A stretch of DNA of 64,000 nucleotides, from contig NZ_PCPT01000001.1 in assembly GCF_002975435.1 (NCBI RefSeq), positions 620,001 through 684,000 on the forward strand, read 5' to 3'. Of the stretch, positions 1 to 64,000 are shown one piece after another (the stretch's first letter is position 1; every line of letters starts with the position of its first letter). This DNA is from Arthrobacter sp. MYb227 (GTDB taxonomy: Bacteria; Actinomycetota; Actinomycetes; Actinomycetales; Micrococcaceae). The notes beneath the pieces were generated by a model. It was not told where the DNA came from. It did not search any database and saw nothing but the letters and a program-made list of their open reading frames with translations. The position numbers and the translations under genes were made by a program.

Positions 1-878
1 ATCTTGGGCATAGATTGGGCAGCCTTGTGTCCCTGCTTAGCACGCCTAGCAATCTTCGTTTCGGCTTCCCGCCGTTGCCTTCTCTCGGTAGCTAGGACCT
101 GTCTAGCATCGCGAATTCGGCGCTCGGCAGATGCCTTGTCACTTTCTAGTGCATCTAGCCTGGAATCCCAATCAGCAAAATGGATCATCTCCATTTTCTC
201 GGCTCGTAGGGCACGTACGTTGACCGGTCGTAATTCTGCAATGGAGCCGACCAGCCCCAACAACGTTTTGTCGTGTGTAGTGACTACTACGGTTCCACTG
301 GCGCGTTCTAACACCCCATAGAGCTTGTTCCGCGCCGCACGATCAAGGTTGTTTGTCGGCTCATCCAGAAGCAGAATTGAGCTTTCACTCAGTTCGATCC
401 CGGCGAGCGAAACGGCCATAGTTTCTCCTCCCGAAAGGCTCAACACCTTACGAGACATGAAGCTTGAGTCGATATGTGTCCCCAAGTATCCCTGCAACAG
501 CGCGGTACTGCGCTCGGCTAGGTCCCAGTCGTCACCGATGAGATCCATATCGGTTTCAAGATCCGTCGATTGCTCACCAATCACCCGTTCAAGCGCGGCA
601 AGCTTCGTTTCAAGGCCCATCAAATCGGCAACGCTGCGTTGGACATGAAGAACTGTATTCTGCGCCAAATAACCGGGCTTTGAACTTGTCGTGATGCTAC
701 CGGATGTGGGTAGGAGCTCACCGGCAATGAGCTTCAAAAGCGTTGATTTCCCGGAACCGTTAGAACCTATGAGCCCCGTGACGCCCTGCGAAAATGATGT
801 TGAAAGCCCTTCAAATAGGGTGCCGCCATTGGGCCAAAAAAATTCAAGCTGGTCAATAACAATGGGGTGGGTCTGCAT
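1..878 (-). CDS. ABC-F family ATP-binding cassette protein (5' part, cut by window edge)
   Basis: About 292 residues of the N-terminal part are present; the stop lies outside the window. The first nucleotide-binding domain has Walker A GSNGSGKST (about 38-46), signature LSGGE (about 148-152), Walker B ILLLDEPTNNLD (about 168-179) and the H-loop His near 202. No membrane segment is visible, and a highly charged Arg/Lys/Glu linker begins at about 235, as in ABC-F proteins, which act on the ribosome and not as transporters. Some members give resistance to ribosome-targeting antibiotics and others are translation factors; the fragment cannot separate these. The start at 878 fits the family N-terminus. 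An in-frame ATG at 917 has a better ribosome site (GAGGGA at 921-926) and would add 13 residues. Confidence 0.9.
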   Translation of the reverse strand, partial: MQTHPIVIDQLEFFWPNGGTLFEGLSTSFSQGVTGLIGSNGSGKSTLLKLIAGELLPTSGSITTSSKPGYLAQNTVLHVQRSVADLMGLETKLAALERVIGEQSTDLETDMDLIGDDWDLAERSTALLQGYLGTHIDSSFMSRKVLSLSGGETMAVSLAGIELSESSILLLDEPTNNLDRAARNKLYGVLERASGTVVVTTHDKTLLGLVGSIAELRPVNVRALRAEKMEMIHFADWDSRLDALESDKASAERRIRDARQVLATERRQRREAETKIARRAKQGHKAAQSMPK

Positions 879-1035
879 ATGAGTTCTCGATTCGACGAAG
901 CAATACGCCGAAAACATGAATCCCTCTGGCAACATCGATCAGGGGGTGTTGCGGGAAACTGTTCCTTGGCGCGATTAGGCGAAGGCAAGAACTTTGAGCA
1001 CAGCGTGATCCTCACGTCGACAATAAGACTCTTCA

Positions 1036-1065
1036 ATCCTGCGGCCGGAGGTCTCAAAGTGTCAA
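1036..1065 (-). promoter_or_regulatory. Candidate promoter of the ABC-F gene
   Basis: On the minus strand there is a perfect -35 TTGACA (1060-1065), an 18-base spacer and CAGGAT as a weak -10 (1036-1041). Transcription would start near 1029 and leave a leader of roughly 110-150 bases before the ABC-F start. The rest of the 879-1199 gap holds no gene I can support. Confidence 0.4.
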
Positions 1066-1199
1066 GTTCGACCGCCTTGGCAACAAACACTTATGGTTTC
1101 GCATCGGTAGACGCATCTTTTGCTACGGTCACCTCGCTTTAGACTATCTACATCCGTCTTCGCTCATGAGCATCATTGAAATGGGACCCCAGAACTACC

Positions 1200-1730
1200 A
1201 TGGCTCCTTGGAATACTGAAGCAGTTCCGCCACCCCCGCACGACGAAATCGACGTCGATGTGCTCGATGCGGGCGTAAAATTTATCGCTCGAAGCGAGCA
1301 GATACATCAGTTATGGGACTCGGCGCCGCCCAATTTTCCGTACGAGGCCCAGAGGCTATCGACGGAACTTGTTCGAGATTCCATTACTTGGCGTTACCCC
1401 GAAGCCGACCATGCCTATGTGATACCGGAATACTCCCATAACGAGGTGCGCTGGTCTATCGCAGAAATTCGGGATCTCAACGATCACCCCATTGCCTGGG
1501 ACGAATTAAGCGGAGGCCTAGAGCCTGCCACGATTGATTACAGTGAAATCTTGTTCATCGATAACGCCCTGATCGATGAATTGTGGCCATTTCTCTGCGA
1601 TCTAGCTCAGCAAGGATCCCCGGGACCGCAGGTTCCGGTACCTACGCGAGTTGATACCAACATTTTGAAGGGCCATGACGGTGGGATCCGTGAGCTGTTT
1701 CGACTCGAGCTTCGGGCAAAGGCGGACTAG
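1200..1730 (+). CDS. Hypothetical protein, about 176 residues
   Basis: Family not recognised. The product is soluble and acidic, with no signal peptide or membrane segment; it is rich in Asp, Glu and Trp (for example WRYPEADHAY and WPFLCDLAQ) and has a proline run near the N-terminus. I chose the ATG at 1200; an in-frame TTG at 1176 would add eight residues, and neither start has a clear ribosome site. Codon use resembles the neighbouring genes and no overlapping frame is better. It lies between the divergent ABC-F gene and a lipoprotein gene on the same strand. The sequence supports no function. Confidence 0.6.
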   Translation: MAPWNTEAVPPPPHDEIDVDVLDAGVKFIARSEQIHQLWDSAPPNFPYEAQRLSTELVRDSITWRYPEADHAYVIPEYSHNEVRWSIAEIRDLNDHPIAWDELSGGLEPATIDYSEILFIDNALIDELWPFLCDLAQQGSPGPQVPVPTRVDTNILKGHDGGIRELFRLELRAKAD

Positions 1731-1824
1731 AGGGCCGGTACGCCCCCAGCTCTTAGTTCGCTCCAAACCCGGATCGTTACAATCTTTTCAACTTTCGAAA
1801 GGTCCTCGCGACTAGGCTTTCTCT

Positions 1825-2403
1825 ATGAAGCAACGTTTGCGCCCCTTCTTCGCGGTAGCCGCCTTGGTGACTTGGGCAGTGAGCGCTTGTGTTCCGCTGG
1901 ACATTGAAACCGGCGAATCTACACCGGCGGTGAGTCCACCGATGGTTGAGCCTATTCCGTCCATTGCCGTTCCGGATCTAGAACTCTATACACAAGAGGG
2001 TTTAGCAGAGCGTGTCATGGAATTTTCGATGGGTTCACATGCCCGGCAATTACTTGACGGGTCTTTTAGGTCGGCTGGAGTAGTGAATGACTCGGCGAAA
2101 CTGCTTTTTGCCGAGTCATCTCATGGTGATCAACAGGCGTTAATACCTTTTAGTGGAGGGGGGCTGGGCTTCGGCGTCTATGTCTGGTGTTCCGAGGAGA
2201 CACGCTTCAACGCTTCATTTGTTGATGGGAAAACTGGTAGGGAATTCGGCTCTGTAGGTGGCAGCTGCGCGGCGTCGAGCAGCAGCGGAGGCGCGACGGG
2301 GAATACAAGAATTCAAGGCCCAATCTATCTAACGGTCACAACCGTCGATCCAGTCCCTATCGAGGTCGTTGCCTATAGTTTCCAGTCGACGGAATCCGGA
2401 TAA
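1825..2403 (+). CDS. Putative secreted lipoprotein, 192 residues
   Basis: The N-terminus has positive residues (MKQRLRP), a hydrophobic stretch and a lipobox ending VSAC at about residue 22, so the mature protein should be lipid-anchored outside the membrane. A Pro/Ser/Glu-rich linker follows. The C-terminal part is beta-rich, with Gly/Ser clusters and two further Cys residues (VWCSEE and GGSCAAS) that could form a disulphide. I do not recognise the family. The gene appears to be alone; no terminator is obvious before the convergent acetyltransferase gene 54 bases downstream. Confidence 0.7.
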   Translation: MKQRLRPFFAVAALVTWAVSACVPLDIETGESTPAVSPPMVEPIPSIAVPDLELYTQEGLAERVMEFSMGSHARQLLDGSFRSAGVVNDSAKLLFAESSHGDQQALIPFSGGGLGFGVYVWCSEETRFNASFVDGKTGREFGSVGGSCAASSSSGGATGNTRIQGPIYLTVTTVDPVPIEVVAYSFQSTESG

Positions 2404-2457
2404 GGAGCATTCGTGGTATCTCTGCGAAGACCCTACGGTGCCCCATTCCAGGATCCG

Positions 2458-3057
2458 CTAGCTGGAGAGGTGTTTAGCCAGTCTAAATTCGAGCCCAGAA
2501 CGAACCTGCGACCATTCCGATTCAATGATCGAATACACGCAGGTATCACGCAATGAGCCATCGGCCATTCGACGATGCGAGCGCAGTACTCCATCCAGTT
2601 TGGCCCCCAGACGTTCAATGGCTGCACGTGATACTTGGTTCATCCAGTGCGTACGGAACTCAACGGCAGGACAGCCGAGCACCTCAAATGCGTGGGTCAG
2701 CAATAAAAGCTTTGCGTCCACGTTGGTTCCGGTACCGCTTGCCGAGGCACGATTCCACGTTGACCCGATTTCTAATCGTGGTAGTTCCGGTTCCACACCC
2801 ATAAATGTGGTCATCCCGAGTAACATCCCATCGGAGTTTCTCCGGCTAATCCACGGAACCATGCTTCCCTGCTTCTGCAGTTCTAGACGTCGTGCTACCT
2901 CGTCTCGCATCGATTCCGGCGAAGGTACCACCGTGTACCAGAGCTTCCATGCTTCACCGTCAAGCACCGCTTCAACAAGCTCATCGTGGTGCCTCATGGA
3001 CAGCGGTTCGAGTGTGACAAGTTTTCCAGGCAAGGTGGTGGGGAGCATCAAGATCAT
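2458..3057 (-). CDS. GNAT-family N-acetyltransferase (RimJ/RimL type)
   Basis: The protein is about 199 residues. It opens with the RimJ/RimL-type pattern (GKLVTLEPLSMRHHDEL) and has the central WISRRNSDGMLLGMTTFMGV strand pair, an EIGSTWNRASASGTG segment in the acetyl-CoA loop region, and a C-terminal VEFRTHWMNQVSRAAIERLGA motif. That last motif is typical of acetyltransferases that modify ribosomal proteins or small amines. The substrate cannot be told. ATG codons at 3057 and 3048 are both possible starts. It stands alone between a convergent lipoprotein gene and the phosphatase terminator. Confidence 0.85.
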   Translation of the reverse strand: MILMLPTTLPGKLVTLEPLSMRHHDELVEAVLDGEAWKLWYTVVPSPESMRDEVARRLELQKQGSMVPWISRRNSDGMLLGMTTFMGVEPELPRLEIGSTWNRASASGTGTNVDAKLLLLTHAFEVLGCPAVEFRTHWMNQVSRAAIERLGAKLDGVLRSHRRMADGSLRDTCVYSIIESEWSQVRSGLEFRLAKHLSS

Positions 3058-3104
3058 TCTCAAAGCCTACGGTTGCACGAACCTCGGCAATACACTTTCA
3101 TCGG

Positions 3105-3132
3105 AAAATTAACCGGCTCTTCGCCTTCGGTT
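3105..3132 (-). terminator. Intrinsic terminator after the phosphatase gene
   Basis: On the minus strand AACC-GAA-GGC pairs with GCC-GGTT (3111-3132), followed by AATTTT (3105-3110). It sits 9 bases after the stop of the tyrosine phosphatase gene. Confidence 0.6.
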
Positions 3133-3140
3133 AGGTCTTG

Positions 3141-3836
3141 TTAAAGCCCCATGCGTGCCAAGATTTCTTTGATCTCTGGTTCGGTGATGCCCTCACCTAA
3201 CAGGAATTCTTCGACGCTCAAGTCATCAACGAACTCATCCAAGGCTTCAAGTCGTTCGGCCAACGGCTCGATAAGGTCCTTGTCCTCGATGTAGGACTCG
3301 TACGGGTGTTTGTAGTTGCTGATCTTGTGCCATTCATTAATCCCACGCAGCGCGGCCTCATATTGGGCTTCAAGTAAGTCTTCCCGCCTGGCAAGTTTGA
3401 GCAACATTGAGACAATGAGACCGGTGCGGTCCCGTCCCGCCGAGCAATGCAAAACGATTTTGCCTTCGGCCTTGGCAATCTGGTGGAATACTTCGGCGAT
3501 GCGATGAGGAAAGAATTCAAGGTTTTCCTGATACATTCGCGGATGATTCATATAGGGAACAGCAAGCCGTTCGAATTCCGGGTGCCCGGCTTCTTCGGTG
3601 GGCGAATTGATGATGGTTATCCCGGCTTTTGCAGCCTCATCAACTTGTGGGTCTGTATGTCGGCGGTGCCGCTCCTGAGGGTTTCGCAGGTCAATAACTG
3701 TACGAATTCCTTCCGTATAGGCTTGGTGCCACCCGGTAGTTGTCAGCCATTCGCTACGTCCCATCCGGTAGATATTGCCCAGCACAACACGAGCGTTGAC
3801 TGCGCCCTCCCATTGCGGTTCAGCTTGTGCGTTCAT
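3141..3836 (-). CDS. Tyrosine/dual-specificity protein phosphatase family protein
   Basis: The product is about 231 residues. The P-loop HCSAGRDRTG (CX5R) is complete, with catalytic Cys and Arg, and a general-acid Asp is available in the preceding TVIDLRNPQER region. This pattern matches bacterial tyrosine phosphatases of the Y_phosphatase3 group, which remove phosphate from phosphotyrosine or phosphoinositides. A Glu-rich helical tail follows (VDDLSVEEFLLGEGIT). No signal peptide is seen, so it is cytoplasmic. I chose ATG 3836, preceded by GGAGAGC; GTG 3851 is the alternative. It follows the ABM-domain gene by only a few bases, so the two are probably co-transcribed. Confidence 0.85.
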   Translation of the reverse strand: MNAQAEPQWEGAVNARVVLGNIYRMGRSEWLTTTGWHQAYTEGIRTVIDLRNPQERHRRHTDPQVDEAAKAGITIINSPTEEAGHPEFERLAVPYMNHPRMYQENLEFFPHRIAEVFHQIAKAEGKIVLHCSAGRDRTGLIVSMLLKLARREDLLEAQYEAALRGINEWHKISNYKHPYESYIEDKDLIEPLAERLEALDEFVDDLSVEEFLLGEGITEPEIKEILARMGL

Positions 3837-3853
3837 GCTCTCCACAGGCACTT

Positions 3854-4204
3854 CTATGCGTTGGGCGCCGTGTAGGTTTCCACACGCACGTGCCGTTCAA
3901 TACCGGTGACAGAACGGGTATCTACCGGCGCGCTGGAATCCGCAGCGGCAGGAGTTTCGGTTGCTGCGGGGCGAGCGTGCGAGGCCCGGAAAGCGTCTGA
4001 GGTTTTCCATGCCTCAAAATCAGATTCTGCGACAAACTCCATAGTGACCTTGTAGGGTGTTCCGGCATCCACCGGGCGATCAAGTGTGGCCCGGGCAAGT
4101 CCTGTGACTTTGGGTAGGTTATTACGCATATTGCCAATAAAACGTTCTTCGAAGGCTTGCGCACGTTCGCTGGGAACATCGATTCGATTGGTGACAATGT
4201 ACAT
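3854..4204 (-). CDS. Antibiotic biosynthesis monooxygenase (ABM) domain protein
   Basis: The first 80 residues form an ABM/IsdG-like ferredoxin fold: MYIVTNRIDVPSERAQAFEERF, then an Asn-rich stretch and FEAWKTSDAFRASHA. Members include quinol monooxygenases and haem-degrading IsdG/HmoA-type enzymes; the Asn in the NNLP segment and the Trp in FEAW are the typical positions of the haem-degrading branch. The C-terminal tail is Ala/Pro/Thr-rich and unlike the core. Haem degradation is a reasonable guess from the fold, but unproved. It is the first gene of a two-gene unit with the phosphatase. Confidence 0.75.
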   Translation of the reverse strand: MYIVTNRIDVPSERAQAFEERFIGNMRNNLPKVTGLARATLDRPVDAGTPYKVTMEFVAESDFEAWKTSDAFRASHARPAATETPAAADSSAPVDTRSVTGIERHVRVETYTAPNA

Positions 4205-4331
4205 GTGTTTCCTTCTTCCGCGTTCCCTGCAGTGCAGGAATTCTCTTAGGGTTTTGAAGTCTCAATTCCCACGTTACCCAGAAGTGGTGCAAGTGGGCAG
4301 CTCAACACTTGCTGTTCGCCGTCAGACAAAG

Positions 4332-4392
4332 CAAGGCGGCGGCGAGAATCTTCGGACCAGACTCGGTCTTGAACATTCTTGCCACCGCCTTG
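4332..4392 (-). terminator. Stem-loop terminator after the beta-oxidation operon
   Basis: An 18-base inverted repeat (4332-4349 with 4375-4392; one wobble, one mismatch) encloses a smaller GACC/GGTC hairpin. It begins 16 bases after the stop of the dehydrogenase gene. The following T-tract is weak (GCTTTGTCTG), so termination may be partial. Confidence 0.6.
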
Positions 4393-4408
4393 AGTGAAGC
4401 ATTTCTAG

Positions 4409-5281
4409 CTACTTGGAATCGTTCCAGTCGTAGAAGCCCTTGCCTGTTTTACGGCCCAGGTGCCCGGCCTCAACCAAATCGCGCAGGATCTGTGGTGGAG
4501 CAAAGCGCTCCCCCAGGGTCTCGTTCAGGTACTCGGCAATGCCCAGGCGCACGTCGAGTCCCACAATGTCCGTGGTCTTCAACGGGCCGGTCGGGTGCTT
4601 GTAGCCAAGCACCATGGCGTTGTCGATGTCCTCAGCACTTGCCACGCCCTCTTCGACCATGCGCATGGCCTCAAGTGCAATGGCCACGCCCAGCCGCGAG
4701 GACGCGAAGCCCGGGGCGTCGTTGACCACCACGGCGGTCTTGCCCAGGGCCGCAACCCAGCCGCGCGAGCGTTCGATGAGGTCTTCGGCACTCTGCTTGG
4801 CGATGACTACCTCGATGAGCGTGGAGGCCGGGACCGGGTTGAAGAAGTGCAGGCCCAGGAAGTTTGCCGGGCGCTGCAATTCGGCGGCCAGCCCGCTCAT
4901 CGACAGCGAGGAGGTGTTCGAAGCCAGGATCGCGTCGGGGGCGAGGTTTTCCTCGACCTTCTTCAGCGAGGAGACCTTCAGGTCCCAGATTTCCGGGACG
5001 GCTTCAACCACCAATCCGCGGTCGGCGAAGTCTGCATAGTCCACCGATACGCGCAGGCGTGCGATGATCTGTTCCTGGGTCTGCTCGATGCCGCCGCGGG
5101 CGATCGACTTGGATACCGATTCGGTGACGCGTTCCAGGGCGCCCTGCGCGCTGGCCTCGTCGCGTTCAACGACCAGCACGTCGCAGCCGTTGATCAGGAA
5201 GGCATGGGCGATGCCGGCGCCCATGCGTCCACCGCCGAGCACACCGACCTTGCTGGGAAGTGAATTGGGAAGGGTTGTCAT
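4409..5281 (-). CDS. 3-hydroxyacyl-CoA (3-hydroxybutyryl-CoA) dehydrogenase
   Basis: The 290-residue length is right for the single-domain family (PaaH/Hbd type). The NAD-binding motif GGGRMGAGIAHAF is at about 16-28, the acidic residue ending strand 2 follows (VVERD), and the catalytic-His segment LHFFNPVP lies near 144-151. The C-terminal dimer domain carries the YKHPTGPLKTTDIVGLD motif. It oxidises 3-hydroxyacyl-CoA to 3-oxoacyl-CoA with NAD+. Its start overlaps the stop of the hydratase gene, and it is the last gene of a thiolase-hydratase-dehydrogenase operon. That context suits phenylacetate or dicarboxylate-CoA degradation as well as butyrate. Confidence 0.93.
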   Translation of the reverse strand: MTTLPNSLPSKVGVLGGGRMGAGIAHAFLINGCDVLVVERDEASAQGALERVTESVSKSIARGGIEQTQEQIIARLRVSVDYADFADRGLVVEAVPEIWDLKVSSLKKVEENLAPDAILASNTSSLSMSGLAAELQRPANFLGLHFFNPVPASTLIEVVIAKQSAEDLIERSRGWVAALGKTAVVVNDAPGFASSRLGVAIALEAMRMVEEGVASAEDIDNAMVLGYKHPTGPLKTTDIVGLDVRLGIAEYLNETLGERFAPPQILRDLVEAGHLGRKTGKGFYDWNDSK

Positions 5282-6066
5282 TACTTTTTCTTCCTGTCCA
5301 AGAACGCCTGCATGCGATCAAATTTTGCTTGGGATTCGAAGAGTATTCCCTGCGCCAGCGAGTCAATCACCGGGTGTGCCTCACGCGGGGTGTGGAACAC
5401 CGACTTGGTGATCCGCACGGCCAGCGCGTCCTGCTGGGCGATCCGATCGGCCAACGCCGAGGCGGCCTCAAGCAGGTCTTTACCTTCGACAAGCTCGGTG
5501 ATGAGCCCTACGCGTAGGCATTCATCGCCCTTGAGGATTTTTCCTGCCAAAATAATTTCTTTGGCAACGGGTTCGCCCACGAGTTCTTTCAGGCGCCAGG
5601 TGGCACCCGCGGCGGCCATGATACCCAGGCCGGTCTCCGGGTTGCCCATGCGCAGCTCGGGGGTGCCGATGCGGAAGTCAGCGGCGAAAGCCAATTCCGC
5701 CCCGCCGCCCAGTGCGAATCCGTCGAGGGCCGCAATAACCGGCATCGGCAGCTTGGCAAGACGATCGAAGATACCCGAGTTGATTCCGGCCAGTGCATCA
5801 TCACGGCGGCGTTCACGTAACTGGGCAATGTCTGCGCCGGAAGCGAAGATGCCTTTGGTGCCGGTTTCCGGATCTGCCGGGGTGCCGGAGAGCACCATGA
5901 TTTTCGGGGTGCGTTCCAAATAGGCGCACACCGCGTGCAGTTCGTCGACCATCAGCTGGTCGATCGCGTTTCTGACCTCCGGACGGTCGAGCTGGACGTA
6001 GAGCCTGTCGTCGAACTCGGTGAGCTTCAGGGTCGTGAAACCGGAAGACTCCAAACGTTTGGTCAT
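5281..6066 (-). CDS. Enoyl-CoA hydratase/isomerase family protein
   Basis: The 261-residue crotonase-fold protein starts MTKRLESSGF. The oxyanion-hole segments are FASGADIAQLRER (CoA-binding loop) and ALDGFALGGGAELAFAADFRIG, and the conserved MGNPETGLG follows. It hydrates a trans-2-enoyl-CoA to the 3-hydroxyacyl-CoA used by the next enzyme. ATG 6066 lies two bases after the thiolase stop (TAAGAATG), which indicates translational coupling; an upstream extension into the thiolase gene is not needed. The nearest functional names are PaaF-like or EchA-like, but the substrate cannot be fixed. Confidence 0.9.
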   Translation of the reverse strand: MTKRLESSGFTTLKLTEFDDRLYVQLDRPEVRNAIDQLMVDELHAVCAYLERTPKIMVLSGTPADPETGTKGIFASGADIAQLRERRRDDALAGINSGIFDRLAKLPMPVIAALDGFALGGGAELAFAADFRIGTPELRMGNPETGLGIMAAAGATWRLKELVGEPVAKEIILAGKILKGDECLRVGLITELVEGKDLLEAASALADRIAQQDALAVRITKSVFHTPREAHPVIDSLAQGILFESQAKFDRMQAFLDRKKK

Positions 6067-6068
6067 TC

Positions 6069-7292
6069 TTAGACTCCCTCGATGAGCAGCGCAGAGCCCT
6101 GCCCAACACCAACACACATGGTGGCCAGACCCAGCTTGGACCCGCCTTCCTTGGCTTCGCGCTCCAGGCGGCCCAGCAGTGTGATCACGATGCGTGAGCC
6201 CGAGGAACCCAGCGGGTGGCCCAATGCGATGGCTCCGCCGTCATTGTTCACGATCTCCGGGTCGATGCCCAGTTCGCGCATCGAGGCCAGCGACTGCGAG
6301 GAGAATGCCTCATTGAGTTCGGCCGCGGCCAAATCTTCGATCTTGTAGCCGGAGCGTTCCATGACCTTGCGGGTGGCCGGAACCGGGCCGACACCCATGA
6401 TTTCTGGGGCCAGGCCGGCGGAGGCGCCGTCGATAATGCGGGCGCGCGGGACCAAACCATACTTCTTGATAGCGGCCGCGGAGGCCACGATGATGGCCGA
6501 AGCGCCATCGTTCAGCGTCGAGGCGTTGCCGGCGGTCACCACGGTGCCGCCCTTAACTACCGGGCGCAGCTTGGAAAGGACTTCGACGGTGGTGCCGGGG
6601 CGCGGGCCTTCGTCGGTGTCAACGATGACTTCGCCCTTGCGGGTCTTTACTGTGACCGGGACGATCTCGTCCTTGAAGCGCCCTGCCTCGATGGCAGCAA
6701 GCGCACGTTCGTGTGAGCGTACGGCAAAGGCGTCACAGTCCTCACGGGAGGTGTTGTAGACGCGAGCAACTTCTTCTGCGGTTTCTGGCATCGAGAAGGT
6801 TGCTTTGCCTTCGCGGGACAGCTCACCGGAGAGGAACTCTGGGTTCGGGAAACGCCAACCAATGGAGGTGTCGTAGATGGCTCCGGGCTTGGCAAACGCG
6901 GTTGTCGGCTTTTCCTGGACCCAAGGGGCACGAGACATAGATTCCACGCCGCCGGCCACCACGATGTCCGCGGCACCTGCCTTGATCATGTGACTAGCCA
7001 TGGTGATAGCACTCATGCCCGAGGCACACAAGCGGTTGACCGTGATGCCAGGGACCGAGTCATCGAAGCCGGCAAGTAGCCAGGCCATGCGGGCCACGTT
7101 GCGATTTTCTTCACCGGCGCCATTGGCATTTCCGAAGATGACCTCATCAACATCTGCCGGGTCGATCCCTGCGCGCTCAACTGCCGCCTTAATAGCAATT
7201 GCCGCCAGGTCATCGGGGCGCACGCTTGAAAGCGCTCCACCGTAACGTCCAACAGGGGTGCGGGCTCCGCCCACCAAGAATGCCTCGGTCAT
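6069..7292 (-). CDS. Acetyl-CoA acyltransferase (thiolase), PcaF/PaaJ-like
   Basis: The length (407 residues) and all catalytic parts fit a degradative thiolase: nucleophile Cys in [10 protein letters not shown] (about 89), His in [10 protein letters not shown], and the second Cys in [12 protein letters not shown] at the C-terminus. The N-terminal [21 protein letters not shown] resembles 3-oxoadipyl-CoA thiolases of the beta-ketoadipate and phenylacetate routes, which release acetyl-CoA and succinyl-CoA. I chose ATG 7292 because AAAGGAG lies five bases upstream; a start at 7316 would precede that site. It is the first gene of the three-gene operon. No ring-cleavage genes are nearby. Confidence 0.92.
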
Positions 7293-7417
7293 CACAACTC
7301 CTTTGTCATTCGGCACACGCCAAGATTGTTTTCGTTGGGTATTCCCGCGAATTCAATCATCATGTTCCGTGAATTGGTCTTGCTCCTTGCTCACCGTTGA
7401 AGGCAAGCCAGAGATTT

Positions 7418-7433
7418 ACCGACCATTCGTTCA
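7418..7433. promoter_or_regulatory. Candidate PaaR-like operator upstream of the thiolase operon
   Basis: The minus strand here reads AACGAATGGTCGGT, close to the ACCGAACGGTCGGT type site of TetR-family PaaR regulators of phenylacetate genes. It lies between a possible -35 (TTAATT) and -10 (TAAATC), about 130 bases before the thiolase start. I see no other gene in the 7293-7771 gap; it also holds a plus-strand promoter-like TTGACG-17-TACCCT at about 7510-7538 and the permease terminator. The motif match is from memory. Confidence 0.35.
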
Positions 7434-7688
7434 CTAATTAATTCACACCTAGAATCCCATCTTGGCATACGTGAGGTCAATCTCGTTTAGACGCAAAAGG
7501 CAAGGCATTGACGCAAAAGCCCGACTGGAGTACCCTCAACGTTTCTAATTCTCGAGCATTCGGGCCACAGAACGCGCAATTCCGGCATTCTTCCCAAGAA
7601 TTAGCATGCTTGACACACCCATGAAGGGAGCCACATTATTGAGCCGTGCACCCATCACCGTGATGCTTCTTTCGAATCGGAAAAGCGC

Positions 7689-7744
7689 AAAAAGATGGCG
7701 GCGCGTCTGGATACCAAGTATTTGATTCCATACACACCGCCATC
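7689..7744 (-). terminator. Intrinsic terminator after the amino acid permease gene
   Basis: On the minus strand GATGGCGG pairs with CCGCCATC (7737-7744 with 7694-7701). The stem continues inward with wobble pairs for about 18 pairs in total and is followed by TTTTTG (7688-7693). Confidence 0.75.
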
Positions 7745-7771
7745 ATTCAAGCGAAGGCCCTCTAGCAACCC

Positions 7772-9223
7772 TTAGGCGTATAACTCGCTCTTGGGCTTGT
7801 TGTTACGCACCTTGCGCCAACCGATCCACAAGGCAACGGCAATGATCGGAATACAGCCAATGGTGTAGAGGCCTAGGTGGAAGATCTCGCCATCCGGACC
7901 GACCATCGTGTCAAAGCCAATCAGTACGGTAATAATGGCAAGTGCTATCAGGCCAGCCCAGCTTGTATACGGGGAGCCAGACATGGGTAGCTTGGAAATC
8001 TTGCCCTTTTTCTTGCGCAACATGATCTGGCAGCCGAAGATCGCTGCCCAGGTGAAGAGCACACCAATGGATGCGGTGTTCAGCGCAAGGTCAAATGCGA
8101 AGGTTCCACCGAGCCAGATGTTCAGGATGACACCGATGAAGTAAACGCCAGCAATGGCCCAAATTGCTGCGTAGGGAACATAACGCTTGTTCATCTTGGT
8201 CAGCCACTGAGGCGCGTGCCCATTATTAGCCATCGCTCGGAACACCCGGCCAATCGAGTACAGACCTGAGTTGCAAGAACTCAGGGCGGCGGTGATGACA
8301 ACAAAGTTCATGACGCTGCCGATCCAACCCCAGCCCAGCTGGTCAAAGACCGTGACAAATGGGCTTTCGCCCGCCTTGTAGTGGTTCCAAGGAATGATCA
8401 TGGCCAATAGGGTGACCGAGCCGACGTAGAAGACCACGATACGCACCACTACAGCGCGGATAGCTGCGGGAACTTCCTTGATTGGATCTTCCATTTCGCC
8501 GGCGGTAATGCCGACCAGCTCAATGCCGTTGTAGGCGAAGATCACTGCATTCAAAACCAAGATGGAGATCATGACGCCACGTGGGAACATGCCGCCCTCG
8601 GAGGCGAAGAGGTTGCTAACAGCCGCATGCCCGTCCCCAACCTGTGCGTTGGTGACCACTAGATAGGTGCCAATGCACAGGAAGATCACGATAGCTGCGA
8701 CCTTCAGGAAGGAAGCCCAGAATTCGAATTCTGCAAAAGCCTTCGCGCTAAAGAGATTGACTGCCACCAGCAATGCAAGTGCACTCAGTGCAGCGGCCTC
8801 CACCGAAACGCCAGGAAAGAAGAACTGAAAGTAAAGGCCAATAGCAATCAGCTCGGCAATGCCTGTCATGACCCAGTTCAGGACGTACATCCACCCGGAG
8901 AGGAACGCTCCCTTGGCGCCAAAGAGCTCCCCGGCATAGGAAACGAAGGAGCCAGAGGACTGGCGGTACATGATCAATTCGCCAAGTGCGCGCATCAGCA
9001 AGTAGGCAATAACGCCAGCTAGTGCATAAGAGAAAATCAGCGCCGGGCCGGTTGAGGCCAAACGTCCACCAGCGCCCATGAACAAGCCGACTCCAATGGC
9101 ACCGCCCATGGCGATCATCTGAACATGTCGGCGGGAAAGGGTCTTTTTGTACCCCTCAGCCGAGATTTCGGCTTCTTTAGTCGAGGGGTGATGCTGGTGT
9201 TGATGAACGTTGTCGGGTTCCAA
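7772..9223 (-). CDS. APC-family amino acid permease (asparagine/GABA permease type)
   Basis: The 483-residue protein has about 12 membrane segments. The family motif RRHVQMIAMGGAIGVGLFMGAGG starts TM1 at about 31, and PALIFSYALAGVIAYLLMRALGELIMY forms TM2. GVGLFMGAG is the substrate-backbone loop of the AAT subgroup (AnsP, GabP, LysP); the sequence most resembles L-asparagine permeases, but specificity is not certain. The cytoplasmic N-terminus holds a His-rich stretch (VHQHQHHPS). The start is a TTG at 9223, supported by AAAAGGAG seven bases upstream; no better ATG exists. It is a single-gene unit with its own terminator. Confidence 0.9.
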   Translation of the reverse strand: MEPDNVHQHQHHPSTKEAEISAEGYKKTLSRRHVQMIAMGGAIGVGLFMGAGGRLASTGPALIFSYALAGVIAYLLMRALGELIMYRQSSGSFVSYAGELFGAKGAFLSGWMYVLNWVMTGIAELIAIGLYFQFFFPGVSVEAAALSALALLVAVNLFSAKAFAEFEFWASFLKVAAIVIFLCIGTYLVVTNAQVGDGHAAVSNLFASEGGMFPRGVMISILVLNAVIFAYNGIELVGITAGEMEDPIKEVPAAIRAVVVRIVVFYVGSVTLLAMIIPWNHYKAGESPFVTVFDQLGWGWIGSVMNFVVITAALSSCNSGLYSIGRVFRAMANNGHAPQWLTKMNKRYVPYAAIWAIAGVYFIGVILNIWLGGTFAFDLALNTASIGVLFTWAAIFGCQIMLRKKKGKISKLPMSGSPYTSWAGLIALAIITVLIGFDTMVGPDGEIFHLGLYTIGCIPIIAVALWIGWRKVRNNKPKSELYA

Positions 9224-9490
9224 CGCGTAACTCCTTTTAAGACTTCAACCACCCGTTGCCTGGGTGCGGCGGGCGTGGTGCATCTTCAGAGTGTTGGCAA
9301 TAGTGGTAGGCAACATATGAAGAAGGACACAATCGGCCAACTTACACCAAATTTGCGTCACATCTAAATTGTTTTGTGTCATCACTCACCGAATTCAGGC
9401 GTGATGCATGCCACCAATATTTTTGCAAATGCTCTAATGAGGCCCGGATTCTCGGGAAATTATTGAGGCCGTAAACATTGCGCAAAAAAG

Positions 9491-9520
9491 TTGTTGAACA
9501 AGTATAAAAAAGTGTATTTA
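9491..9520 (+). promoter_or_regulatory. Candidate promoter in the permease-menB divergent region
   Basis: TTGTTG (9491-9496), an 18-base spacer containing a poly-A tract, and TATTTA (9515-9520) form a plausible sigma-70 promoter about 150 bases before menB. The whole 9224-9670 gap is AT-richer than its flanks and holds no gene I can support. Confidence 0.35.
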
Positions 9521-9670
9521 TGCGGCATCCTGTTGGGCGAATGGGCCATGCTCTTCAGCCTACGCTCTGGCGTGTGAGACCGGAATATCTCCCTTAGTAA
9601 GTGTTTGCTTTACTTCATTCCTCTGAGCGCTTTGGCTCAAGACTGATCCAAGCGGCTAGCATTCAATATT

Positions 9671-10636
9671 GTGAGCACCGTAGATTCCACTCCCCAGTTG
9701 CCAGCCAAGGTTTCCGACATCTTTGATCCCACGCGCTGGCGTGAGGTCGAAGGCTTTGACCTTGAAGATATGACCTACCACCGCCAGGTCGAACGCGATG
9801 AACGCGGAACGATCCTGCGTGACCTTCCCACTGTACGCATCGCGTTCAACCGCCCGGAGGTTCGCAACGCTTTCCGCCCCGGCACCGTTGACGAGCTCTA
9901 CCGCGTGATGGATCACGCACGCATGAGCTCGGATGTGGCAACGGTGCTGCTAACCGGCAACGGCCCCTCTGCCAAGGACGGTGGGCACTCGTTCTGCTCG
10001 GGCGGTGACCAGCGCATCCGCGGCCGTGACGGCTACCGCTACGCCGAGGGCGAGACAGCCGACTCGATTGACCCGGCACGCGCCGGACGCCTACATATCC
10101 TTGAGGTGCAGCGCCTGATGCGCACCATGCCCAAGGTCGTCATTGCAGTGGTCAACGGATGGGCAGCCGGCGGTGGGCATTCGCTGCACGTCGTCTCCGA
10201 TTTGACCATTGCATCCCGCGAGCACGGCAAGTTCAAACAGACAGATGCAACAGTCGGTTCCTTCGACGCAGGCTACGGCTCGGCATTGCTGGCCCGTCAG
10301 GTCGGCCAGAAGAACGCCCGGTCGATCTTCTTCCTGGCCCGCGAGCACTCCGCCGAGGATATGGTGTCCATGGGCGCCGTGAACGAGGCGGTTGACCACG
10401 CCCGACTCGAAGAAGTTGCCCTCGAGTACGCGGCGGACATTGCCAAGCAATCCCCGCAGGCCATCCGCATGCTCAAGTTCGCTTTCAACCTGGCTGACGA
10501 CGGGCTGGCCGGCCAGCAGGTCTTCGCCGGCGAAGCCACCCGCATGGCCTACATGACCGATGAAGCAGTCGAGGGCCGTGACGCGTTCTTGCAGAAGCGT
10601 GACCCGGATTGGTCTGGCCACCCATACTATTTCTAG
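9671..10636 (+). CDS. menB: 1,4-dihydroxy-2-naphthoyl-CoA synthase
   Basis: The 321-residue crotonase-fold enzyme cyclises o-succinylbenzoyl-CoA in menaquinone synthesis. Diagnostic features are the N-terminal FDPTRWREVEGFD, the insertion GPSAKDGGHSFCSGGDQRIRGRDGY (about 97-121), VVNGWAAGGGHSLHVVSDLTIAS, TDATVGSFDAGYGSA, and the MenB-type C-terminus FLQKRDPDWSGHPYYF. The GTG at 9671 is the only start that keeps the N-terminal helix. menE follows after 58 bases and menA after that, all on one strand. Confidence 0.97.
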   Translation: MSTVDSTPQLPAKVSDIFDPTRWREVEGFDLEDMTYHRQVERDERGTILRDLPTVRIAFNRPEVRNAFRPGTVDELYRVMDHARMSSDVATVLLTGNGPSAKDGGHSFCSGGDQRIRGRDGYRYAEGETADSIDPARAGRLHILEVQRLMRTMPKVVIAVVNGWAAGGGHSLHVVSDLTIASREHGKFKQTDATVGSFDAGYGSALLARQVGQKNARSIFFLAREHSAEDMVSMGAVNEAVDHARLEEVALEYAADIAKQSPQAIRMLKFAFNLADDGLAGQQVFAGEATRMAYMTDEAVEGRDAFLQKRDPDWSGHPYYF

Positions 10637-10694
10637 GCAATACACGTTCCAGATAATTGAAGAACTCACGTAAGTCAAGGAAGCTTCTCACGCA

Positions 10695-11822
10695 ATGAAT
10701 CCAGATTCCGCACTCAAGGCCCTTTCCGCGGCCCTGAATGAAGAAGGTCCCGCCGTGGAAATTCTTCCCGGCACCTCGAATAACGACTATCGGGTCACCT
10801 TCGTAGGCACGGAGGAACTGAATGGGTTTGAAAAGATCGCTGCGGTGGTGCGTACTTCGGGGTCCACAGGGAACCCGAAGCGCACTGCTTTATCCGTTGA
10901 GGCGTTGGCCTCTTCTTCAATGGCAACCGCCGAATATCTGGGTTTTGAGGGCCAATGGGTACTGGCCTTGCCGCTGAACTATGTTGCGGGACTTTCGGTG
11001 CTGACCCGCAGCTTGTATGCCGGTACCCGCCCCTGGGCCATGGATTTAGCGTCTACCTTTGATGCGCAAGGATTCAATGACGCGGCTTCGGCACTCACCG
11101 ATTCCAGACGGCTTGTGTCGCTGGTTCCCACCCAGTTACAGCGCCTACTATCCGACCCTTCTGCCCAAACGCTCTCCACGTTGAGGCGATTTGACGCGAT
11201 CCTGCTTGGCGGTGCCCGTGCTCCTCAAGCGGTGCTTGATGAAGCAGCAAAGCATTCGCTCAAAATTCATCTCACCTATGGTTCGAGCGAAACAAGTGGT
11301 GGCTGCGTCTACGATGCGCGAGCGTTACCGGGTGTTGAGGTCAAAATCGTTGATGGTCGGATCTGTCTAGGTGGACCAACATTGGCTTCCGGATATCTAG
11401 ATAATCCAGAGCTGAATGCCGAGCATTTCCGCACTGACGCGCATGGAACTCGGTGGTATTTCACCGATGATCTTGGAAGTCTCAGCAATGAGGTACTTAA
11501 CGTCCAAGGTCGCGCCGACGATGTAATTATCACCGGCGGCATTAAGGTTTCTGCCTCCAAGATCCAGCACTTACTTGAAATTATCCCTGGGGTTGACTCT
11601 GTCGTGGTCATTGGGGTTTCGCACCCCGAATGGGGACAGCAGGTCGGTGCCGTGTTCAGTGGTACAGCTAGCTCCGAAACCATCAGAAATACCGTACGTG
11701 CGGCACTTGGTTCTGCTGCTATTCCGCGCAGGCTCGTGAACCTAGCAGTTTTGCCAATGCTGCCGAGCGGAAAATTTGACCGGGTAACGATCCAAACCTT
11801 GCTGGAAAATATTCAGGGTTAG
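10695..11822 (+). CDS. menE: o-succinylbenzoate-CoA ligase
   Basis: The 375-residue AMP-forming ligase is short, as actinobacterial MenE proteins usually are. The P-loop-like VRTSGSTGNPKRTALS is at about 51-66; later come LTYGSSETSGGCVYD (A5), RWYFTDDLGSLSNEVLNVQGRADDVIITGG (A7-A8 hinge) and a C-terminal PSGKFDRVTI with the catalytic Lys (A10). It activates o-succinylbenzoate to the CoA ester used by MenB. AAGGAAG lies upstream of the ATG, although about 12 bases away. It is co-directional with menB and menA. Confidence 0.95.
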   Translation: MNPDSALKALSAALNEEGPAVEILPGTSNNDYRVTFVGTEELNGFEKIAAVVRTSGSTGNPKRTALSVEALASSSMATAEYLGFEGQWVLALPLNYVAGLSVLTRSLYAGTRPWAMDLASTFDAQGFNDAASALTDSRRLVSLVPTQLQRLLSDPSAQTLSTLRRFDAILLGGARAPQAVLDEAAKHSLKIHLTYGSSETSGGCVYDARALPGVEVKIVDGRICLGGPTLASGYLDNPELNAEHFRTDAHGTRWYFTDDLGSLSNEVLNVQGRADDVIITGGIKVSASKIQHLLEIIPGVDSVVVIGVSHPEWGQQVGAVFSGTASSETIRNTVRAALGSAAIPRRLVNLAVLPMLPSGKFDRVTIQTLLENIQG

Positions 11823-11909
11823 CTGCTCTTCGTTTGCGAATTTCGCCCTCATCGGCGATCAGGGGAGAATAGAGGCTGATCTTAGACTGAAGTATCGAGA
11901 GGACTAATA

Positions 11910-12797
11910 GTGGCAACGCTTTCCCAGTGGGTCGCCGGTGCTCGACTACGCACCCTGCCCATCGTGATTGCCCCGGTCGTTATCGGCACGGCAGCAGCCC
12001 TAGACATCACGGGAAAAGTCGCTTGGTTTGAGGCGGTTTTAGCACTTATTGTGGGTCTTCTGCTGCAAATCGGCGTCAACTATTCAAATGATTACTCGGA
12101 CGGTATCCGTGGCACCGATGATGTCCGTGTTGGCCCGTTGCGTCTCACAGGTTCTGGCCTCGCCGAACCCAAAGCCGTCCGCAATGCGGCCTTTGGTTGT
12201 TTCGGTGCCGCAGCGCTTGTTGGCGCAATGTTGGTCATCATCACCGCTTCATGGCCCTTGTTATTGGTGGGCGCCGCGGCGGTTGTTGCCGCGTGGGGTT
12301 ACACCGGGGGTAAAAATCCCTACGGTTACCGTGGGCTAGGCGACGTATTCGTTTTCATCTTCTTCGGCCTAGTGGCAACGCTCGGAACTACCTACACACA
12401 AGCCGGTCAGCTATCTTGGCTTTCACTCATGGGAGCGATAGGAACCGGGTTCATTGCAACCGCCCTTTTGATGGCGAACAATGTGCGCGATATTCCAACC
12501 GACAAAGAAGTTGGTAAGCTAACGCTTGCCGTTCGTCTTGGAGACACAGCGGCTCGCATTAGCTACGTGATGATGCTTGCCGTGGCAATCGTATTACCGG
12601 TGGCAATGATCGGCGCTCACCCGTGGATGTGGCTCGTTTTGCTCACCGCGATTCTCTGCCTCCTGCCATGCTGGATCATGCTGCGTAAGCACGAACCCGG
12701 CGCATTGATCCCTGTCCTAAAACTCACGGGAATCATCAATATTCTCTATGCAGTGTTGTTCACCGTGGCAATCGTCTTGGATAGGGCGTTAGGCTAA
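11910..12797 (+). CDS. menA: 1,4-dihydroxy-2-naphthoate polyprenyltransferase
   Basis: The 295-residue protein has about nine membrane segments. The UbiA-type prenyl-diphosphate motif NYSNDYSDGIRGTD (about 59-72) and the second Asp-rich motif NNVRDIPTDKEVGKLTLAVRLGD (about 190-212) are both present. It attaches the isoprenoid tail to dihydroxynaphthoate in the membrane. The GTG at 11910 is well placed after AGAGGA. A strong terminator follows, so menB-menE-menA may form one unit ending here, with an 87-base gap between menE and menA. Confidence 0.96.
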   Translation: MATLSQWVAGARLRTLPIVIAPVVIGTAAALDITGKVAWFEAVLALIVGLLLQIGVNYSNDYSDGIRGTDDVRVGPLRLTGSGLAEPKAVRNAAFGCFGAAALVGAMLVIITASWPLLLVGAAAVVAAWGYTGGKNPYGYRGLGDVFVFIFFGLVATLGTTYTQAGQLSWLSLMGAIGTGFIATALLMANNVRDIPTDKEVGKLTLAVRLGDTAARISYVMMLAVAIVLPVAMIGAHPWMWLVLLTAILCLLPCWIMLRKHEPGALIPVLKLTGIINILYAVLFTVAIVLDRALG

Positions 12798-12828
12798 AAG
12801 TTCAACAAACTAATATTTTTATGAAGGT

Positions 12829-12850
12829 GGCCCGGTCATGTGACCGGGCC
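12829..12850 (+). terminator. Terminator after menA
   Basis: A perfect 10-base-pair stem (12829-12838 with 12841-12850) with a two-base gap is followed by ATTTCC. It lies 31 bases after the menA stop. Confidence 0.7.
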
Positions 12851-12890
12851 ATTTCCGTATGATTTCTGGATTCAAAACTACTTCACACAA

Positions 12891-13367
12891 CTACATGGCG
12901 CTCATGTCTCGCTGAAATCCGCCCTGCACAGAACGGAAGGCAACGACTCTGCCAACTGCCGCGCAACATCCAGGCAGTGCGCTAAATCCCAGAGCGCTCA
13001 CCCACGAATCCGGGGAAGAAACGCTGAACAAAATTGCTGGCAGCAAGGTGAATAGCACGAAGAAAGTAACCATATGGATCCACGGTTTGCTGACCAATCG
13101 TAGGACCCGATCCAGCATCAGCGCTAACAGCACTCCAACGAACAACGATACAAAGATGCTTCCCGCTGCGATGAATGGTCATATTCCGACGTCGCTGGCC
13201 TAGTACGCGCCAGATTCCTTCGCCCGAGTCGTATCGGCAAGGATAGCGAACACCAAAGTACCTGCCAGCCACAATCCGATAGCAGCAAGCCACCCCTTAA
13301 TGACTGTGGCTCCTCGTGGTGAAATTCTGTGGGGCGTCGAGTCGCAGTGAGGCCGGGCCTGTTCCAA
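12891..13367 (-). pseudogene. Decayed paralogue of the adjacent small membrane protein gene
   Basis: Reading one minus-strand frame from a TTG at 13367 (AGGAG just upstream) gives a protein that aligns without gaps to most of the 13592-14062 product, but with two in-frame stops: TAG at 13200-13202 and TGA at 13179-13181. The TGA falls where the intact copy has Trp, a single-base change from TGG. Shared blocks include KGW-AAIGLWLAGTL, SGAY/SGSF, LALMLDR/LALLLNR, KPWIHMVTF/TPWIHVLAF and the AFR C-terminus. The alignment across both stops shows substitution decay, not a frameshift. The two copies are divergently oriented. Confidence 0.85.
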
Positions 13368-13591
13368 GTGAGACGCTCCTAAAATTCGTAGATAGCATCG
13401 CTACCAAAGTAAGTAGGTACGCATCATTTCCTGATTAACTACAGCATAAACAAGTACTCGAGTGAAACTGTTGAGCTGCGACGGGTGGTTATCTCAGTCG
13501 CCACCATAGTTCTTCGTATCGTTCACTATTCGGCCAGCGCACGTAGACTTGGACGCTGAACGGCATTGCAACGACGATGATAGGACCGAAC

Positions 13592-14062
13592 ATGGAATAC
13601 ACGCAGCAACGCTACAAACGCAGTGCCGGTAAATCCTCTTTTGACGGACCTGCCATTGCCAAAGGTTGGTTCGTTGCCGTGGGATTATGGCTGGTTGGAA
13701 CGCTCATCTCCATGCTCATCACCGAGATATTGTCAGAAGGCGGTTCCGGAAGCTTCATCTCTAGCAGCTTGGGAATCTGGGCAGTCTTTTCCGTTGCCAG
13801 CGTCTTAGTCGCCGGAGTCCTTGGCCTACCGCTGGCATTGTTGCTTAACCGTTTCATGCGTCAGGTTCAAACGCCGTGGATCCATGTGCTTGCATTCGCG
13901 ATGTTCTTTACGCTCAGCGGCGCCATACTCATGAGCGGAATGACCGGCAGCTTCCTCAGTGCTTTAGGGGTTTCCTGTTGGATGGGACTTTGCGCAGCCG
14001 CCGGTCGCCTAGCAGCGTTTCGAAAATCCGGTGCATTTCATCGGGTCTTGACCGGGGACTAA
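13592..14062 (+). CDS. Small four-TM membrane protein, intact copy
   Basis: The 156-residue protein has a basic N-terminal tail (MEYTQQRYKRSAGK) and about four hydrophobic segments, starting at GWFVAVGLWLVGTLISMLI, then ISSSLGIWAVFSVASVLVAGV, WIHVLAFAMFFTLSGAILMS and FLSALGVSCWMGLCAAAGRLAAF. I do not recognise a named family. ATG 13592 has AGGA six bases upstream, which favours it over ATG 13577. The decayed divergent paralogue next to it implies an old inverted duplication. Function unknown. Confidence 0.75.
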   Translation: MEYTQQRYKRSAGKSSFDGPAIAKGWFVAVGLWLVGTLISMLITEILSEGGSGSFISSSLGIWAVFSVASVLVAGVLGLPLALLLNRFMRQVQTPWIHVLAFAMFFTLSGAILMSGMTGSFLSALGVSCWMGLCAAAGRLAAFRKSGAFHRVLTGD

Positions 14063-14153
14063 ACATTCTAGGTTGCTTGCAACCACACTCGTTGGGCGTT
14101 GCGGTTATTCATTTTTGACGTACCGCAACGCCCAACTGCTCATGCTTTGGTAT

Positions 14154-16985
14154 CTAATACTTGCGCGTAGCGCGTTCCAACAGTTCAAGCACGTGTTCGT
14201 AGGACTGCTCGGTAGCCCGAGTCATGCCCAACTCACAGGTCCTGTTACAGGATGCATGTGCGGCAGCCCCAAATGCTCGAACTTCTGAGGCCTGAACTTC
14301 GGTCGCAGATTCGGTAAGTTCGGGATGCAGCATGCCGCGATCTCCCGCGAAAGCACAACAGCCCCAGTTCTCCGGAATGTGCACCTCTTGGGCAACTGCT
14401 TCTGCCACGGATTGCAACGCCGGGTTTAGCCCCATCCGAGTTGAAGAACAGGTTGGATGCAGGGCAAGGCTTTCAACTTTTTGACCCGCAGGTAGCAGTG
14501 GCAAAATGTGCTCGGCAGTGTAATCAACAACATCAATGATTTTTAGCGGTTTGCCGCCCGCAGGTATTACTTCATTTTCAATGCTGTGCAGTAATCCCTC
14601 GGTACACGATGAAGCATCACACACAATAGCCAGTTCGCCATTGCCGCTTGCCTCCCGCAACACGGCAACAGTGCGCTCCCCCATGCTTTGCTTGCCGGTT
14701 TCCATACCCTTGGAAGACCACGGGGTGCCACAGCACAAGGAATCGATTCCCTGCGGAACTAACAGCTCTATTCCAACGCGCTGAGCAAGGCTGCTAAAGC
14801 TTTTCTGAACGCCGGGTTGCCTGGGATCTGCCGGACCAAACATTGTATTGACACAGGCAGGGAAATACACCGCGACCGGCTCACCTGTCGGGGCTAACCG
14901 TGCACGCTTGGAACCTCCAATGGGTAGCTCCGCAGAATACAACGGGAGGGTGTCCTTGCCAAGAACCGCTCGGCCAAGCTTGTTCACCCCGGTGATCAGT
15001 GGAACCGGAACGTTATCGGCAATAGTCAGTAGTTTGCCAGCCCCCTGAGTGACGGCACCCCAGTGTTTGGCTGCCCCATCCCATAACGCTCCTTCTACCT
15101 TGTTTGCGTTCTTGGCTCGCAGCTTCTTGACCAATGAACCCGTATTGATATCTACAGGGCAGGCGGTCTGGCACATGCCATCCACTGCGCACGTGTCAAG
15201 CGATTCATAGGCATAATCTCGCTCAAGTTCGGCAACCAGGTTCGTGTTCCCGACCAGACGAGCAGTTTCAATAGCACGCAGCGTGACAATGCGCTGACGC
15301 GGTGTCAGCGTGAGATTTCGTGAGGGGCACACGGGTTCGCAGTACCCACAGGCGACGCAACGATCCACTGCTTCATCTACCGCGGGTGTCACCTTAATGT
15401 GGCGCAAATGGGCTTCTGGATCCTCGTCCAGGATGACTCCAGGATTCAATAGTCCAGCAGGGTCCAGCAGGTTCTTCAGTTCACGCATGATTGCATAGAG
15501 CTCGTCCCCATATTGACGCCGAACATAGGGGGCCATGACGCGTCCGGTTCCGTGTTCGGCTTTCAGCGAGCCGCCTTCCCCGAGGATCAGATCAACCATG
15601 TCATCGGTGAATGCCGAGTAACGTTCGATCTGTTCGCTGGTGTGGAATCCATCGGTAAGCATAAAGTGTACGTTTCCCTCCTTGGCATGACCGAAAATTA
15701 CCGAGTTTTCGTATCCGTAACGGTCAAAGAGGACCGAGAGCTCCTTACAGGTGCGTGCAAGTGCCGGAACAGGCACCACTACATCTTCAAGAAGTGCCGT
15801 GGTGCCCTGGGCCCGAGCTCCAGCCACTGAAGCGTAGAGGCCCTTGCGTAGGTTCCACAATTTTCCGCGGGTATTAATTTCCGAGCTAAATTCTGCCGGT
15901 GCGCTTAGTTGCAGCGAGTTGGCTAGCTTATGCCCGGTTTCTTGGCGAACTGCAAGTTCTTCGACGTTAGTTGCCGTGTATTCAACCAACAGTGCAGCGT
16001 GCGTAGCAACGTTGAGTCCAGCAACAATTTCCGGGGTTCCAGGAAGTGTTTGGCCGACCTTCAGGGACAGCGAGTCCATGAGTTCTACAGTTGCTGCGCC
16101 CGAGCCCACCAAGGATTCGAGGGAGGCATTAGCCGTGAAGAGATCATCAAAAACCAATAGTGAGGTGGTGACGTGTCGGTAGGCGGGAACCGTTTTGAAC
16201 GTTGCTTCTGCGACGAAGCCGAGGGTGCCCTCGGAACCAACGATCAGGTGAGCCAAGACCTGAGCAGGATCTTCATAGTCAATAAACGAATTGAGCCCAT
16301 AGCCCATGGTATTTTTCATCGCGAACTGGTGCTTGATGGTTGCCACAGATTGCGGGTTGGCTCGCACGCGCTGGGTGAGCTGTTCTAGCCCAGCAAAGAG
16401 CTTGGGCTCGAGAGCACGCAGCTTCTGGTTGGCATCTGGTGCTCCGGTGTCCACAACTGTGCCGCTGGTTAAGACAATGATCAATGAGTCAAGCGTTCGG
16501 TAGACGTTATCCACTGTTCCGCAGTGCATACCCGAGGAGTTATTAGCTACCACCCCGCCGATGGTGCAGGCCACTTCAGATGCCGGGTCAGGACCAAATT
16601 TGCGTCCGTAGGGTGACAGGCGTGCATTGAGGGCTCGAACTGTCACACCCGGTTGGACGCGTACGCGGGCTCCTGCGTTAAGAACCTCAATATTCTTGAA
16701 ATTTTTGCGTACATCGACCATGAGCGAATCGGTGACTGCCTGACCTGAGAGCGAGGTACCACCGGAACGGAAGGTTAGCGGTAGTTTGAGTTCGGCGCTG
16801 GCTTTGAGCAGTGCACCAACTTCGGCTGCATTATTGGGGATTGCTACAGCTTGCGGGGTCAAGAGAAAGTGGGATGCGTCATTCGCATAGGCATGCAGAT
16901 CGATAGCACGTTCGGTGAGTTGGCTATCGTCTGACAGTGCGCGACGCAATGTGGGAATCAAGGCAGGGCTCTTTCGTTCCGTCAA
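14154..16985 (-). CDS. FAD-binding and Fe-S oxidoreductase, D-lactate dehydrogenase type
   Basis: The 943-residue protein fuses a GlcD-like flavin domain and a GlcF-like iron-sulphur domain. The FAD-binding core includes PLTFRSGGTSLSGQAV (about 69-84), FGPDPASEVACTIGGVVANNSSG and EHGTGRV near the end of the oxidase part. The second half has two 4Fe-4S motifs (CVACGYCEPVCP; CAVDGMCQTACPV) and two CCG motifs (DSLCCGTPWSS; WGCCAFAGDRG). Relatives oxidise D-lactate or other 2-hydroxy acids and pass electrons to quinone, here menaquinone. The gene faces a divergent, broken FCD-type GntR regulator, the usual control partner of lactate dehydrogenases. Confidence 0.9.
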   Translation of the reverse strand: MTERKSPALIPTLRRALSDDSQLTERAIDLHAYANDASHFLLTPQAVAIPNNAAEVGALLKASAELKLPLTFRSGGTSLSGQAVTDSLMVDVRKNFKNIEVLNAGARVRVQPGVTVRALNARLSPYGRKFGPDPASEVACTIGGVVANNSSGMHCGTVDNVYRTLDSLIIVLTSGTVVDTGAPDANQKLRALEPKLFAGLEQLTQRVRANPQSVATIKHQFAMKNTMGYGLNSFIDYEDPAQVLAHLIVGSEGTLGFVAEATFKTVPAYRHVTTSLLVFDDLFTANASLESLVGSGAATVELMDSLSLKVGQTLPGTPEIVAGLNVATHAALLVEYTATNVEELAVRQETGHKLANSLQLSAPAEFSSEINTRGKLWNLRKGLYASVAGARAQGTTALLEDVVVPVPALARTCKELSVLFDRYGYENSVIFGHAKEGNVHFMLTDGFHTSEQIERYSAFTDDMVDLILGEGGSLKAEHGTGRVMAPYVRRQYGDELYAIMRELKNLLDPAGLLNPGVILDEDPEAHLRHIKVTPAVDEAVDRCVACGYCEPVCPSRNLTLTPRQRIVTLRAIETARLVGNTNLVAELERDYAYESLDTCAVDGMCQTACPVDINTGSLVKKLRAKNANKVEGALWDGAAKHWGAVTQGAGKLLTIADNVPVPLITGVNKLGRAVLGKDTLPLYSAELPIGGSKRARLAPTGEPVAVYFPACVNTMFGPADPRQPGVQKSFSSLAQRVGIELLVPQGIDSLCCGTPWSSKGMETGKQSMGERTVAVLREASGNGELAIVCDASSCTEGLLHSIENEVIPAGGKPLKIIDVVDYTAEHILPLLPAGQKVESLALHPTCSSTRMGLNPALQSVAEAVAQEVHIPENWGCCAFAGDRGMLHPELTESATEVQASEVRAFGAAAHASCNRTCELGMTRATEQSYEHVLELLERATRKY

Positions 16986-17045
16986 GTGAGACTACGCCGG
17001 AAGTTCCTACGATGCTTGATGACACGAGCAGACCCCGATCATGAG

Positions 17046-17060
17046 AATTGTCTAACAAGT
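17046..17060. promoter_or_regulatory. Candidate GntR/FCD operator in the D-lactate dehydrogenase promoter
   Basis: The sequence AATTGTCTAACAAGT has the near-palindromic TTGT-N3-ACAA core with the GT/AC half-sites typical of FadR-subfamily regulators such as LldR. It lies 61-75 bases upstream of the dehydrogenase start and overlaps a possible minus-strand -10 region (TTGCTT-17-GACAAT). A TTGACA directed at the regulator lies next to it (17065-17070). Confidence 0.45.
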
Positions 17061-17146
17061 ACATTTGACAAGCAAACTAAAGTTTGAGGAATCTGCCATC
17101 TTAGATTCTTGGAACTCTGGGCACACGCAAAGGATCAGCCATATCT

Positions 17147-17799
17147 ATGAGCACTCGCGTCACGGCGCTGTCCATCATCGATGCAAGTGCCGATGATATT
17201 CGTCGACGAATTTTTGAGGGCATCCTAGAACAAAGGAGCGTCCAGACCGAAGCCGAGGTATCGGGCCGTTACGAAGTAGCCCGGCCCACTGCCAAGGCTG
17301 CCATTGAACGACTTGTCGTCGAGGGATTACTCGGACGTGGCTTGCATAAAAGCGCCCGGGTCAAGGTTCTTGGCCCGGGCGATGTCCGCGATATCTATAC
17401 GGCAAGAACAATTGTGGAGTCCGAAGTGGTTCGTCGGCTTGCCATCACGAGCTCGGTACCGAATCGCGCGCTTGAAGGGAATGAGCTTATTAAGGCACGT
17501 ATCGGTGAGCCGCAACGGCAATCATTGACCCCGATACGGATTTCCATACGGCCTTGGTGAAGGCGCTGGGAAACCAACGCACCAGCACCATGTACGCACC
17601 TTTGTTGGGCGAAGTTCGTTTATGCATGAGCCGGGTGCAGTCCTTGGAGCTCCTAGATTCGGCCAAGATTGCTTCCGAACACGCAAAGATTCTTGAACAT
17701 ATTGCAGCAGGTGATCCGTACGCCGCGGCAAAGGCTCTCGATGAGCATTTAGCTCACGCCAGAGACCTCTTGGCCAACAAAATGAAACCGGCAACTTAG
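17147..17799 (+). pseudogene. GntR-family (FCD) regulator broken by a frameshift
   Basis: The first frame (17147 to a stop at 17560) gives an N-terminal winged helix (ADDIRRRIFEGI, VARPTAKAAIERLVVEGLL) and the start of the FCD domain (DIYTARTIVESEVVRRLA). The second frame continues the FCD domain to 17799, with the ligand/metal motif DPDTDFHTALVKALGN and the late His in LDEHLAHARDLL. The frames join cleanly if two bases near 17516-17517 are removed (GEPQ then AIIDPD). As written, the product loses the effector domain. The intact form would be a lactate-type repressor of the divergent dehydrogenase. A sequencing error is the main alternative. Confidence 0.8.
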
Positions 17800-17891
17800 A
17801 ATCCTGCTTAACCACCGGTAGGGCCGTGAGTAGTTGCGGCTTTTCGCCGGCTTCTACTTTCGCCCCTACAGTGACCCAAAAGGTCTAAAAG

Positions 17892-18161
17892 TTACTTTTC
17901 ACCATCGATGAAGCGGTCTTCTGCTTCTTCGTCAGAGATCATTTTCTTGGACTTGCGTGGCCCAGTTGAGGCAAACATCTTTTGCACATCCGCGTTCGCG
18001 GCCAGACGCAACTTGTTAAAGAACAAATAGCTGACCGAGAAGGCAATCACCAGTGCTACGACACCAATGAGAATGAGATCCCAGCGCGTAAATAACGCAA
18101 GGGGTAGGAAAACAACGAAGAAGAGGACCAGCCGAAGCACGGTGTACTTGAAGAACTGCAC
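17892..18161 (-). CDS. DUF4229 family small membrane protein
   Basis: The 89-residue protein has two membrane segments (VLRLVLFFVVFLPLALFT and LILIGVVALVIAFSVSYLFF) and a charged cytoplasmic tail ending SDEEAEDRFIDGEK. This is the actinobacterial DUF4229 pattern; members usually sit near menaquinone genes, as here, about 5 kb from menA. The start is a GTG at 18161. Its biochemical role is unknown. It diverges from the PLDc_N gene across a 52-base gap. Confidence 0.8.
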   Translation of the reverse strand: MQFFKYTVLRLVLFFVVFLPLALFTRWDLILIGVVALVIAFSVSYLFFNKLRLAANADVQKMFASTGPRKSKKMISDEEAEDRFIDGEK

Positions 18162-18213
18162 TGAACTATTCTACCCGCAGCCAGATCACAGATATTTTCA
18201 TTAGACTGTCTAT

Positions 18214-18630
18214 ATGGTCAGGAACATAATTTTTGCTGCATTGGTCGCGTTAGCTATCACCATCTACGCGTTGATCGAATGCGTTCGCACGCGCCCCAAC
18301 GATGTCCGTTCCCTGCCTAAAACAGGATGGATTCTAGCAATCGTCCTATTGCCACTACTCGGCGCAGGATTATGGTTCTGGTTGGGGCGTCCGTTGCCTT
18401 CAAATTATCAGCGTCCCACGCAGGGGCCACGTCCAAGCAGTGGTGCCCCCGATGATGATGAAGCATTCCTGCGCAACCTCGAAACCCAGCGCCGCAATAA
18501 GGCCCGCGATGAGGAATTCCTGCGTCGGGAAGCCGAGCTCAAGGAACGTGAACGCAAGCTTGCCGAGGAAGCCAAGAAGCGTGAAGAGGGCGGCAATCCT
18601 TCCGAGGACACCCCTCGCCACACTCCTTAA
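18214..18630 (+). CDS. PLD nuclease N-terminal (PLDc_N) domain membrane protein
   Basis: The 138-residue protein has two membrane helices framing the PLDc_N hallmark: IIFAALVALAITIYALIECV, then RTRPNDVRSLPKTGWILAIVLLPLLGAGLWFWLGRP. The rest is a long charged coiled coil (RNKARDEEFLRREAELKERERKLAEEAKK) ending in a disordered tail. No phospholipase domain follows, so it is a membrane anchor or sensor of unknown role, not an enzyme. A strong terminator comes 18 bases after the stop. Confidence 0.8.
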   Translation: MVRNIIFAALVALAITIYALIECVRTRPNDVRSLPKTGWILAIVLLPLLGAGLWFWLGRPLPSNYQRPTQGPRPSSGAPDDDEAFLRNLETQRRNKARDEEFLRREAELKERERKLAEEAKKREEGGNPSEDTPRHTP

Positions 18631-18647
18631 TCATTACTAACTGATGT

Positions 18648-18685
18648 GTTGTGGGTGGTCCGGAAATTTCCGGACCACCCACAAC
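18648..18685. terminator. Bidirectional terminator between the PLDc_N and rtcB genes
   Basis: A perfect 38-base palindrome (two 19-base arms) lies between convergent genes. On the plus strand CTTTTAA follows it, so it certainly serves the PLDc_N gene and probably also rtcB. Confidence 0.85.
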
Positions 18686-18701
18686 CTTTTAATCCTCTTA
18701 G

Positions 18702-19868
18702 CTAATCACCCTTGACGTTAACAATCTGGCGCAGTTTGTGCCGAATGCTCACCAGGTCCGCAGCGTCCTCCATGACCTGATCAATGGGTTTGTACGCACC
18801 GGGGATCTCATCTATGAAGGCATCGGTGTCGCGGTACTCAATGCCCTTCATGGCCTCGCGTAGCTGTTCAAGGGTGAAGGTCTTGCGCGCGGCGCTACGT
18901 GAGTATTCACGCCCAGCACCGTGCGGCGAGGAATCAAGTGAGACCGGATTGCCCTTGCCAACAACCACGTAGGACGCGGTACCCATAGAGCCGGGAATCA
19001 GCCCGGGATCGCCCTCGCGGGCACGGATGGCCCCCTTACGCGAAAGCCATACCGACTTCCCGAAGTGCGTTTCTTTCTCGGTGAAGTTGTGGTGGCAGTT
19101 GATCCGTTCCAGCTCTTGGATCTCTCCCCCGACCCAGTTGGTGAACTGTCGGATCACCCGATCCATCATCTCTTCACGGTTCAACAGCGCGAAGTGCTGT
19201 GCCCAGCGCAATTCCTTGATGTAGGAATCAAATTCTGCCGTGCCCTCCACGAGGTAGGCAAGATCCGGATCTGGAAGATCGATCCAGTACTTCTTAGCCA
19301 CCTGCTGTGCCACCTTGATGTGCTTGGTGGCAATCCTGTTGCCGATCCCCCGCGAACCCGAGTGAAGGAATAACCAGACCGAGTCATCCTCATCGAGTGA
19401 AACCTCAATGAAGTGGTTGCCGGAGCCCAAGGAGCCAAGCTGGTGCGCCCAATGCCCCGCATAGCTAGCCGGGTCAAACCCGGCCTGTGCGGCTAAGCGC
19501 GTGAGTTCCTCAATGCGTGGCTGGGCAGTGGCAACAATCTTGTTGTTGTACTTGCCTGCCGAAAGCGGGATAGCCCGCTCAATGTCTTCGCGCAGGGGCC
19601 TACGGTCCTTGGGCAGGTCGCGCTCCTTGTACTGCGTTTTCACGGCAATCATGCCGCATCCAATATCCACACCTACAGCTGCTGGAATAATGGCACCGAG
19701 GGTTGGGATTACCGATCCTACGGTGGCACCCTTGCCAAGGTGAGCATCTGGCATCAAGGCAAGGTGCGGGAAGATGAATGGCATCTTCGAGGTGGTGATT
19801 GCCTGCTCACGGGTCTTTTCATCCAGGATGGATGCCCAGTTCTTGAGCCGGCTGTTGATGGTCTCCAC
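18702..19868 (-). CDS. rtcB: RtcB family RNA ligase
   Basis: The 388-residue length fits the short bacterial RtcB group. The metal and guanylylation motifs are in order: PDAHLGKGATVGSV (about 41-54), AAVGVDIGCGMIAV with the metal Cys (about 63-76), GSLGSGNHFIEV, FLHSGSRGIGN, a conserved CHHNF and, near the C-terminus, SSPHGAGREYSRSAA. RtcB joins 2',3'-cyclic-phosphate or 3'-phosphate RNA ends to 5'-hydroxyl ends using GTP and Mn2+, in RNA repair. No archease gene is adjacent. A terminator upstream separates it from the small unit at 20.1 kb. Confidence 0.95.
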   Translation of the reverse strand: METINSRLKNWASILDEKTREQAITTSKMPFIFPHLALMPDAHLGKGATVGSVIPTLGAIIPAAVGVDIGCGMIAVKTQYKERDLPKDRRPLREDIERAIPLSAGKYNNKIVATAQPRIEELTRLAAQAGFDPASYAGHWAHQLGSLGSGNHFIEVSLDEDDSVWLFLHSGSRGIGNRIATKHIKVAQQVAKKYWIDLPDPDLAYLVEGTAEFDSYIKELRWAQHFALLNREEMMDRVIRQFTNWVGGEIQELERINCHHNFTEKETHFGKSVWLSRKGAIRAREGDPGLIPGSMGTASYVVVGKGNPVSLDSSPHGAGREYSRSAARKTFTLEQLREAMKGIEYRDTDAFIDEIPGAYKPIDQVMEDAADLVSIRHKLRQIVNVKGD

Positions 19869-19943
19869 GATTTCTCTTTCTTTGAGATTTTCAATTCACA
19901 CGCTTGGTGAAAGGTTGAAAGGTTCGGGAAGACGATCGGATCC

Positions 19944-19979
19944 AAAAAAGTAACCCCGAACCGGTGTGGTTGCGGGGTT
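19944..19979 (-). terminator. Terminator of the small transcription unit upstream of rtcB
   Basis: On the minus strand AACCCCG-C-AACC pairs with GGTT-CGGGGTT (19952-19979) and is followed by ACTTTTTT (19944-19951). It lies about 25 bases past the small ORF and about 76 bases before rtcB. Confidence 0.8.
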
Positions 19980-20004
19980 TGGAGTCCTACTGAAGTGCAG
20001 GGAA

Positions 20005-20103
20005 CTACAAAGGTGGCAACCGGAGGCCTTGTTCTTGCTCATAGCGACGCTGGAAAAAGCTCAAGGAATTGTGATCGACATTGGTCTTGATCAAATTCAT
20101 CAT
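20005..20103 (-). CDS. Candidate small protein, 32 residues, own transcription unit
   Basis: The ORF runs from tandem ATG codons, MMNLIKTNVDHNSLSFF, to a TAG; the product is 32 residues and soluble, with a charged middle (QRRYEQEQG). A strong ribosome site, AAAGGA at 20111-20116, lies seven bases before the first ATG. A promoter-like pair and a hairpin lie upstream and a clear terminator lies downstream, so it looks like a discrete short transcript. I recognise no family. It could be a true small protein or the translated part of a regulatory RNA affecting rtcB. The opposite-strand frame here has no comparable signals. Confidence 0.55.
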   Translation of the reverse strand: MMNLIKTNVDHNSLSFFQRRYEQEQGLRLPPL

Positions 20104-20187
20104 GGTCTTTTCCTTTCGGTTCACTGTAGGCCGGGTCCCTTTGTGGGATTTGTTGCGTTGCTTCCATAAGGAACGCAACAGTGTGTG

Positions 20188-20217
20188 AGCCTAACAGCAT
20201 AAATGCTGATGCTGCAA
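20188..20217 (-). promoter_or_regulatory. Candidate promoter with a palindrome in its spacer
   Basis: The minus strand has TTGCAG (20212-20217), an 18-base spacer and TAGGCT (20188-20193). The spacer contains the perfect palindrome CAGCAT-TT-ATGCTG (20195-20208), a good place for a repressor. A stem-loop with GTTGCGTT/AACGCAAC arms follows at 20152-20179, in the leader of the small ORF. Confidence 0.5.
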
Positions 20218-20328
20218 GACATTGGGAAAATACTAGCCGGCCGGAAACGTTTCGGCCCGCTTCTTTCTTCCAAGAAAACGAACCACTATGGCTCTTTAAC
20301 GCGGCTATAGGTCAGTGGCACTCATAAC

Positions 20329-20367
20329 AAAACAATCCCCATGATTCAGAATCATGGGGATTGTTTT
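20329..20367. terminator. Terminator after tRNA-fMet
   Basis: Two perfect 18-base arms (20329-20346 and 20350-20367) with a three-base loop carry A/T ends on both sides. It begins six bases after the tRNA 3' end. Confidence 0.9.
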
Positions 20368-20373
20368 CTTTAG

Positions 20374-20447
<74 letters not shown>

Positions 20448-20612
20448 TCGGTATGTACTAACCCTAACAGTGGTTTACGCAGACACCTAATCGAGGTGTC
20501 GTTTCGTTGAATTTCCCGCAAATGCCGGCATTTTCCGGCTATTTACGAACTAGATTCACTGCTATATGCCAAAAAGTGGTCAGATCTCAGAACTTTTGAA
20601 TGGTGAGCCTTG

Positions 20613-21026
20613 TCACCTCAGGCCGTGTGTTCGTTCGGTGTTCCGCAGTTCATCAACGATACGAGTTCTATCCATGACTTTGTGGTGCAAACGTTGCCAC
20701 CAACTGATTGGCGGACCCCATGAAGCTACTCGCTGGCTTCCAAATTGTATCCAGCTATCCCCCGGAACTCTGCCTAGCGGTACGGGCAAGCCCTCGGGCA
20801 AGGGAATTTCGGAAAATTCACTGGCCGAGTCCTCAAACTGCGCTTCAATGGCTCTGATCTTTGAATCATCAATGGGTGCACAAACTAACGGCCGCCATCC
20901 CGAATCGGTTTCGATAAAGATCTCGGCCAAGAAGTAGGTGGGGTGCCGAGCAATCGAATTTACCAGTAGGTACTTCGCCTCGGGAGTTACTTTGATCCAT
21001 GCCGTGGCGTTTCGTTCAATCCGCAT
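20613..21026 (-). CDS. Hypothetical protein, about 137 residues
   Basis: Family not recognised. The soluble protein begins MRIERNATAWIKVTPEAKYLL and continues with PTYFLAEIFIETDSGWRPLVCAP, a Pro-rich region (IPLPEGLPVPLGRVPGD) and a basic C-terminus (WWQRLHHKVMDRTRIVDELRN). ATG 21026 has GGGGA four bases upstream; GTG 21041 would add five residues. An open frame exists on the other strand, but it is less protein-like and lacks a ribosome site. It lies between tRNA-fMet and the ccsB terminator and is probably transcribed alone. Confidence 0.55.
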   Translation of the reverse strand: MRIERNATAWIKVTPEAKYLLVNSIARHPTYFLAEIFIETDSGWRPLVCAPIDDSKIRAIEAQFEDSASEFSEIPLPEGLPVPLGRVPGDSWIQFGSQRVASWGPPISWWQRLHHKVMDRTRIVDELRNTERTHGLR

Positions 21027-21112
21027 TGATTCCCCATCCACGATCGGTGTGCCTGGCTAATTTGCGTCAGCATATCAGCCGGGGCAAAGAAGCGATCGGC
21101 TCTTAATGCACT

Positions 21113-21154
21113 GCGGGGGCTTGAAACTTACCTCAGTAAGTTTCAAACCCCCGC
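21113..21154. terminator. Stem-loop after the cytochrome c maturation operon
   Basis: GCGGGGG with CCCCCGC and TTGAAACTTAC with GTAAGTTTCAA form a nearly continuous 19-pair stem with a four-base loop. It begins 18 bases past the ccsB stop. No T-tract follows, so it may act as a 3' stabiliser or a factor-assisted terminator. Confidence 0.65.
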
Positions 21155-21171
21155 GCTAGATGAGCTGCCGT

Positions 21172-22206
21172 TTAAAGTCCTGCGTAGGAGTGCAGCCCGT
21201 TGAAGTACATATTCACGATAGTGAAGTTGAAGACCAAGCAGAGATAGCCAATGATGCTCAACCAAGCAGAGCGTGCTCCCGTCCAGCCACCGGTTGCTCG
21301 AGCGTGTAGGTAGCCTGCGTAGACAACCCAGATCACGAAGCTCCAGACTTCCTTGGTGTCCCAACCCCAGTAGCGTCCCCAGGCCGCCTCGGCCCAAATA
21401 GCACCGGCCATCACGGTGAAGGTCCACATCACAAAGGCAACAGCGTTAATGCGGTAAGCAAAGTTCTCAAGTGCACCTGCACTTGGTACAACTCCCATGA
21501 ACGGGAACTTATCGCGTTTACCCGCGGCAATCGCTTCAACACGTGCGTGCTGCATCAGCTGCAGCACGTTCATGGCAAAGGTGATGGTGAATAGCGCGGA
21601 GGCCAATACAGCGATTGACACGTGAATGATCAGCCAGTAACTCTGCAGCGCTGGAACGAGGTGGGCAACCGGGGTTGGGAACCCGATGGTTGCTCCGCAG
21701 AGCATCACGGTTACCAAGCCAATGACGAAGGTACCCATGAAACGCAGGTCTTTTTTGAGCAAGACGAGCACGTAGACGAGCGCCACAATAAAGGCACCAG
21801 TGGAGAGGAACTCGTACATGTTGCCCCACGGCACACGTCCCGCAGCGATGCCACGGGAGACGACTGCGAAGCCATGCATCAGCACACCAAGCCAAGTCAG
21901 CGACACTGCTACCTTGGCCGCAAGACGCTTCTCCGAGGCCTGCACATAAGTCATCTCGTCGTTGACAAGTTCATCACCGTCGGTGTTAGTGAGAGCAGAT
22001 GCAGAGCCCCGCGAACCGGCAGCAACAAGTACCTTCTTCTCGGAAGCAAGAGTTGCCGCATCAATTTCACGGATCAGCTTGCTGGATTTTGCCAAGTCCC
22101 AAGCAAAGGCAATGAATGCCGCTGCATAGACGAGGGCCGCGAGCAACATGAACAAGTCACTGTATTGCCCTAGTGCCACGTTAATCGTGGGCATTTCGTT
22201 TCCCAT
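21172..22206 (-). CDS. ccsB: Cytochrome c biogenesis protein CcsB (ResC)
   Basis: The 344-residue multi-pass membrane protein carries the haem-handling WWD-type motif WGRYWGWDTKEVWSFVIWVVYAGYLHAR near the C-terminus. System II (Ccs) exports haem and attaches it to apocytochrome c outside the membrane, together with ResB. About eight hydrophobic segments are visible, with conserved His residues in VLMHGFAVVSRGIAAGRVPWGNMYEF and LLIIHVSIAV-type segments. ATG 22206 is chosen because AGGAGA lies just upstream; a longer frame reaching 22245 is unlikely. It is the last gene of the resA-ccdA-resB-ccsB run. Confidence 0.93.
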   Translation of the reverse strand: MGNEMPTINVALGQYSDLFMLLAALVYAAAFIAFAWDLAKSSKLIREIDAATLASEKKVLVAAGSRGSASALTNTDGDELVNDEMTYVQASEKRLAAKVAVSLTWLGVLMHGFAVVSRGIAAGRVPWGNMYEFLSTGAFIVALVYVLVLLKKDLRFMGTFVIGLVTVMLCGATIGFPTPVAHLVPALQSYWLIIHVSIAVLASALFTITFAMNVLQLMQHARVEAIAAGKRDKFPFMGVVPSAGALENFAYRINAVAFVMWTFTVMAGAIWAEAAWGRYWGWDTKEVWSFVIWVVYAGYLHARATGGWTGARSAWLSIIGYLCLVFNFTIVNMYFNGLHSYAGL

Positions 22207-22214
22207 TTGGTCTC

Positions 22215-23834
22215 CTAGACTTCGGCTCGCTCGACGGCGGGCCACTGCTGCTCAAGTAGCTTACGCAATTCTTGGGCTTCGGATTCCAGGCGGGGGTCTT
22301 CACCACGGGCCAGCAATCCATATTCGATTATCCGCTGTTCACATCCCGAATCGTCAACCGAGTTCTTGATTTTTATCCAAGCACGGCGACGCGGGGTAAA
22401 GAGCGAAATGGCAAGACCCAAAAGTGCGAGTCCGGAAAAAATAGCTACCGGACGCTTACTCGGGTCGTAGTTAATGTCAACACCAATGAAGCGCTTGAGG
22501 CCGTCGAAGGAAATACTTCCCTTGCCATCGGGCAGTTCATAGGTTTGACCTGCGCTCAACACGATACCTCCGGTATCGAGCTTTCGATCGTTGAGTTTCT
22601 TCATGCCATCGGTGTTCAAGACGTAAACATTTTGTGGGTTTCCGTCGTCCAAGCCCAAATCACCGTAGAAGGAATTCAACTGCAGCTGTGGGTTGATCGC
22701 ATTCGGGTCACCGGAAATAGCAAAGCCGGTTTCATCCGTCATGGCGGTGGGCAACAAGAATCCTTGGAAGCCTAGTTGCTCGGGCTTTGCATCCGGAGCC
22801 TTGATAACAAGCACCGACATATACATTCCATCCTGCGGTACCGAAACTACCGGGCCGCTAAATGCCACGTTGCCGTTGCCGTCCTTGACTGTGACCACCG
22901 GAGCGTAACCGTTACCAACCAGATAAACATCTGCCTTATTGATACGCAGCGGATGGTTGACCTTGATGGTTTCCTTCTGCGGTTCGGCTCCCGGGCCACG
23001 ACGGGTCTCAACTTCGGCTGTGAAGTCGATTGGCTGGCCAAAGTGTGTCTTTGATTCGCGATCAAAAGTGATATTGAATTTATCGAGCTTCACAGAGTAC
23101 GGGGTCAAAGAATCCTGGTTAAACCAGGTGCCCGGTGTGAACGCATCGTAGGAAACTAGGGAGTTCACAAAAGTTTCCCCCTCTACCAAGACACGCTGCC
23201 CGCCATAGCCAAACGCGCCACCAACGGCTACCGAGGCGAGGATCCCCACCAATGAGGTGTGGAAGAGCAAGTTGCCAATCTCTCGGCTGTAGCCACGCTC
23301 GGCACCCACCGATGGCATTGCACCATCGGGCCGTGCTTCGGAACGGTAGCCGCGCTTTTTCAGAAGCTTTGCGGCATCCTGAACCAGCTGCGCATCGCTA
23401 ATGCCGGAATCTTGTGCCGCAGCAATCTCAAAGCTTCCGTTTTCCGGAAGGCGGTTCAAACGTGAAGGAGTACGCGGAGGTGGAGTTCGTAGCGCCTTTG
23501 CATGTTTCTTGATGCGCGGAAGAATACAGCCAATCAGCGAGATGAACAGCAGCAAATAAATTGCTGAGAACCACGCCGAGGAGAACACATCGAAGAGTTG
23601 GAACCTATCAAGCCAAGCACCAAGTACAGGCTTGTTTTCCAGATAGGTTGCTACCTGCTCGGGGTTAACCGCGCGTTGTGGGAAAAGCGAGCCTGGTACT
23701 GCGGCGACTGCCAGCAGCAGTAGCAGGAACAGTGCCGTGCGCATACTGGTCAGCTGAGCCCAAGCCCAACGAAGCATTCCGACAAAGCCCAATGCCGGGG
23801 CAGCTATATCTTTTTTCATATTTGGCTTTCCCAT
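22215..23834 (-). CDS. resB: Cytochrome c biogenesis protein ResB
   Basis: The 539-residue protein has N-terminal membrane segments (MRTALFLLLLLAVAAVPGSLFPQ, then SAWFSAIYLLLFISLIGCILPRI), a third near LLFHTSLVGILASVAVGGAFG, a large outside domain and a last helix VAIFSGLALLGLAISLFTPRRR. This is the ResB/Ccs1 layout. It works with CcsB in haem delivery to cytochrome c. Its ATG overlaps the ccdA stop by one base (TAATG) and it ends eight bases before ccsB, so the genes are translationally linked. Confidence 0.93.
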   Translation of the reverse strand: MGKPNMKKDIAAPALGFVGMLRWAWAQLTSMRTALFLLLLLAVAAVPGSLFPQRAVNPEQVATYLENKPVLGAWLDRFQLFDVFSSAWFSAIYLLLFISLIGCILPRIKKHAKALRTPPPRTPSRLNRLPENGSFEIAAAQDSGISDAQLVQDAAKLLKKRGYRSEARPDGAMPSVGAERGYSREIGNLLFHTSLVGILASVAVGGAFGYGGQRVLVEGETFVNSLVSYDAFTPGTWFNQDSLTPYSVKLDKFNITFDRESKTHFGQPIDFTAEVETRRGPGAEPQKETIKVNHPLRINKADVYLVGNGYAPVVTVKDGNGNVAFSGPVVSVPQDGMYMSVLVIKAPDAKPEQLGFQGFLLPTAMTDETGFAISGDPNAINPQLQLNSFYGDLGLDDGNPQNVYVLNTDGMKKLNDRKLDTGGIVLSAGQTYELPDGKGSISFDGLKRFIGVDINYDPSKRPVAIFSGLALLGLAISLFTPRRRAWIKIKNSVDDSGCEQRIIEYGLLARGEDPRLESEAQELRKLLEQQWPAVERAEV

Positions 23835-24628
23835 TAGATCGGCAATCGCACTGAAGTAGTAAACCAGTCTTGCAATTGTGTAACCCAGTTACCCCACAAG
23901 CCGGTGGCCATCAAGATTCCTAGGACAATCAACATTCCTCCACCAAAGCGCATCACTGCGACCTGATGCTTGCGGAAGAATTTCATTGCGCCCATTCCCT
24001 TACGCAGACCTAAGGCAATAAAGAGGAATGGCAACCCCAGACCCATGCAGTAGAAGAACGTGAGCAGCGCCCCCTTACCGACGTTTGCATCTGGGCCAAT
24101 GCTCATCGCCAGTACAGCCGCGAGGGTGGGTCCAATGCATGGTGCCCAGCCAAGCCCAAAGGTTAGGCCCAAGACCGGTGCTCCCCAGAGACCTGCTGGA
24201 GGCTTGCTATGAATCTTGGCATCGCGCTGCATGAACGAAAATCCGCCCATGAAAACGACGCCCATGAAAATCACAACTAGGCCCAATGCCTGATTGATCC
24301 AAGCGCCCTCAAACATCATCCAAGCGGCGACTTGTGCGAACACTATGCCAATGAGCACGAAGACAGCAGTGAAGCCAAGGATGAACAGGCCAATGCCCAT
24401 TGCCATCCTGCCACGTTTTTGATCGGCTAGATCGGCGCCGGAAAGACCTGTGACGTAGCCGAGGTATCCGGGCACCAGAGGAAGTACACAGGGTGAAAGA
24501 AAGGAAGCGAGCCCCGCAAGAATTGCGACGGGCACAGCTATGAGCAGCGAACCGTCTTGTACGATTTGTGCAAAGGCATTGCCTTGGGCAGGAACCGACA
24601 GCGCGGTAACCAGCGACTGGGTGATCAC
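23834..24628 (-). CDS. ccdA: Cytochrome c biogenesis protein CcdA (thiol-disulphide membrane transporter)
   Basis: The 264-residue protein has about six membrane helices. The two redox Cys of the DsbD/CcdA family are in LASFLSPCVLPLVPGYLGYVTG (near 47) and FGLGWAPCIGPTLAAVLA (near 165). It carries reducing equivalents from cytoplasmic thioredoxin to the outside, keeping apocytochrome c and ResA reduced. It overlaps resA by four bases upstream and resB by one base downstream. Confidence 0.94.
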   Translation of the reverse strand: MITQSLVTALSVPAQGNAFAQIVQDGSLLIAVPVAILAGLASFLSPCVLPLVPGYLGYVTGLSGADLADQKRGRMAMGIGLFILGFTAVFVLIGIVFAQVAAWMMFEGAWINQALGLVVIFMGVVFMGGFSFMQRDAKIHSKPPAGLWGAPVLGLTFGLGWAPCIGPTLAAVLAMSIGPDANVGKGALLTFFYCMGLGLPFLFIALGLRKGMGAMKFFRKHQVAVMRFGGGMLIVLGILMATGLWGNWVTQLQDWFTTSVRLPI

Positions 24629-25251
24629 AGTGACTCGGTCAGGGCCGTATTGATCAGGGACTTAAGAGTCGACTTTTCGGCGACGCCAAGCACGCGGGCC
24701 GAAACCCGACCCTGCTTATCGAGCACCAGAGTGGTTGGTACTGCCTTGAGCGGCACGTACTTGGTCATCGCCAATTGGATTTCGCCCTGGGTGTCCTGAA
24801 TCGATGGGTATTTAATCCCAAAGGTCCGTTCAAAGGCTTCCGCAGCTTCTTTTTCATCCCGAACGTTTACACCGACGAATTCAACCTGATCCTTGAACTC
24901 GGCACTGAGCTCGACCATGTGGGGTGCTTCAATGCGGCAAGGTGCGCAGGCTGCGTACCAGAAGTTCATGACCGTGACTTGTCCAACCCAGGTCGCTGAA
25001 TCGATCTTTGTTCCGTCGTAGGCGACCGAGCTGATCTGCACTGGTTCGGTGCGTGACTCTTTGCCGTATTCCTGAACGGAGCCATCCCCGGCAATGTAAT
25101 TCTTGTTATTGCCTTCCCGTGCCTGCTTGGCCAGCGGGTCTTCCTCACCGACGCAAGCGGCAAGCGGCAGCGCTGCTGCGGCAAGCATGGCGGCACGCAA
25201 GATAGTACGTCGTCCCACACGCGATGTAGGGGACGAAGAAAGATCGGTCAT
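24625..25251 (-). CDS. resA: TlpA/ResA-like thiol-disulphide oxidoreductase, lipoprotein
   Basis: The 208-residue protein starts with a twin-arginine-like signal (RVGRRTILRAAMLAAAALPLAAC) ending in a lipobox with Cys at about 33, so it is probably a Tat-exported lipoprotein. The thioredoxin fold follows, with MNFWYAACAPCRIEAP giving a CAPC active site at about 102-105 and the cis-Pro region LKAVPTTLVLD. It reduces apocytochrome c before haem attachment. ATG 25251 lies just inside the phosphatase stop region; a longer start at 25341 would only add sequence overlapping the phosphatase gene. Confidence 0.92.
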   Translation of the reverse strand: MTDLSSSPTSRVGRRTILRAAMLAAAALPLAACVGEEDPLAKQAREGNNKNYIAGDGSVQEYGKESRTEPVQISSVAYDGTKIDSATWVGQVTVMNFWYAACAPCRIEAPHMVELSAEFKDQVEFVGVNVRDEKEAAEAFERTFGIKYPSIQDTQGEIQLAMTKYVPLKAVPTTLVLDKQGRVSARVLGVAEKSTLKSLINTALTESL

Positions 25252-25255
25252 GAAC

Positions 25256-25918
25256 TCAAGCTCCAGGAATGTTCGCAGCGTTGGCCAACAGGTCAACGCT
25301 AGGTTCTGCGTAGCGGACGGCGACCAGACTTTCACCTTCAAAGTCCAGGCTAGTCACGGAGGTGAGAGTGCACTCGCGTTTCCGCGGGTCATGCCAGAGG
25401 GCCTTGCCTTCTGCAGAACGGCGCGTTACCCAAATGGGCAGCTGATGGCTAACCAGGATGGCCTGTGCGCCGTCACCGCCAAGTTCAACAGCGCGATCAC
25501 GGTGTTCAACAATGGCGGTCATCATTCGTTCAGCCTGGTCCCGGTAGGGCTCCCCCCAGGATGGACGAAAAGGATTGACTACATAGGACCAATATTTTGG
25601 TTCTTTGAGTCTTTGCTTGATCTGTGAGAGGCCTTGAAAACGATTCGCTGCCTCAATAATGCGATCATCGGTAACTATATCTAAGCCGAGTGCTTTCGCG
25701 GTAGGCTCGGCGGTTTCTTGTGCCCGTACCAAAGGGGAGGAAACCAGATGGGTGATGTTCGCGCCCGCTTCCCGTTGCTCCAAGAAATACCCAGCAGCAC
25801 GCTGCGCCATTTCATGACCAAGCTCGGAAAGGTGGAATTCTGGGAGCCGACCGTATAAGACCCTGTCCGGGTTATACACTTCACCATGACGCAGAAGATG
25901 AACAGTAGCAGTCGACAT
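25256..25918 (-). CDS. Histidine phosphatase (phosphoglycerate mutase-like) family protein
   Basis: The 220-residue protein has the family catalytic RHG motif near the start (TVHLLRHGEVYNPDR), the SSPLVRAQETAEPTA arginine segment and the second catalytic His in AILVSHQLPIWVTRR. The substrate is not known. In related actinobacteria such a gene commonly heads the resA-ccdA-resB-ccsB run, as here: four bases separate it from resA. A role in cofactor or sugar-phosphate turnover is only a guess. The gap upstream (25919-26188) holds the promoter regions of two divergent genes. Confidence 0.9.
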   Translation of the reverse strand: MSTATVHLLRHGEVYNPDRVLYGRLPEFHLSELGHEMAQRAAGYFLEQREAGANITHLVSSPLVRAQETAEPTAKALGLDIVTDDRIIEAANRFQGLSQIKQRLKEPKYWSYVVNPFRPSWGEPYRDQAERMMTAIVEHRDRAVELGGDGAQAILVSHQLPIWVTRRSAEGKALWHDPRKRECTLTSVTSLDFEGESLVAVRYAEPSVDLLANAANIPGA

Positions 25919-26188
25919 AACACAAGTGTCTCAAATCTTTGGTGGGTTACCTAAACAGCTCTTGGTGATCACTAAACGAACTATAGAGTCCAACTATTTC
26001 TCACACACCCAGCCTTCTTCGCACCTGTCCCACCAGCTGTAGTATCTTTGCCGCCAAACTGCTGGAAAACCTACCTCAAATGAATGATTTCATTTTGTTG
26101 AAGAAACCATCCTTTAGGAGGGGTACTAATGACCTAGCTACCGGATATTGTGATGTATTAGACGCATTCCAACCCAAAGGAGCAGGTC

Positions 26189-26923
26189 ATGTCGACACCT
26201 GAGAACGAACCTCAGAACCCGCCGGTAAACCCCACGCCCCCTCAGTATGGGCAGGTTGCTCCAGAGGGACAGAAACCACAGGCTGGAGCTCCGGCAGCAA
26301 ACCCCTACGGGCAGAACCCTGCCCCCTACGGGCAAGCACCAAGCCAGAATCCTTACGGTCAGGCACCAAATACACCTTACGGTCAGCCACCACAGGCTCC
26401 TTCACCCTACGGGCAGCAGCCGTATGCCGGAGGATTCCCGGTTCCGCCGCAGGGTAACTTTGCACCGCCACAGATGCCTACCGAACGCCCCAAAGAACTA
26501 AATATCGCATTCTGGGCAATTATTGCCGCGGGCGTGCTCACCGTCATTGGTTCCTTGATGTTCGACTCGGCACTGATTCGTTCCCAAATGGCGTCAATGC
26601 CGGAAGTTGATCAGCTTCTTACCGAGGCCGGTATGAGCGTGGATGATTTCGTTGGGCTCGTAAAAACCATGGTTACCGTCATGAGCGTCGTTTCCTTGGG
26701 AATCTACGTCTTGATTGCCTTCATGGTGCGTAAGGGAAGCAATGTTGCCCGAATATTCGCAACGATCTTTGCCGCGCTATCGTTGCTCTCCTTGGCCGGA
26801 GCACCAATCTTGAGCATCCTGGCTGTGGTCCTTGGAATCGTTGGCGTTGTTTTCGCTTGGCTGCGCCCGTCGAGCAACTACATTGCTGCACGCCGCGCAG
26901 CACGTGCAGCAGGCTACCGCTAA
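26189..26923 (+). CDS. Proline-rich PYGQ-repeat membrane protein
   Basis: The 244-residue protein has a disordered N-terminal half with repeated PYGQ units (six of them between about 35 and 80), flanked by Pro/Gln/Ala segments. The C-terminal half has about four membrane segments (LNIAFWAIIAAGVLTVIGSLMF, VTVMSVVSLGIYVLIAFMV, IFATIFAALSLLSLAGAPIL, ILAVVLGIVGVVFAWLRP). Such proteins are common in actinobacteria; the repeat tail may bind partners at the cell pole or septum, but I cannot assign a function. AAAGGAG lies seven bases before the ATG. A strong terminator follows. Confidence 0.85.
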   Translation: MSTPENEPQNPPVNPTPPQYGQVAPEGQKPQAGAPAANPYGQNPAPYGQAPSQNPYGQAPNTPYGQPPQAPSPYGQQPYAGGFPVPPQGNFAPPQMPTERPKELNIAFWAIIAAGVLTVIGSLMFDSALIRSQMASMPEVDQLLTEAGMSVDDFVGLVKTMVTVMSVVSLGIYVLIAFMVRKGSNVARIFATIFAALSLLSLAGAPILSILAVVLGIVGVVFAWLRPSSNYIAARRAARAAGYR

Positions 26924-26934
26924 GCACGTATATA

Positions 26935-26982
26935 AATGATGGCCGTGGGTTCCGAATTGAAACGGAACCCACGGCCATCATT
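26935..26982. terminator. Bidirectional terminator between the PYGQ protein gene and rex
   Basis: Two perfect 20-base arms (26935-26954 and 26963-26982) surround an eight-base loop, with ATTCTTT following on the plus strand. It serves two convergent genes. Confidence 0.85.
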
Positions 26983-26999
26983 CTTTAGGATCAAAGCGC

Positions 27000-27713
27000 C
27001 TACCCTAGGTTTTGGGCGTGATATGCCAATATCTGCAATTCTGTTGCCAGATCAACCTTACGTAGATTAACCCCTTCGGGGACCTGCAAAGCTATGGGCG
27101 CAAAACTCAAGATGCTTCGTACACCACAACCGATGACCTTGTTGCATAGTTCTTGGGCAGCGGGTCCCGGTACCGAAAGCACAGCAATGTTCGCCTGAGT
27201 GCTTTCAATGACAGCATCCAATTCGGCGATGTCACTAACCTTGAGTTCGCCCACCGTGGAACCAATGACTTCCGGGGCTGCATCAAGTAACGCAACTACT
27301 TCAAAGCCTCGGTTCCGGAATCCTCCATACCCTGAAAGGGCTCGACCAAGGTTACCGGCGCCAATGATTGCTACTCGCCACTTACGGCTCAGGCCCATGG
27401 CCTTGGAAATATGTTCGGCAAGTTCGGTGACAACATACCCAACTCCCCTGGTTCCGTATGAGCCAAGTAGAGAGAGATCCTTGCGTAGAATCGCCGGGTT
27501 AACTCCTGCTTCCTGCGCCAGAACCCCCGAGGAAGTCTGCTGGTGTCCTTGAGCTTCTAACTCGTGGAGGGCACGCAAATACTGGGTAAGCCGAACCAAA
27601 GTTGCTTCGGGCAGAATTTTTTCAAGTGAACCCGTCATCGGGTGGGCAGGCTGAGCAAGTTCATCAGAAGCTGCGTGGTGTTGCGGGGATGGCATAGGGC
27701 TGTTGTGACTCAT
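27000..27713 (-). CDS. rex: Redox-sensing transcriptional repressor Rex
   Basis: The 237-residue protein has an N-terminal winged helix (ATLVRLTQYLRALHELEAQG, SSGVLAQEAGVNPAILRKDLSLLGSYGTRGVGY) and a Rossmann domain (VAIIGAGNLGRALSGYGGF; VALLDAAPEVIG). Rex binds DNA when NADH is low and releases it when the NADH/NAD+ ratio rises, controlling respiratory genes. The N-terminal 30 residues are a Pro/His-rich extension before the conserved start of the DNA-binding domain, so a later start is possible. I found no clear Rex palindrome (TTGTGAA-N4-TTCACAA) in the upstream gap. Confidence 0.94.
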   Translation of the reverse strand: MSHNSPMPSPQHHAASDELAQPAHPMTGSLEKILPEATLVRLTQYLRALHELEAQGHQQTSSGVLAQEAGVNPAILRKDLSLLGSYGTRGVGYVVTELAEHISKAMGLSRKWRVAIIGAGNLGRALSGYGGFRNRGFEVVALLDAAPEVIGSTVGELKVSDIAELDAVIESTQANIAVLSVPGPAAQELCNKVIGCGVRSILSFAPIALQVPEGVNLRKVDLATELQILAYHAQNLG

Positions 27714-27800
27714 TCCTTGGATCTCTTCTTGAGACTACGATCTATGCCGTCAGACGGGCAAACTCGTGACTATTGGGATGCTAAATTCGGATCGACTAAT

Positions 27801-28055
27801 TTAGCTGCTCAACAAGGATTCCAAGCGAGCCGGATCAATGACCCAAAAGTCGCGCACCTTCCCGTCAATCATGAGCACAGGCACCTCTTCTGAATGCCTA
27901 GCCAAAAGTATTGGGTCTTGGTCAATATCAATTCCACTCCACGAGTAGCCAAGCTTTGCGGTGACCTCATCGAGAATTTCCTTTGCGGCCTGGCATAGAT
28001 GACACCCGGAACGAATCAAAAGGGTGATCTCATGTGGTGTTTGCTCACTACTCAT
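27801..28055 (-). CDS. Glutaredoxin-like thiol-redox protein
   Basis: The 84-residue thioredoxin-fold protein has the active site SGCHLCQAAKE (CxxC at about 18-21), the cis-Pro segment EEVPVLMIDG and a C-terminal helix (PARLESLLSS). The CHLC-type family often accompanies Rex and a HAD phosphatase in actinobacteria, as here. It probably reduces disulphides with mycothiol-linked or thioredoxin-like electrons; the partner is unknown. It diverges from the HAD gene across 43 bases. Confidence 0.85.
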   Translation of the reverse strand: MSSEQTPHEITLLIRSGCHLCQAAKEILDEVTAKLGYSWSGIDIDQDPILLARHSEEVPVLMIDGKVRDFWVIDPARLESLLSS

Positions 28056-28098
28056 GCTCTAACGCTACAGCGCCACCGGCTTTTTCGTGCCATAGACT

Positions 28099-28920
28099 GT
28101 GGGGATGCCCGCCACACAAAGCCCTGAAATTCCCCAAGACGAGCATCCCGAGAAACTACGCGCCACTGCTGCTTTCTTCGACGTCGACAATACAATGATG
28201 CGCGGAGCCTCGCTCTACGCAGTTGCCCGAAAAATGTATAAGCACAAGGCATTCTCCTTGCGCCAAATCCTCTGGTTCTTACTGCACCAGCTGCGCTTTG
28301 CGGCTCGAGGCGAAAGCCTTGGAGACATTCGGGCCATCCGCGATAAGGCCTTGACGTTGGTCGAAGGTTTTTCGGTTGCTGAAATGGACGAACTTGCCGA
28401 TGAAATCTATGACGAATTCATTGCTGCCAAGATCTGGCCCGGGACTCGAGCCATTGCAGAACAACACCTACACGCCGGCCGGCAAGTCTGGCTGGTGACT
28501 GCCACTCCCTTAGAAGTTGCCTCCGTGATGGCACGTAGGCTCGGGCTCACCGGTGCACTGGGTACCTCTGTGGAACATGTTGATGGTGCATATACAGGAA
28601 AACTTGTTGGAGAGATTCTCCATGGATCTGCCAAAGCCGACGCCATCAGAGACCTTGCCACATCCGAGGGATTCGATCTTGCTCAGTGCTGGGGTTATAG
28701 CGACTCACATAATGACATTCCGTTGCTTGAGGCGGTCGGCCACCCGGTAGCGATCAACCCCGATGGGAAATTGCGTCGTTTCGCCAAGCAAAAAAATTGG
28801 ACGGTTTATGATTTTCGTACCGGACGTCGAGCAGCAACATTTGGTTTGAAAGCTGCAGGGGTCTCAGGTGCTTTGTGGGGATTATGGCGCAGTGTCGGTG
28901 TCATGCGCCGCAATAGATAG
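28099..28920 (+). CDS. HAD-IB family hydrolase (SerB-like phosphatase)
   Basis: The protein is about 273 residues. The HAD motifs are present: motif I FFDVDNTMMRG (catalytic Asp near 28 and 30), motif II LVTATPLEVAS, and motif III/IV GYSDSHNDIPLLEAVGHPVAINPD. The helical cap (EGFSVAEMDELADEIYDEFI) is typical of subfamily IB, which includes phosphoserine phosphatases and acyl-phosphate or lysophosphatidic acid phosphatases. The substrate is not fixed. The GTG at 28099 and an ATG at 28105 are equivalent starts. A terminator follows. Confidence 0.87.
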   Translation: MGMPATQSPEIPQDEHPEKLRATAAFFDVDNTMMRGASLYAVARKMYKHKAFSLRQILWFLLHQLRFAARGESLGDIRAIRDKALTLVEGFSVAEMDELADEIYDEFIAAKIWPGTRAIAEQHLHAGRQVWLVTATPLEVASVMARRLGLTGALGTSVEHVDGAYTGKLVGEILHGSAKADAIRDLATSEGFDLAQCWGYSDSHNDIPLLEAVGHPVAINPDGKLRRFAKQKNWTVYDFRTGRRAATFGLKAAGVSGALWGLWRSVGVMRRNR

Positions 28921-28971
28921 GTGAGAACCCGCCTTCTGGCATTGAAGGTTCAAACGGTTTTTTGAATAAAA

Positions 28972-29015
28972 GCGAAAAGGTGCATTTCCCCGTGAGGAGA
29001 AACGCACCTTTTCGC
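28972..29015. terminator. Bidirectional terminator between the HAD and bS22 genes
   Basis: GCGAAAAGGTGC (28972-28983) pairs perfectly with GCACCTTTTCGC (29004-29015), and the inner stem extends through GTTTCTCC/GGGGAAAT. It lies between convergent genes. Confidence 0.8.
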
Positions 29016-29049
29016 ATGCTCAAAATCCGGTTAAAACCGGAAACGGCAT

Positions 29050-29148
29050 TTACTTCTTATTACGACGCTGGTGGCGGGTCTTACGAAGCAATTTACGGTG
29101 CTTCTTCTTGGACATACGCTTGCGGCGCTTCTTTACTACTGAGCCCAT
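29050..29148 (-). CDS. Small ribosomal protein bS22 type (AURKAIP1/COX24 domain)
   Basis: The ORF encodes a 32-residue, extremely basic protein that starts [20 protein letters not shown] and ends TRHQRRNKK. Actinobacteria have this tiny protein, annotated as AURKAIP1/COX24 domain protein and seen as bS22 in mycobacterial 30S subunits. GAGGAA lies five to six bases before the ATG. It lies 145 bases downstream of bldC and is too short for most gene finders. Assignment rests on the [22 protein letters not shown] pattern. Confidence 0.92.
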
Positions 29149-29293
29149 AGTGGTTCCTCACAAACTGATTCGAATGCCGACTACAAATTCTTCGGCACCA
29201 AAGCACCAAATTGCAGCCAACTGGACGTTAAACGTTCCTTAATAGATTACCTGCTTCTGAAGCAGGTTCTGACCACTAAGCGGTCTTAGAGCG

Positions 29294-29506
29294 TTATCCG
29301 GTGCTTGAAATGTCTCCAAAGCCCGCGGCGCGTAGGTATTCTTTCACCGCATTTTCGGGCACCCGGTAGGAACGACCGAATTGTACGGCGGGCAGTTCGC
29401 CCGAATGTACAAGACGATAAACCGTCATCTTTGACACACGCATAATGTCGGCGACCTCAGCCACCGTCATGAACTGCGTGTTGGCAAAGTGTTTAGCCTC
29501 AACCAT
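29294..29506 (-). CDS. bldC: BldC-like helix-turn-helix DNA-binding protein
   Basis: The 70-residue protein is one MerR/excisionase-type helix-turn-helix: FMTVAEVADIMRVSKMTVYRLVHSGELPAVQFGRSYRVPENAVKEYLRAAG. This matches BldC, the small developmental regulator of Streptomyces that is widespread in actinobacteria. In non-sporulating relatives its role is unclear. It is monocistronic, with a 190-base region upstream that holds no gene. Confidence 0.88.
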   Translation of the reverse strand: MVEAKHFANTQFMTVAEVADIMRVSKMTVYRLVHSGELPAVQFGRSYRVPENAVKEYLRAAGFGDISSTG

Positions 29507-29696
29507 TACCCGATGCTCCTGACATTTATTAACGAAGAAGTCATGACCAGTTGAATCACCGTCGATGATTCTTGTTTTACGTCAACGCCCCAAAGTACCC
29601 TACAGCCCTCCTCCGCCATTTTAGTGGCGGAAGTGACTCATGTGAATCATTCGATTCTATCTCTTGGATGGCGTGGGTAACAATGTTGCGGCCTCT

Positions 29697-30821
29697 TTAG
29701 CCTCCAGTGACGCTCCACGAGGTACGAACAGCCGTGGCAAGTTCCTCAAGTGCCGCGGCGCTGACGTCCCAGCCCATGCAAGCGTCTGTAACAGATTGGC
29801 CGTAGGTCAGCGCTCCTAGGACATCTGTGCCAACTTCAACTGCATCTGGGTCATGCTTCTGTGCACCAGCTACTAGGAAGCTCTCCGCCATGATGCCAGC
29901 AACCCTGGAATCCCCCACGGCAATTCGTGCTGCAAGCTCGCTAATGACCTCGGCCTGACGCAGATGGGATTTGCCCGAGTTGGCGTGGCTGGCATCAACG
30001 ATCAGCCGCGGATTCATTCCGGCACTTTGCATTGAGGAAGAAGCTACGGACACTGCCTCATCAGAGTAGTTTGGTCCTTCGGCCCCACCACGCAGGATCA
30101 GGTGTGCATCCTGGTTACCTGCCGTGTTCACTACGGCGGTGCGTCCTGATTCATCTATGCCCATGAATGACTGAGCCTCCGAGGATGCCTGGCACGCATC
30201 GATTGCTACCTGGACCGATCCATCGGTACCGTTCTTGAAGCCCACCGGCATGGAAAGACCGGAGACCAATTGGCGGTGAGTCTGGCTTTCGGTGGTGCGT
30301 GCACCGATAGCTCCCCAGCTGATCAGATCCGCAAGGTATTGAGCGCTGAGCGGCTCAAGGAATTCGGTGGCCAAGGGAAGACCTAGTTCGCTTACCGCAA
30401 GCATGAATTCACGTGCCTTGCGCAGGCCCGCGCCCATCTCGTGGCTGCCATCAAGGTTTGGGTCATTGACCAAGCCCTTCCAGCCTATGGTGGTGCGAGG
30501 CTTTTCGAAGTAGCTACGCATCACGATCAACAATTCGCTCTGGTGCTTTTGCGCGGCTTCTGCAAGACGCTGGGCGTATTCAAGGCCTGCTACCGGGTCA
30601 TGGATGGAACAGGGGCCAATAATGACAAGTAGACGCTGATCTAGGCCCGATAGAACGGCACCGACTTCCTGGCGTGCGCGGGTGATCTTGTAGGCCTGAG
30701 CGTCAGTGACAGGTAATACGGCTACAAGTTCGGCGGGGCTCGGCAGCTCGGTGAAGGAAATGACACGCTCATTGGTGTTTGGACGTGTCTGAGTTTCGGC
30801 GGTGAGGATGTTCGGGTTCAT
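29697..30821 (-). CDS. aroG: 3-deoxy-7-phosphoheptulonate (DAHP) synthase, class I
   Basis: The 374-residue enzyme condenses phosphoenolpyruvate and erythrose 4-phosphate, the first step of aromatic amino acid synthesis. Class I motifs are present: LLVIIGPCSIHDPVAGLEYA (about 65-84), MRSYFEKPRTTIGWKGLVNDP, GAIGARTTESQTHRQLVSGLSMPVGFKNGTDG, LILRGGAEGPNY and IVDASHANSGKSH. The type resembles AroG/AroF of enteric bacteria, which are feedback-inhibited by aromatic amino acids. The gene sits behind an aromatic leader peptide and several hairpins, so its expression is probably attenuated. ATG 30821 follows AAAAGGTCCATC. Confidence 0.95.
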   Translation of the reverse strand: MNPNILTAETQTRPNTNERVISFTELPSPAELVAVLPVTDAQAYKITRARQEVGAVLSGLDQRLLVIIGPCSIHDPVAGLEYAQRLAEAAQKHQSELLIVMRSYFEKPRTTIGWKGLVNDPNLDGSHEMGAGLRKAREFMLAVSELGLPLATEFLEPLSAQYLADLISWGAIGARTTESQTHRQLVSGLSMPVGFKNGTDGSVQVAIDACQASSEAQSFMGIDESGRTAVVNTAGNQDAHLILRGGAEGPNYSDEAVSVASSSMQSAGMNPRLIVDASHANSGKSHLRQAEVISELAARIAVGDSRVAGIMAESFLVAGAQKHDPDAVEVGTDVLGALTYGQSVTDACMGWDVSAAALEELATAVRTSWSVTGG

Positions 30822-30840
30822 GATGGACCTTTTCGATTCT

Positions 30841-31013
30841 GGCCCGCATTCGCGGGCCTAATTTTGAATGCGGCCCCGAACTATCGCTGCGTATTTCTTC
30901 AGGGCCGCTATTTTGGAAAATAGCGAAGGGCCCAAGCAATAGCTTGAGGCCCTTGTCGGCTCTGAAGGTGGGTAGGCGAAATTATCGCGTCTTAGGCCCC
31001 TCCAGAGCCGACA
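30841..31013 (-). promoter_or_regulatory. Attenuator-like leader of aroG with four hairpins
   Basis: Downstream of the leader peptide start, the minus strand forms stem 1 (30954-31013: CAGAGCCGACA pairing with TGTCGGCTCTG, overlapping the end of the peptide), stem 2 (30926-30954: AAGGGCC-CAAGC with GCTTG-GGCCCTT, then CGCTATTTT as a U-rich tail), stem 3 (30906-30925, nine perfect pairs) and stem 4 (30841-30858, seven perfect pairs, just before the aroG ribosome site). Stem 1 starts directly after the Trp/Tyr/Phe codons, so ribosome stalling could choose between alternative folds. Stem 2 is the likely terminator. Confidence 0.75.
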
Positions 31014-31041
31014 CAAAATACGCATACCAACGATTAGTCAT
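30982..31041 (-). CDS. Aromatic leader peptide of aroG (19 residues)
   Basis: The ORF encodes MTNRWYAYFVSALEGPKTR. Four aromatic residues (Trp, Tyr, Tyr, Phe) fall within five positions (5-9), far above chance. It begins seven bases after a good -10 box, with no ribosome site, so the message is probably leaderless, which is common in actinobacteria. The UAA stop is inside the loop region of stem 1. It ends about 160 bases before aroG. Confidence 0.82.
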   Translation of the reverse strand: MTNRWYAYFVSALEGPKTR

Positions 31042-31048
31042 GGTCAAC

Positions 31049-31077
31049 AATGTACATACATCGATCACGGAATCCAA
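31049..31077 (-). promoter_or_regulatory. Promoter of the aroG leader transcript
   Basis: The minus strand has -35 TTGGAT (31072-31077), a 17-base spacer and -10 TACATT (31049-31054). The predicted start of transcription is at or one base before the leader ATG (31041). Confidence 0.6.
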
Positions 31078-31135
31078 AATCAAGACCCGCTTCCGGCCCC
31101 TGGGGCCGCGTAACAATGCGCAATCAAAGAATAAA

Positions 31136-31179
31136 AGAGTTGGGTTCACACGGTTGAAAAACCGTGTGAACCCAACTCT
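31136..31179 (-). terminator. Terminator after gdhA
   Basis: Two perfect 20-base arms (31136-31155 and 31160-31179) with a four-base loop are followed on the minus strand by TTTATT. It lies 30 bases past the gdhA stop. Confidence 0.9.
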
Positions 31180-31209
31180 CACTAAGCCATCATGGCCAGG
31201 TGCTTGGTT

Positions 31210-32556
<1,347 letters not shown>

Positions 32557-32734
32557 TTATCTCCTTCATCACTTGGGGCAGGCACGAGGGCAAGCTACCA
32601 CCATGTCTGGCGACGCTGCCCCGCACTAGAGAATGACACGGCTAAGGCCTTCCGACCCAACCGGACGTAATCAATGAACCAGCGGCGCGTAACGTTTTTA
32701 CCGAAATAAGCGGGTAAAGACAAGGTTCTAGTGG

Positions 32735-33223
32735 TTAGCGTTTGCGCCCAAACTTCGGTTTGGGTAGGCGCTCAAGGAAGTCTTGGGCTCGCCCAGTGAC
32801 TTGCTCAAGACCACGGCCCACCGAACGGCCAAGCTGCTGTGCTGCTGCGGTTGCCTGCTGCGAAATCTCGTTGTGGACTACTTCATTTTCATAGCTTCCC
32901 ACAGCCACAAGATTCTGGACCGGCGCCTGCGGCAGGAAGTCCTCTAGCCATTCTCGTAGATCATGAAATGCCGGTAGCTCAAGGGCATAGAATCTGCGCT
33001 GCCCATCTGCTCGCATTGACACCAATCCCGCCTCACGCAACACCTTCAGGTGCTTAGAAACCGTGGGTTGGGAAACGCCCAAGGAGTCAACAAGGAATCC
33101 CACCGAGCAGGCTTCTGCACGTAGGGTTTGTAAGAGACGGCGCCTGGTCGGATCGGCCAGCGCGGAGAAAATATCATCATGAGCCACGACAATAACCTTA
33201 TCGGCATATACGCCCAATGGCAT
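32735..33223 (-). CDS. ArsR-family transcriptional regulator
   Basis: The 162-residue protein has the classic ArsR winged helix: IFSALADPTRRRLLQTLRAEACSVGFLVDSLGVSQPTVSKHLKVLREAGLVSMRADGQRRFYAL. The metal motif ELCVCD is absent (ACSVGF stands there), so a metal sensor is unlikely. The C-terminal part (EISQQATAAAQQLGRSVGRGLEQVT) is helical and basic. It lies 30 bases after the end of acuC's stop on the same strand, although an ATG inside the N-terminal extension (MPLGVYADKVIVV) leaves the start uncertain. Target genes unknown. Confidence 0.85.
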   Translation of the reverse strand: MPLGVYADKVIVVAHDDIFSALADPTRRRLLQTLRAEACSVGFLVDSLGVSQPTVSKHLKVLREAGLVSMRADGQRRFYALELPAFHDLREWLEDFLPQAPVQNLVAVGSYENEVVHNEISQQATAAAQQLGRSVGRGLEQVTGRAQDFLERLPKPKFGRKR

Positions 33224-33253
33224 CTTTCGTCTTTCAGAACGCTCGTGGGTTTT

Positions 33254-34456
33254 TTAGTCGAACCAAGGATCAAGGCCAAAGAATGGGAAGATTTCTTTGC
33301 GTGTTGCCATGATTGTCCGGTCAACCGGGTCGGCTGGGTCATAACCAATCTCCCAGGAACGCCACCAAAGTTCCGCCTCATCCCCCATTGTTTCGGGGGT
33401 CCAGATTCCGTAGCGATCATGAACATATTCGCGCCATGGTTGTGGGACTTGGGTCCGCAACGGGATTGGTTTCCCCGAGGCAATTGCTACCAGATGGCTC
33501 CAGGCACGTGGAACAACCGTGGTGATGTTGTATCCCCCACCCCCGGTAGCAATCCAGCGCCCCTCACATAAGCGTTGAGCTAACTCCGCGATATCCAAGG
33601 CGTTTTGCCGTTGCCCATCAATGCTCAACCGGAGATTTGATAGGTCATCTTCAAGATGCCCATCGCAACCGTGCTGCGAAACAATGACCTCGGGAGCAAA
33701 GGCCGCGGCCAATTGCGGAACCACTGCATGGAAGGCGCGCAACCACGCGGCATCCCCGGTACGCGCCGGCACGGCAATGTTTACCGCCGTCCCTAGCGCG
33801 TTAGGTCCGCCCACCTCATTTGCGTACCCGGTGCCAGGAAATAATGACATCCCCGATTCGTGGATGGAAATGGTCATGACTCGTGGGTCATCCCAGAAAA
33901 TAGATTGGGTTCCGTCTCCATGATGCGCGTCCACATCAATATAGAGAACGCGGCTAACCCCTTGCGCTAAGAGTCGTTCGATGGCAAGTGCCGCATCGTT
34001 GTAAATGCAAAAGCCACTTGCCTTATCCTTGGCCGCATGATGCATACCGCCGGCAAAGTTCACTACGTGTAATGCTTTTTCGGAAAGAATCGATTCGGCG
34101 GCCAGGATGGACCCACCAGCAAGCCGGGCACTTGCCTCATGAATTCCCGCGTAGACCGGGTTGTCTTCGGTGCCCAAACCACGCTTCTCGTTGGGGACCT
34201 CAGGATTGGCGCTTACCTCATGAACTGCTGCTATATAGGCTGGGTCGTGAACCGCAGCCAATTCTTCATCGGTAGCAATGGGCGGCTCAACAACTTCGAG
34301 GTTTGTTCGATCAAAAAGCTCAAGCTCCCGACACAGTCTCGCTGTTAGATCAAGGCGCATGGGGTGCATTGGATGGGTCTCACTGAAGCGATAGTCCATC
34401 ATTTGCTCGCTCCACGTCACCTGGGTTGGTGGCAAGGGTCCGGTTACGTCTAACAC
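33254..34456 (-). CDS. acuC: Acetoin utilization protein AcuC (histone-deacetylase family)
   Basis: The 400-residue protein has the full zinc deacetylase core: NFAGGMHHAAKDKASGFCIYNDAALAI (His-His pair), VLYIDVDAHHGDGTQSIFWDD (metal Asp/His), PGTGYANEVGG and VSQHGCDGHLEDDLSNL (second metal Asp), then TGGGGYN. AcuC removes acetyl groups from acetyl-CoA synthetase or related proteins. The GTG at 34456 keeps the first beta strand (VTWSEQMMDYRF); ATG 34402 has the better ribosome site but would cut that strand. No acetyl-CoA synthetase gene is adjacent. Confidence 0.9.
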   Translation of the reverse strand: MLDVTGPLPPTQVTWSEQMMDYRFSETHPMHPMRLDLTARLCRELELFDRTNLEVVEPPIATDEELAAVHDPAYIAAVHEVSANPEVPNEKRGLGTEDNPVYAGIHEASARLAGGSILAAESILSEKALHVVNFAGGMHHAAKDKASGFCIYNDAALAIERLLAQGVSRVLYIDVDAHHGDGTQSIFWDDPRVMTISIHESGMSLFPGTGYANEVGGPNALGTAVNIAVPARTGDAAWLRAFHAVVPQLAAAFAPEVIVSQHGCDGHLEDDLSNLRLSIDGQRQNALDIAELAQRLCEGRWIATGGGGYNITTVVPRAWSHLVAIASGKPIPLRTQVPQPWREYVHDRYGIWTPETMGDEAELWWRSWEIGYDPADPVDRTIMATRKEIFPFFGLDPWFD

Positions 34457-34658
34457 CCCCTTAGACTATGCGATTACCGCGCCCCTTGTGCCTTGAGACA
34501 CTTCATGATGGCGTCTCATTAGGGTCAATGCTCCCTGCTTATGGTTTCATGCGGCGGGGCAAACTGCACGGAACACACAGCATGGTTTAGTGTGAGATGT
34601 TGCGGGAACTACATGTAACTCGCATACTTTTTCCGTCAACCGGGAGCCGCACCACACC

Positions 34659-36098
34659 ATGGGAATCTCTCCTTCCTTCGAGTCAGCGGGAGCGCCATCC
34701 GCGCTCGCGCGTGTCGTGGCTCGGTGGCGTGCACGTTTGGTTCAAGGCAGGCGTTTTGCCGCCGACTTCACGGTGCGCTCCCCCGCAAGACTTGCACTGT
34801 TCACCTTCGCGTTGGTCATCACGATCTTCACGACTTTGCTTTCAATTCCTGCGGCTTCGGCCACCGGCGAATTCACCCCCCTGCACGATGCACTTTTCAC
34901 CGCAGTCTCGGCTGTTTGCGTTACCGGTCTAACGGTTGTCTCCACGGCCACCCATTGGTCGTTTTTTGGCCAGCTCGTCATGATCATTGCCGTGTTTGTT
35001 GGTGGTTTGGGAATCTTGACGCTCGCCTCGGTGCTCTCTCTTGCTGTCTCGAAGCGGTTGGGTGTGCGCGGTAAGTTGATGGCGCAAAACTCGATGAACA
35101 CCTCCGCAGCCTCAACCCTAGGTGAGGTTGGTTCACTGCTACGCATTGTCATCACCACCTCCGTGGCAATAGAGATAGCACTTGCCCTGATGCTTACGCC
35201 AAGATTTCTCATTCTTGGTGAGCCGTTTGGTCAAGCTCTCTGGCACGGTATTTTTTATTCTGTCTCGGCCTTTAATAATGCGGGGTTCACCCCACACTCA
35301 GATGGCTTAGTTCCTTACGAGACTGATCTGTGGATTCTTACCCCACTGATGCTTGGCGTATTTCTTGGATCCTTGGGTTTCCCCGTACTAATGGTCCTTT
35401 TGGCCCATCGGTTTAATACCAAAAAATGGTCGCTACACGCGAAGCTAACGCTTTTGGTTACAGGCATCCTATTGGCTTCCGGAACCTTGTTGTGGGCCCT
35501 GGCCGAGTGGTCAAACCCGGCAACCATTGGCTCAATGAACACCGGAGATAAGGTCATTCATTCGGTGTTTGCCTCGGTGATGACCCGATCCGGTGGGTTT
35601 AACCTGGTTGATCAAAATGAGATGAACCAAGTGACAATGCTGCTCACCGATGCCTTGATGTTTGCCGGCGGTGGTTCCGCATCTACAGCAGGTGGCATCA
35701 AGGTAACGACCATTGCGGTAATGTTCCTTGCCATCTTTGCCGAGGCACGCGGCGATACCGATGTGCGAGCCTTTGGCCGGCGGATTCCCGAGGGCACCAT
35801 GCGTGTTGCTATCTCGGTCATTGTGCTGGGTGCCACCCTAGTCTCAATGGCAACCGCTGCCTTGCTGGTCATAAGCGGAACCACCATGGAACGTGCACTT
35901 TTTGAATCAATTTCCGCGTTTGCCACCGTGGGACTTAGCACGAACTTGTCTGCCGAGCTTCCGCCCGCCGGTAAGTATGTGCTTTCGGCGCTGATGTTTT
36001 CGGGCCGTATCGGTACCATTACCTTGGCTGCAGCTTTGACTTTGCGGCAACGAAACCAGCTTTACCATTACCCCGAAGAGAGGCCGATCATTGGCTGA
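34659..36098 (+). CDS. TrkH/KtrB-type potassium uptake membrane subunit
   Basis: The 479-residue protein has about ten membrane segments with four pseudo-repeats of the P-loop: FTAVSAVCVTGLTVVSTATHW, FYSVSAFNNAGFTPHSDGL, FASVMTRSGGFNLVDQNEM and FESISAFATVGLSTNLSAELPPAG. The four Gly of the selectivity filter are present, as in TrkH/TrkG/KtrB. It imports K+ (with H+ or Na+). It begins at an ATG and overlaps the TrkA-type gene by eight bases, so the two form one operon. Confidence 0.94.
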   Translation: MGISPSFESAGAPSALARVVARWRARLVQGRRFAADFTVRSPARLALFTFALVITIFTTLLSIPAASATGEFTPLHDALFTAVSAVCVTGLTVVSTATHWSFFGQLVMIIAVFVGGLGILTLASVLSLAVSKRLGVRGKLMAQNSMNTSAASTLGEVGSLLRIVITTSVAIEIALALMLTPRFLILGEPFGQALWHGIFYSVSAFNNAGFTPHSDGLVPYETDLWILTPLMLGVFLGSLGFPVLMVLLAHRFNTKKWSLHAKLTLLVTGILLASGTLLWALAEWSNPATIGSMNTGDKVIHSVFASVMTRSGGFNLVDQNEMNQVTMLLTDALMFAGGGSASTAGGIKVTTIAVMFLAIFAEARGDTDVRAFGRRIPEGTMRVAISVIVLGATLVSMATAALLVISGTTMERALFESISAFATVGLSTNLSAELPPAGKYVLSALMFSGRIGTITLAAALTLRQRNQLYHYPEERPIIG

Positions 36099-36762
36099 TA
36101 AGAAGTCCGACCACAATGCCCCGGTGCTTGTCATTGGGTTAGGTCGCTTTGGCGCATCGGTGGCCGAACAATTGGTTCGCCAAGGTCGTGAGGTCTTGGC
36201 CATTGAACGTAACCAGGAATTGGTGCAGAAGTGGGCTTCGGTGCTCACTCACGTGGTAGAGGCGGATGCAACTAATATTGATGCGCTACGTCAACTGGGT
36301 GCTCAGGATTTTTCCTCGGCAGTGGTTGGGGTCGGAACCTCGATTGAATCATCGGTTTTGATTACAGTGAACCTTGTTGATCTTGGCATAGAGCATTTGT
36401 GGGTCAAGGCCATTACTCCCTCACACGGCAAAATTCTTACCCGCATTGGTGCTAACCATGTGATTTATCCGGAAGCCGACGCGGGGGTTCGCGCCGCGCA
36501 CCTCGTGGGTGGCCGCATGCTCGACTTCATTGAATTTGATGATGGGTTTGCGATAGTGAAGATGTACCCACCCAAGGAAACCCAGGGGTTCACGCTTGGC
36601 GAATCACAGGTTCGCTCCAAATATGGTGTCACCATTGTTGGAGTGAAATCCCCGGGTGAGGATTTTACCTACGCGCAGCCCGATACCAAGGTCACCCGGC
36701 GTGACGTATTGATTGTCTCAGGGCATGTGGATCTGCTTGAACGTTTCGCTGCACGTCCTTAG
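36091..36762 (+). CDS. TrkA/KtrA-type potassium uptake regulatory subunit
   Basis: The 223-residue cytoplasmic RCK protein has the Rossmann nucleotide motif VLVIGLGRFGASVAEQLVRQG (about 12-32), acidic AIERNQELV at the end of strand 2 and a C-terminal TrkA_C domain (TQGFTLGESQVRSKYGVTIVGVKSPGEDF). It binds NAD(H) or ATP and gates the membrane subunit. The start is a TTG that overlaps the trkH-type stop, with AGAGG upstream. The unit ends at a strong terminator. Confidence 0.93.
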   Translation: MADKKSDHNAPVLVIGLGRFGASVAEQLVRQGREVLAIERNQELVQKWASVLTHVVEADATNIDALRQLGAQDFSSAVVGVGTSIESSVLITVNLVDLGIEHLWVKAITPSHGKILTRIGANHVIYPEADAGVRAAHLVGGRMLDFIEFDDGFAIVKMYPPKETQGFTLGESQVRSKYGVTIVGVKSPGEDFTYAQPDTKVTRRDVLIVSGHVDLLERFAARP

Positions 36763-36771
36763 CAATAAAAC

Positions 36772-36828
36772 CAGTGGCCCGTGTACCGGTGGAATCCATA
36801 GTGGATTCCTGCGGTACACGGGCCACTG
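36772..36828 (+). terminator. Terminator after the potassium uptake operon
   Basis: Seventeen-base arms CAGTGGCCCGTGTACCG and CGGTACACGGGCCACTG (36772-36788; 36812-36828) enclose an inner TGGAATCC/GGATTCC pairing. It may also serve the convergent lipoprotein gene. Confidence 0.85.
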
Positions 36829-36857
36829 TCATTCCAAAGCGCAAAAGGGGGCCAAGA

Positions 36858-37313
36858 TCAGTGCGTTGTTGAGTGAATAAAAAACGGTTCACTTTCCAGT
36901 GCACAGGTCCCGGCAACCTTGAGCGATTCCTCATTCAGCTGCCCAAAACCCCCACCAAAATTCACTGTGTCCCCGACGTTATAGGTTTTTTCCCCGACCT
37001 TGAGTGCTGGTATTTGCCCGTCAATAACCGTTGAGCCGACGGGAAAAACGGCCCAGGTTTCTTTTCCTGTCGAATCCATGACCTCAAAGCAGCCACCCGA
37101 GCCCAACACCAAGGGGCCACTGAGTTGAGCGGCCATTGCGGTGCCAGTGTTTGCCTCGGTGCTAACCACTGCCGAGTAACCAGCTTGTGAGGTGGAGAGA
37201 ATAACGTTGGCTTTCTCCTGCGCCCCGCATCCGCTCAGACTCAGACCCACAAGGGGCACCGCGATAGCCGCGCTTACCCGCAATACTACTTTTTTGATGT
37301 TCTTGGCCTGCAT
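36858..37313 (-). CDS. Putative lipoprotein, 151 residues
   Basis: The N-terminus is basic (MQAKNIKKVVLR), then hydrophobic, then a lipobox LSLSGC at about residue 29. The mature part is a small beta-rich domain with two further Cys (GSGGCFEVM and AGTCALE) that could form a disulphide. It resembles many secreted actinobacterial proteins without assigned family. It begins two bases after the proC stop, so it is probably the last gene of the proC unit. Confidence 0.7.
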   Translation of the reverse strand: MQAKNIKKVVLRVSAAIAVPLVGLSLSGCGAQEKANVILSTSQAGYSAVVSTEANTGTAMAAQLSGPLVLGSGGCFEVMDSTGKETWAVFPVGSTVIDGQIPALKVGEKTYNVGDTVNFGGGFGQLNEESLKVAGTCALESEPFFIHSTTH

Positions 37314-37315
37314 GG

Positions 37316-38176
37316 CTAAGCCAGTTCCGCACTGATCTGCGCGGCACGTGCTGCCGCGGCCGCGGTGGCCTTGGCCATGATCTTTGGCAATTCCTCCGCA
37401 TCAAAGGTTGCGATGGCGCGTTCGGTGGTTCCATGGGGGCTGGTGACGGCCTTACGCATGGCAACTGGGTCGGCGTTCGGATCGGAAAGCATCTTTCCTG
37501 CACCGGCGATCGTGGCACGGGCAAGATCCATGGAAAGTTTCGGGTCGAGTCCTAGCTCAACTCCAGCGTTTGCCATGGCTTCAACCAGGTAGAAGGCATA
37601 GGCAGGTCCCGAACCACTGATGGCCGAGACGGCATTCTGTTGGGATTCGGGAACCACATGAACCACGCCGGAACCCGAAAGCAGCCCAACGATTTCGGCT
37701 AGTGCTGCTTCGGAAACCGTTTCTCCGGCGCTGAGTCCCACAGCTCCTGCGCCAACCATGAGCGGAGTGTTAGGCATTGAGCGCACAATCGGCTGCCCGG
37801 GGTTCAGATGACCTGCCATCATCGCGATGGTGATAGCGGCCGCTACCGAGACCACCACGGCGTGGGGTGCCAAGGAATCCCTGATCTCATCGCATAGGTC
37901 TTGGATACCTACGGGTTTCACACCCAGAAACACAATCTCCGCGTCTTGGACCGCGAGTCGGTTAGCCTCTGGGGTTTGCTCCCCCACCAGCACGTTGACA
38001 CCGGTTTCGGTGCGCAGGGATTCTTCACGGTTCGCGGAGCGCACCGTTGCTGTGATTGCTTGTGGGTTGTGTCCGGAGGAGAGAATGCCGCGTAGCACTG
38101 CCCCATTCATTGAACCGGTGCCCAGGAAGGCAAGTTTGCGTTCGGTACTGGCTACAGATGAAAACTCAGAAGTCAT
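37316..38176 (-). CDS. proC: Pyrroline-5-carboxylate reductase
   Basis: The protein is about 286 residues. The N-terminal Rossmann motif is LAFLGTGSMNGAVLRGIL and the diagnostic C-terminal signature is AVSAISGSGPAYAFYLVEAMANAGVELGLD. The final SPHGTTERAIATFD segment is also typical. It makes L-proline with NAD(P)H. ATG 38176 precedes the conserved fold; longer starts at 38185 and 38200 are possible. The gene is 30 bases behind the TIM-barrel gene. Confidence 0.95.
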   Translation of the reverse strand: MTSEFSSVASTERKLAFLGTGSMNGAVLRGILSSGHNPQAITATVRSANREESLRTETGVNVLVGEQTPEANRLAVQDAEIVFLGVKPVGIQDLCDEIRDSLAPHAVVVSVAAAITIAMMAGHLNPGQPIVRSMPNTPLMVGAGAVGLSAGETVSEAALAEIVGLLSGSGVVHVVPESQQNAVSAISGSGPAYAFYLVEAMANAGVELGLDPKLSMDLARATIAGAGKMLSDPNADPVAMRKAVTSPHGTTERAIATFDAEELPKIMAKATAAAAARAAQISAELA

Positions 38177-38206
38177 GAGCCCCATTCTGTCATGGGCCAA
38201 GGGACT

Positions 38207-39046
38207 TTAGATTGAGTGTGTACCGGTTTCGGCGGGCTTGGCCAGCGGAGCTAGGTGACGTCGCGCAAATTCGAGGGTTTCACCAAGCCAAGCTTCACGT
38301 TCCCCCGCGCCCTTGGCTTTGCGGGTTGATACCTCAACTGCAACAACACCGTCCCAGGCGGAGTCACGCAAGAATTCGATGGCTTCAACTACTGGCTGGG
38401 TTCCAAGACCTGGCACCAGGTGCTCGTCCTTGCCATTATCTTTACCATCGCACAGGTGCACGTGGCTCAGCCGCCCACCAAGGTCCCGGAAGGCGGCCGC
38501 AGAGTCCATATCTGCTATTGCCGAGTGTGAAAAGTCCCAGGTCACAAATTCGTAGGGTTCTGGGATCGGGTTCCAGTGCGGCAAATACATTTTTGCTTCA
38601 CGCCCACGGGCTCGCCACGGATACATATTTTCTACGGCAATTTTCACACCGTACTGTTCCATGATGCGTTTGATACCACTTGAAAATTCGGTGGCGTAGG
38701 TTCCCTGCCAACGGAAGGGTGGGTGGGCAACAACAACGTCGCACCCCACGTCTACCGCCATGGCCGCCGAGGCTTCAATCTTGTTCCATGGGGTTCCCCA
38801 GACCTGCTGAGTCAGCAGCAGAGTTGGCGCATGGATAGCCATAATTGGTTGTTCATAGCGCTCGGCCAGACGATTGAGCGCCGCAGCGTCTTGTGAGATC
38901 TGGTTGCCAGTCACCAAGACCTCAACACCGTCGTATCCCAGATCGTGGGATACAGCGAAAGCGTCATGCACGTTCAGCGGATAGACCGAGGCACTTGAAA
39001 GGGCAACTGGAATGGGGGCTGTGCTACTGATACCTGACTCGACCAT
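38207..39046 (-). CDS. Sugar phosphate isomerase/epimerase (TIM barrel, AP endonuclease 2 fold)
   Basis: The 279-residue protein has the family pattern: ALSSASVYPLNVHDAFAVSHDLGYDGVEVLV, AIHAPTL, CDVVVAHPPFRW, VKIAVENMYPW with a metal Glu, EFVTWDFSHSAIADMD and HVHLCDGKDN. Members are divalent-metal isomerases, epimerases or endonucleases; the specific substrate is not visible. It lies between the Ppx/GppA and proC genes on one strand and probably belongs to one unit with them. Confidence 0.88.
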   Translation of the reverse strand: MVESGISSTAPIPVALSSASVYPLNVHDAFAVSHDLGYDGVEVLVTGNQISQDAAALNRLAERYEQPIMAIHAPTLLLTQQVWGTPWNKIEASAAMAVDVGCDVVVAHPPFRWQGTYATEFSSGIKRIMEQYGVKIAVENMYPWRARGREAKMYLPHWNPIPEPYEFVTWDFSHSAIADMDSAAAFRDLGGRLSHVHLCDGKDNGKDEHLVPGLGTQPVVEAIEFLRDSAWDGVVAVEVSTRKAKGAGEREAWLGETLEFARRHLAPLAKPAETGTHSI

Positions 39047-39066
39047 GGCATGGCCCCTATCTCTTA

Positions 39067-40092
39067 CTAAAGAACGCTAGTGCTCCGGGACATGGAAACC
39101 AAGGACGATTGGCCCAGGGCAACCTCTCCAACCCCCACGCTACTACTGAGCGGGGCAGTGGAGTCAAACAACACGTGATCAAAGCGCCGTAGCATCAAGC
39201 CCTCACGCAGTGCCCACGGACAAATACGCAAGGATTTAATCTTTAAGGCATTCATCGCTTCTAGAGCAACAATCGCTCCGGCCAACATTTGGGGGGCACG
39301 AATTGCCGAAACTCCGGGCAGGTCTGCGCGTTCGTCCCAATTCATGGCAATCAAGCGGTTGGTCCAGACCTTGAGCGATTCGGCACGTAGCACACGTTTA
39401 ACGTAGGGGCCTTCGGCCGAGGGGGCTGCCCCGGTGATCCGTGCCAACGACCTAAAGGTCTTTGAGGTACCGGTGACCATGGTTGGTTTCCCAAATTGGC
39501 GTAGCTCGGCCACGGGCTCGGCAAGTACCTCACGTATATGGTTACGCAATGCCTTGACCTGTTTGATGGTTGGCGGGTCTTGCGGTAACCATTCACGAGT
39601 CAACCGTCCGGCGCCCAGGGGTACCGAATGAGCAAGTGTGGGGAATTCGTCCTGGCCCAGGGCCATTTCGAAGGATCCGCCACCCATGTCTAGGTTGAGA
39701 AGAGTTTCGGAGCTCCACCCAAACCAGCGGCGCACCGCGTAGTAGGTCATCCCGGCTTCCTGCTCGCCGGTCAGTTCGGTAAGCACAACTCCTGTTTCAT
39801 CAACCACGCGTTGGAGAACTTGTTCACCATTTGCCGATTCACGAATTGCCGAGGTGCAGAAGGCCAAGAGGTCTTCTGCATGATGATTTGAGGCGAATTG
39901 GGCGGCTTCATGAACAAAGTCAAGGAGCTCGGCCTGCCCCGCCTCATTGATGGCTCCGTGCTCATCAAGATATTGGACCAGGGATAGTGCTCGTTTATGC
40001 GAGGCGAAGGGCACCGGGCGGGCGCCCGGATACGCGTCAACAAGTAATAGGTGAACCGTGTTCGACCCGATATCTAGAACGCCCAACCTCAT
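39067..40092 (-). CDS. Ppx/GppA family phosphatase (exopolyphosphatase)
   Basis: The 341-residue protein starts MRLGVLDIGSNTVHLLLVDA, the ASKHA-type phosphate loop 1. Loop 2 is LLNLDMGGGSFEMALG and the catalytic region is LTELTGEQEAGMTYYAV. It hydrolyses polyphosphate or (p)ppGpp pentaphosphate. I rejected a longer start near 40272, since that extension only reads the lysine-rich tail of topA in another frame. It is followed at 20 bases by the epimerase gene. Confidence 0.93.
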   Translation of the reverse strand: MRLGVLDIGSNTVHLLLVDAYPGARPVPFASHKRALSLVQYLDEHGAINEAGQAELLDFVHEAAQFASNHHAEDLLAFCTSAIRESANGEQVLQRVVDETGVVLTELTGEQEAGMTYYAVRRWFGWSSETLLNLDMGGGSFEMALGQDEFPTLAHSVPLGAGRLTREWLPQDPPTIKQVKALRNHIREVLAEPVAELRQFGKPTMVTGTSKTFRSLARITGAAPSAEGPYVKRVLRAESLKVWTNRLIAMNWDERADLPGVSAIRAPQMLAGAIVALEAMNALKIKSLRICPWALREGLMLRRFDHVLFDSTAPLSSSVGVGEVALGQSSLVSMSRSTSVL

Positions 40093-40123
40093 GTGGTGCC
40101 CTCTCGCCTCAACATCACAGAAC

Positions 40124-42919
40124 TTACTGTTCGGTCTTTTTAGCAGGTGCCTTCTTGGCGGCAGGCTTTTTGGCCGGAGCCTTCTTAGCAGGTGCCTTCT
40201 TGGCGGCTGTGGTTGCGGTCTTGCGCTTGACCGGTCCCTTGGCACGCTTATCTGCCAGCAGCTCGATGGCACGCTCGCGAGTCAGCTCTTCAAGGGTGGT
40301 ATCCCGCGGGATGGTGATATTGGTGATGCCATCGGTGATGTAAGCACCGAAGCGTCCCTCCTTGACCACAATATTCTTCTCAGAGACCGGATCGACACCG
40401 AATTCGGCAAGCGGGGGTACCGCGGCGCGGGCGCCACGAACCTTCGGTGTCGCGTAGATCTCCAACGCCTGTTCCAAGGTAATGGTGAAAATTTCTTCCT
40501 CGGTGCCAATGGAACGCGAGTCACTACCCTTCTTCAGATAGGGACCAAAGCGGCCGTTTTGCACGGTGATCTCTTCGCCCTCGGCATCCGCACCAAGTAC
40601 TCGCGGAAGCGAGATGAGCTGCAGTGCTTCTTCAAGGGTTACCGTTTCAACACTCATGGTTTTGAACAGTGAGCCGGTGCGTGGTTTGGCCTTGGTTGGC
40701 TTCTTCGGTGGCTTGGGTTTCCCGTTCTTGTAGTACTCGACCGGCATCGCTGCCAGTTCCTCGGCGGTGGGTTCCACGATAACCTCGGTGACGTAGGCAC
40801 CGTAACGCCCGTCCTTTGCCACAATGGTGCGTCCGGTTTCCGGATCCACACCCAGCACGCGTTCGGAGGGTCCTTGGTTTTCCATCAGCTCGATTGCCTT
40901 TTCGGCGGTGAGCTCATCGGGGGCCAGGTCTTCTGGAACGTTTGCACGCTGCGGCTCGGTGCCTTCCGGGGCATCTGCCGGCAGTGGCTTTTCAAGGTAG
41001 GGACCAAACTTGCCAACACGCAACACAATGCCCGGGGCAATATCGATCGAGTTGATGGCTCGAGCGTCAATATCCCCGAGGTTTTCCACTACCGACTGCA
41101 GACCCGGCTCGCCGGATTCTTCGGAGCCAAAGTAGAAGTTTTTCAACCAGGCGCTGCGCCCGCGGGTGCCGTGGGCGATCTCATCGAGGTCGTCCTCCAG
41201 CTTGGCGGTGAAGTCGTAGTCGACGTACTTGCCGAAGTGTTCTTCAAGCAGGCGCACCACGGAGAACGCGATCCAGCTTGGCACCAGAGCCCCGCCACGC
41301 TTGGTGACATAGCCGCGGTCCATAATCGTGGAGATCGTTGGAGCGAAGGTTGAGGGACGACCGATTTCGCGGGCTTCAAGCTCTGCAACAATCGAGGCTT
41401 CGGTGTAACGTGCCGGCGGGCTGGTGGTGTGCGATGCCGCTTCAATGCCGGTTCCGGCCAGCGGATCGGAGACCTTCAGCTGTGGCAAGCGAGCTTCCTC
41501 GGCAGCATCTGCTGCCTCGGCCTCACGAGCCGCGTCGCGGCCTTCCTCGTAAGCGGCCATGAAGCCGCGGAAGGTGATCACGGTGCCGGATGCGGAGAAC
41601 TCCGCTACCTGGCCTGTGGTTGCCTCACCGGCAAGCTTGATGGTTGCCGTGAAGCCCTTGGCGTCTGACATCTGGGAGGCAACTGTGCGCTTCCAGATCA
41701 ACTCGTAGAGACGGAACTCATCTGCCGAGAGCTGTGCACGCACCGTGGCCGGGCGGCGGAATGAGTCACCCGCGGGGCGGATTGCCTCGTGGGCTTCCTG
41801 TGCGGCACCGGATTTTGCCTTGTAGACGCGTGGCTTTTCCGGAACCGATTCGGAACCGTAAAGTTCTGCTGCCTGCTTACGTGCCGCGTTCACTGCCTCG
41901 TTGGAGAGGAACACCGAGTCGGTACGCATATAGGTGATGTAGCCGTTTTCATACAGGCGCTGGGCAACCTGCATGGTCGACTTCGAGCTCCAGCGCAGCT
42001 TGCGGCTTGCTTCCTGCTGCAGCGTGGAGGTGGTGAAGGGGGCTGCCGGGCGACGAGTGTAAGGCTTTTCGTCAACCGAGGTGACTGCAAAGTCGGCATG
42101 TTCCAGGCCCTGGGCTAGGGCTTGGGCCTTTGCCTCATCTAGGTGCGCTACCGCACCAGATTTTGGAGTTTTTAGTTCACCGCGGTCGGTGAAGTCACGG
42201 CCGGTTGCCACGCGGGCACCGTCAACCGAGGCGAGCTTTGCACCAAAGGTTTCGCCGTTATTTGTGGCGAAGGTACCGGATAGATCCCAGTAGGAAGCGC
42301 TGCGGAAGGCCATGCGTTCGCGTTCGCGCTCCACGACCAGTCGGGTTGCCACGGACTGCACGCGGCCTGCGGATAGTCCACGGGCTACCTTGCGCCAGAG
42401 CACCGGGGAAATCTCGTAACCGTACAGACGGTCAAGCACACGGCGGGTTTCTTGGGCGTCGACAAGGTCGGTATCTAGCTCACGGATGTTCTCCATGGCA
42501 CGGTTGATACCTTCTTGGGTGATTTCGGTAAAGGCCATGCGGTAGACCGGGACCTTGGGTTTAAGCACCTGGAGTAAGTGCCACGCGATGGCTTCGCCTT
42601 CGCGGTCCGCATCTGTTGCCAGATACAGAGCGTCGGCATCTTTGAGTTTTGCCTTCAGCTCTGAGACGCGCTTCTTCTTGTCTGGGTAGACAACGTAGTA
42701 CGGCTCAAAGTCGTTGTCGATATCTACTGCGAACTTGCCAACCGAGGTCTTTTTCAGTTCTGCGGGCAGCTCAGATGGCTGCGGCAAGTCTCGGATGTGT
42801 CCTACCGAGGCGTCGACTTCAAAGCCCTCGCCCAAAAACTTGGCGATGGACTTACTCTTTGCCGGGGACTCCACGATAACGAGTTTTTTTCCGGTCTTTT
42901 CTTTGGCCTTGGCGGGCAC
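40124..42919 (-). CDS. topA: DNA topoisomerase I (type IA)
   Basis: The 931-residue enzyme relaxes negative supercoils. The Toprim domain is at the N-terminus (KKLVIVESPAKSKSIAKFLG; LATDADREGEAIAWHL), the active-site Tyr lies in GYITYMRTDSVFLS, and IGRPSTFAPTISTIMDRGYV follows. The C-terminal part has repeated topoisomerase C4-like/TopoI_C modules (LGVDPETGRTIVAKDGRYGAYV and similar), then a tail of KKAPAKK repeats typical of actinobacterial TopA. The GTG at 42919 has AGGAG four bases upstream. No C4 zinc-finger cysteines are seen. Confidence 0.96.
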   Translation of the reverse strand: MPAKAKEKTGKKLVIVESPAKSKSIAKFLGEGFEVDASVGHIRDLPQPSELPAELKKTSVGKFAVDIDNDFEPYYVVYPDKKKRVSELKAKLKDADALYLATDADREGEAIAWHLLQVLKPKVPVYRMAFTEITQEGINRAMENIRELDTDLVDAQETRRVLDRLYGYEISPVLWRKVARGLSAGRVQSVATRLVVERERERMAFRSASYWDLSGTFATNNGETFGAKLASVDGARVATGRDFTDRGELKTPKSGAVAHLDEAKAQALAQGLEHADFAVTSVDEKPYTRRPAAPFTTSTLQQEASRKLRWSSKSTMQVAQRLYENGYITYMRTDSVFLSNEAVNAARKQAAELYGSESVPEKPRVYKAKSGAAQEAHEAIRPAGDSFRRPATVRAQLSADEFRLYELIWKRTVASQMSDAKGFTATIKLAGEATTGQVAEFSASGTVITFRGFMAAYEEGRDAAREAEAADAAEEARLPQLKVSDPLAGTGIEAASHTTSPPARYTEASIVAELEAREIGRPSTFAPTISTIMDRGYVTKRGGALVPSWIAFSVVRLLEEHFGKYVDYDFTAKLEDDLDEIAHGTRGRSAWLKNFYFGSEESGEPGLQSVVENLGDIDARAINSIDIAPGIVLRVGKFGPYLEKPLPADAPEGTEPQRANVPEDLAPDELTAEKAIELMENQGPSERVLGVDPETGRTIVAKDGRYGAYVTEVIVEPTAEELAAMPVEYYKNGKPKPPKKPTKAKPRTGSLFKTMSVETVTLEEALQLISLPRVLGADAEGEEITVQNGRFGPYLKKGSDSRSIGTEEEIFTITLEQALEIYATPKVRGARAAVPPLAEFGVDPVSEKNIVVKEGRFGAYITDGITNITIPRDTTLEELTRERAIELLADKRAKGPVKRKTATTAAKKAPAKKAPAKKPAAKKAPAKKTEQ

Positions 42920-43011
42920 AGTACTCCTATTAGCAACCAGTGGTGCACCAAAGTGGGCGCACAGCACATTCCCTGCTCTAGGTTAGCCGCATTCTGGTCC
43001 GTGAAAGCAAG

Positions 43012-43049
43012 CGCACGCCGCCAAGCGAAGGGAAATCCGAACGGCGTGC
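43012..43049 (-). terminator. Stem-loop after the ArsR-like regulator gene
   Basis: GCACGCCG (43012-43019) pairs with CGGCGTGC (43042-43049) across a 22-base loop, and CTTGCTTTC follows on the minus strand. It lies before topA. Confidence 0.55.
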
Positions 43050-43063
43050 AGTGTTTTTGTCGC

Positions 43064-43699
43064 TTATTCGCTGCGAATTTCAGGCAGGAAAGAGAGCAAA
43101 TAATAGAGGCGTTCGCCATCTACTCCGCGCTCTTCAGGTTCTGCCAAAGCCTCGTATTCATAGACCAGATCATAGACACGGGCAATAAATTCTTTGCGTT
43201 GGGATTCGGAAAGGAAGACCACCCCGGTGGTAAGTACCGGGGCACGGTCTGCTTCCGGTTCATGTCCGGCCCTGCGTTCTTCATCACGGCGCCCAATTTC
43301 GGCGGTGAGTCGTTCCCTAAACGCATTGAGCTGCACGTTTAGGTACGCGTTCTTGGCCGATACCGAGTCCGTGAGCGATCCGAGAACCAGTTCGTCACCA
43401 GCTGCTTTCCAACGACGTTCGCGTCCATCGCCCTCATTTGCTGCACGAATCACGTAGCCGTATTTTTCTAAGGCACGCAAGTGATAGCTCATGGCGCTGG
43501 GGGTTAGATTGCAGCGTGAGGCAAGCTCGGTGGCGGTACGGGTTGACTGAGATGCGAAGAGTTCCTCTAAGACAGTGAGTCGCGCCTCATGAGCGAGCGC
43601 ACGAATAGCCTGAGGATCGCTGATTGTCACCGATTTGGTGGGCGTATGCGTGAGAGCTCGCTCTTTGGCAGCTGGATTCACGGAAGTGTTCTGGCTCAT
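43064..43699 (-). CDS. ArsR-like helix-turn-helix regulator
   Basis: The 211-residue protein has a winged helix: AIRALAHEARLTVLEELFASQSTRTATELASRCNLTPSAMSYHLRALEKYGYVIRAANEGDGRERRW. The C-terminal 120 residues are helical and charged (NAYLNVQLNAFRERLTAEIGRRDEERR; LVYEYEALAEPEERGVDGERLYYLL), with no metal motif. The ligand and targets are unknown. It lies directly behind the methyltransferase gene, 11 bases away, so they may be co-transcribed. Confidence 0.85.
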   Translation of the reverse strand: MSQNTSVNPAAKERALTHTPTKSVTISDPQAIRALAHEARLTVLEELFASQSTRTATELASRCNLTPSAMSYHLRALEKYGYVIRAANEGDGRERRWKAAGDELVLGSLTDSVSAKNAYLNVQLNAFRERLTAEIGRRDEERRAGHEPEADRAPVLTTGVVFLSESQRKEFIARVYDLVYEYEALAEPEERGVDGERLYYLLSFLPEIRSE

Positions 43700-43710
43700 A
43701 CGAAAAAACT

Positions 43711-45327
43711 TTAGCTGTTGTTTCGCATCTCGAGTAGAAAGCCTCGCTTAATAAGTCGAATAACCCCTTCATAAAGGCGCTGAGAAAATTCTGTATCGCC
43801 CTCACCCAGCAGCGAATCCAGCGCGCCGACTAGGGCAGATACGCTTAAATCGCCATCACAGGCGGAAACGAAGCCGGCCAAGGCGGTATCCATGATTTCG
43901 GTACGGCGCAAACCTGCACCTTGGCGCAAGAGAATCACCCCGGGGTGCTCGGCACCGGGACGTTGGTGACGTTCCTCGGTAACATCCTCGGCAACCACCA
44001 GGTGGGTATCTCCCAAGGTCTCAAGATCCAAGGCATCCGCACTGTGAATTGCCGCAGCAAGATAGGGCCCGATGGGCTGCTCGATGGGGTAGGTGATTTC
44101 TTCAAAGAGCTGACCCATGGGCGTCACGCTCGGGTTTTTCGGGCGGCGCAACCAGACCATTCCAAAGCCAATTGCCGCAACATTTCGTGAGGCAAAATCA
44201 TCAAGGTACGCGCCGTATTGTTTGGTAAACGCCTGCCTGTCACGTCCTTGAGAGGCGTCTTGCAACCAGGTTTCCGCGTATCCGGTCGTGCTTACCTGTT
44301 CCCGTTGGATAAACCAGGCTTCAACACCGGGGATGAGCCAGGAACGCGGACCGCCACTCCAGACTAATTCTTGGGAAGCACTTTCCGGTTCATTGATCTC
44401 CCAGTTGGCAAGCATTTGGGCGCTTCCTCCGGGGCTCAGCACGCGAGGAAGTTCCCGCACCAATGTTGCCACCAAGCTATCTCCGGGCATTCCACCATCG
44501 CGGTAAGTAAAGCGTTCGTCCTCGCTTTCGCCACTGTGGCGCGGGGTGATCACAAATGGTGGGTTGGAAACCACAAGATCAAATTGTTCACCAACCACCG
44601 GTTCTAAGAGGCTGCCCAGACGCAGTTGCACACGGGCCTGAAGATCTCGTGGGTTCAGCCCCAGTGCCGCGTGATTCAGCAGCAGGTTGAACCTAGTGAA
44701 CCCCAAGGCACGGGCGGATATATCTGTTGCGACAACATGTTTGGCGTGTGACAGGAGATGGAAGAGCTGAATACCGCAGCCAGTTCCAAGATCAAGCGCC
44801 GATTCCACCTGAGGACGGATGGTCGTTTGGGCAAGAGTCAAGGATGCTTGACCAATACCCAGTACATGGTCGTGGCGCAAAACTCCGGCACGTTGGTGAG
44901 CCCCCAGATCACTAGCAACCCAGATTTCTGCATCCGCGTCCGAGGCATGTGGGCGCAAATCAACGCGGGCTCGGAAGGAACCGGAAACTTCCGGGTGCTC
45001 TTCGACTAATCCCAAGGTTTCAAGCCCGGCACGGCTAAGCGTGGGGAACGCTGCTTCGAGGTCATCTTGAGTGACTTCGCGTCCCAGCATAAAGAGGCAA
45101 AGAATCGTTCCAAGCGCCGCTGGTTCTTCCTGTGCAGCAATCAGGCGCAGCGCGGGAATGAGCTGGTCTCGCATCAAGGCCTCGTGGGCAAGCTCGCCCA
45201 GGAACTCGATGATGGCCTCGTGGCTAAAGCGTCCACGTTCCAAGTCGCTTGCCAGCGCATTGAGTAATTCTTGGTTATCGCTGCGCGGCGCATCTGGAAC
45301 CGTTGCGTAATTTTCTTTGGAAGTCAC
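43711..45327 (-). CDS. SAM-dependent class I methyltransferase
   Basis: The protein is about 538 residues. The central Rossmann domain has VESALDLGTGCGIQLFHLLS (SAM motif I), VVATDISARALGFTRFN and the DLVVSNPPFVITPRHSGE motif, whose NPPF signature marks N-methyltransferases on nucleobases or protein glutamine. A long N-terminal helical region (residues 1-200) and C-terminal extension differ from PrmC. The family (often DUF7059-type actinobacterial methyltransferases) has no known substrate. GTG 45327 is chosen; TTG 45354 would add nine residues. It diverges from the acetyltransferase gene over about 50 bases. Confidence 0.85.
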   Translation of the reverse strand: MTSKENYATVPDAPRSDNQELLNALASDLERGRFSHEAIIEFLGELAHEALMRDQLIPALRLIAAQEEPAALGTILCLFMLGREVTQDDLEAAFPTLSRAGLETLGLVEEHPEVSGSFRARVDLRPHASDADAEIWVASDLGAHQRAGVLRHDHVLGIGQASLTLAQTTIRPQVESALDLGTGCGIQLFHLLSHAKHVVATDISARALGFTRFNLLLNHAALGLNPRDLQARVQLRLGSLLEPVVGEQFDLVVSNPPFVITPRHSGESEDERFTYRDGGMPGDSLVATLVRELPRVLSPGGSAQMLANWEINEPESASQELVWSGGPRSWLIPGVEAWFIQREQVSTTGYAETWLQDASQGRDRQAFTKQYGAYLDDFASRNVAAIGFGMVWLRRPKNPSVTPMGQLFEEITYPIEQPIGPYLAAAIHSADALDLETLGDTHLVVAEDVTEERHQRPGAEHPGVILLRQGAGLRRTEIMDTALAGFVSACDGDLSVSALVGALDSLLGEGDTEFSQRLYEGVIRLIKRGFLLEMRNNS

Positions 45328-45377
45328 GGCCTCAAGTCTAGCCAGCGTGGCCAAATTCAGGCTACGAAGAAACTAGG

Positions 45378-45977
45378 ATGGGTCTCATGATTGAGGTCAC
45401 CACCACACACTTAGAACAGTTCTCCGCCCACCACTTGATCCCAGCATCTCGGCCACTGCCGGATCATGCACGCATTGATCTGGTGAAGGAGATTTCTCCG
45501 GAGTTCAGTAAGTTCCTCTATCAAGGTGTTGGCAGTGAATGGAATTGGGCGGATCGCTTGAATCTGCCGCGAGCCGAATGGGAATCGCTACTGCGTACCC
45601 CGGGCACCGAAACCCATGTGCTTTACGTCGATGGGGCTCCGGGCGGTTATGTGGAGCTAGTGGCAAGAGCCGGCACCCAGGATGCCCCCGAGCAGTCGAT
45701 AACCGAGGTTGAGATCATATACTTTGGTCTTTTCCCCGACTGCATCGGTCAGGGTCTAGGTGGCATATTGCTCACCGAAGGTATTAGACGAGCATGGGAT
45801 ATCGATTCGCGTCATGAGGGTTTTGCGCCGGTATCCCGGGTGTGGGTTCACACCTGCTCACTCGACGGGCCCGCAGCTATTGCCAACTATGAGGCACGAG
45901 GTCTCGCCGTATTCCACACCGAGACCGAACGCTTGGTACCGGGTGATGGTCGGGCCGGAATGTGGCCCGCCAACTAG
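45378..45977 (+). CDS. GNAT-family N-acetyltransferase
   Basis: The 199-residue protein has the acetyl-CoA loop region EVEIIYFGLFPDCIGQGLGGILLTEGIRRAWD, whose GQGLGG matches the R/Q-x-x-G-x-G/A motif. HTCSLDGPAAIANYEARGLAVFHTETE is the conserved C-terminal strand. Substrate unknown. The ATG at 45378 overlaps a possible internal ribosome site, and ATG 45387 is an alternative. A terminator follows. Confidence 0.85.
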   Translation: MGLMIEVTTTHLEQFSAHHLIPASRPLPDHARIDLVKEISPEFSKFLYQGVGSEWNWADRLNLPRAEWESLLRTPGTETHVLYVDGAPGGYVELVARAGTQDAPEQSITEVEIIYFGLFPDCIGQGLGGILLTEGIRRAWDIDSRHEGFAPVSRVWVHTCSLDGPAAIANYEARGLAVFHTETERLVPGDGRAGMWPAN

Positions 45978-45985
45978 TCTCACCC

Positions 45986-46036
45986 CAAATAACCCCTGAA
46001 ATATTAGTCAGCAACTTATATTTCAGGGGTTATTTG
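45986..46036 (+). terminator. Terminator after the acetyltransferase gene
   Basis: The 19-base arms at 45986-46004 and 46018-46036 (CAAATAACCCCTGAAATAT and its complement) have a 13-base loop. The A/T-rich ends make it functional in both directions. Confidence 0.85.
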
Positions 46037-46740
46037 CCATGGTCTGCTGTATACGGAGAATTTTCCAACGGCGTTACCGGTGCTCATGGACAATGCTTAC
46101 TCACATAAATTTACTGACCGCAACGCTGACCAAGCAGCCACCGCAGCACCGTGCAAACGCATCGACCAACACATCCAGGGGCTCCACCCCATGGCGCCCT
46201 GCCGGTGGCTTGTACCTAATAACTGCCCCACCTTGGCTTCGCGAGATCCCCCCCTGCCCAGCTTGATCGTCGCACCGGGTGTTGGCCTGTACTTAGTTGA
46301 AAGCACCACCCCCTTTTGTTGTGCGCGGCGCACTTTAGCCGGGCAGCATCTATCCCCCGGGGGCACCTTGGAAGCGCTCGCCGAGCTCCCTACCGGATTC
46401 ACGTTGCGGCAGGCGGATTGGCCCACTCGAGCGCCTCGGTGTGCTGACGTTGAGACTGGCGCGATGTTCACCATTGTCGCGACGCTCATGGCCGCCAAGT
46501 GCATTGAGCGTTTCGCGGAGATCTCCCATGAATCACGAGCGCGATTCTCAGGTCGAATACTTCCTTTTCGGCAGCCTGTTGAGCTGAGGCATAGCAATGC
46601 TGGGCGTGGGCTAGATCAGTATTTCCTGAAAAGCCCTGCTGCCGTGCCCAACGCAAATAGCGGTGTGTGGCAATCCGTTCATGGCCACACACCGTGTTTG
46701 TGAGAACTGCGCCCTACTCGTTGAGGGGGCAGAGGCTAAT
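46037..46740. other. Gene-poor stretch, possibly a decayed gene
   Basis: No reading frame here looks like a normal protein. The longest are 207 codons on the plus strand (46080-46703) and 166 on the minus strand (46097-46597); both are rich in Cys, Pro and Arg runs, have no ribosome site and match no family I know. A minus-strand stretch at about 46540-46692 reads IATHRYLRWARQQGFSG and EKEVFDLRIALVIHG, more protein-like than the rest, which suggests a decayed gene. I found no transposase motif and no terminal repeats. Confidence 0.4.
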
Positions 46741-47688
46741 TTACTTTTTGGTCAGCAGCGCCATCATTTCAAAGACCAACGTGGCTGCAGCAAGAGATGT
46801 GACATCCGCATGGTCGTAGGCAGGAGAAACCTCCACCACGTCCGCACCGACAATGTTCAGTCCCACCAGACCACGAATCAGCTGGAGCATTTCACGCGAG
46901 TACAGGCCACCAATTTCCGGCGTGCCGGTGCCCGGAGCGAAGGCCGGATCCAGCACGTCGATGTCGATCGACAGGTAGACCGGAAGGTCCCCGATGCGCT
47001 CCTTGATGCGCTCAATAGCGGCCTGGACGCCGATCTTATCGATGTCCGTACAACGGATGATCTGGAAACCAAACTCATGGTCGCGCAGGAAATCGTCCTT
47101 GTCATACACCGGACCTCGAATGCCCACATGCATGGAGCGGTCCTCGATCAGCAGGCCCTCTTCGAAGGCGCGGCGGAACATGGTGCCGTGGGTGATTTCC
47201 TCACCAAAGTAGGTGTCCCAGGTATCTAGGTGCGCGTCGAAGTGCAGCAGCGCTACCGGACCGTGAACCGCCGCGGTCGCACGGATCATCGGCAGGGCGA
47301 TGGTGTGGTCCCCACCAATGGCGATCACGGTCTTGCCCTTGGCCACCAGCTTGGCAGCCTGTTCCTGGATCTGTGTCACGGCCTTGTGGTTGTCATACGG
47401 GGTGCAGGCGATGTCCCCGGCATCCACAAACTGGGCCTGAGCCACCGGAGTGGTTTCAAGTTCTACGTGGTAGCCGGGACGCAACAACCGGGACGCCTCG
47501 CGTACCGCCGAGGGTGCGAAGCGCGCCCCTGGCCTAAACGAGGTTCCACCGTCAAAGGGAACCCCAACAATTGCCACATCATAGTCCGGGACCTGGGCGA
47601 TCTGTGGAAGCCGGGCAAAGGTGCCAAGTCCCGCATAGCGCGGAACTTCGGTGGCCTCGACCGGGCCGACGGGGGTGAAATTCACCAT
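46741..47688 (-). CDS. Ureohydrolase (agmatinase or guanidinobutyrase type)
   Basis: The 315-residue enzyme has all binuclear Mn ligands of the arginase fold: GGDHTIALP (His 128), LLHFDAHLDTWDTY (Asp 151, His 153, Asp 155) and LSIDIDVLDPAFAPGTGTPE (Asp 242, Asp 244). The loop EITHGTMFRRA is of the agmatinase/guanidinobutyrase sort, not arginase. It releases urea from a guanidino compound; the alcohol and aldehyde dehydrogenases upstream suggest 4-guanidinobutyrate or agmatine. No nickel-insertion genes are adjacent, which argues weakly against a guanidine-type nickel enzyme. It is the last gene of the operon. Confidence 0.92.
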   Translation of the reverse strand: MVNFTPVGPVEATEVPRYAGLGTFARLPQIAQVPDYDVAIVGVPFDGGTSFRPGARFAPSAVREASRLLRPGYHVELETTPVAQAQFVDAGDIACTPYDNHKAVTQIQEQAAKLVAKGKTVIAIGGDHTIALPMIRATAAVHGPVALLHFDAHLDTWDTYFGEEITHGTMFRRAFEEGLLIEDRSMHVGIRGPVYDKDDFLRDHEFGFQIIRCTDIDKIGVQAAIERIKERIGDLPVYLSIDIDVLDPAFAPGTGTPEIGGLYSREMLQLIRGLVGLNIVGADVVEVSPAYDHADVTSLAAATLVFEMMALLTKK

Positions 47689-47725
47689 GGTGTTCTAACT
47701 CCTAAAATTCTTGGTTACCGTCCAT

Positions 47726-49237
47726 TTAGGACAGCGTGATCCAGACGGTCTTGGTTTCGGTGACCGAATCGAGCTGTTCCGGACCTAGGTCTCGGCCGAA
47801 GCCCGAACTCTTGAAACCACCAAATGGCATGGCCGGGTCAATTGAGCTTTGCGCGTTCACGTAGACCGATCCTGCCTTGAGCACCTTGGTGAGACGGTGG
47901 ACGCGGTTCAGGTTCTGCGAGTAGATGGTTGCGGCAAGCCCAAATTCGCTGTCATTGGCCAGTTCGATGGCTTCCGCCTCGGTGGAAAAACGCTGGGCGA
48001 CGAGGACCGGACCAAAGATTTCTTCCTGGACGATGTGCATCGAATTGTTGCAATCCCCGAAAATCGTTGGCTCAATGAAGTACCCCGGACGATCCAGGCG
48101 GTTGCCACCGCACAAGAGCGTGGCGCCCTCATCAATGCCGATCTTGATGTAATCCATCACCGAGTTGCACTGGCTCTCGGAGACGACCGGACCGATGGTG
48201 GTTTCCGGGTCAAGACCCGATCCAATGACCCAGCTCTTGGCATTTTGCACGAGCTTTCCCATGAATTCGTCGTAGATTGAATCTTCGACGTAGAGGCGGG
48301 ATCCGGCATCACAGATCTGTCCGGCGTTGAAGAAGATGCCAAAGGCCACCTCTTCCACCGCCTTGTCCAAGTCCGAGTCGGCGAAGACCAGCACCGGGGA
48401 TTTACCGCCAAGTTCTAGGGTCATGCGGGTCATGTTTTCCAGTGCCGCGTGGCCCACCGATTTGCCGGTGGGGGTCGAACCGGTGAAGGTGACCTTGTCG
48501 ATTCCCTGGTGTCCGGCCAAGGCCGCGCCAACGGTGGATCCCTTGCCGGTGATGATGTTCACGACGCCGCCGGGGATACCGGCCTCGGCGACCAACTCGG
48601 CGAAGCGCAGCGTGGTCAGCGAGGTGACCTCCGGTGGCTTGACCACGGTGGTGCAACCAACGGCCAGGGCCGCGCCGAGCTTCCAGGCCAGGGTCTGCAG
48701 CGGGAAGTTCCACGGCACGATGACTCCGATGACACCCACCGGTTCCTTGCGGGTGTAGGTGACGTAGTCCCCCGGTAGGCTTGCCGCTTCACCACTGCGG
48801 CCGGAGATCTTCGAGGCCCAGCCGGCAAAGTAGCGGTAGGTGTCGATGGTGCCCTGGATATCCATTTCGGCTTCGGCAAGTGGCTTGCCCACATCCAAGG
48901 ATTCAAGCACGGCAAGTTCTGCGGTGTTTGCCTCGATGAGATCGGCGAGCTTGTGTAGCAGGCCTTCGCGTTCTAGGGGGGTGAACTGGCTCCAGGCTCC
49001 CCCGTCGAATTCGCGGCGTGCCGCGGCCACCGCCGCATCCAAATCCGCCACTGTTGCGCTGGCAATGTTGGAGATAACCTCGGTGGTTGATGGTTCGGTG
49101 ACGGGTACCGTGGCACCGTCCGAAGCATCAACCCACGCGCCGTCAATAAACAGTTGGTGTGACCGGGACAGGAAGCTACGTACGGCGGCCGGAACCTGGT
49201 AGGTGTCAAAGTAGGTTTCAGCGATGTCGATGCTCAT
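47726..49237 (-). CDS. NAD(P)-dependent aldehyde dehydrogenase
   Basis: The 503-residue protein is full length. Catalytic Glu lies in TLELGGKSP (about 275) and catalytic Cys in FFNAGQICDAGSR (about 309); IVPWNFPLQTLAWKLGAAL and FTGSTPTGKSVG are the cofactor segments. It resembles phenylacetaldehyde, aminoaldehyde and guanidinobutyraldehyde dehydrogenases. With the ureohydrolase 37 bases downstream and the alcohol dehydrogenase upstream, oxidation of a guanidino- or aminoaldehyde is my inference. AGAGGGAA precedes ATG 49237. Confidence 0.93.
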   Translation of the reverse strand: MSIDIAETYFDTYQVPAAVRSFLSRSHQLFIDGAWVDASDGATVPVTEPSTTEVISNIASATVADLDAAVAAARREFDGGAWSQFTPLEREGLLHKLADLIEANTAELAVLESLDVGKPLAEAEMDIQGTIDTYRYFAGWASKISGRSGEAASLPGDYVTYTRKEPVGVIGVIVPWNFPLQTLAWKLGAALAVGCTTVVKPPEVTSLTTLRFAELVAEAGIPGGVVNIITGKGSTVGAALAGHQGIDKVTFTGSTPTGKSVGHAALENMTRMTLELGGKSPVLVFADSDLDKAVEEVAFGIFFNAGQICDAGSRLYVEDSIYDEFMGKLVQNAKSWVIGSGLDPETTIGPVVSESQCNSVMDYIKIGIDEGATLLCGGNRLDRPGYFIEPTIFGDCNNSMHIVQEEIFGPVLVAQRFSTEAEAIELANDSEFGLAATIYSQNLNRVHRLTKVLKAGSVYVNAQSSIDPAMPFGGFKSSGFGRDLGPEQLDSVTETKTVWITLS

Positions 49238-49300
49238 CGGAATTCCCTCTCGTTTAGGTAGTGAAAAAATTGTTGTTTATGTGGCGGTGTGTGGGAAGTT

Positions 49301-50314
49301 TTAGAACTGGACGACGAGGCGGCCTTCGGCGTCGCCTGCTTCCAAGCGCTTGAAAGCAACGTTGATGTCGCTGAAGTCCAGGGTTTCAACGTTGGACTTC
49401 ACCAGTCCGTCCTTGGCAAGGGCCATGACCTGATCGCGTTCTAAGCGGGTACCGTCGGCGCTGCCAATGATGGTGATGCCCAGGTCGATCAGTTCCGCTG
49501 CCTTGAAGGTGAAGGGGTTGTTCGGCAGTGCCACCTGGATGAAGCGTGCGGTCGGGGCGGCAAGGGTGAACATGTTGCGGAAGACCTGCGGTGAAGGGGC
49601 AAAGCTGAGCAGTGCATCGGCGCCACCAAGTTCGTGGATTGCTTTTTCTGCTTCCTCACCCGGTGCGTAGGCAGCGTGGGCACCGAGGCCCTTGGCGATG
49701 TCCAGCTTCTTCGGGTCCAGGTCAATGCCAATGACCTTGGCACCGAAGAGGCGTGCGAACTGGATGGCGTACTGACCCAGACCGCCAAGGCCAAAGATCA
49801 CGACAACGGAGCCTGGTTCGATATTTGCCTTGCGCACCGCGCTGTAGGCTGTCACACCGGCGCAGAGTAGTGGTGCGGCTTCCTCGGAGGAGAGTTCACC
49901 GGGGATGTGGGTGACCCACTCGGCGGGGGCAACGATGTACTGGGCGAAGCAACCATCTACGTGTACGCCGGTTGCCTGGGAATTCTGGCAGTAGGTTTCT
50001 AGGCCCTTGCGGCATTCGCGGCAGTTACCGCAGGCCGAATAGACAAAGCCAACGCCCACGCGCTCTCCGGCGGTGAGCTCTACGCCTTCACCCACGGCAA
50101 CGACGGAGCCTACGCCCTCGTGACCCAGAATGGCCGGCTTGGGACGCGGAAGTTCGTCTTCACCCTTCCAGAAGTGCACATCGGTGTGGCAGACGCCGCA
50201 GCTTTGCATTTTGACGAGGACTTCGCCCTTGCCCGGCTGTGGGATTGCGGATTCACGGAGTTCCAAGGGGCCGTTATCTTCGGTGAAGTAGGCGGCAAGC
50301 ATGGTTTCGGTCAT
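49301..50314 (-). CDS. Zinc-dependent alcohol dehydrogenase (AdhP type)
   Basis: The 337-residue MDR enzyme has catalytic zinc ligands in SCGVCHTDVHFW (Cys 42) and AILGHEGVG (His 65, Glu 66), four structural-zinc Cys in ACGNCRECRKGLETYC, and the Rossmann motif VVIFGLGGLGQYAIQFARLFGAKVIGIDLD. It interconverts an alcohol and an aldehyde with NAD(H). Its ATG overlaps the permease stop (ATGA), so they are translationally coupled. Its natural substrate is unknown; it can feed the aldehyde dehydrogenase. Confidence 0.93.
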   Translation of the reverse strand: MTETMLAAYFTEDNGPLELRESAIPQPGKGEVLVKMQSCGVCHTDVHFWKGEDELPRPKPAILGHEGVGSVVAVGEGVELTAGERVGVGFVYSACGNCRECRKGLETYCQNSQATGVHVDGCFAQYIVAPAEWVTHIPGELSSEEAAPLLCAGVTAYSAVRKANIEPGSVVVIFGLGGLGQYAIQFARLFGAKVIGIDLDPKKLDIAKGLGAHAAYAPGEEAEKAIHELGGADALLSFAPSPQVFRNMFTLAAPTARFIQVALPNNPFTFKAAELIDLGITIIGSADGTRLERDQVMALAKDGLVKSNVETLDFSDINVAFKRLEAGDAEGRLVVQF

Positions 50315-51756
50315 GATATTTCAGCTCCTAGTGGTGCGTTTGTTTTGGGGGTTGCGTGGTAGCCACCCAGCCCGCGGGGGATAACGAAGAGGACCGAGAA
50401 GATCCAGTAAATAGCTCCGGCGACAACTGCCGCGAGCAATGATGCAGTGGTGTACCTGAAGTACGCGGTGTGTTCAAAAGTTAGTGGGTTGAAGGTGATC
50501 GTGAAGATGACGATGCCGGCAAGCGTTGCGGCCAAGGCCCCAAAGTTGAAGCCACCGGTGAAGTAGTAGATCGAAGTTTTTCCCTCGATGAAGAGGTTCT
50601 TCAAATCAACGTGCTGGCGGCGGAGCCAGTAGTAGTCAACGATCATGATGCCGGTCAATGCGCTGTAGATTGCTGCAGTCCAGACCAAGAAGGTCATGAA
50701 GCCGTCGTAGAGACCCGGGACCGCAAACATCACGATGACCGGCACGATACAGAAGCCCACCACCAGCCATTCCCAGGAGACTTTGCTGAACCACGAGCTA
50801 AACATCTGTCTAAGACCCACGATGGCCGTGTACAGAATGTTGGCCATGGAAGTGATGTTGGCAAAGGCAATGAATACCAGCACGATCACGCTGAGCCAGA
50901 CGCCACCGGTTTCGGCCATCCACTGGGTTGGATCGGCGTTTCCGTACTTGATCGCGCCAATGAGTCCAACGGCTTCGCCCAGGCTTGCGGCAAAGCCAAT
51001 TCCAATGAGGTTTGGCCAGAATGCCGTGCGCTCATTCTTGGTAATGCGTGAGAGGTTTCCAATGTAGGGCCACCAAGAGAAACCGGCAGCAATATTGATT
51101 TCAACCGCGATCATGAAGTTCACCGCGTCGGAGTCAAAGGGCTTGGACAGCGCTTCGAGAGCCAAGACTTCGGCAAGTGAGGAATCTGAGAGGAAGAGCC
51201 AGATCATAAAGCCCATGACAAGAATCAGTGCCGGGGCAACAATGGTGTTGAACACCTTGATCGAGGTCGGACCCTTGGCGACGATAAACGCGGTCAAAGC
51301 GATCGCCACGATGGTAATCAGGTAGATGTACCCGGCGTTAGGATCCGGCTCGGTGTCTCCAATGACGCTGATGGCCGAGTCGATAGATCGACCGAACATG
51401 GTCCCCAGCACAACCAACCAGCCTACGGTCAGCAGGATCATGGCGATGGTGTAAATTAGCCGGCTACCGTTGTGCCCGAATACGCTGCGCAGGAAGGTGT
51501 ATTGTTCGGTGCCGTACTTTCCTGCGCTGATGGATACCGCGAGTCCCACCAGCAGCACACCCAGTACATTGCCTAAGACAATGGCGAGCAAGCCATTTTT
51601 TACATCAACGACAAGTGCCAGGGACCCACCGATGAGGAATCCCCAGGTGGCAATAGCTAGGGCCGCGTTGGCCCAGGTGTACTCCCAGAATCCCCAGAGC
51701 CGCTTTGATGGCGGCAAGGGAGCTCTTCCTCGTTCTGCTTCAACGGTGTAGTCCAT
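50311..51756 (-). CDS. NCS1-family nucleobase/cation symporter-type permease
   Basis: The 481-residue protein has about 12 membrane segments. The NCS1 start LWGFWEYTWANAALAIATWGFLIGGSLALV and the central FSWWPYIGNLSRITKNERTAFWPNLIGIGFAASLGEAVG are typical; NCS1 carriers take up nucleobases, hydantoins, thiamine or related compounds. In this operon it may import a guanidino or other N-rich substrate. It is followed by a coupled alcohol dehydrogenase gene and preceded by a small membrane protein gene. Confidence 0.9.
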   Translation of the reverse strand: MDYTVEAERGRAPLPPSKRLWGFWEYTWANAALAIATWGFLIGGSLALVVDVKNGLLAIVLGNVLGVLLVGLAVSISAGKYGTEQYTFLRSVFGHNGSRLIYTIAMILLTVGWLVVLGTMFGRSIDSAISVIGDTEPDPNAGYIYLITIVAIALTAFIVAKGPTSIKVFNTIVAPALILVMGFMIWLFLSDSSLAEVLALEALSKPFDSDAVNFMIAVEINIAAGFSWWPYIGNLSRITKNERTAFWPNLIGIGFAASLGEAVGLIGAIKYGNADPTQWMAETGGVWLSVIVLVFIAFANITSMANILYTAIVGLRQMFSSWFSKVSWEWLVVGFCIVPVIVMFAVPGLYDGFMTFLVWTAAIYSALTGIMIVDYYWLRRQHVDLKNLFIEGKTSIYYFTGGFNFGALAATLAGIVIFTITFNPLTFEHTAYFRYTTASLLAAVVAGAIYWIFSVLFVIPRGLGGYHATPKTNAPLGAEIS

Positions 51757-51810
51757 TGGGTTTCCTATGTGATCGTTAGCGCAAATATGTGGGGTGAGTA
51801 GGTGGTTTTC

Positions 51811-52008
51811 TTATTGAAGGAGCAGAACTAAGGCAAAGCTCACGGCCAGTAGGATGCCCACCAACACGTATTCGCTGCGACCGAGTTGACCGGGCTGTTT
51901 AGCCAGCTCGTGGTCGGCGAAGTCACCACATACTCGATCACGTTCTGCTTCAAACTCCTGAAGGCTCATGTCAGGCCCAGCTGCAGGAACATTCTTTGGT
52001 TTCATCAT
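51811..52008 (-). CDS. Small single-pass membrane protein, 65 residues
   Basis: The N-terminal 45 residues are charged and soluble (SLQEFEAERDRVCGDFADHELAKQPGQLGR), with one C-terminal helix (YVLVGILLAVSFALVLLLQ). It is the first gene of the operon, 54 bases ahead of the permease. Small subunits of this sort occur beside NCS1 carriers and may stabilise them; I know no experimental role. The start is the first of two ATG codons. Confidence 0.7.
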   Translation of the reverse strand: MMKPKNVPAAGPDMSLQEFEAERDRVCGDFADHELAKQPGQLGRSEYVLVGILLAVSFALVLLLQ

Positions 52009-52252
52009 TTCTTTGTCGATCCTTCGCTATTTCGTCTGATTTCTGAGAATACATTCGATGCCTAGTCAAAATTCAGGGGTGCTTCGTCTACCATCCGGCA
52101 GAGCCTTGGGAAATTAATCGAAGTGCCTAGAAGCAGTGCTAACTCGGCGAATTTCCGAGCTGTTGCTGCTCTGTAAGTCACTAACTACATACTGACCCGG
52201 GGCCTGTGAGCCACGCAACAGAAATACTGTAACCACTTGAATTTTCAGACTG

Positions 52253-52265
52253 TTACACTCTGTAA
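52253..52265. promoter_or_regulatory. Candidate operator directly at the pucR-type start
   Basis: TTACA-CTC-TGTAA is a perfect inverted repeat ending one base before the ATG at 52266. Upstream, TGTAAC (52228-52233) and GTTACA (52252-52257) form a second inverted pair. TACACT (52254-52259) could be a -10 box placing transcription at the ATG, so a leaderless message is possible; no ribosome site is visible. Confidence 0.45.
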
Positions 52266-53867
52266 ATGGCCCTAACAATTCGTCGTATTCTTGGCTTCGC
52301 GGCGGTTAGTAACGCACATCCTCAAGTTCTTGGCCAAGCTCAACACCTTGACTTACCCGTATTCGGCATCCATGTCACTGAATCCGCAGATCTTGCCGGA
52401 TTGCTTGAAGGTGGGGAACTAATCCTCAGCTCCGGTCTGTTGCTGGATGACTCCCTGGAGACCACAAAACAGTTTTTGACCAGCCTCGCCGAGGCGGGAG
52501 CTGCGGGGGTAATTTTCTCGTTTCTGACCGACGCTCCAGCGGTCAAAAAACAGTTAGCCGTGGCGGCCGAAACCGCGTCCCTACCGGTGATTCTGCTTGA
52601 CGATAGAGCCCGCTTTGTAGAAATCACCGAAACCATCTATGACCTGATCTACTCGGCTGCCCGTGGTTTGAGTGGGGTCGATGCGGTATCTAGTTTCCTA
52701 GAGTCGGCCGCCGCGGCGCATTTGAATGTGCGTGATTTATTCATCGGCATCGCTGACCTGCTAGGTGAGCCACTGATCTTCGAAGACTTCCATTCCACAG
52801 TCGTTATTCATCGTGGCCTTGGAGCCAAAAATATGCGCCGCTACCTACAGGCAGCACTACCCGGAAACACCCCGCTCTCCGGTGTCAGAATCGTGGGCGA
52901 AGCCAAGTGGCTGCTCTACCCGGTAATAGCTCAGGGGCGTCAGCTCGGACAATTGGTGACTCCCGTCGGAGCAGGAAATCTACGCGCTTCGAAGGTCATC
53001 GAAGCGATCGGAACACTCATAGGCTCCAGGCTGATTCATGGCCCCCAGGACATCTCACTGTTGAAGCAAGATTCCTTGGGGCAGCTGATCAAAGAGGCTA
53101 GATCCGTCGAAGCACCCATCGAAAAGGATCTAGTGTTGCGGGCACATATGTTGGGGGTGAAGCCTCAAAAGCAATTTGTTCCCATTGCTTTGAACAGTAA
53201 ACGTCCCAAAGATTCGCCCTCGCCGGTGGCAGATAGTGAATCGTTAGTCATTGCGATTCAAAATGCGCTCCTTGAAGCACCGCATACGGCATTTGCCTAC
53301 CCGCTAAACAGCGGTGAAGTAGGAATTATCTTGTGCCTACCGATCACAGTAGATCTTGATAAGGCCTTGTTGGATATTCATGAGCGATTCAAAGCCGCGT
53401 TAGGAACCCTCGGTGCAAGCAACCAGTGGACCATGGGCATTGGTACGGCGGAGCAAAACCTCACTCAAACGATGACACAAGGGCTAGACGATGCCCGGAG
53501 GGTGGCTCATTCTGCTTCATCTATGAATCATTCTTCGGCGTCCTACCACCGTGCCAGCGATCTGGGGTTCCGTTGGCTCATGCAGCAATTATTGAGTCTG
53601 GAAGAAACCCGCACCTATCTTCATGACCAGTTGGCCCCATTCTTAGACGAACCCGAGTATCTAGATTTCATCGAAATTTACTTGCAGACCAACGGTAGTA
53701 TCACCGAGATGTCACGCGCCCTACACCTGAGCCGCCCGAGCGTCTATGCCCGTCTACGCCGGATCGAGAAGGTTCTTGGACATGAACTCACCGACGCCGA
53801 CACCATGACTTCCCTGCATCTTGCCGTCACGCTCTACCGGCTGGGCGTCCACGACCAAGAGGAATAG
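52266..53867 (+). CDS. PucR-family transcriptional regulator
   Basis: The 533-residue protein has an N-terminal PucR domain (RRILGFAAVSNAHPQVLGQAQHLDLPVFGIHVTES), a central GGDEF-like region and a C-terminal helix-turn-helix of the PucR type (FIEIYLQTNGSITEMSRALHLSRPSVYARLRRIEKVLGHELTDADTMTSLHLAVTLYRLG). Such proteins activate purine, polyamine or amino acid catabolic genes in response to a pathway metabolite. Divergent to the ureohydrolase operon, it is the likely regulator. The start is an ATG with no ribosome site. Confidence 0.92.
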   Translation: MALTIRRILGFAAVSNAHPQVLGQAQHLDLPVFGIHVTESADLAGLLEGGELILSSGLLLDDSLETTKQFLTSLAEAGAAGVIFSFLTDAPAVKKQLAVAAETASLPVILLDDRARFVEITETIYDLIYSAARGLSGVDAVSSFLESAAAAHLNVRDLFIGIADLLGEPLIFEDFHSTVVIHRGLGAKNMRRYLQAALPGNTPLSGVRIVGEAKWLLYPVIAQGRQLGQLVTPVGAGNLRASKVIEAIGTLIGSRLIHGPQDISLLKQDSLGQLIKEARSVEAPIEKDLVLRAHMLGVKPQKQFVPIALNSKRPKDSPSPVADSESLVIAIQNALLEAPHTAFAYPLNSGEVGIILCLPITVDLDKALLDIHERFKAALGTLGASNQWTMGIGTAEQNLTQTMTQGLDDARRVAHSASSMNHSSASYHRASDLGFRWLMQQLLSLEETRTYLHDQLAPFLDEPEYLDFIEIYLQTNGSITEMSRALHLSRPSVYARLRRIEKVLGHELTDADTMTSLHLAVTLYRLGVHDQEE

Positions 53868-53900
53868 CAGTTCACCTCCATTTTGTGCTGACACGCCAAA

Positions 53901-53948
53901 GGGGGCGGGTGACAAGGAATTCAAGTTCATTCCCGTTCACCCGCCCCC
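53901..53948 (+). terminator. Stem-loop between the pucR-type gene and trhO
   Basis: GGGGGCGGGTGA (53901-53912) pairs with TCACCCGCCCCC (53937-53948), and inner GGAAT pairs with ATTCC. It lies between convergent genes. The T-tract is weak. Confidence 0.7.
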
Positions 53949-53962
53949 TGGCAGATAAATTC

Positions 53963-54874
53963 TTAGTTCGTAGCCGTTACGGCCGCCGGTTGGCAGTCCG
54001 GGCAGCGACGCAACTCATCGGTTGCCGCACAGTCGGCACAGAAGAGACGCAAGTTGCGACAGGAGAGATTTGAGCAGTTTTCAAATTTGTTGGTCGGCGC
54101 TTCACAGCAAACACATTTGCCAATGGTTACCGCATCGTCTGAAAATTCCATGTGCATACGTTTATCAAAGACGTACAAGGATCCTTCCCACAGGCCCTTA
54201 TCGCCAAAGGTTTCACCGTAACGAACGATGCCGCCTTGCATCTGATAGACCTCGGTGAAGCCACGGTCGATCATCAGGGCCGAAAGCACCTCGCAGCGAA
54301 TACCACCGGTGCAATAGGTAACAATCGGCTCATTTTTCATGTCGTCATACTTGCCCGATTCAAGTTCGGTGATGAAATCATGAGTGGTATCAACGTCTGG
54401 AACAATGGCGTTCTTGAACTTGCCGATCTGTGCTTCAAAGGCGTTGCGGCCATCGAAGAAGTGAACTTCTTGCCCAGCAGCCTTTTTCGCATCAATCAGC
54501 TCATGCAGGGCTTCTGGCTTCAGATGGACACCGCCGCCGGCTACACCGCTCTCATTGACCTTCAGTTCACCGGGAGCACCAAAGGAGACAATTTCGTCAC
54601 GAACCTTAACGGAAATCCGGGGGAAGTCCTCGGCAGCTCCATCCGACCACTTGATATCCATCTTCTTGAAAGCTGGGTACTCACGCGTGGCCTTGACGTA
54701 CTTCTTAACATCAGAGATTTCACCTCCAACGGTTCCGTTAATACCGTCCTTGGAGATGATGATTCGTCCACGAAGACCCCACCTCTCGAGGAGGGCGCGT
54801 TGCCAAAGACGGATGGCCTCTGGGTCGGCTAGCGGGGTAAAAGCGTAATACAAGACAATTCGGTTCTGCGACAC
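53963..54874 (-). CDS. trhO: tRNA uridine(34) hydroxylase TrhO (rhodanese family)
   Basis: The 303-residue protein has an N-terminal acylphosphatase-like domain ([14 protein letters not shown]), a rhodanese domain with active Cys in [11 protein letters not shown] (about 188) and a C-terminal zinc-like region of paired Cys ([32 protein letters not shown]). It hydroxylates uridine 34 of tRNA. The family was formerly UPF0176/YceA. The start ATG lies 137 bases from the divergent acetyltransferase gene. It ends near the pucR-type terminator. Confidence 0.93.
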
Positions 54875-55010
54875 GCTGTTAAGCCTATGCGCAAAAAACC
54901 GTTGAGGGCGCTAGAAGTGGCAACCATCACCGGATATCCAAGTGTTTCAACCCTGCAACAGTTCACCTAAATGCAACACTTTGGACCGAGAGACGGGGTA
55001 GGGTCGAATC

Positions 55011-55679
55011 ATGGGATCTACTGCAAGCGATGAACTAATTGGTACTTGGGTCACCGGCTGGGCTGGTGCACGAGGTTATGAGAGCCGACATGAGGGTCGG
55101 GTCCATGCCGCGTTGCGCCACGATACTTCCGGAGACTGGGAGTACGTAATCTATGAGCCCTCCAATGAAGAATTGGTGGCTGTTGCCGAGACGCTACATA
55201 AGCATCCAAAGCGTCGTTTGACGGCATTCGCCAGTGAAACTTCCTCGCTGGTAGAGGCTGCGCGAGCTGCCGGACTCACGGTTGTCAATGCCGCAGAAGT
55301 CCTGATGGTTACGGATATGAGCGGCCACGACGTTGAGGAACCACGTCCGGCAGACGGCTTCGCATTCCAAATTGAACGCGACAATACCCACGCATATGTA
55401 TCAATTCATCCCGTCGATAACCCAGATATAGTAGCCGCAAGCGGCCACGTCTCTGCGGTTGACGGCTTTGCGATCTTTGACCGAATTATTACTGCACCGG
55501 ATTTCCGTCGTCGTGGGCTGGGTAGCCTCACTATGCGTGCGCTAGTGTCATTGGCACTCGAACATGATGTAGAAGAAGGGCTGCTCATTGCATCGGTTGA
55601 TGGCCAGCAGCTCTACCAGTACCTAGGCTGGACTAACCTAGGCAACGTTGTGCTTTTCGAAGGTAAGCAAGAGGCCTAA
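55011..55679 (+). CDS. GNAT-family N-acetyltransferase
   Basis: The 222-residue protein has an N-terminal helical-strand domain without clear family and a C-terminal GNAT core (VSAVDGFAIFDRIITAPDFRRRGLGSLTMRALVSLALEHDVEEGLLIASVDGQQLYQYLGW). RRRGLGS is the acetyl-CoA pyrophosphate motif. Substrate unknown. It stands between trhO, which is divergent, and the helicase, with its own terminator. Confidence 0.85.
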   Translation: MGSTASDELIGTWVTGWAGARGYESRHEGRVHAALRHDTSGDWEYVIYEPSNEELVAVAETLHKHPKRRLTAFASETSSLVEAARAAGLTVVNAAEVLMVTDMSGHDVEEPRPADGFAFQIERDNTHAYVSIHPVDNPDIVAASGHVSAVDGFAIFDRIITAPDFRRRGLGSLTMRALVSLALEHDVEEGLLIASVDGQQLYQYLGWTNLGNVVLFEGKQEA

Positions 55680-55698
55680 AGTAACTTTTTTCACTGGT

Positions 55699-55728
55699 GG
55701 TGGGGATCGGTCTAAACCGGTCCCCACC
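55699..55728 (+). terminator. Terminator after the acetyltransferase gene
   Basis: GGTGGGGATCGG pairs with CCGGTCCCCACC (55699-55710; 55717-55728, one wobble), followed by ATTTTGTTT. Confidence 0.85.
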
Positions 55729-55795
55729 ATTTTGTTTCCAGCGCTCCTTCTCAGTTTCAGCGCATGGATGAGTCAATGGATGCAACAATGATGCG

Positions 55796-58135
55796 GTGAA
55801 CTCTTATTCGGAACAGATCGCTTTGCTTGGTCATGGACCAGAGCCATCGGCGCTGCTCCATTCCCGCATCATCGAAGCTCGCGAGGCACTGACCGGAGAA
55901 TGGCCGGATTGGGTGCACCCAACGGTACGTGAAGCATTTGAACGCACCGGAATTCAAAGCCCCTACCTACACCAGATCCAGGCAGCCGAACTAGCCATCA
56001 GTGGTCAAAACCTGATCATTGCCACGGGCACCGCATCGGGAAAGTCGTTGGCGTACCAACTTCCTGCACTCAACGCCATCCACACTAGCTCGCTGGAAAA
56101 CCCGGCAAGCCTCACCCCACAAGACGCAACGGTGTTATATCTAGCACCGACCAAGGCCCTGGCCGCTGACCAACTTGCGGCTATTACCGGATTCGGAATT
56201 CCAAGCGTGCGCGCGGCAAGCTATGACGGTGACACCGAAATATCGAGCCGGCGCTGGATCCGCGACCACGCAAACTTTATTCTTTCGAACCCAGACATGC
56301 TCCATTTTGGACTCCTACCAAACCACACATGGTGGGCACGAGTATTACGCCGCGTACGTTTTGTCATCATTGATGAGGCCCACTCATATCGTGGAGTATT
56401 TGGCTCAAACATCGCCAATCTCCTACGCCGACTGCGGCGAATCTGCGAACACTATGGAGCCAACCCGGTGTTCATTGGTGCCTCGGCCACCAGCGCAGAC
56501 TCAGCTGTTTCCTTTTCCAAGCTCATCGGAGCACCGGCCCAGGAAGTAACTCATGATTTTTCACCCAAGGGTGCACTAACTATTGCCTTATGGGAACCAC
56601 CGCTTACCGAGGCACGCGGCGAAAATGGAGCACCAATTCGCCGCACGGTAGTGGCAGAGACGTCAAACCTCTTGGCAAACCTCGTGTGTTCACACATCCG
56701 CACCCTTGCATTCATTAAATCCAGGCGCGGCGCCGAAACTATTGCAACAATCACCCGCAGCATGGTCGATCAGGTGCACCCCTCATTACCCGAGCGAGTT
56801 GCGGCATACCGTTCCGGGTATCTGCCGGCGGAGCGTCGAGAGTTAGAAAAACAATTACGCGATGGAACATTACTAGGTGTTGCCTCAACATCGGCCCTTG
56901 AACTGGGCATCGACGTTGCAGGGCTGGACGCGGTACTTGTTGCAGGTTGGCCCGGCACCCGGGCATCGTTCTTCCAACAGATCGGCCGTGCCGGACGCGC
57001 AGGGCAAGACTCCCTTGCCGTCTTGGTTGCCAGCGATGATCCCTTAGACACTTACCTGGTCAATCATCCCGAGGCCATCTTTGAGTCGGGCGTTGAGGCA
57101 ACGGTTTTCGATCCCGAAAACCCCTATGTACTCTCCGGGCATCTATGTGCCGCTGCCGAAGAATTACCGCTACGGCCAGAAGATCTTCCCTCGTTCGGCC
57201 CCAGTGCCGCAGCACTTCTTGATTCCTTGGTAGAACGTGGCTTCTTGCGCCGACGCCCAGCTGGCTGGTTCTGGACTCATCCACAGCATGCTGCGTCAAT
57301 GGTCAATCTGCGAGCCGACGGCGGTGGGCCAGTAAGCATTATCGAATCCGAGACGGGGGCACTTTTAGGCACCATGGATTCCCCACAAACCCACTATCAA
57401 GCACATACCGGAGCCATCTACGTGCATCAGGGAACAAACTATGTGGTTGATGAACTCAACGAAACAGATCACTGTGTCTTGGTCACCCGAGCCAACCCAG
57501 ATTTCTACACCCAAGCCCGCGATATCACAACTGTTGAGGTCAAGGACGTTGAACGATCCGTGAATTGGGGCCCCATCACCGCCCATTATGGAGATGTCGT
57601 GGTGACAACTCAGGTGGTGTCGTTCCAGCGTAAATCTGTGATGAGCAACGAGATTCTCAGCGAAGAACCCTTGGAACTTGAGGCACGCGATCTACACACG
57701 AAATCTGTGTGGTTCACCATTCCCGAAAAACGCTTGGTAGCCGCGGGGATTAGCCCCGAAGAATTTCCCGGTTCCCTGCATGCTGCCGAACATGCCGCAA
57801 TTGGCTTGCTTCCCCTGGTTGCCTCAAGCGATAGGTGGGATATCGGTGGGGTGTCCACGGCTCTGCACATGGATACCTCAATGCCCACCATCTTTGTCTA
57901 TGACGGGCACCCCGGCGGTGCGGGGTTTGTTGAGCGCGGTTATGAGAAGGCTATTACGTGGTTGGGTGCCACCCGGGATGCGATAGCCGCTTGCGAATGT
58001 GCCAGCGGCTGTCCTTCCTGCGTTCAGTCCCCCAAATGCGGAAATAAGAACAACCCCTTAGATAAATATGGAGCAATACGTCTGCTCTCGGCAGTTCTCA
58101 CCGAGGCGGCACGGGCCACGGAAACTCGTCCCTAG
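55796..58135 (+). CDS. DEAD/DEAH-box helicase with DUF1998 (MrfA-like)
   Basis: The 779-residue protein is a superfamily 2 helicase. Q-motif-like YLHQIQAAELAI precedes Walker A ATGTASGKS (about 77-85); motif II is FVIIDEAHSYRG, motif III GASATSA and motif VI QIGRAGRAGQDS. The C-terminal DUF1998 domain has the Cys cluster CECASGCPSCVQSPKCGNKNNPL, a metal site of MrfA-type repair helicases. It may act in DNA repair (mitomycin C type). Its counterpart next to the Tad genes in mycobacteria is Rv3649. The GTG start at 55796 is the only one that keeps the N-terminus. Its stop overlaps that of the convergent Tad operon. Confidence 0.92.
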   Translation: MNSYSEQIALLGHGPEPSALLHSRIIEAREALTGEWPDWVHPTVREAFERTGIQSPYLHQIQAAELAISGQNLIIATGTASGKSLAYQLPALNAIHTSSLENPASLTPQDATVLYLAPTKALAADQLAAITGFGIPSVRAASYDGDTEISSRRWIRDHANFILSNPDMLHFGLLPNHTWWARVLRRVRFVIIDEAHSYRGVFGSNIANLLRRLRRICEHYGANPVFIGASATSADSAVSFSKLIGAPAQEVTHDFSPKGALTIALWEPPLTEARGENGAPIRRTVVAETSNLLANLVCSHIRTLAFIKSRRGAETIATITRSMVDQVHPSLPERVAAYRSGYLPAERRELEKQLRDGTLLGVASTSALELGIDVAGLDAVLVAGWPGTRASFFQQIGRAGRAGQDSLAVLVASDDPLDTYLVNHPEAIFESGVEATVFDPENPYVLSGHLCAAAEELPLRPEDLPSFGPSAAALLDSLVERGFLRRRPAGWFWTHPQHAASMVNLRADGGGPVSIIESETGALLGTMDSPQTHYQAHTGAIYVHQGTNYVVDELNETDHCVLVTRANPDFYTQARDITTVEVKDVERSVNWGPITAHYGDVVVTTQVVSFQRKSVMSNEILSEEPLELEARDLHTKSVWFTIPEKRLVAAGISPEEFPGSLHAAEHAAIGLLPLVASSDRWDIGGVSTALHMDTSMPTIFVYDGHPGGAGFVERGYEKAITWLGATRDAIAACECASGCPSCVQSPKCGNKNNPLDKYGAIRLLSAVLTEAARATETRP

Positions 58136-58545
58136 GGCAAGGTTAGCCACGGTTGTGGTGGTGGCCCCGCGCGTGCGGTCCCCGTGGCAACACTCAAGGG
58201 CGGCAACCAGCCAACTATTGATACCGGGACCTTGACCGAGATCTGCACAATTTCCCCGTTTGCTCCCATGCGGCTGCACTGCGTGAGTATTGCTTCATTG
58301 CTATGCGCTGAACTTGTTGCCACCGAACAGGGCTCCCCAGGGATCAGAAAACGCGCAGCATCGGCACCTGCGAGCGCTGCTAGGTCTGCCGCCGATGCGG
58401 CCTTGGTTGCGGCGTTACTTGCCGCGGTCAGCATCAGCACCGTGACTAGCGCAAAAAACCCCAGACAGATAACTGCAAGCATCAGTACCGTGCCATTGCC
58501 TGCTTGAGCCCCTTTGGAATTTTGGGCTTTGTAGAGTTCCTTCAT
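58132..58545 (-). CDS. TadE/G-like protein of the Tad locus (Rv3654c type)
   Basis: The 137-residue protein begins with a short basic stretch (KAQNSKGAQAGNGT) and a long N-terminal membrane helix (VLMLAVICLGFFALVTVLMLTA), then a small outside domain with two Cys. This is the helicase/secretion-neighbourhood TadE-like pattern of actinobacteria. It is a minor pilin-like protein by position. Its start overlaps the stop of the preceding tadE gene by four bases. Its stop shares the sequence CTAG with the convergent helicase stop. Confidence 0.8.
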   Translation of the reverse strand: MKELYKAQNSKGAQAGNGTVLMLAVICLGFFALVTVLMLTAASNAATKAASAADLAALAGADAARFLIPGEPCSVATSSAHSNEAILTQCSRMGANGEIVQISVKVPVSIVGWLPPLSVATGTARAGPPPQPWLTLP

Positions 58546-58886
58546 TTGCTGAGTTCTTTGCGTGCTGAGGCTTTGGCTGATAGGACGATATCCCCTACGA
58601 GTGGGATTTTAATGATTGCGGAGACTGAAACCTTTGCGTAGCGCGCACCCGAGTTCAGGGTGACGGCTACGTTGTTCCCGCCGATTCGTTTGGCGGTGGC
58701 CATCGCGTCTCCCGTGTTGGTTCCGCGGGCTAGTTCGCGGGCCGAGGCGCTTGCTGCTTGTTGGATGCGTATTTGTTCTCCGCCAACGGCTCCGGCGGAG
58801 ACCACAAGCGTGAGCAGTAGCGCCACGGCGGGTAGTAGCACTGCGGTTTCTGCAGTGCTACTACCTGATTCGTACGGCCGTTGCAT
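58542..58886 (-). CDS. TadE-family pilus assembly protein
   Basis: The 114-residue protein has the TadE N-terminus: SGSSTAETAVLLPAVALLLTLVVSAGAVGGEQIRIQQAASASARELARG, with the Glu-containing helix processed or anchored in the membrane. Short beta-rich C-terminus. It is a minor pilin-like subunit of the Flp/Tad system. It lies nine bases downstream of the flp-like gene and overlaps the next tadE-like gene. Confidence 0.88.
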   Translation of the reverse strand: MQRPYESGSSTAETAVLLPAVALLLTLVVSAGAVGGEQIRIQQAASASARELARGTNTGDAMATAKRIGGNNVAVTLNSGARYAKVSVSAIIKIPLVGDIVLSAKASARKELSK

Positions 58887-58895
58887 TTTTGGTCC

Positions 58896-59096
58896 TTAGA
58901 AGGACAGAGCCTGACGAATCAGAGCCATGAGCATGCCGCGCACATCCCCGCTGGAGAGGATGCTGACTAGTAGACCAGCGAATGCGACGGCCGCCAAGGT
59001 GACAATGGCGAACTCTGCGGTGGTGCTTCCTTCCTCATCTCCGAGAATGTCCACATCAATGTGTCCTGGCATCTTCAGTTCGGCGTCGTGTTCCAT
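58896..59096 (-). CDS. DUF4244 protein, Flp pilin-like
   Basis: The 66-residue protein has a Glu/Asp-rich leader, then DEEGSTTAEFAIVTLAAVAFAGLLVSIL: the Gly-Ser-Thr-Thr-Ala-Glu-Phe start of the helix is typical of Flp-type prepilins, with the processing site before it and the conserved Glu at position 5 after cleavage. It is the probable major pilin (DUF4244, Rv3656c-like). ATG 59096 gives the natural leader; the longer frame is spurious. The 211-base gap upstream holds its promoter region. Confidence 0.85.
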   Translation of the reverse strand: MEHDAELKMPGHIDVDILGDEEGSTTAEFAIVTLAAVAFAGLLVSILSSGDVRGMLMALIRQALSF

Positions 59097-59307
59097 GTGC
59101 CAAACCGCCTTTCTGTGTAGTTTCAGTTCTGACGTTGATGGTTCTCTGCGAGCCGAAGCAACTTCTATTTTTTGGCAATACATCTGGTTATGGCTCGCAC
59201 TTGAGTATGCGGCAGTACCGAGGTCGCAGATTCTTGGAGCTCGATAGCTGTGGATTCCAGTTGCTAGGTGGGTGCGTCTTCGTACCTGTGTGGGGAAGAA
59301 CCCCACC

Positions 59308-59844
59308 CTAAAAATCCGGCAGCAAGGAAATGACAATGGGGATGATCCCCAGGCAAACGAATGCGGGTAAAGCACAAAGTCCCAGGGGGATGACTAGTTT
59401 GATCCCGAATTCTGAGCCCCTTGCTTCTGCTTGCCGCAGCCCGCGGGTGCGTTCGGTCTGGGCCGCCGAACGAAGAAGTTTAGCTGCGGGGGCCCCACTC
59501 ATTTGAGTGAAGCGTAGGGATGGCTCGAGTGCTTGGATGTTTGGGGGCAGCTGGGCCCAGGCACGTTCCCAACTAACGTTGAGTTCAAGGGCACGGGCAA
59601 CCTTCGTCAGTGGTTTATACCCCGGGACATGTTCACCGATGACTTCCAAAACGGAACGTACTGGGAGCCCAGTTTCAAGCAGAGTTGCGCACATTTCAAG
59701 AACCAGTGGCAGCGGTTCCAAATGTTCTACAGTGCCACCTCCGGATAGTTCTTGGCTTGGTGCCACCGCTCGGCTTGGGCTAGGTGAGCCCCACAGCCAG
59801 ATCGCAAGTCCTGCCAAAATTCCTGCCAACAGGTAGAAGATCAT
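59308..59844 (-). CDS. TadC-like type II secretion F family protein
   Basis: The 178-residue protein has an N-terminal membrane helix (IFYLLAGILAGLAIWLW), the T2SSF cytoplasmic helical domain (LPLVLEMCATLLETGLPVRSVLEVIGEHVPG) and two C-terminal helices. It is shorter than classic TadC, as in other actinobacteria (Rv3657c type). It forms the membrane platform of the pilus with TadB. Its start overlaps the tadB stop by four bases. Confidence 0.85.
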   Translation of the reverse strand: MIFYLLAGILAGLAIWLWGSPSPSRAVAPSQELSGGGTVEHLEPLPLVLEMCATLLETGLPVRSVLEVIGEHVPGYKPLTKVARALELNVSWERAWAQLPPNIQALEPSLRFTQMSGAPAAKLLRSAAQTERTRGLRQAEARGSEFGIKLVIPLGLCALPAFVCLGIIPIVISLLPDF

Positions 59845-60563
59845 GCCGAGGCCAGTCTCATGATCTTGCTAAGCATGTTCTTGCACCACCACCGGTTGGT
59901 CGCCCACAACACGATTCCGCTGATCATTGCGATCCTTCCCAACGGGTGAGTCAGCAATACAGTGAACGGTTCAATGCCCAAAAGCTGCCCCAGCCCCAGC
60001 CCGATCATTGGCAAGATCGTCAAAAGCTTACTTGTGGCACGTGGACCGGCGAGCGCAGCATCTAGTGCCCTGCGCATATCTGCGGAGCTTTCAAGGTCTG
60101 TAGCAAGATGGTCAAGCAACTGCGCCAGTGCTGCTCCAGAGCGTTCGGAGATCGCAAAGCACCATGCAAGCCTGTTCCACAGCTTTGCGGCTAGTTTGTT
60201 ATGTGCAGCATGTGCGATTAGTCCCTCTTGGATGGTTCCGCCGGTTCGGACCTGGGTCAGGGTCCTAAGACATGCGGTATGAATGTCCTTTCCTACCTGT
60301 CCTGGTGCTTGGTCCCAGACTTTTTCTAGGATTTCAAAGGAAGTGGTGTTTGAACTTCCGGCGCTCAGTAACGAGGAAAGTTGTCGGATCACCTTTGCAT
60401 AGTCTTCGGTTTCGGAGGCAATATCCTTAGTCGATCGTTGAAAGATGCGGCCGAATCTGCCGGTGAGGAATCCTTGTGCTGGGGTTCTCGGTGGGTTTGT
60501 TGGATGCATGAGCACCCATATGAATAGGCCGCCGAGAAATACTGCGAAAATGATCATCACCAT
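59841..60563 (-). CDS. TadB-like type II secretion F family protein
   Basis: The 240-residue protein has an N-terminal helix (IIFAVFLGGLFIWVLM), a helical T2SSF domain (YAKVIRQLSSLLSAGSSNTTSFEILEKVW) and C-terminal helices (TILPMIGLGLGQLLGIEPF and GRIAMISGIVLWATNRWW). It is the inner membrane platform partner of TadC. It overlaps the tadA gene by seven bases and tadC by four, so translation is coupled. Confidence 0.88.
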   Translation of the reverse strand: MVMIIFAVFLGGLFIWVLMHPTNPPRTPAQGFLTGRFGRIFQRSTKDIASETEDYAKVIRQLSSLLSAGSSNTTSFEILEKVWDQAPGQVGKDIHTACLRTLTQVRTGGTIQEGLIAHAAHNKLAAKLWNRLAWCFAISERSGAALAQLLDHLATDLESSADMRRALDAALAGPRATSKLLTILPMIGLGLGQLLGIEPFTVLLTHPLGRIAMISGIVLWATNRWWCKNMLSKIMRLASA

Positions 60564-61771
60564 GGGCTTGTTTTTCCTCCCACCTCAAGACGTTCTCGAA
60601 ACCAGTCAAGAGCCACTGATTCTTGGGTTTCTCTTCCATGTTCCTTGATCAGATGTACTTCAAGATTTCCGGCGTTGCTTAGTTCTAGGTGCCCTAGTTG
60701 AATGGGGCCGCGAACTCCGGTGTGAGGGTCGCGGGCAACATGAATGAGTAGATCTAGTGCACTTGCGGCTTGGAGGGCGGTAGCTTGTGGTGTCATCTTG
60801 GCTAGGGAACCCATGGCGATCAGCCTGGCTGGGACGGATTGGACGCTATTGGCGTGGATGGTTCCTGCTGCACCTTCGTGTCCGGTGTTCATTGCCCCTA
60901 GGAAATCTCCGATTTCTGCTCCCCGGCATTCACCGACCACTAACCGATCGGGGCGCATCCTCAATGATTGGCGGACCAGGTCGCTGAGCCCAATTTCTCC
61001 GACTCCTTCCACATTTCGTCCTCGAGTTTGAAGCGATATGAGGTGTGGATGTTGAGGGATAAGTTCTGCTGAGTCTTCAACAACGATGATGCGTTCATCC
61101 GTAGGTACCTGAGTGAGCATCGCAGAAAGTAACGTTGTCTTCCCCGCCCCGGTTCCACCGCTGATCAAAATATTCATCCGAGCCATAACTATTGCTTCAA
61201 GTGCTTGGAGCCAGTCGCTGTGTTGGGGATCCAGCAGAGAATTCAGCCCTAGGGATTGTTGATGCTTTACACGTATCGAGATGAGAGTTCCGCCGGTAGC
61301 AATCGGTGGAAGTACTGCATGAACTCTGTATCTTCCTAGGCTCAAATCGACGAACGGTTGTGAATCGTCTAATCGCCTGCCCACCCCCGCAGCGAAGCGT
61401 ACTGCAAGCGCCCGAACAGCTGCAGGATCACTGAATCCAGCCCCCGTGAGACGTAGCCCTTGGGCATCATCAATCCAAATTTGTCCCCGGGCATCTACTA
61501 GGACATCAGTAACCCCAGGTCTCCTAGCAAATTCCTCAAGAACTCCCAGTCCGTGAATGTCGTGACTGAGGTTTTGTACCATTTCTGCGCTGCTTTGCGC
61601 ACCCATCACGTTTCCACTGGCACGCACGGCAGAAGCTAGGTCCACGTCGCTGAGCTCACCGTTATTGTTGAGGGCTTTGAGGCGAATTTGTTCGAGGAGC
61701 TCGGGATTGGTTTGGTTTTTGTTGTCCCGAAATTCCGGTTCCCATCGACGCCTGCCGCTCAGGCCGCCCAT
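60557..61771 (-). CDS. tadA: TadA-family ATPase (CpaF)
   Basis: The 404-residue secretion ATPase has Walker A NILISGGTGAGKTTLLSA (about 206-223), the Asp box VVEDSAELIPQHPHLISLQTR, a His box TGHEGAAGTIHANS and Walker B-like RPDRLVVGECRGAEIGDFLGAM. It powers assembly of the Flp pilus. Its start overlaps the ssd gene by 13 bases. In mycobacteria the counterpart is Rv3659c. Confidence 0.93.
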   Translation of the reverse strand: MGGLSGRRRWEPEFRDNKNQTNPELLEQIRLKALNNNGELSDVDLASAVRASGNVMGAQSSAEMVQNLSHDIHGLGVLEEFARRPGVTDVLVDARGQIWIDDAQGLRLTGAGFSDPAAVRALAVRFAAGVGRRLDDSQPFVDLSLGRYRVHAVLPPIATGGTLISIRVKHQQSLGLNSLLDPQHSDWLQALEAIVMARMNILISGGTGAGKTTLLSAMLTQVPTDERIIVVEDSAELIPQHPHLISLQTRGRNVEGVGEIGLSDLVRQSLRMRPDRLVVGECRGAEIGDFLGAMNTGHEGAAGTIHANSVQSVPARLIAMGSLAKMTPQATALQAASALDLLIHVARDPHTGVRGPIQLGHLELSNAGNLEVHLIKEHGRETQESVALDWFRERLEVGGKTSPW

Positions 61772-62961
61772 GATGATTCACCCCGCGTTCCTCGTTGAAT
61801 CGAGGCAACCCGACGGCGTAAAGAGCCTCGGGCCAAGACACTCATGAGGCGTCCTTCTGCTGCGCTGCGCTCGATGCTTTTCAGGTACGGAAGGTACCCG
61901 CCAAGATCCATCGAATGTTTGGCGGCTAAGCCCCGTGTATCGATACCCGATCTGAGTTTTCCGGTGAAGACTATTGACCAGCTGGCGTCCGGAAGTCTGC
62001 CAAGGCTATTGGCTAGGGCAGAACGTACCGGCATGACAAGAAGCTGGTCATTACAAAGAGTCAGTAGTCCCGGTGGTACCCCATGGATTCTTCCCGCGTC
62101 GATAACGATGTGTTGGTAGATGCGCCGTGCTGCCGTGAGCACACCCAGCAGAAGGGCCTCGCTGGGGGTATAAGAGCCAGGTTCGCGTACCCAGGAAAGC
62201 ACAGCACTGCCCTGGGCCAGTGGCAAGATCTCTGCAAGCTGTCCCGGTGCCAAGGCTCCGCGGCTTTGTTGCAGGTCTTCCCACCCAATGCCATCTGGTT
62301 CCTTGCTGCGCAGCATCTGCCAAAGTCCCGTTGAGTGTTGATCGGCGTCAACCAGAAGTGTGCGTTCTCCCTCAAGTACGTGGTTTGCTGCAAGCAGCGC
62401 GGCCAGGGAGCTGGTTCCGGCTCCCCCACAGGCACCGGCAACCAATGTCACTTGTGCCGCTCCGACCTGTAATCCCAGTGCGCCTAGATACTCCCCCAGC
62501 CAGGGCGCACCATGTGGCAGTATGGCGACTCGTGCACCGGGTGTTGCAGCGGCGGCCCTCCACAAAATATCTTGATTTTCACTGTTTCCGGTGAGCACCA
62601 CTTTATGTCCCAAAAAGGTTCCGGAAATCTCACCTACACAGTCAGACCCCACCAATACCACAGCGTTTGTCGAGGAGTGTGGCGCGCTGAGCTTAGTGCA
62701 TTGTTGTAATTCAATACCAGCGCCCACCGCGATCATTGCCACAGTTTGGGCCAGTTGGCTATCGCGAGTGAAAAGTATTGCGCGCGCCGTAGCGTATTCA
62801 GGTTCTGGGACACCGATCCGTGCGAGCTCATGTGTAGGTTCCGGCCTTTGCCCTGGAACTTGCATGTACGCAAGTCCGGTGCTGAGGGCAGGGAATTGTG
62901 TAGTGTTTGCGCGGGTTCGATCTCGCGGAGCACCTGCAATGAATCGTTGTTCTGAATCCAT
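61759..62961 (-). CDS. Septum site-determining-like protein (Ssd/CpaE type)
   Basis: The 400-residue protein has a C-terminal MinD/ParA-like domain with a deviant P-loop GACGGAGTSSLAALLAAN (about 182-199) that lacks the usual Lys, then LLVDADQHSTG. This matches the Ssd/Rv3660c group that sits at the head of actinobacterial Tad loci; it probably localises the pilus apparatus. ATG 62961 is preferred; a GTG at 62994 would add eleven residues. It is the first gene of the operon, with a 138-base divergent gap upstream. Confidence 0.88.
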   Translation of the reverse strand: MDSEQRFIAGAPRDRTRANTTQFPALSTGLAYMQVPGQRPEPTHELARIGVPEPEYATARAILFTRDSQLAQTVAMIAVGAGIELQQCTKLSAPHSSTNAVVLVGSDCVGEISGTFLGHKVVLTGNSENQDILWRAAAATPGARVAILPHGAPWLGEYLGALGLQVGAAQVTLVAGACGGAGTSSLAALLAANHVLEGERTLLVDADQHSTGLWQMLRSKEPDGIGWEDLQQSRGALAPGQLAEILPLAQGSAVLSWVREPGSYTPSEALLLGVLTAARRIYQHIVIDAGRIHGVPPGLLTLCNDQLLVMPVRSALANSLGRLPDASWSIVFTGKLRSGIDTRGLAAKHSMDLGGYLPYLKSIERSAAEGRLMSVLARGSLRRRVASIQRGTRGESSWAA

Positions 62962-63099
62962 GTGTTCAAGAATGATCCACCGGTGTTTGTTCACGTACCG
63001 TGTAGGTGCCCGGTTGTGTGGGAGTACTTAGGTGAACGTTCTTGTGTGGGGAAGTCGTGGCAGATGCCAAGTTGTGGTTGGGTACTGCGAGAATGAAGC

Positions 63100-64000
63100 G
63101 TGCAACAATTCGCGATAGTGGCCACCCATGCCGTCTCCCAGCCCGAGCAAGAAGCCGGTGCAGCATCAGCTGTAATTCAGCTCATCGATGCTCATGGCAA
63201 GGAACTGATGCCGCTGGTGCAGATCTACGGCAATGATCTGCCACGGGTGGTTAGCGAATTGGAAGCTCATTCCCCACGATGGGTTTTTGATTCGATCCAT
63301 GAGTGGTATCCAAGGATTTTGGCTGCCGGGCATACCATCAACAAGGCACACGACTTGGGCCTTACAGATAATATTCTACGAAACTCCCCCTACTCCTTAC
63401 CCGGTGATTACCTCACCGTTCTGCGTAGCCAACCAGATCCTGCAACGCTGGCTCCTGCCCATTTGTTGCCTCCGGCACGAGTATCGGAAGATCAGGGAGA
63501 ACTCTTCTCCGAGCCCAAGGATGATTCCGGTGCTTTGGAGAACCTACGGACGAGGTTTTTGGCACAGCGCGCCATTGTGGGTACAGATGAGCGCGGTAAA
63601 CGTTTGGGATTACTGATTGCCGCGGAATCGGCGGGTGCCTTGATCGGTGCGGAAATGACACATGAAGGTGTTCCCTGGGATGTGGCTGTGCATCAACAGT
63701 TGCTCATCGATGCCCTTGGACCGCGAGTACCAGCCGGGGTTCGGCCCCCTCATATGGAGAACCTTGCCACACAGCTCCGTGAAATTCTTCGTGCCCCGGC
63801 TCTGAACCCTGATTCACCACAAGAACTTTTGCGTGCCATGAATCAAGCGGGGATTACCATCACCAATACCCGAGCCTGGGAACTTACCGAAATAAAGCAT
63901 CCGGTCATTGAGCCATTGCTCGCCTATAAGAAAATTGCACGGCTTGCCAGCGCTAATGGATATGCGTGGTTGGACCGTTGGGTCAATCAAGGGCGTTTTC
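63100..64000 (+). CDS. Bifunctional 3'-5' exonuclease/DNA polymerase (5' part, cut by window edge)
   Basis: About 300 residues are present. The first part (VQQFAIVATHAVSQPEQEAGA) is of the actinobacterial bifunctional exonuclease/DNA polymerase family, with VGTDERGKRLGLLIAAESAGALIGAEMTHEGVPWDVAVHQQLL starting the polymerase A domain. The end, TRAWELTEIKHPVIEPLLAYKKIARLASANGYAWLDRWV, matches the O-helix-preceding segment of family A polymerases. The start is a GTG at 63100. The role is likely DNA repair; the catalytic O-helix lies beyond the window. It is divergent to the Tad locus. Confidence 0.88.
   Translation, partial: MQQFAIVATHAVSQPEQEAGAASAVIQLIDAHGKELMPLVQIYGNDLPRVVSELEAHSPRWVFDSIHEWYPRILAAGHTINKAHDLGLTDNILRNSPYSLPGDYLTVLRSQPDPATLAPAHLLPPARVSEDQGELFSEPKDDSGALENLRTRFLAQRAIVGTDERGKRLGLLIAAESAGALIGAEMTHEGVPWDVAVHQQLLIDALGPRVPAGVRPPHMENLATQLREILRAPALNPDSPQELLRAMNQAGITITNTRAWELTEIKHPVIEPLLAYKKIARLASANGYAWLDRWVNQGRF

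Follow-up and report, generated by a model that had tools for sequence, protein, structure and literature searches.

Does the short open reading frame in front of aroG in Arthrobacter sp. MYb227 control this gene and, if so, by which arrangement of its RNA? The locus lies within the window, i.e. the whole analysed stretch of 64,000 nucleotides, where the leader ORF and aroG share the minus strand and the leader is placed between aroG and an upstream gene that, judged from its sequence, probably encodes glutamate dehydrogenase. A first-pass annotation had claimed a leader peptide with Trp, Tyr, Tyr and Phe followed by stacked stems before aroG. Here, we found both, with codons and paired arms that are conserved and covary, and we consider it probable that together they form a ribosome-mediated transcription attenuator that acts in cis on aroG, is of the AroR kind and uses helix 1:2 (Table 1) itself as the antiterminator.

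The element is single-copy in the source genome (a second, weaker match reads this locus on the opposite strand). Rfam at gathering score returned only a tRNA in the window and no match for the leader, and 18 other leader loci had no Rfam match either. Two neighbouring features were observed beside it. Between the upstream gene and the aroG promoter, the arms AGAGTTGGGTTCACACGG..CCGTGTGAACCCAACTCT at 31129-31182 form an extended, nearly perfect inverted repeat, and on the minus strand a run of T comes after it; we read this as a putative strong terminator insulating the leader. Downstream of aroG on the same strand, 29294-29506 encodes a small helix-turn-helix, excisionase-like protein of 70 aa, BldC-like by eye.

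Table 1. Features of the aroG leader region in the window; all coordinates are window positions.
Feature	Coordinates	Strand	Remarks
Promoter-like pair	31049..31077	-	TTGGAT (31077-31072), 17-nt spacer, TACATT (31054-31049); read from sequence
Leader ORF MTNRWYAYFVSALEGPKTR*	30982..31041	-	19 codons; coordinates include stop
Control codons TGG TAT GCG TAT TTT	31029-31015	-	within leader ORF
Helix A	30971..31028	-	31028-31021 with 30978-30971; one mismatch in window; alternative to helix 1:2
Strand 1, GUCGGCUCUGGAGG	30999..31012	-	inside leader ORF
Mini-hairpin P1 (GGCUC-UGGAG-GGGCC)	30995..31009	-	in ORF; alternative fold of strand 1
Strand 2, CCUUCAGAGCCGAC	30955..30968	-	partner of strand 1
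Helix 1:2	31012-30999 with 30968-30955	-	14 bp; overlaps peptide end
Hairpin T	30926..30954	-	terminator-like, GC-rich; base adjoins strand 2
Hairpin CGCUAUUUUCCAAAAUAGCG	30906..30925	-	built from tail of T
Strand 5	30897..30908	-	second partner of strand 2, beyond T
Hairpin hp4	30870..30908	-	30908-30902 with 30877-30870
Hairpin GGCCCGC..GCGGGCC	30841..30858	-	before ribosome site; arms vary within genus
Apparent aroG Shine-Dalgarno AAAAGG	30833-30828	-	
aroG, type I DAHP synthase	29697..30821	-	PF00793, E 2.7e-80

The promoter-like pair places its TACATT so that it ends 7 nt before the leader ATG. This position is shared by the relatives: a TANNNT hexamer was found 5-9 nt before the leader start codon in 151 of 151 parsed leaders (spacing of 7 nt in 97 and of 6 nt in 50), compared to 4 of 2405 control start codons, i.e. 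the other start codons in the same regions. The leader start was taken as any in-frame candidate (mean 1.6), a freedom that cannot account for this difference. Thus, a -10 box at this spacing would place transcription at the start codon itself, and the leaderless transcript that had been suggested at first gains credit, as the promoter position read from the sequence argues against a start downstream of the peptide. The parsing behind these counts succeeded in 162 of 191 regions, and the 29 misses are mostly non-actinobacterial aroG homologues; among the actinobacterial misses are L020 at a contig edge, L032 and L039 of the Corynebacterium kroppenstedtii group, where a leader was seen in neither, as well as L193, L199 and L041, the last of which carries a leader despite the miss. 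The set of 151 leaves out L044 and L046, which lack a real leader, the misparsed L137 and eight duplicates (L002, L003, L004, L006, L097, L166, L167 and L170), and one further leader was lost from the strand 1:2 energy set.

The aromatic block varies in wording (RWYAYF, RWYSWF, RYPYF, AYWRF, SYRWF, RYFAF), and of its aromatic codons the one closest to strand 1 encodes Phe in 147 of 150 parsed leaders. Its codon choice is opposite to that of the gene it precedes: TAT:TAC is 240:10 in the aromatic block versus 10:553 in 107 aroG genes of the same loci, and TTT:TTC is 141:19 versus 57:750. Because the leaders are related, Fisher p-values for this bias are not to be taken at face value. The bias is present in most groups, with exceptions in the Pseudonocardia group (TAC 4/4) and the Microbacteriaceae (TTC:TTT 9:5). 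TAT and TAC are decoded by one tRNA, and so are TTT and TTC; the preference fits slow wobble decoding at the stall site, or needs at the RNA level. A reading by peptide arrest was dropped, since the residues after LEG vary and some leaders shift frame while the paired arms stay.

The leader RNA is strongly structured. The 231-nt fold reaches -105.6 kcal/mol, while 200 dinucleotide shuffles average -68.66 (sd 4.64; z -7.96) and none comes as low. The stem that had been seen to overlap the peptide end is helix 1:2. The GC-rich stem said to carry a U-rich tail corresponds to T; the stem holds, but its tail in this genome (CGCUAUUUU / CGCUAUUU) is a weak U tract with no clean U run, although the 8 nt after T contain on average 3.55 U over 150 leaders versus 1.02 in the control. 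Two further stems before aroG are likewise present, namely the hairpin built from the tail of T and the one closest to the ribosome site, which lies upstream of the Shine-Dalgarno sequence and does not contain it. Additional folds use the same bases: mini-hairpin P1 is better than 95% of shuffles in 66 of 119 leaders, helix A beats shuffles in 57 of 119, mainly and most strongly in Micrococcaceae and Microbacteriaceae, and hp4 (5~mid) has a mean z of -3.1 in the window's genus (33/143 overall). A pairing of the control codons with 30899-30889, seen in the window's own fold, was set aside, as the bases it needs are not the same in other genomes of the genus.

Helix 1:2 and T are supported by paired change. 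Across both, 97.6% of cells are paired, compared to 36.4-57.1% in slid controls, and 97 cells are changed on both sides against a shuffled mean of 25.1; further pair types are not above shuffles (147 of 500 shuffles reach the count), and 8 of the 14 helix 1:2 pairs are invariant in A1 and hence uninformative for covariation. Among 119 non-redundant leaders, the strand 1:strand 2 energy is lower for the own than for the swapped partner in 16 of 16 groups, while the shuffle score of helix 1:2 is inflated because strand 2 was picked as the best partner of strand 1. The spacing is tight: the gap between strand 2 and T is 0 nt in 115, 1 in 24, 2 in 9 and more in 2 of 150 leaders. The parsing favours small gaps, and the alignment gives the same adjacency (columns 92/93). 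In the window the gap is 0 (30955/30954), and helix 1:2 and T co-form in equilibrium folding.

Is the leader a common companion of aroG? The gene is present in 15 of 15 genomes of the window's genus. In a sample of the family, 82 of 197 genomes gave an aroG match, of which two are marginal (E 7e-4 and 1e-3), leaving 80 clear cases. A 30-base motif (TGGTATGCGTATTTYNNGTYGGCTCTGGAG, at most 3 mismatches) occurred once each in 79 genomes, with no match for the reversed control. All 79 belong to the 80 genomes with a clear aroG, on the same strand and 122-271 nt upstream of the aroG match, and none to the 117 genomes without one; thus, the leader goes with the gene. The sole clear-aroG genome without a motif match (G132) has a leader with one inserted base (L137). 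In 46 non-redundant leaders of Micrococcaceae and Microbacteriaceae we found 29 invariant columns, which fall mainly in the control codons and the strands of helix 1:2, and in the ORF the nucleotides and not only the residues are frozen, as TGGTATGCGTATTT and GGCTCTGGAG. The first-pass annotation had named conservation of the aromatic codons and paired arms in Micrococcaceae as its own test, and both are conserved there.

The element extends further into the class. With an E-value cut-off of 0.01, a covariance model of the 46 leaders matched 46 of 394 class genomes. The 38 accepted matches, which leave out six further partial matches (T only), all adjoin a DAHP synthase gene, which is of the aroG type in 31 cases and of the DAHP synthase-chorismate mutase type in 7 (L191-L195, L199 and L206), the latter gene not being an aroG orthologue; its assignment rests on PF00793 plus PF01817 for L191 and on tblastn for the others. 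Two matches, L204 and L205, were rejected, with no DAHP synthase nearby. By eye, the leaders of L193 and L199 seem to keep only the Phe codon. Diverged aromatic leaders were found at named loci of Dietzia, Pseudonocardia, Actinoplanes, Micromonospora, Phytohabitans, Kribbella, Kutzneria, Ornithinimicrobium and Brachybacterium. A scan for TGGTGG ORFs with a -10 box near trpE of 17 relatives (L238-L254) gave no convincing leaderless ORF with tandem Trp codons; a 5-codon TGGTGG candidate on the opposite strand in L250 was taken as chance. Trp sensing by a leader in this genus may be at aroG only.

A precedent exists in Corynebacterium, where the AroR leader-peptide attenuator of C. glutamicum aroF was reportedly described by Neshat et al. 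in 2014. In the passages that treat it, AroR is a leader peptide (Phe-Tyr-Phe) before aroF (PMC11802643, PMC4046766, PMC7356990), and the review among these states in its AroR passage that ribosome stalling under Phe limitation raises transcription, with no response to Tyr (PMC11802643). As far as these passages go, mixed aromatic codons in the leader of a DAHP synthase gene are thus not without precedent. In our Corynebacterium sample 45 of 151 genomes match the window aroG, 40 of them strongly, and an RFYF leader was found in 29 of 29 loci scripted out of these 40, its start preceded by a -10 box at a distance of 6-8 nt; one genome (G677) contains an exact 21-base stretch of the published aroR primer. 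In all 27 parsed leaders of the 29 (L210 and L217 were not parsed), helix 1:2 lies directly against T or overlaps it by 1-2 nt, strand 2 pairs with the T arms in 1 of 27 and 0 of 27, and the ORF beats shuffles with T3' in 5 of 27. In the C. kroppenstedtii group, aroG of L032 (NZ_JAGSOA010000002.1) stands close behind another gene with no leader seen.

AroR and the window element therefore share a leaderless ORF with clustered aromatic TTT/TAT codons before a DAHP synthase gene, a helix 1:2 set against the terminator, and a strand 2 without a terminator partner. They differ in the codon run, F-Y-F in Corynebacterium and W-Y-A-Y-F in the window, in the tail, which is U-rich in Corynebacterium, and in strand 5, which is absent there (2/27). 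The window element would work like AroR, as a variant rather than a strict member, and we treat the codon run as a lineage difference. It is set apart as a variant by its mixed Trp/Tyr/Phe input, its frozen nucleotides, a flush layout in which no strand competes, strand 5 and the second type of target gene.

The published direction of AroR control together with the shared layout makes it the simplest reading that helix 1:2 is the antiterminator. The transcript would begin at the leader ATG or beside it, and a ribosome would load on its 5' end. When charged tRNA-Trp or tRNA-Tyr is short, it would halt on the upstream codons (Trp, first Tyr) and leave strand 1 free to pair with strand 2. T would have to close in the RNA exit channel, which a rigid helix lying directly at the base of T would be expected to impede, and the 14-bp helix 1:2 would in this way keep T from forming inside RNA polymerase and allow read-through into aroG. 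With aromatic tRNAs charged, the ribosome would cover strand 1 up to the stop codon, helix 1:2 would be lost, T would form and transcription would end. Three steps of this scheme are inferences: termination at T in this genus, the blocking of T by helix 1:2 through its position and not through shared bases, and the choice of the codons that are read. As helix 1:2 and T co-form at equilibrium, antitermination needs a steric effect. Of the attenuator with a fourth hairpin that was proposed at first, the core of a leaderless attenuating peptide is upheld, at the level of the sequence, while the fourth hairpin finds no support as part of the mechanism.

The codon positions bear on which amino acid is sensed. 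A ribosome extends some 12-13 nt downstream of the first A-site nucleotide. In the window the distance to strand 1 is 17 nt for Trp, 14 for the first Tyr, 8 for the second Tyr and 5 for Phe, and an aromatic codon at least 13 nt upstream of strand 1 is present in 144 of 150 leaders. Set against the reach of the ribosome, these distances predict that Trp and Tyr shortage would be read more strongly than Phe shortage. In a C. glutamicum-like leader the codons are 10, 7 and 4 nt away; the first Phe is best placed there and the 13-nt rule is not clean. Points against the AroR-like explanation include the weak U tract of T, the lack of a role for strand 5 in the model, and the flip of strand 2 to strand 5 in folding when the ribosome is on the Phe codon.

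The last two points lead to a translational alternative, in which the ribosome sets the partner of strand 2, either strand 1 or strand 5, and thereby alters access to the aroG ribosome site. A second partner of strand 2 beyond T is indeed conserved: complementarity between strands 2 and 5 is found in 91 of 119 leaders (89 of 119 with separate shuffles), and their own energy is below swapped in 12 of 16 groups. Ribosome masks in 44 folded leaders also flip strand 2 between its partners, with 13.0 pairs in 1:2 and 0.5 in 2:5 at the Trp stall, and 1.7 and 6.4 at the Phe stall. In addition, a passage of one paper terms AroR a translational regulatory leader peptide (PMC7356990). However, the mean unpaired fraction of the Shine-Dalgarno region in these 44 leaders is 0.46-0.47 in every ribosome state, and its pairing beats shuffles in only 17 of 143 leaders with strand 5 and 16 of 143 with the intervening region. 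Pairing at the ribosome site is hence not a conserved part, which speaks against the fourth hairpin claimed there, and a relay from strand 5 to the Shine-Dalgarno sequence, or direct pairing of the two, was rejected for the same reason. Strand 5 is, moreover, missing from Corynebacterium, and it cannot affect T, as T is made first. A translational attenuator therefore appears unlikely. In ermC-type translational attenuators a stalled ribosome shifts one strand between two partners; the conserved pairing that hides the Shine-Dalgarno sequence was not found in the window element (17 and 16 of 143).

A classical attenuator of the trp type would instead place an antiterminator strand in competition for the terminator. 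Leader codons, stop codon and a terminator-like hairpin are all present, and the leader shares with the E. coli trp attenuator the control codons in a leader peptide, the terminator hairpin and an upstream stall that frees a downstream helix. In RNA truncated before T3', masking also produced weak pairing of strand 2 with T5' (0 pairs at the Trp stall, 2.4 at the Phe stall, 3.4 with strand 1 fully masked). Yet the pairing of strand 2 beats 95% of shuffles in only 4 of 119 leaders with T5' and 6 of 119 with T3', where about 6 are expected by chance; the ORF reaches 13 of 119 with T5' and 16 of 119 with T3', a small excess over chance. On E. coli trp the same score does pick out the antiterminator (z -1.95, rank 0.027), and so does the truncated fold, with 5.0 upstream pairs on T5' at the Trp stall and 0.2 at the stop; the fold of the completed terminator is uninformative, as P(T) of this control is 0.92-0.95 in all states. 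Strand 2 and T are, furthermore, contiguous, which leaves no loop for a hairpin of strand 2 with T5'. In E. coli trp the antiterminator shares a terminator strand and the first hairpin of the fold ends 22 nt before the terminator, whereas here the helix directly adjoins T, and neither a classical antiterminator strand nor any strand shared with T is conserved. We thus regard competition for the terminator as quite improbable. To a similarly small probability we would assign an RNA-binding protein or other trans-acting factor that reads the conserved RNA with the peptide being secondary, since the ORF nucleotides are frozen beyond the need of codon identity, but other families keep the aromatic residues and change the surrounding nucleotides, the ORF with its -10 box at the start codon is kept throughout, and the freezing can be accounted for by the helices, the wobble codons and the other folds in which these bases take part.

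The AroR-like reading also has parallels in other amino-acid leaders. The ilvB-II motif of Corynebacterium, in the section that describes it, has a uORF over one stem followed by a terminator stem, in one copy per genome (PMC10272879); this is the same plan as in the window, with branched-chain codons and ilvB in place of aromatic codons and aroG. The LEU element before leuA in Actinobacteria, as outlined in part of PMC1262725, forms a pseudoknot and extends its base stem to the leuA SD box; a leader ORF within a conserved RNA structure is common to both elements and the pseudoknot is particular to LEU. In its survey of 20 genomes the same paper describes phenylalanine and tyrosine operons as having no conserved structure in front of them (PMC1262725). 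Our literature search, with most subscription journals outside its scope, found no account of the leader outside Corynebacterium.

What does this mean for aromatic amino-acid synthesis in actinobacteria? DAHP synthase is the entry to the pathway and an engineering target in these organisms. Its attenuator was published from C. glutamicum, and the same kind is now traced through many actinobacterial genera and to a second type of DAHP synthase gene. As a tentative possibility, we suggest an old actinobacterial class of attenuators, in which the antiterminator would share no strand with the terminator and a helix ahead of the stalled ribosome would block T by its flush position. In the read-through mRNA, strand 5 beyond T would act as a decoy that captures the second strand of this helix. 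The order of the codons, with Trp and Tyr far and Phe nearest, would let aroG answer Trp and Tyr shortage and respond little to Phe, and one element would serve two different kinds of DAHP synthase gene. If this is right, it would raise the question whether an RNA helix can antiterminate purely by its position beside a terminator, for which the family would offer more than 100 natural variants for testing.
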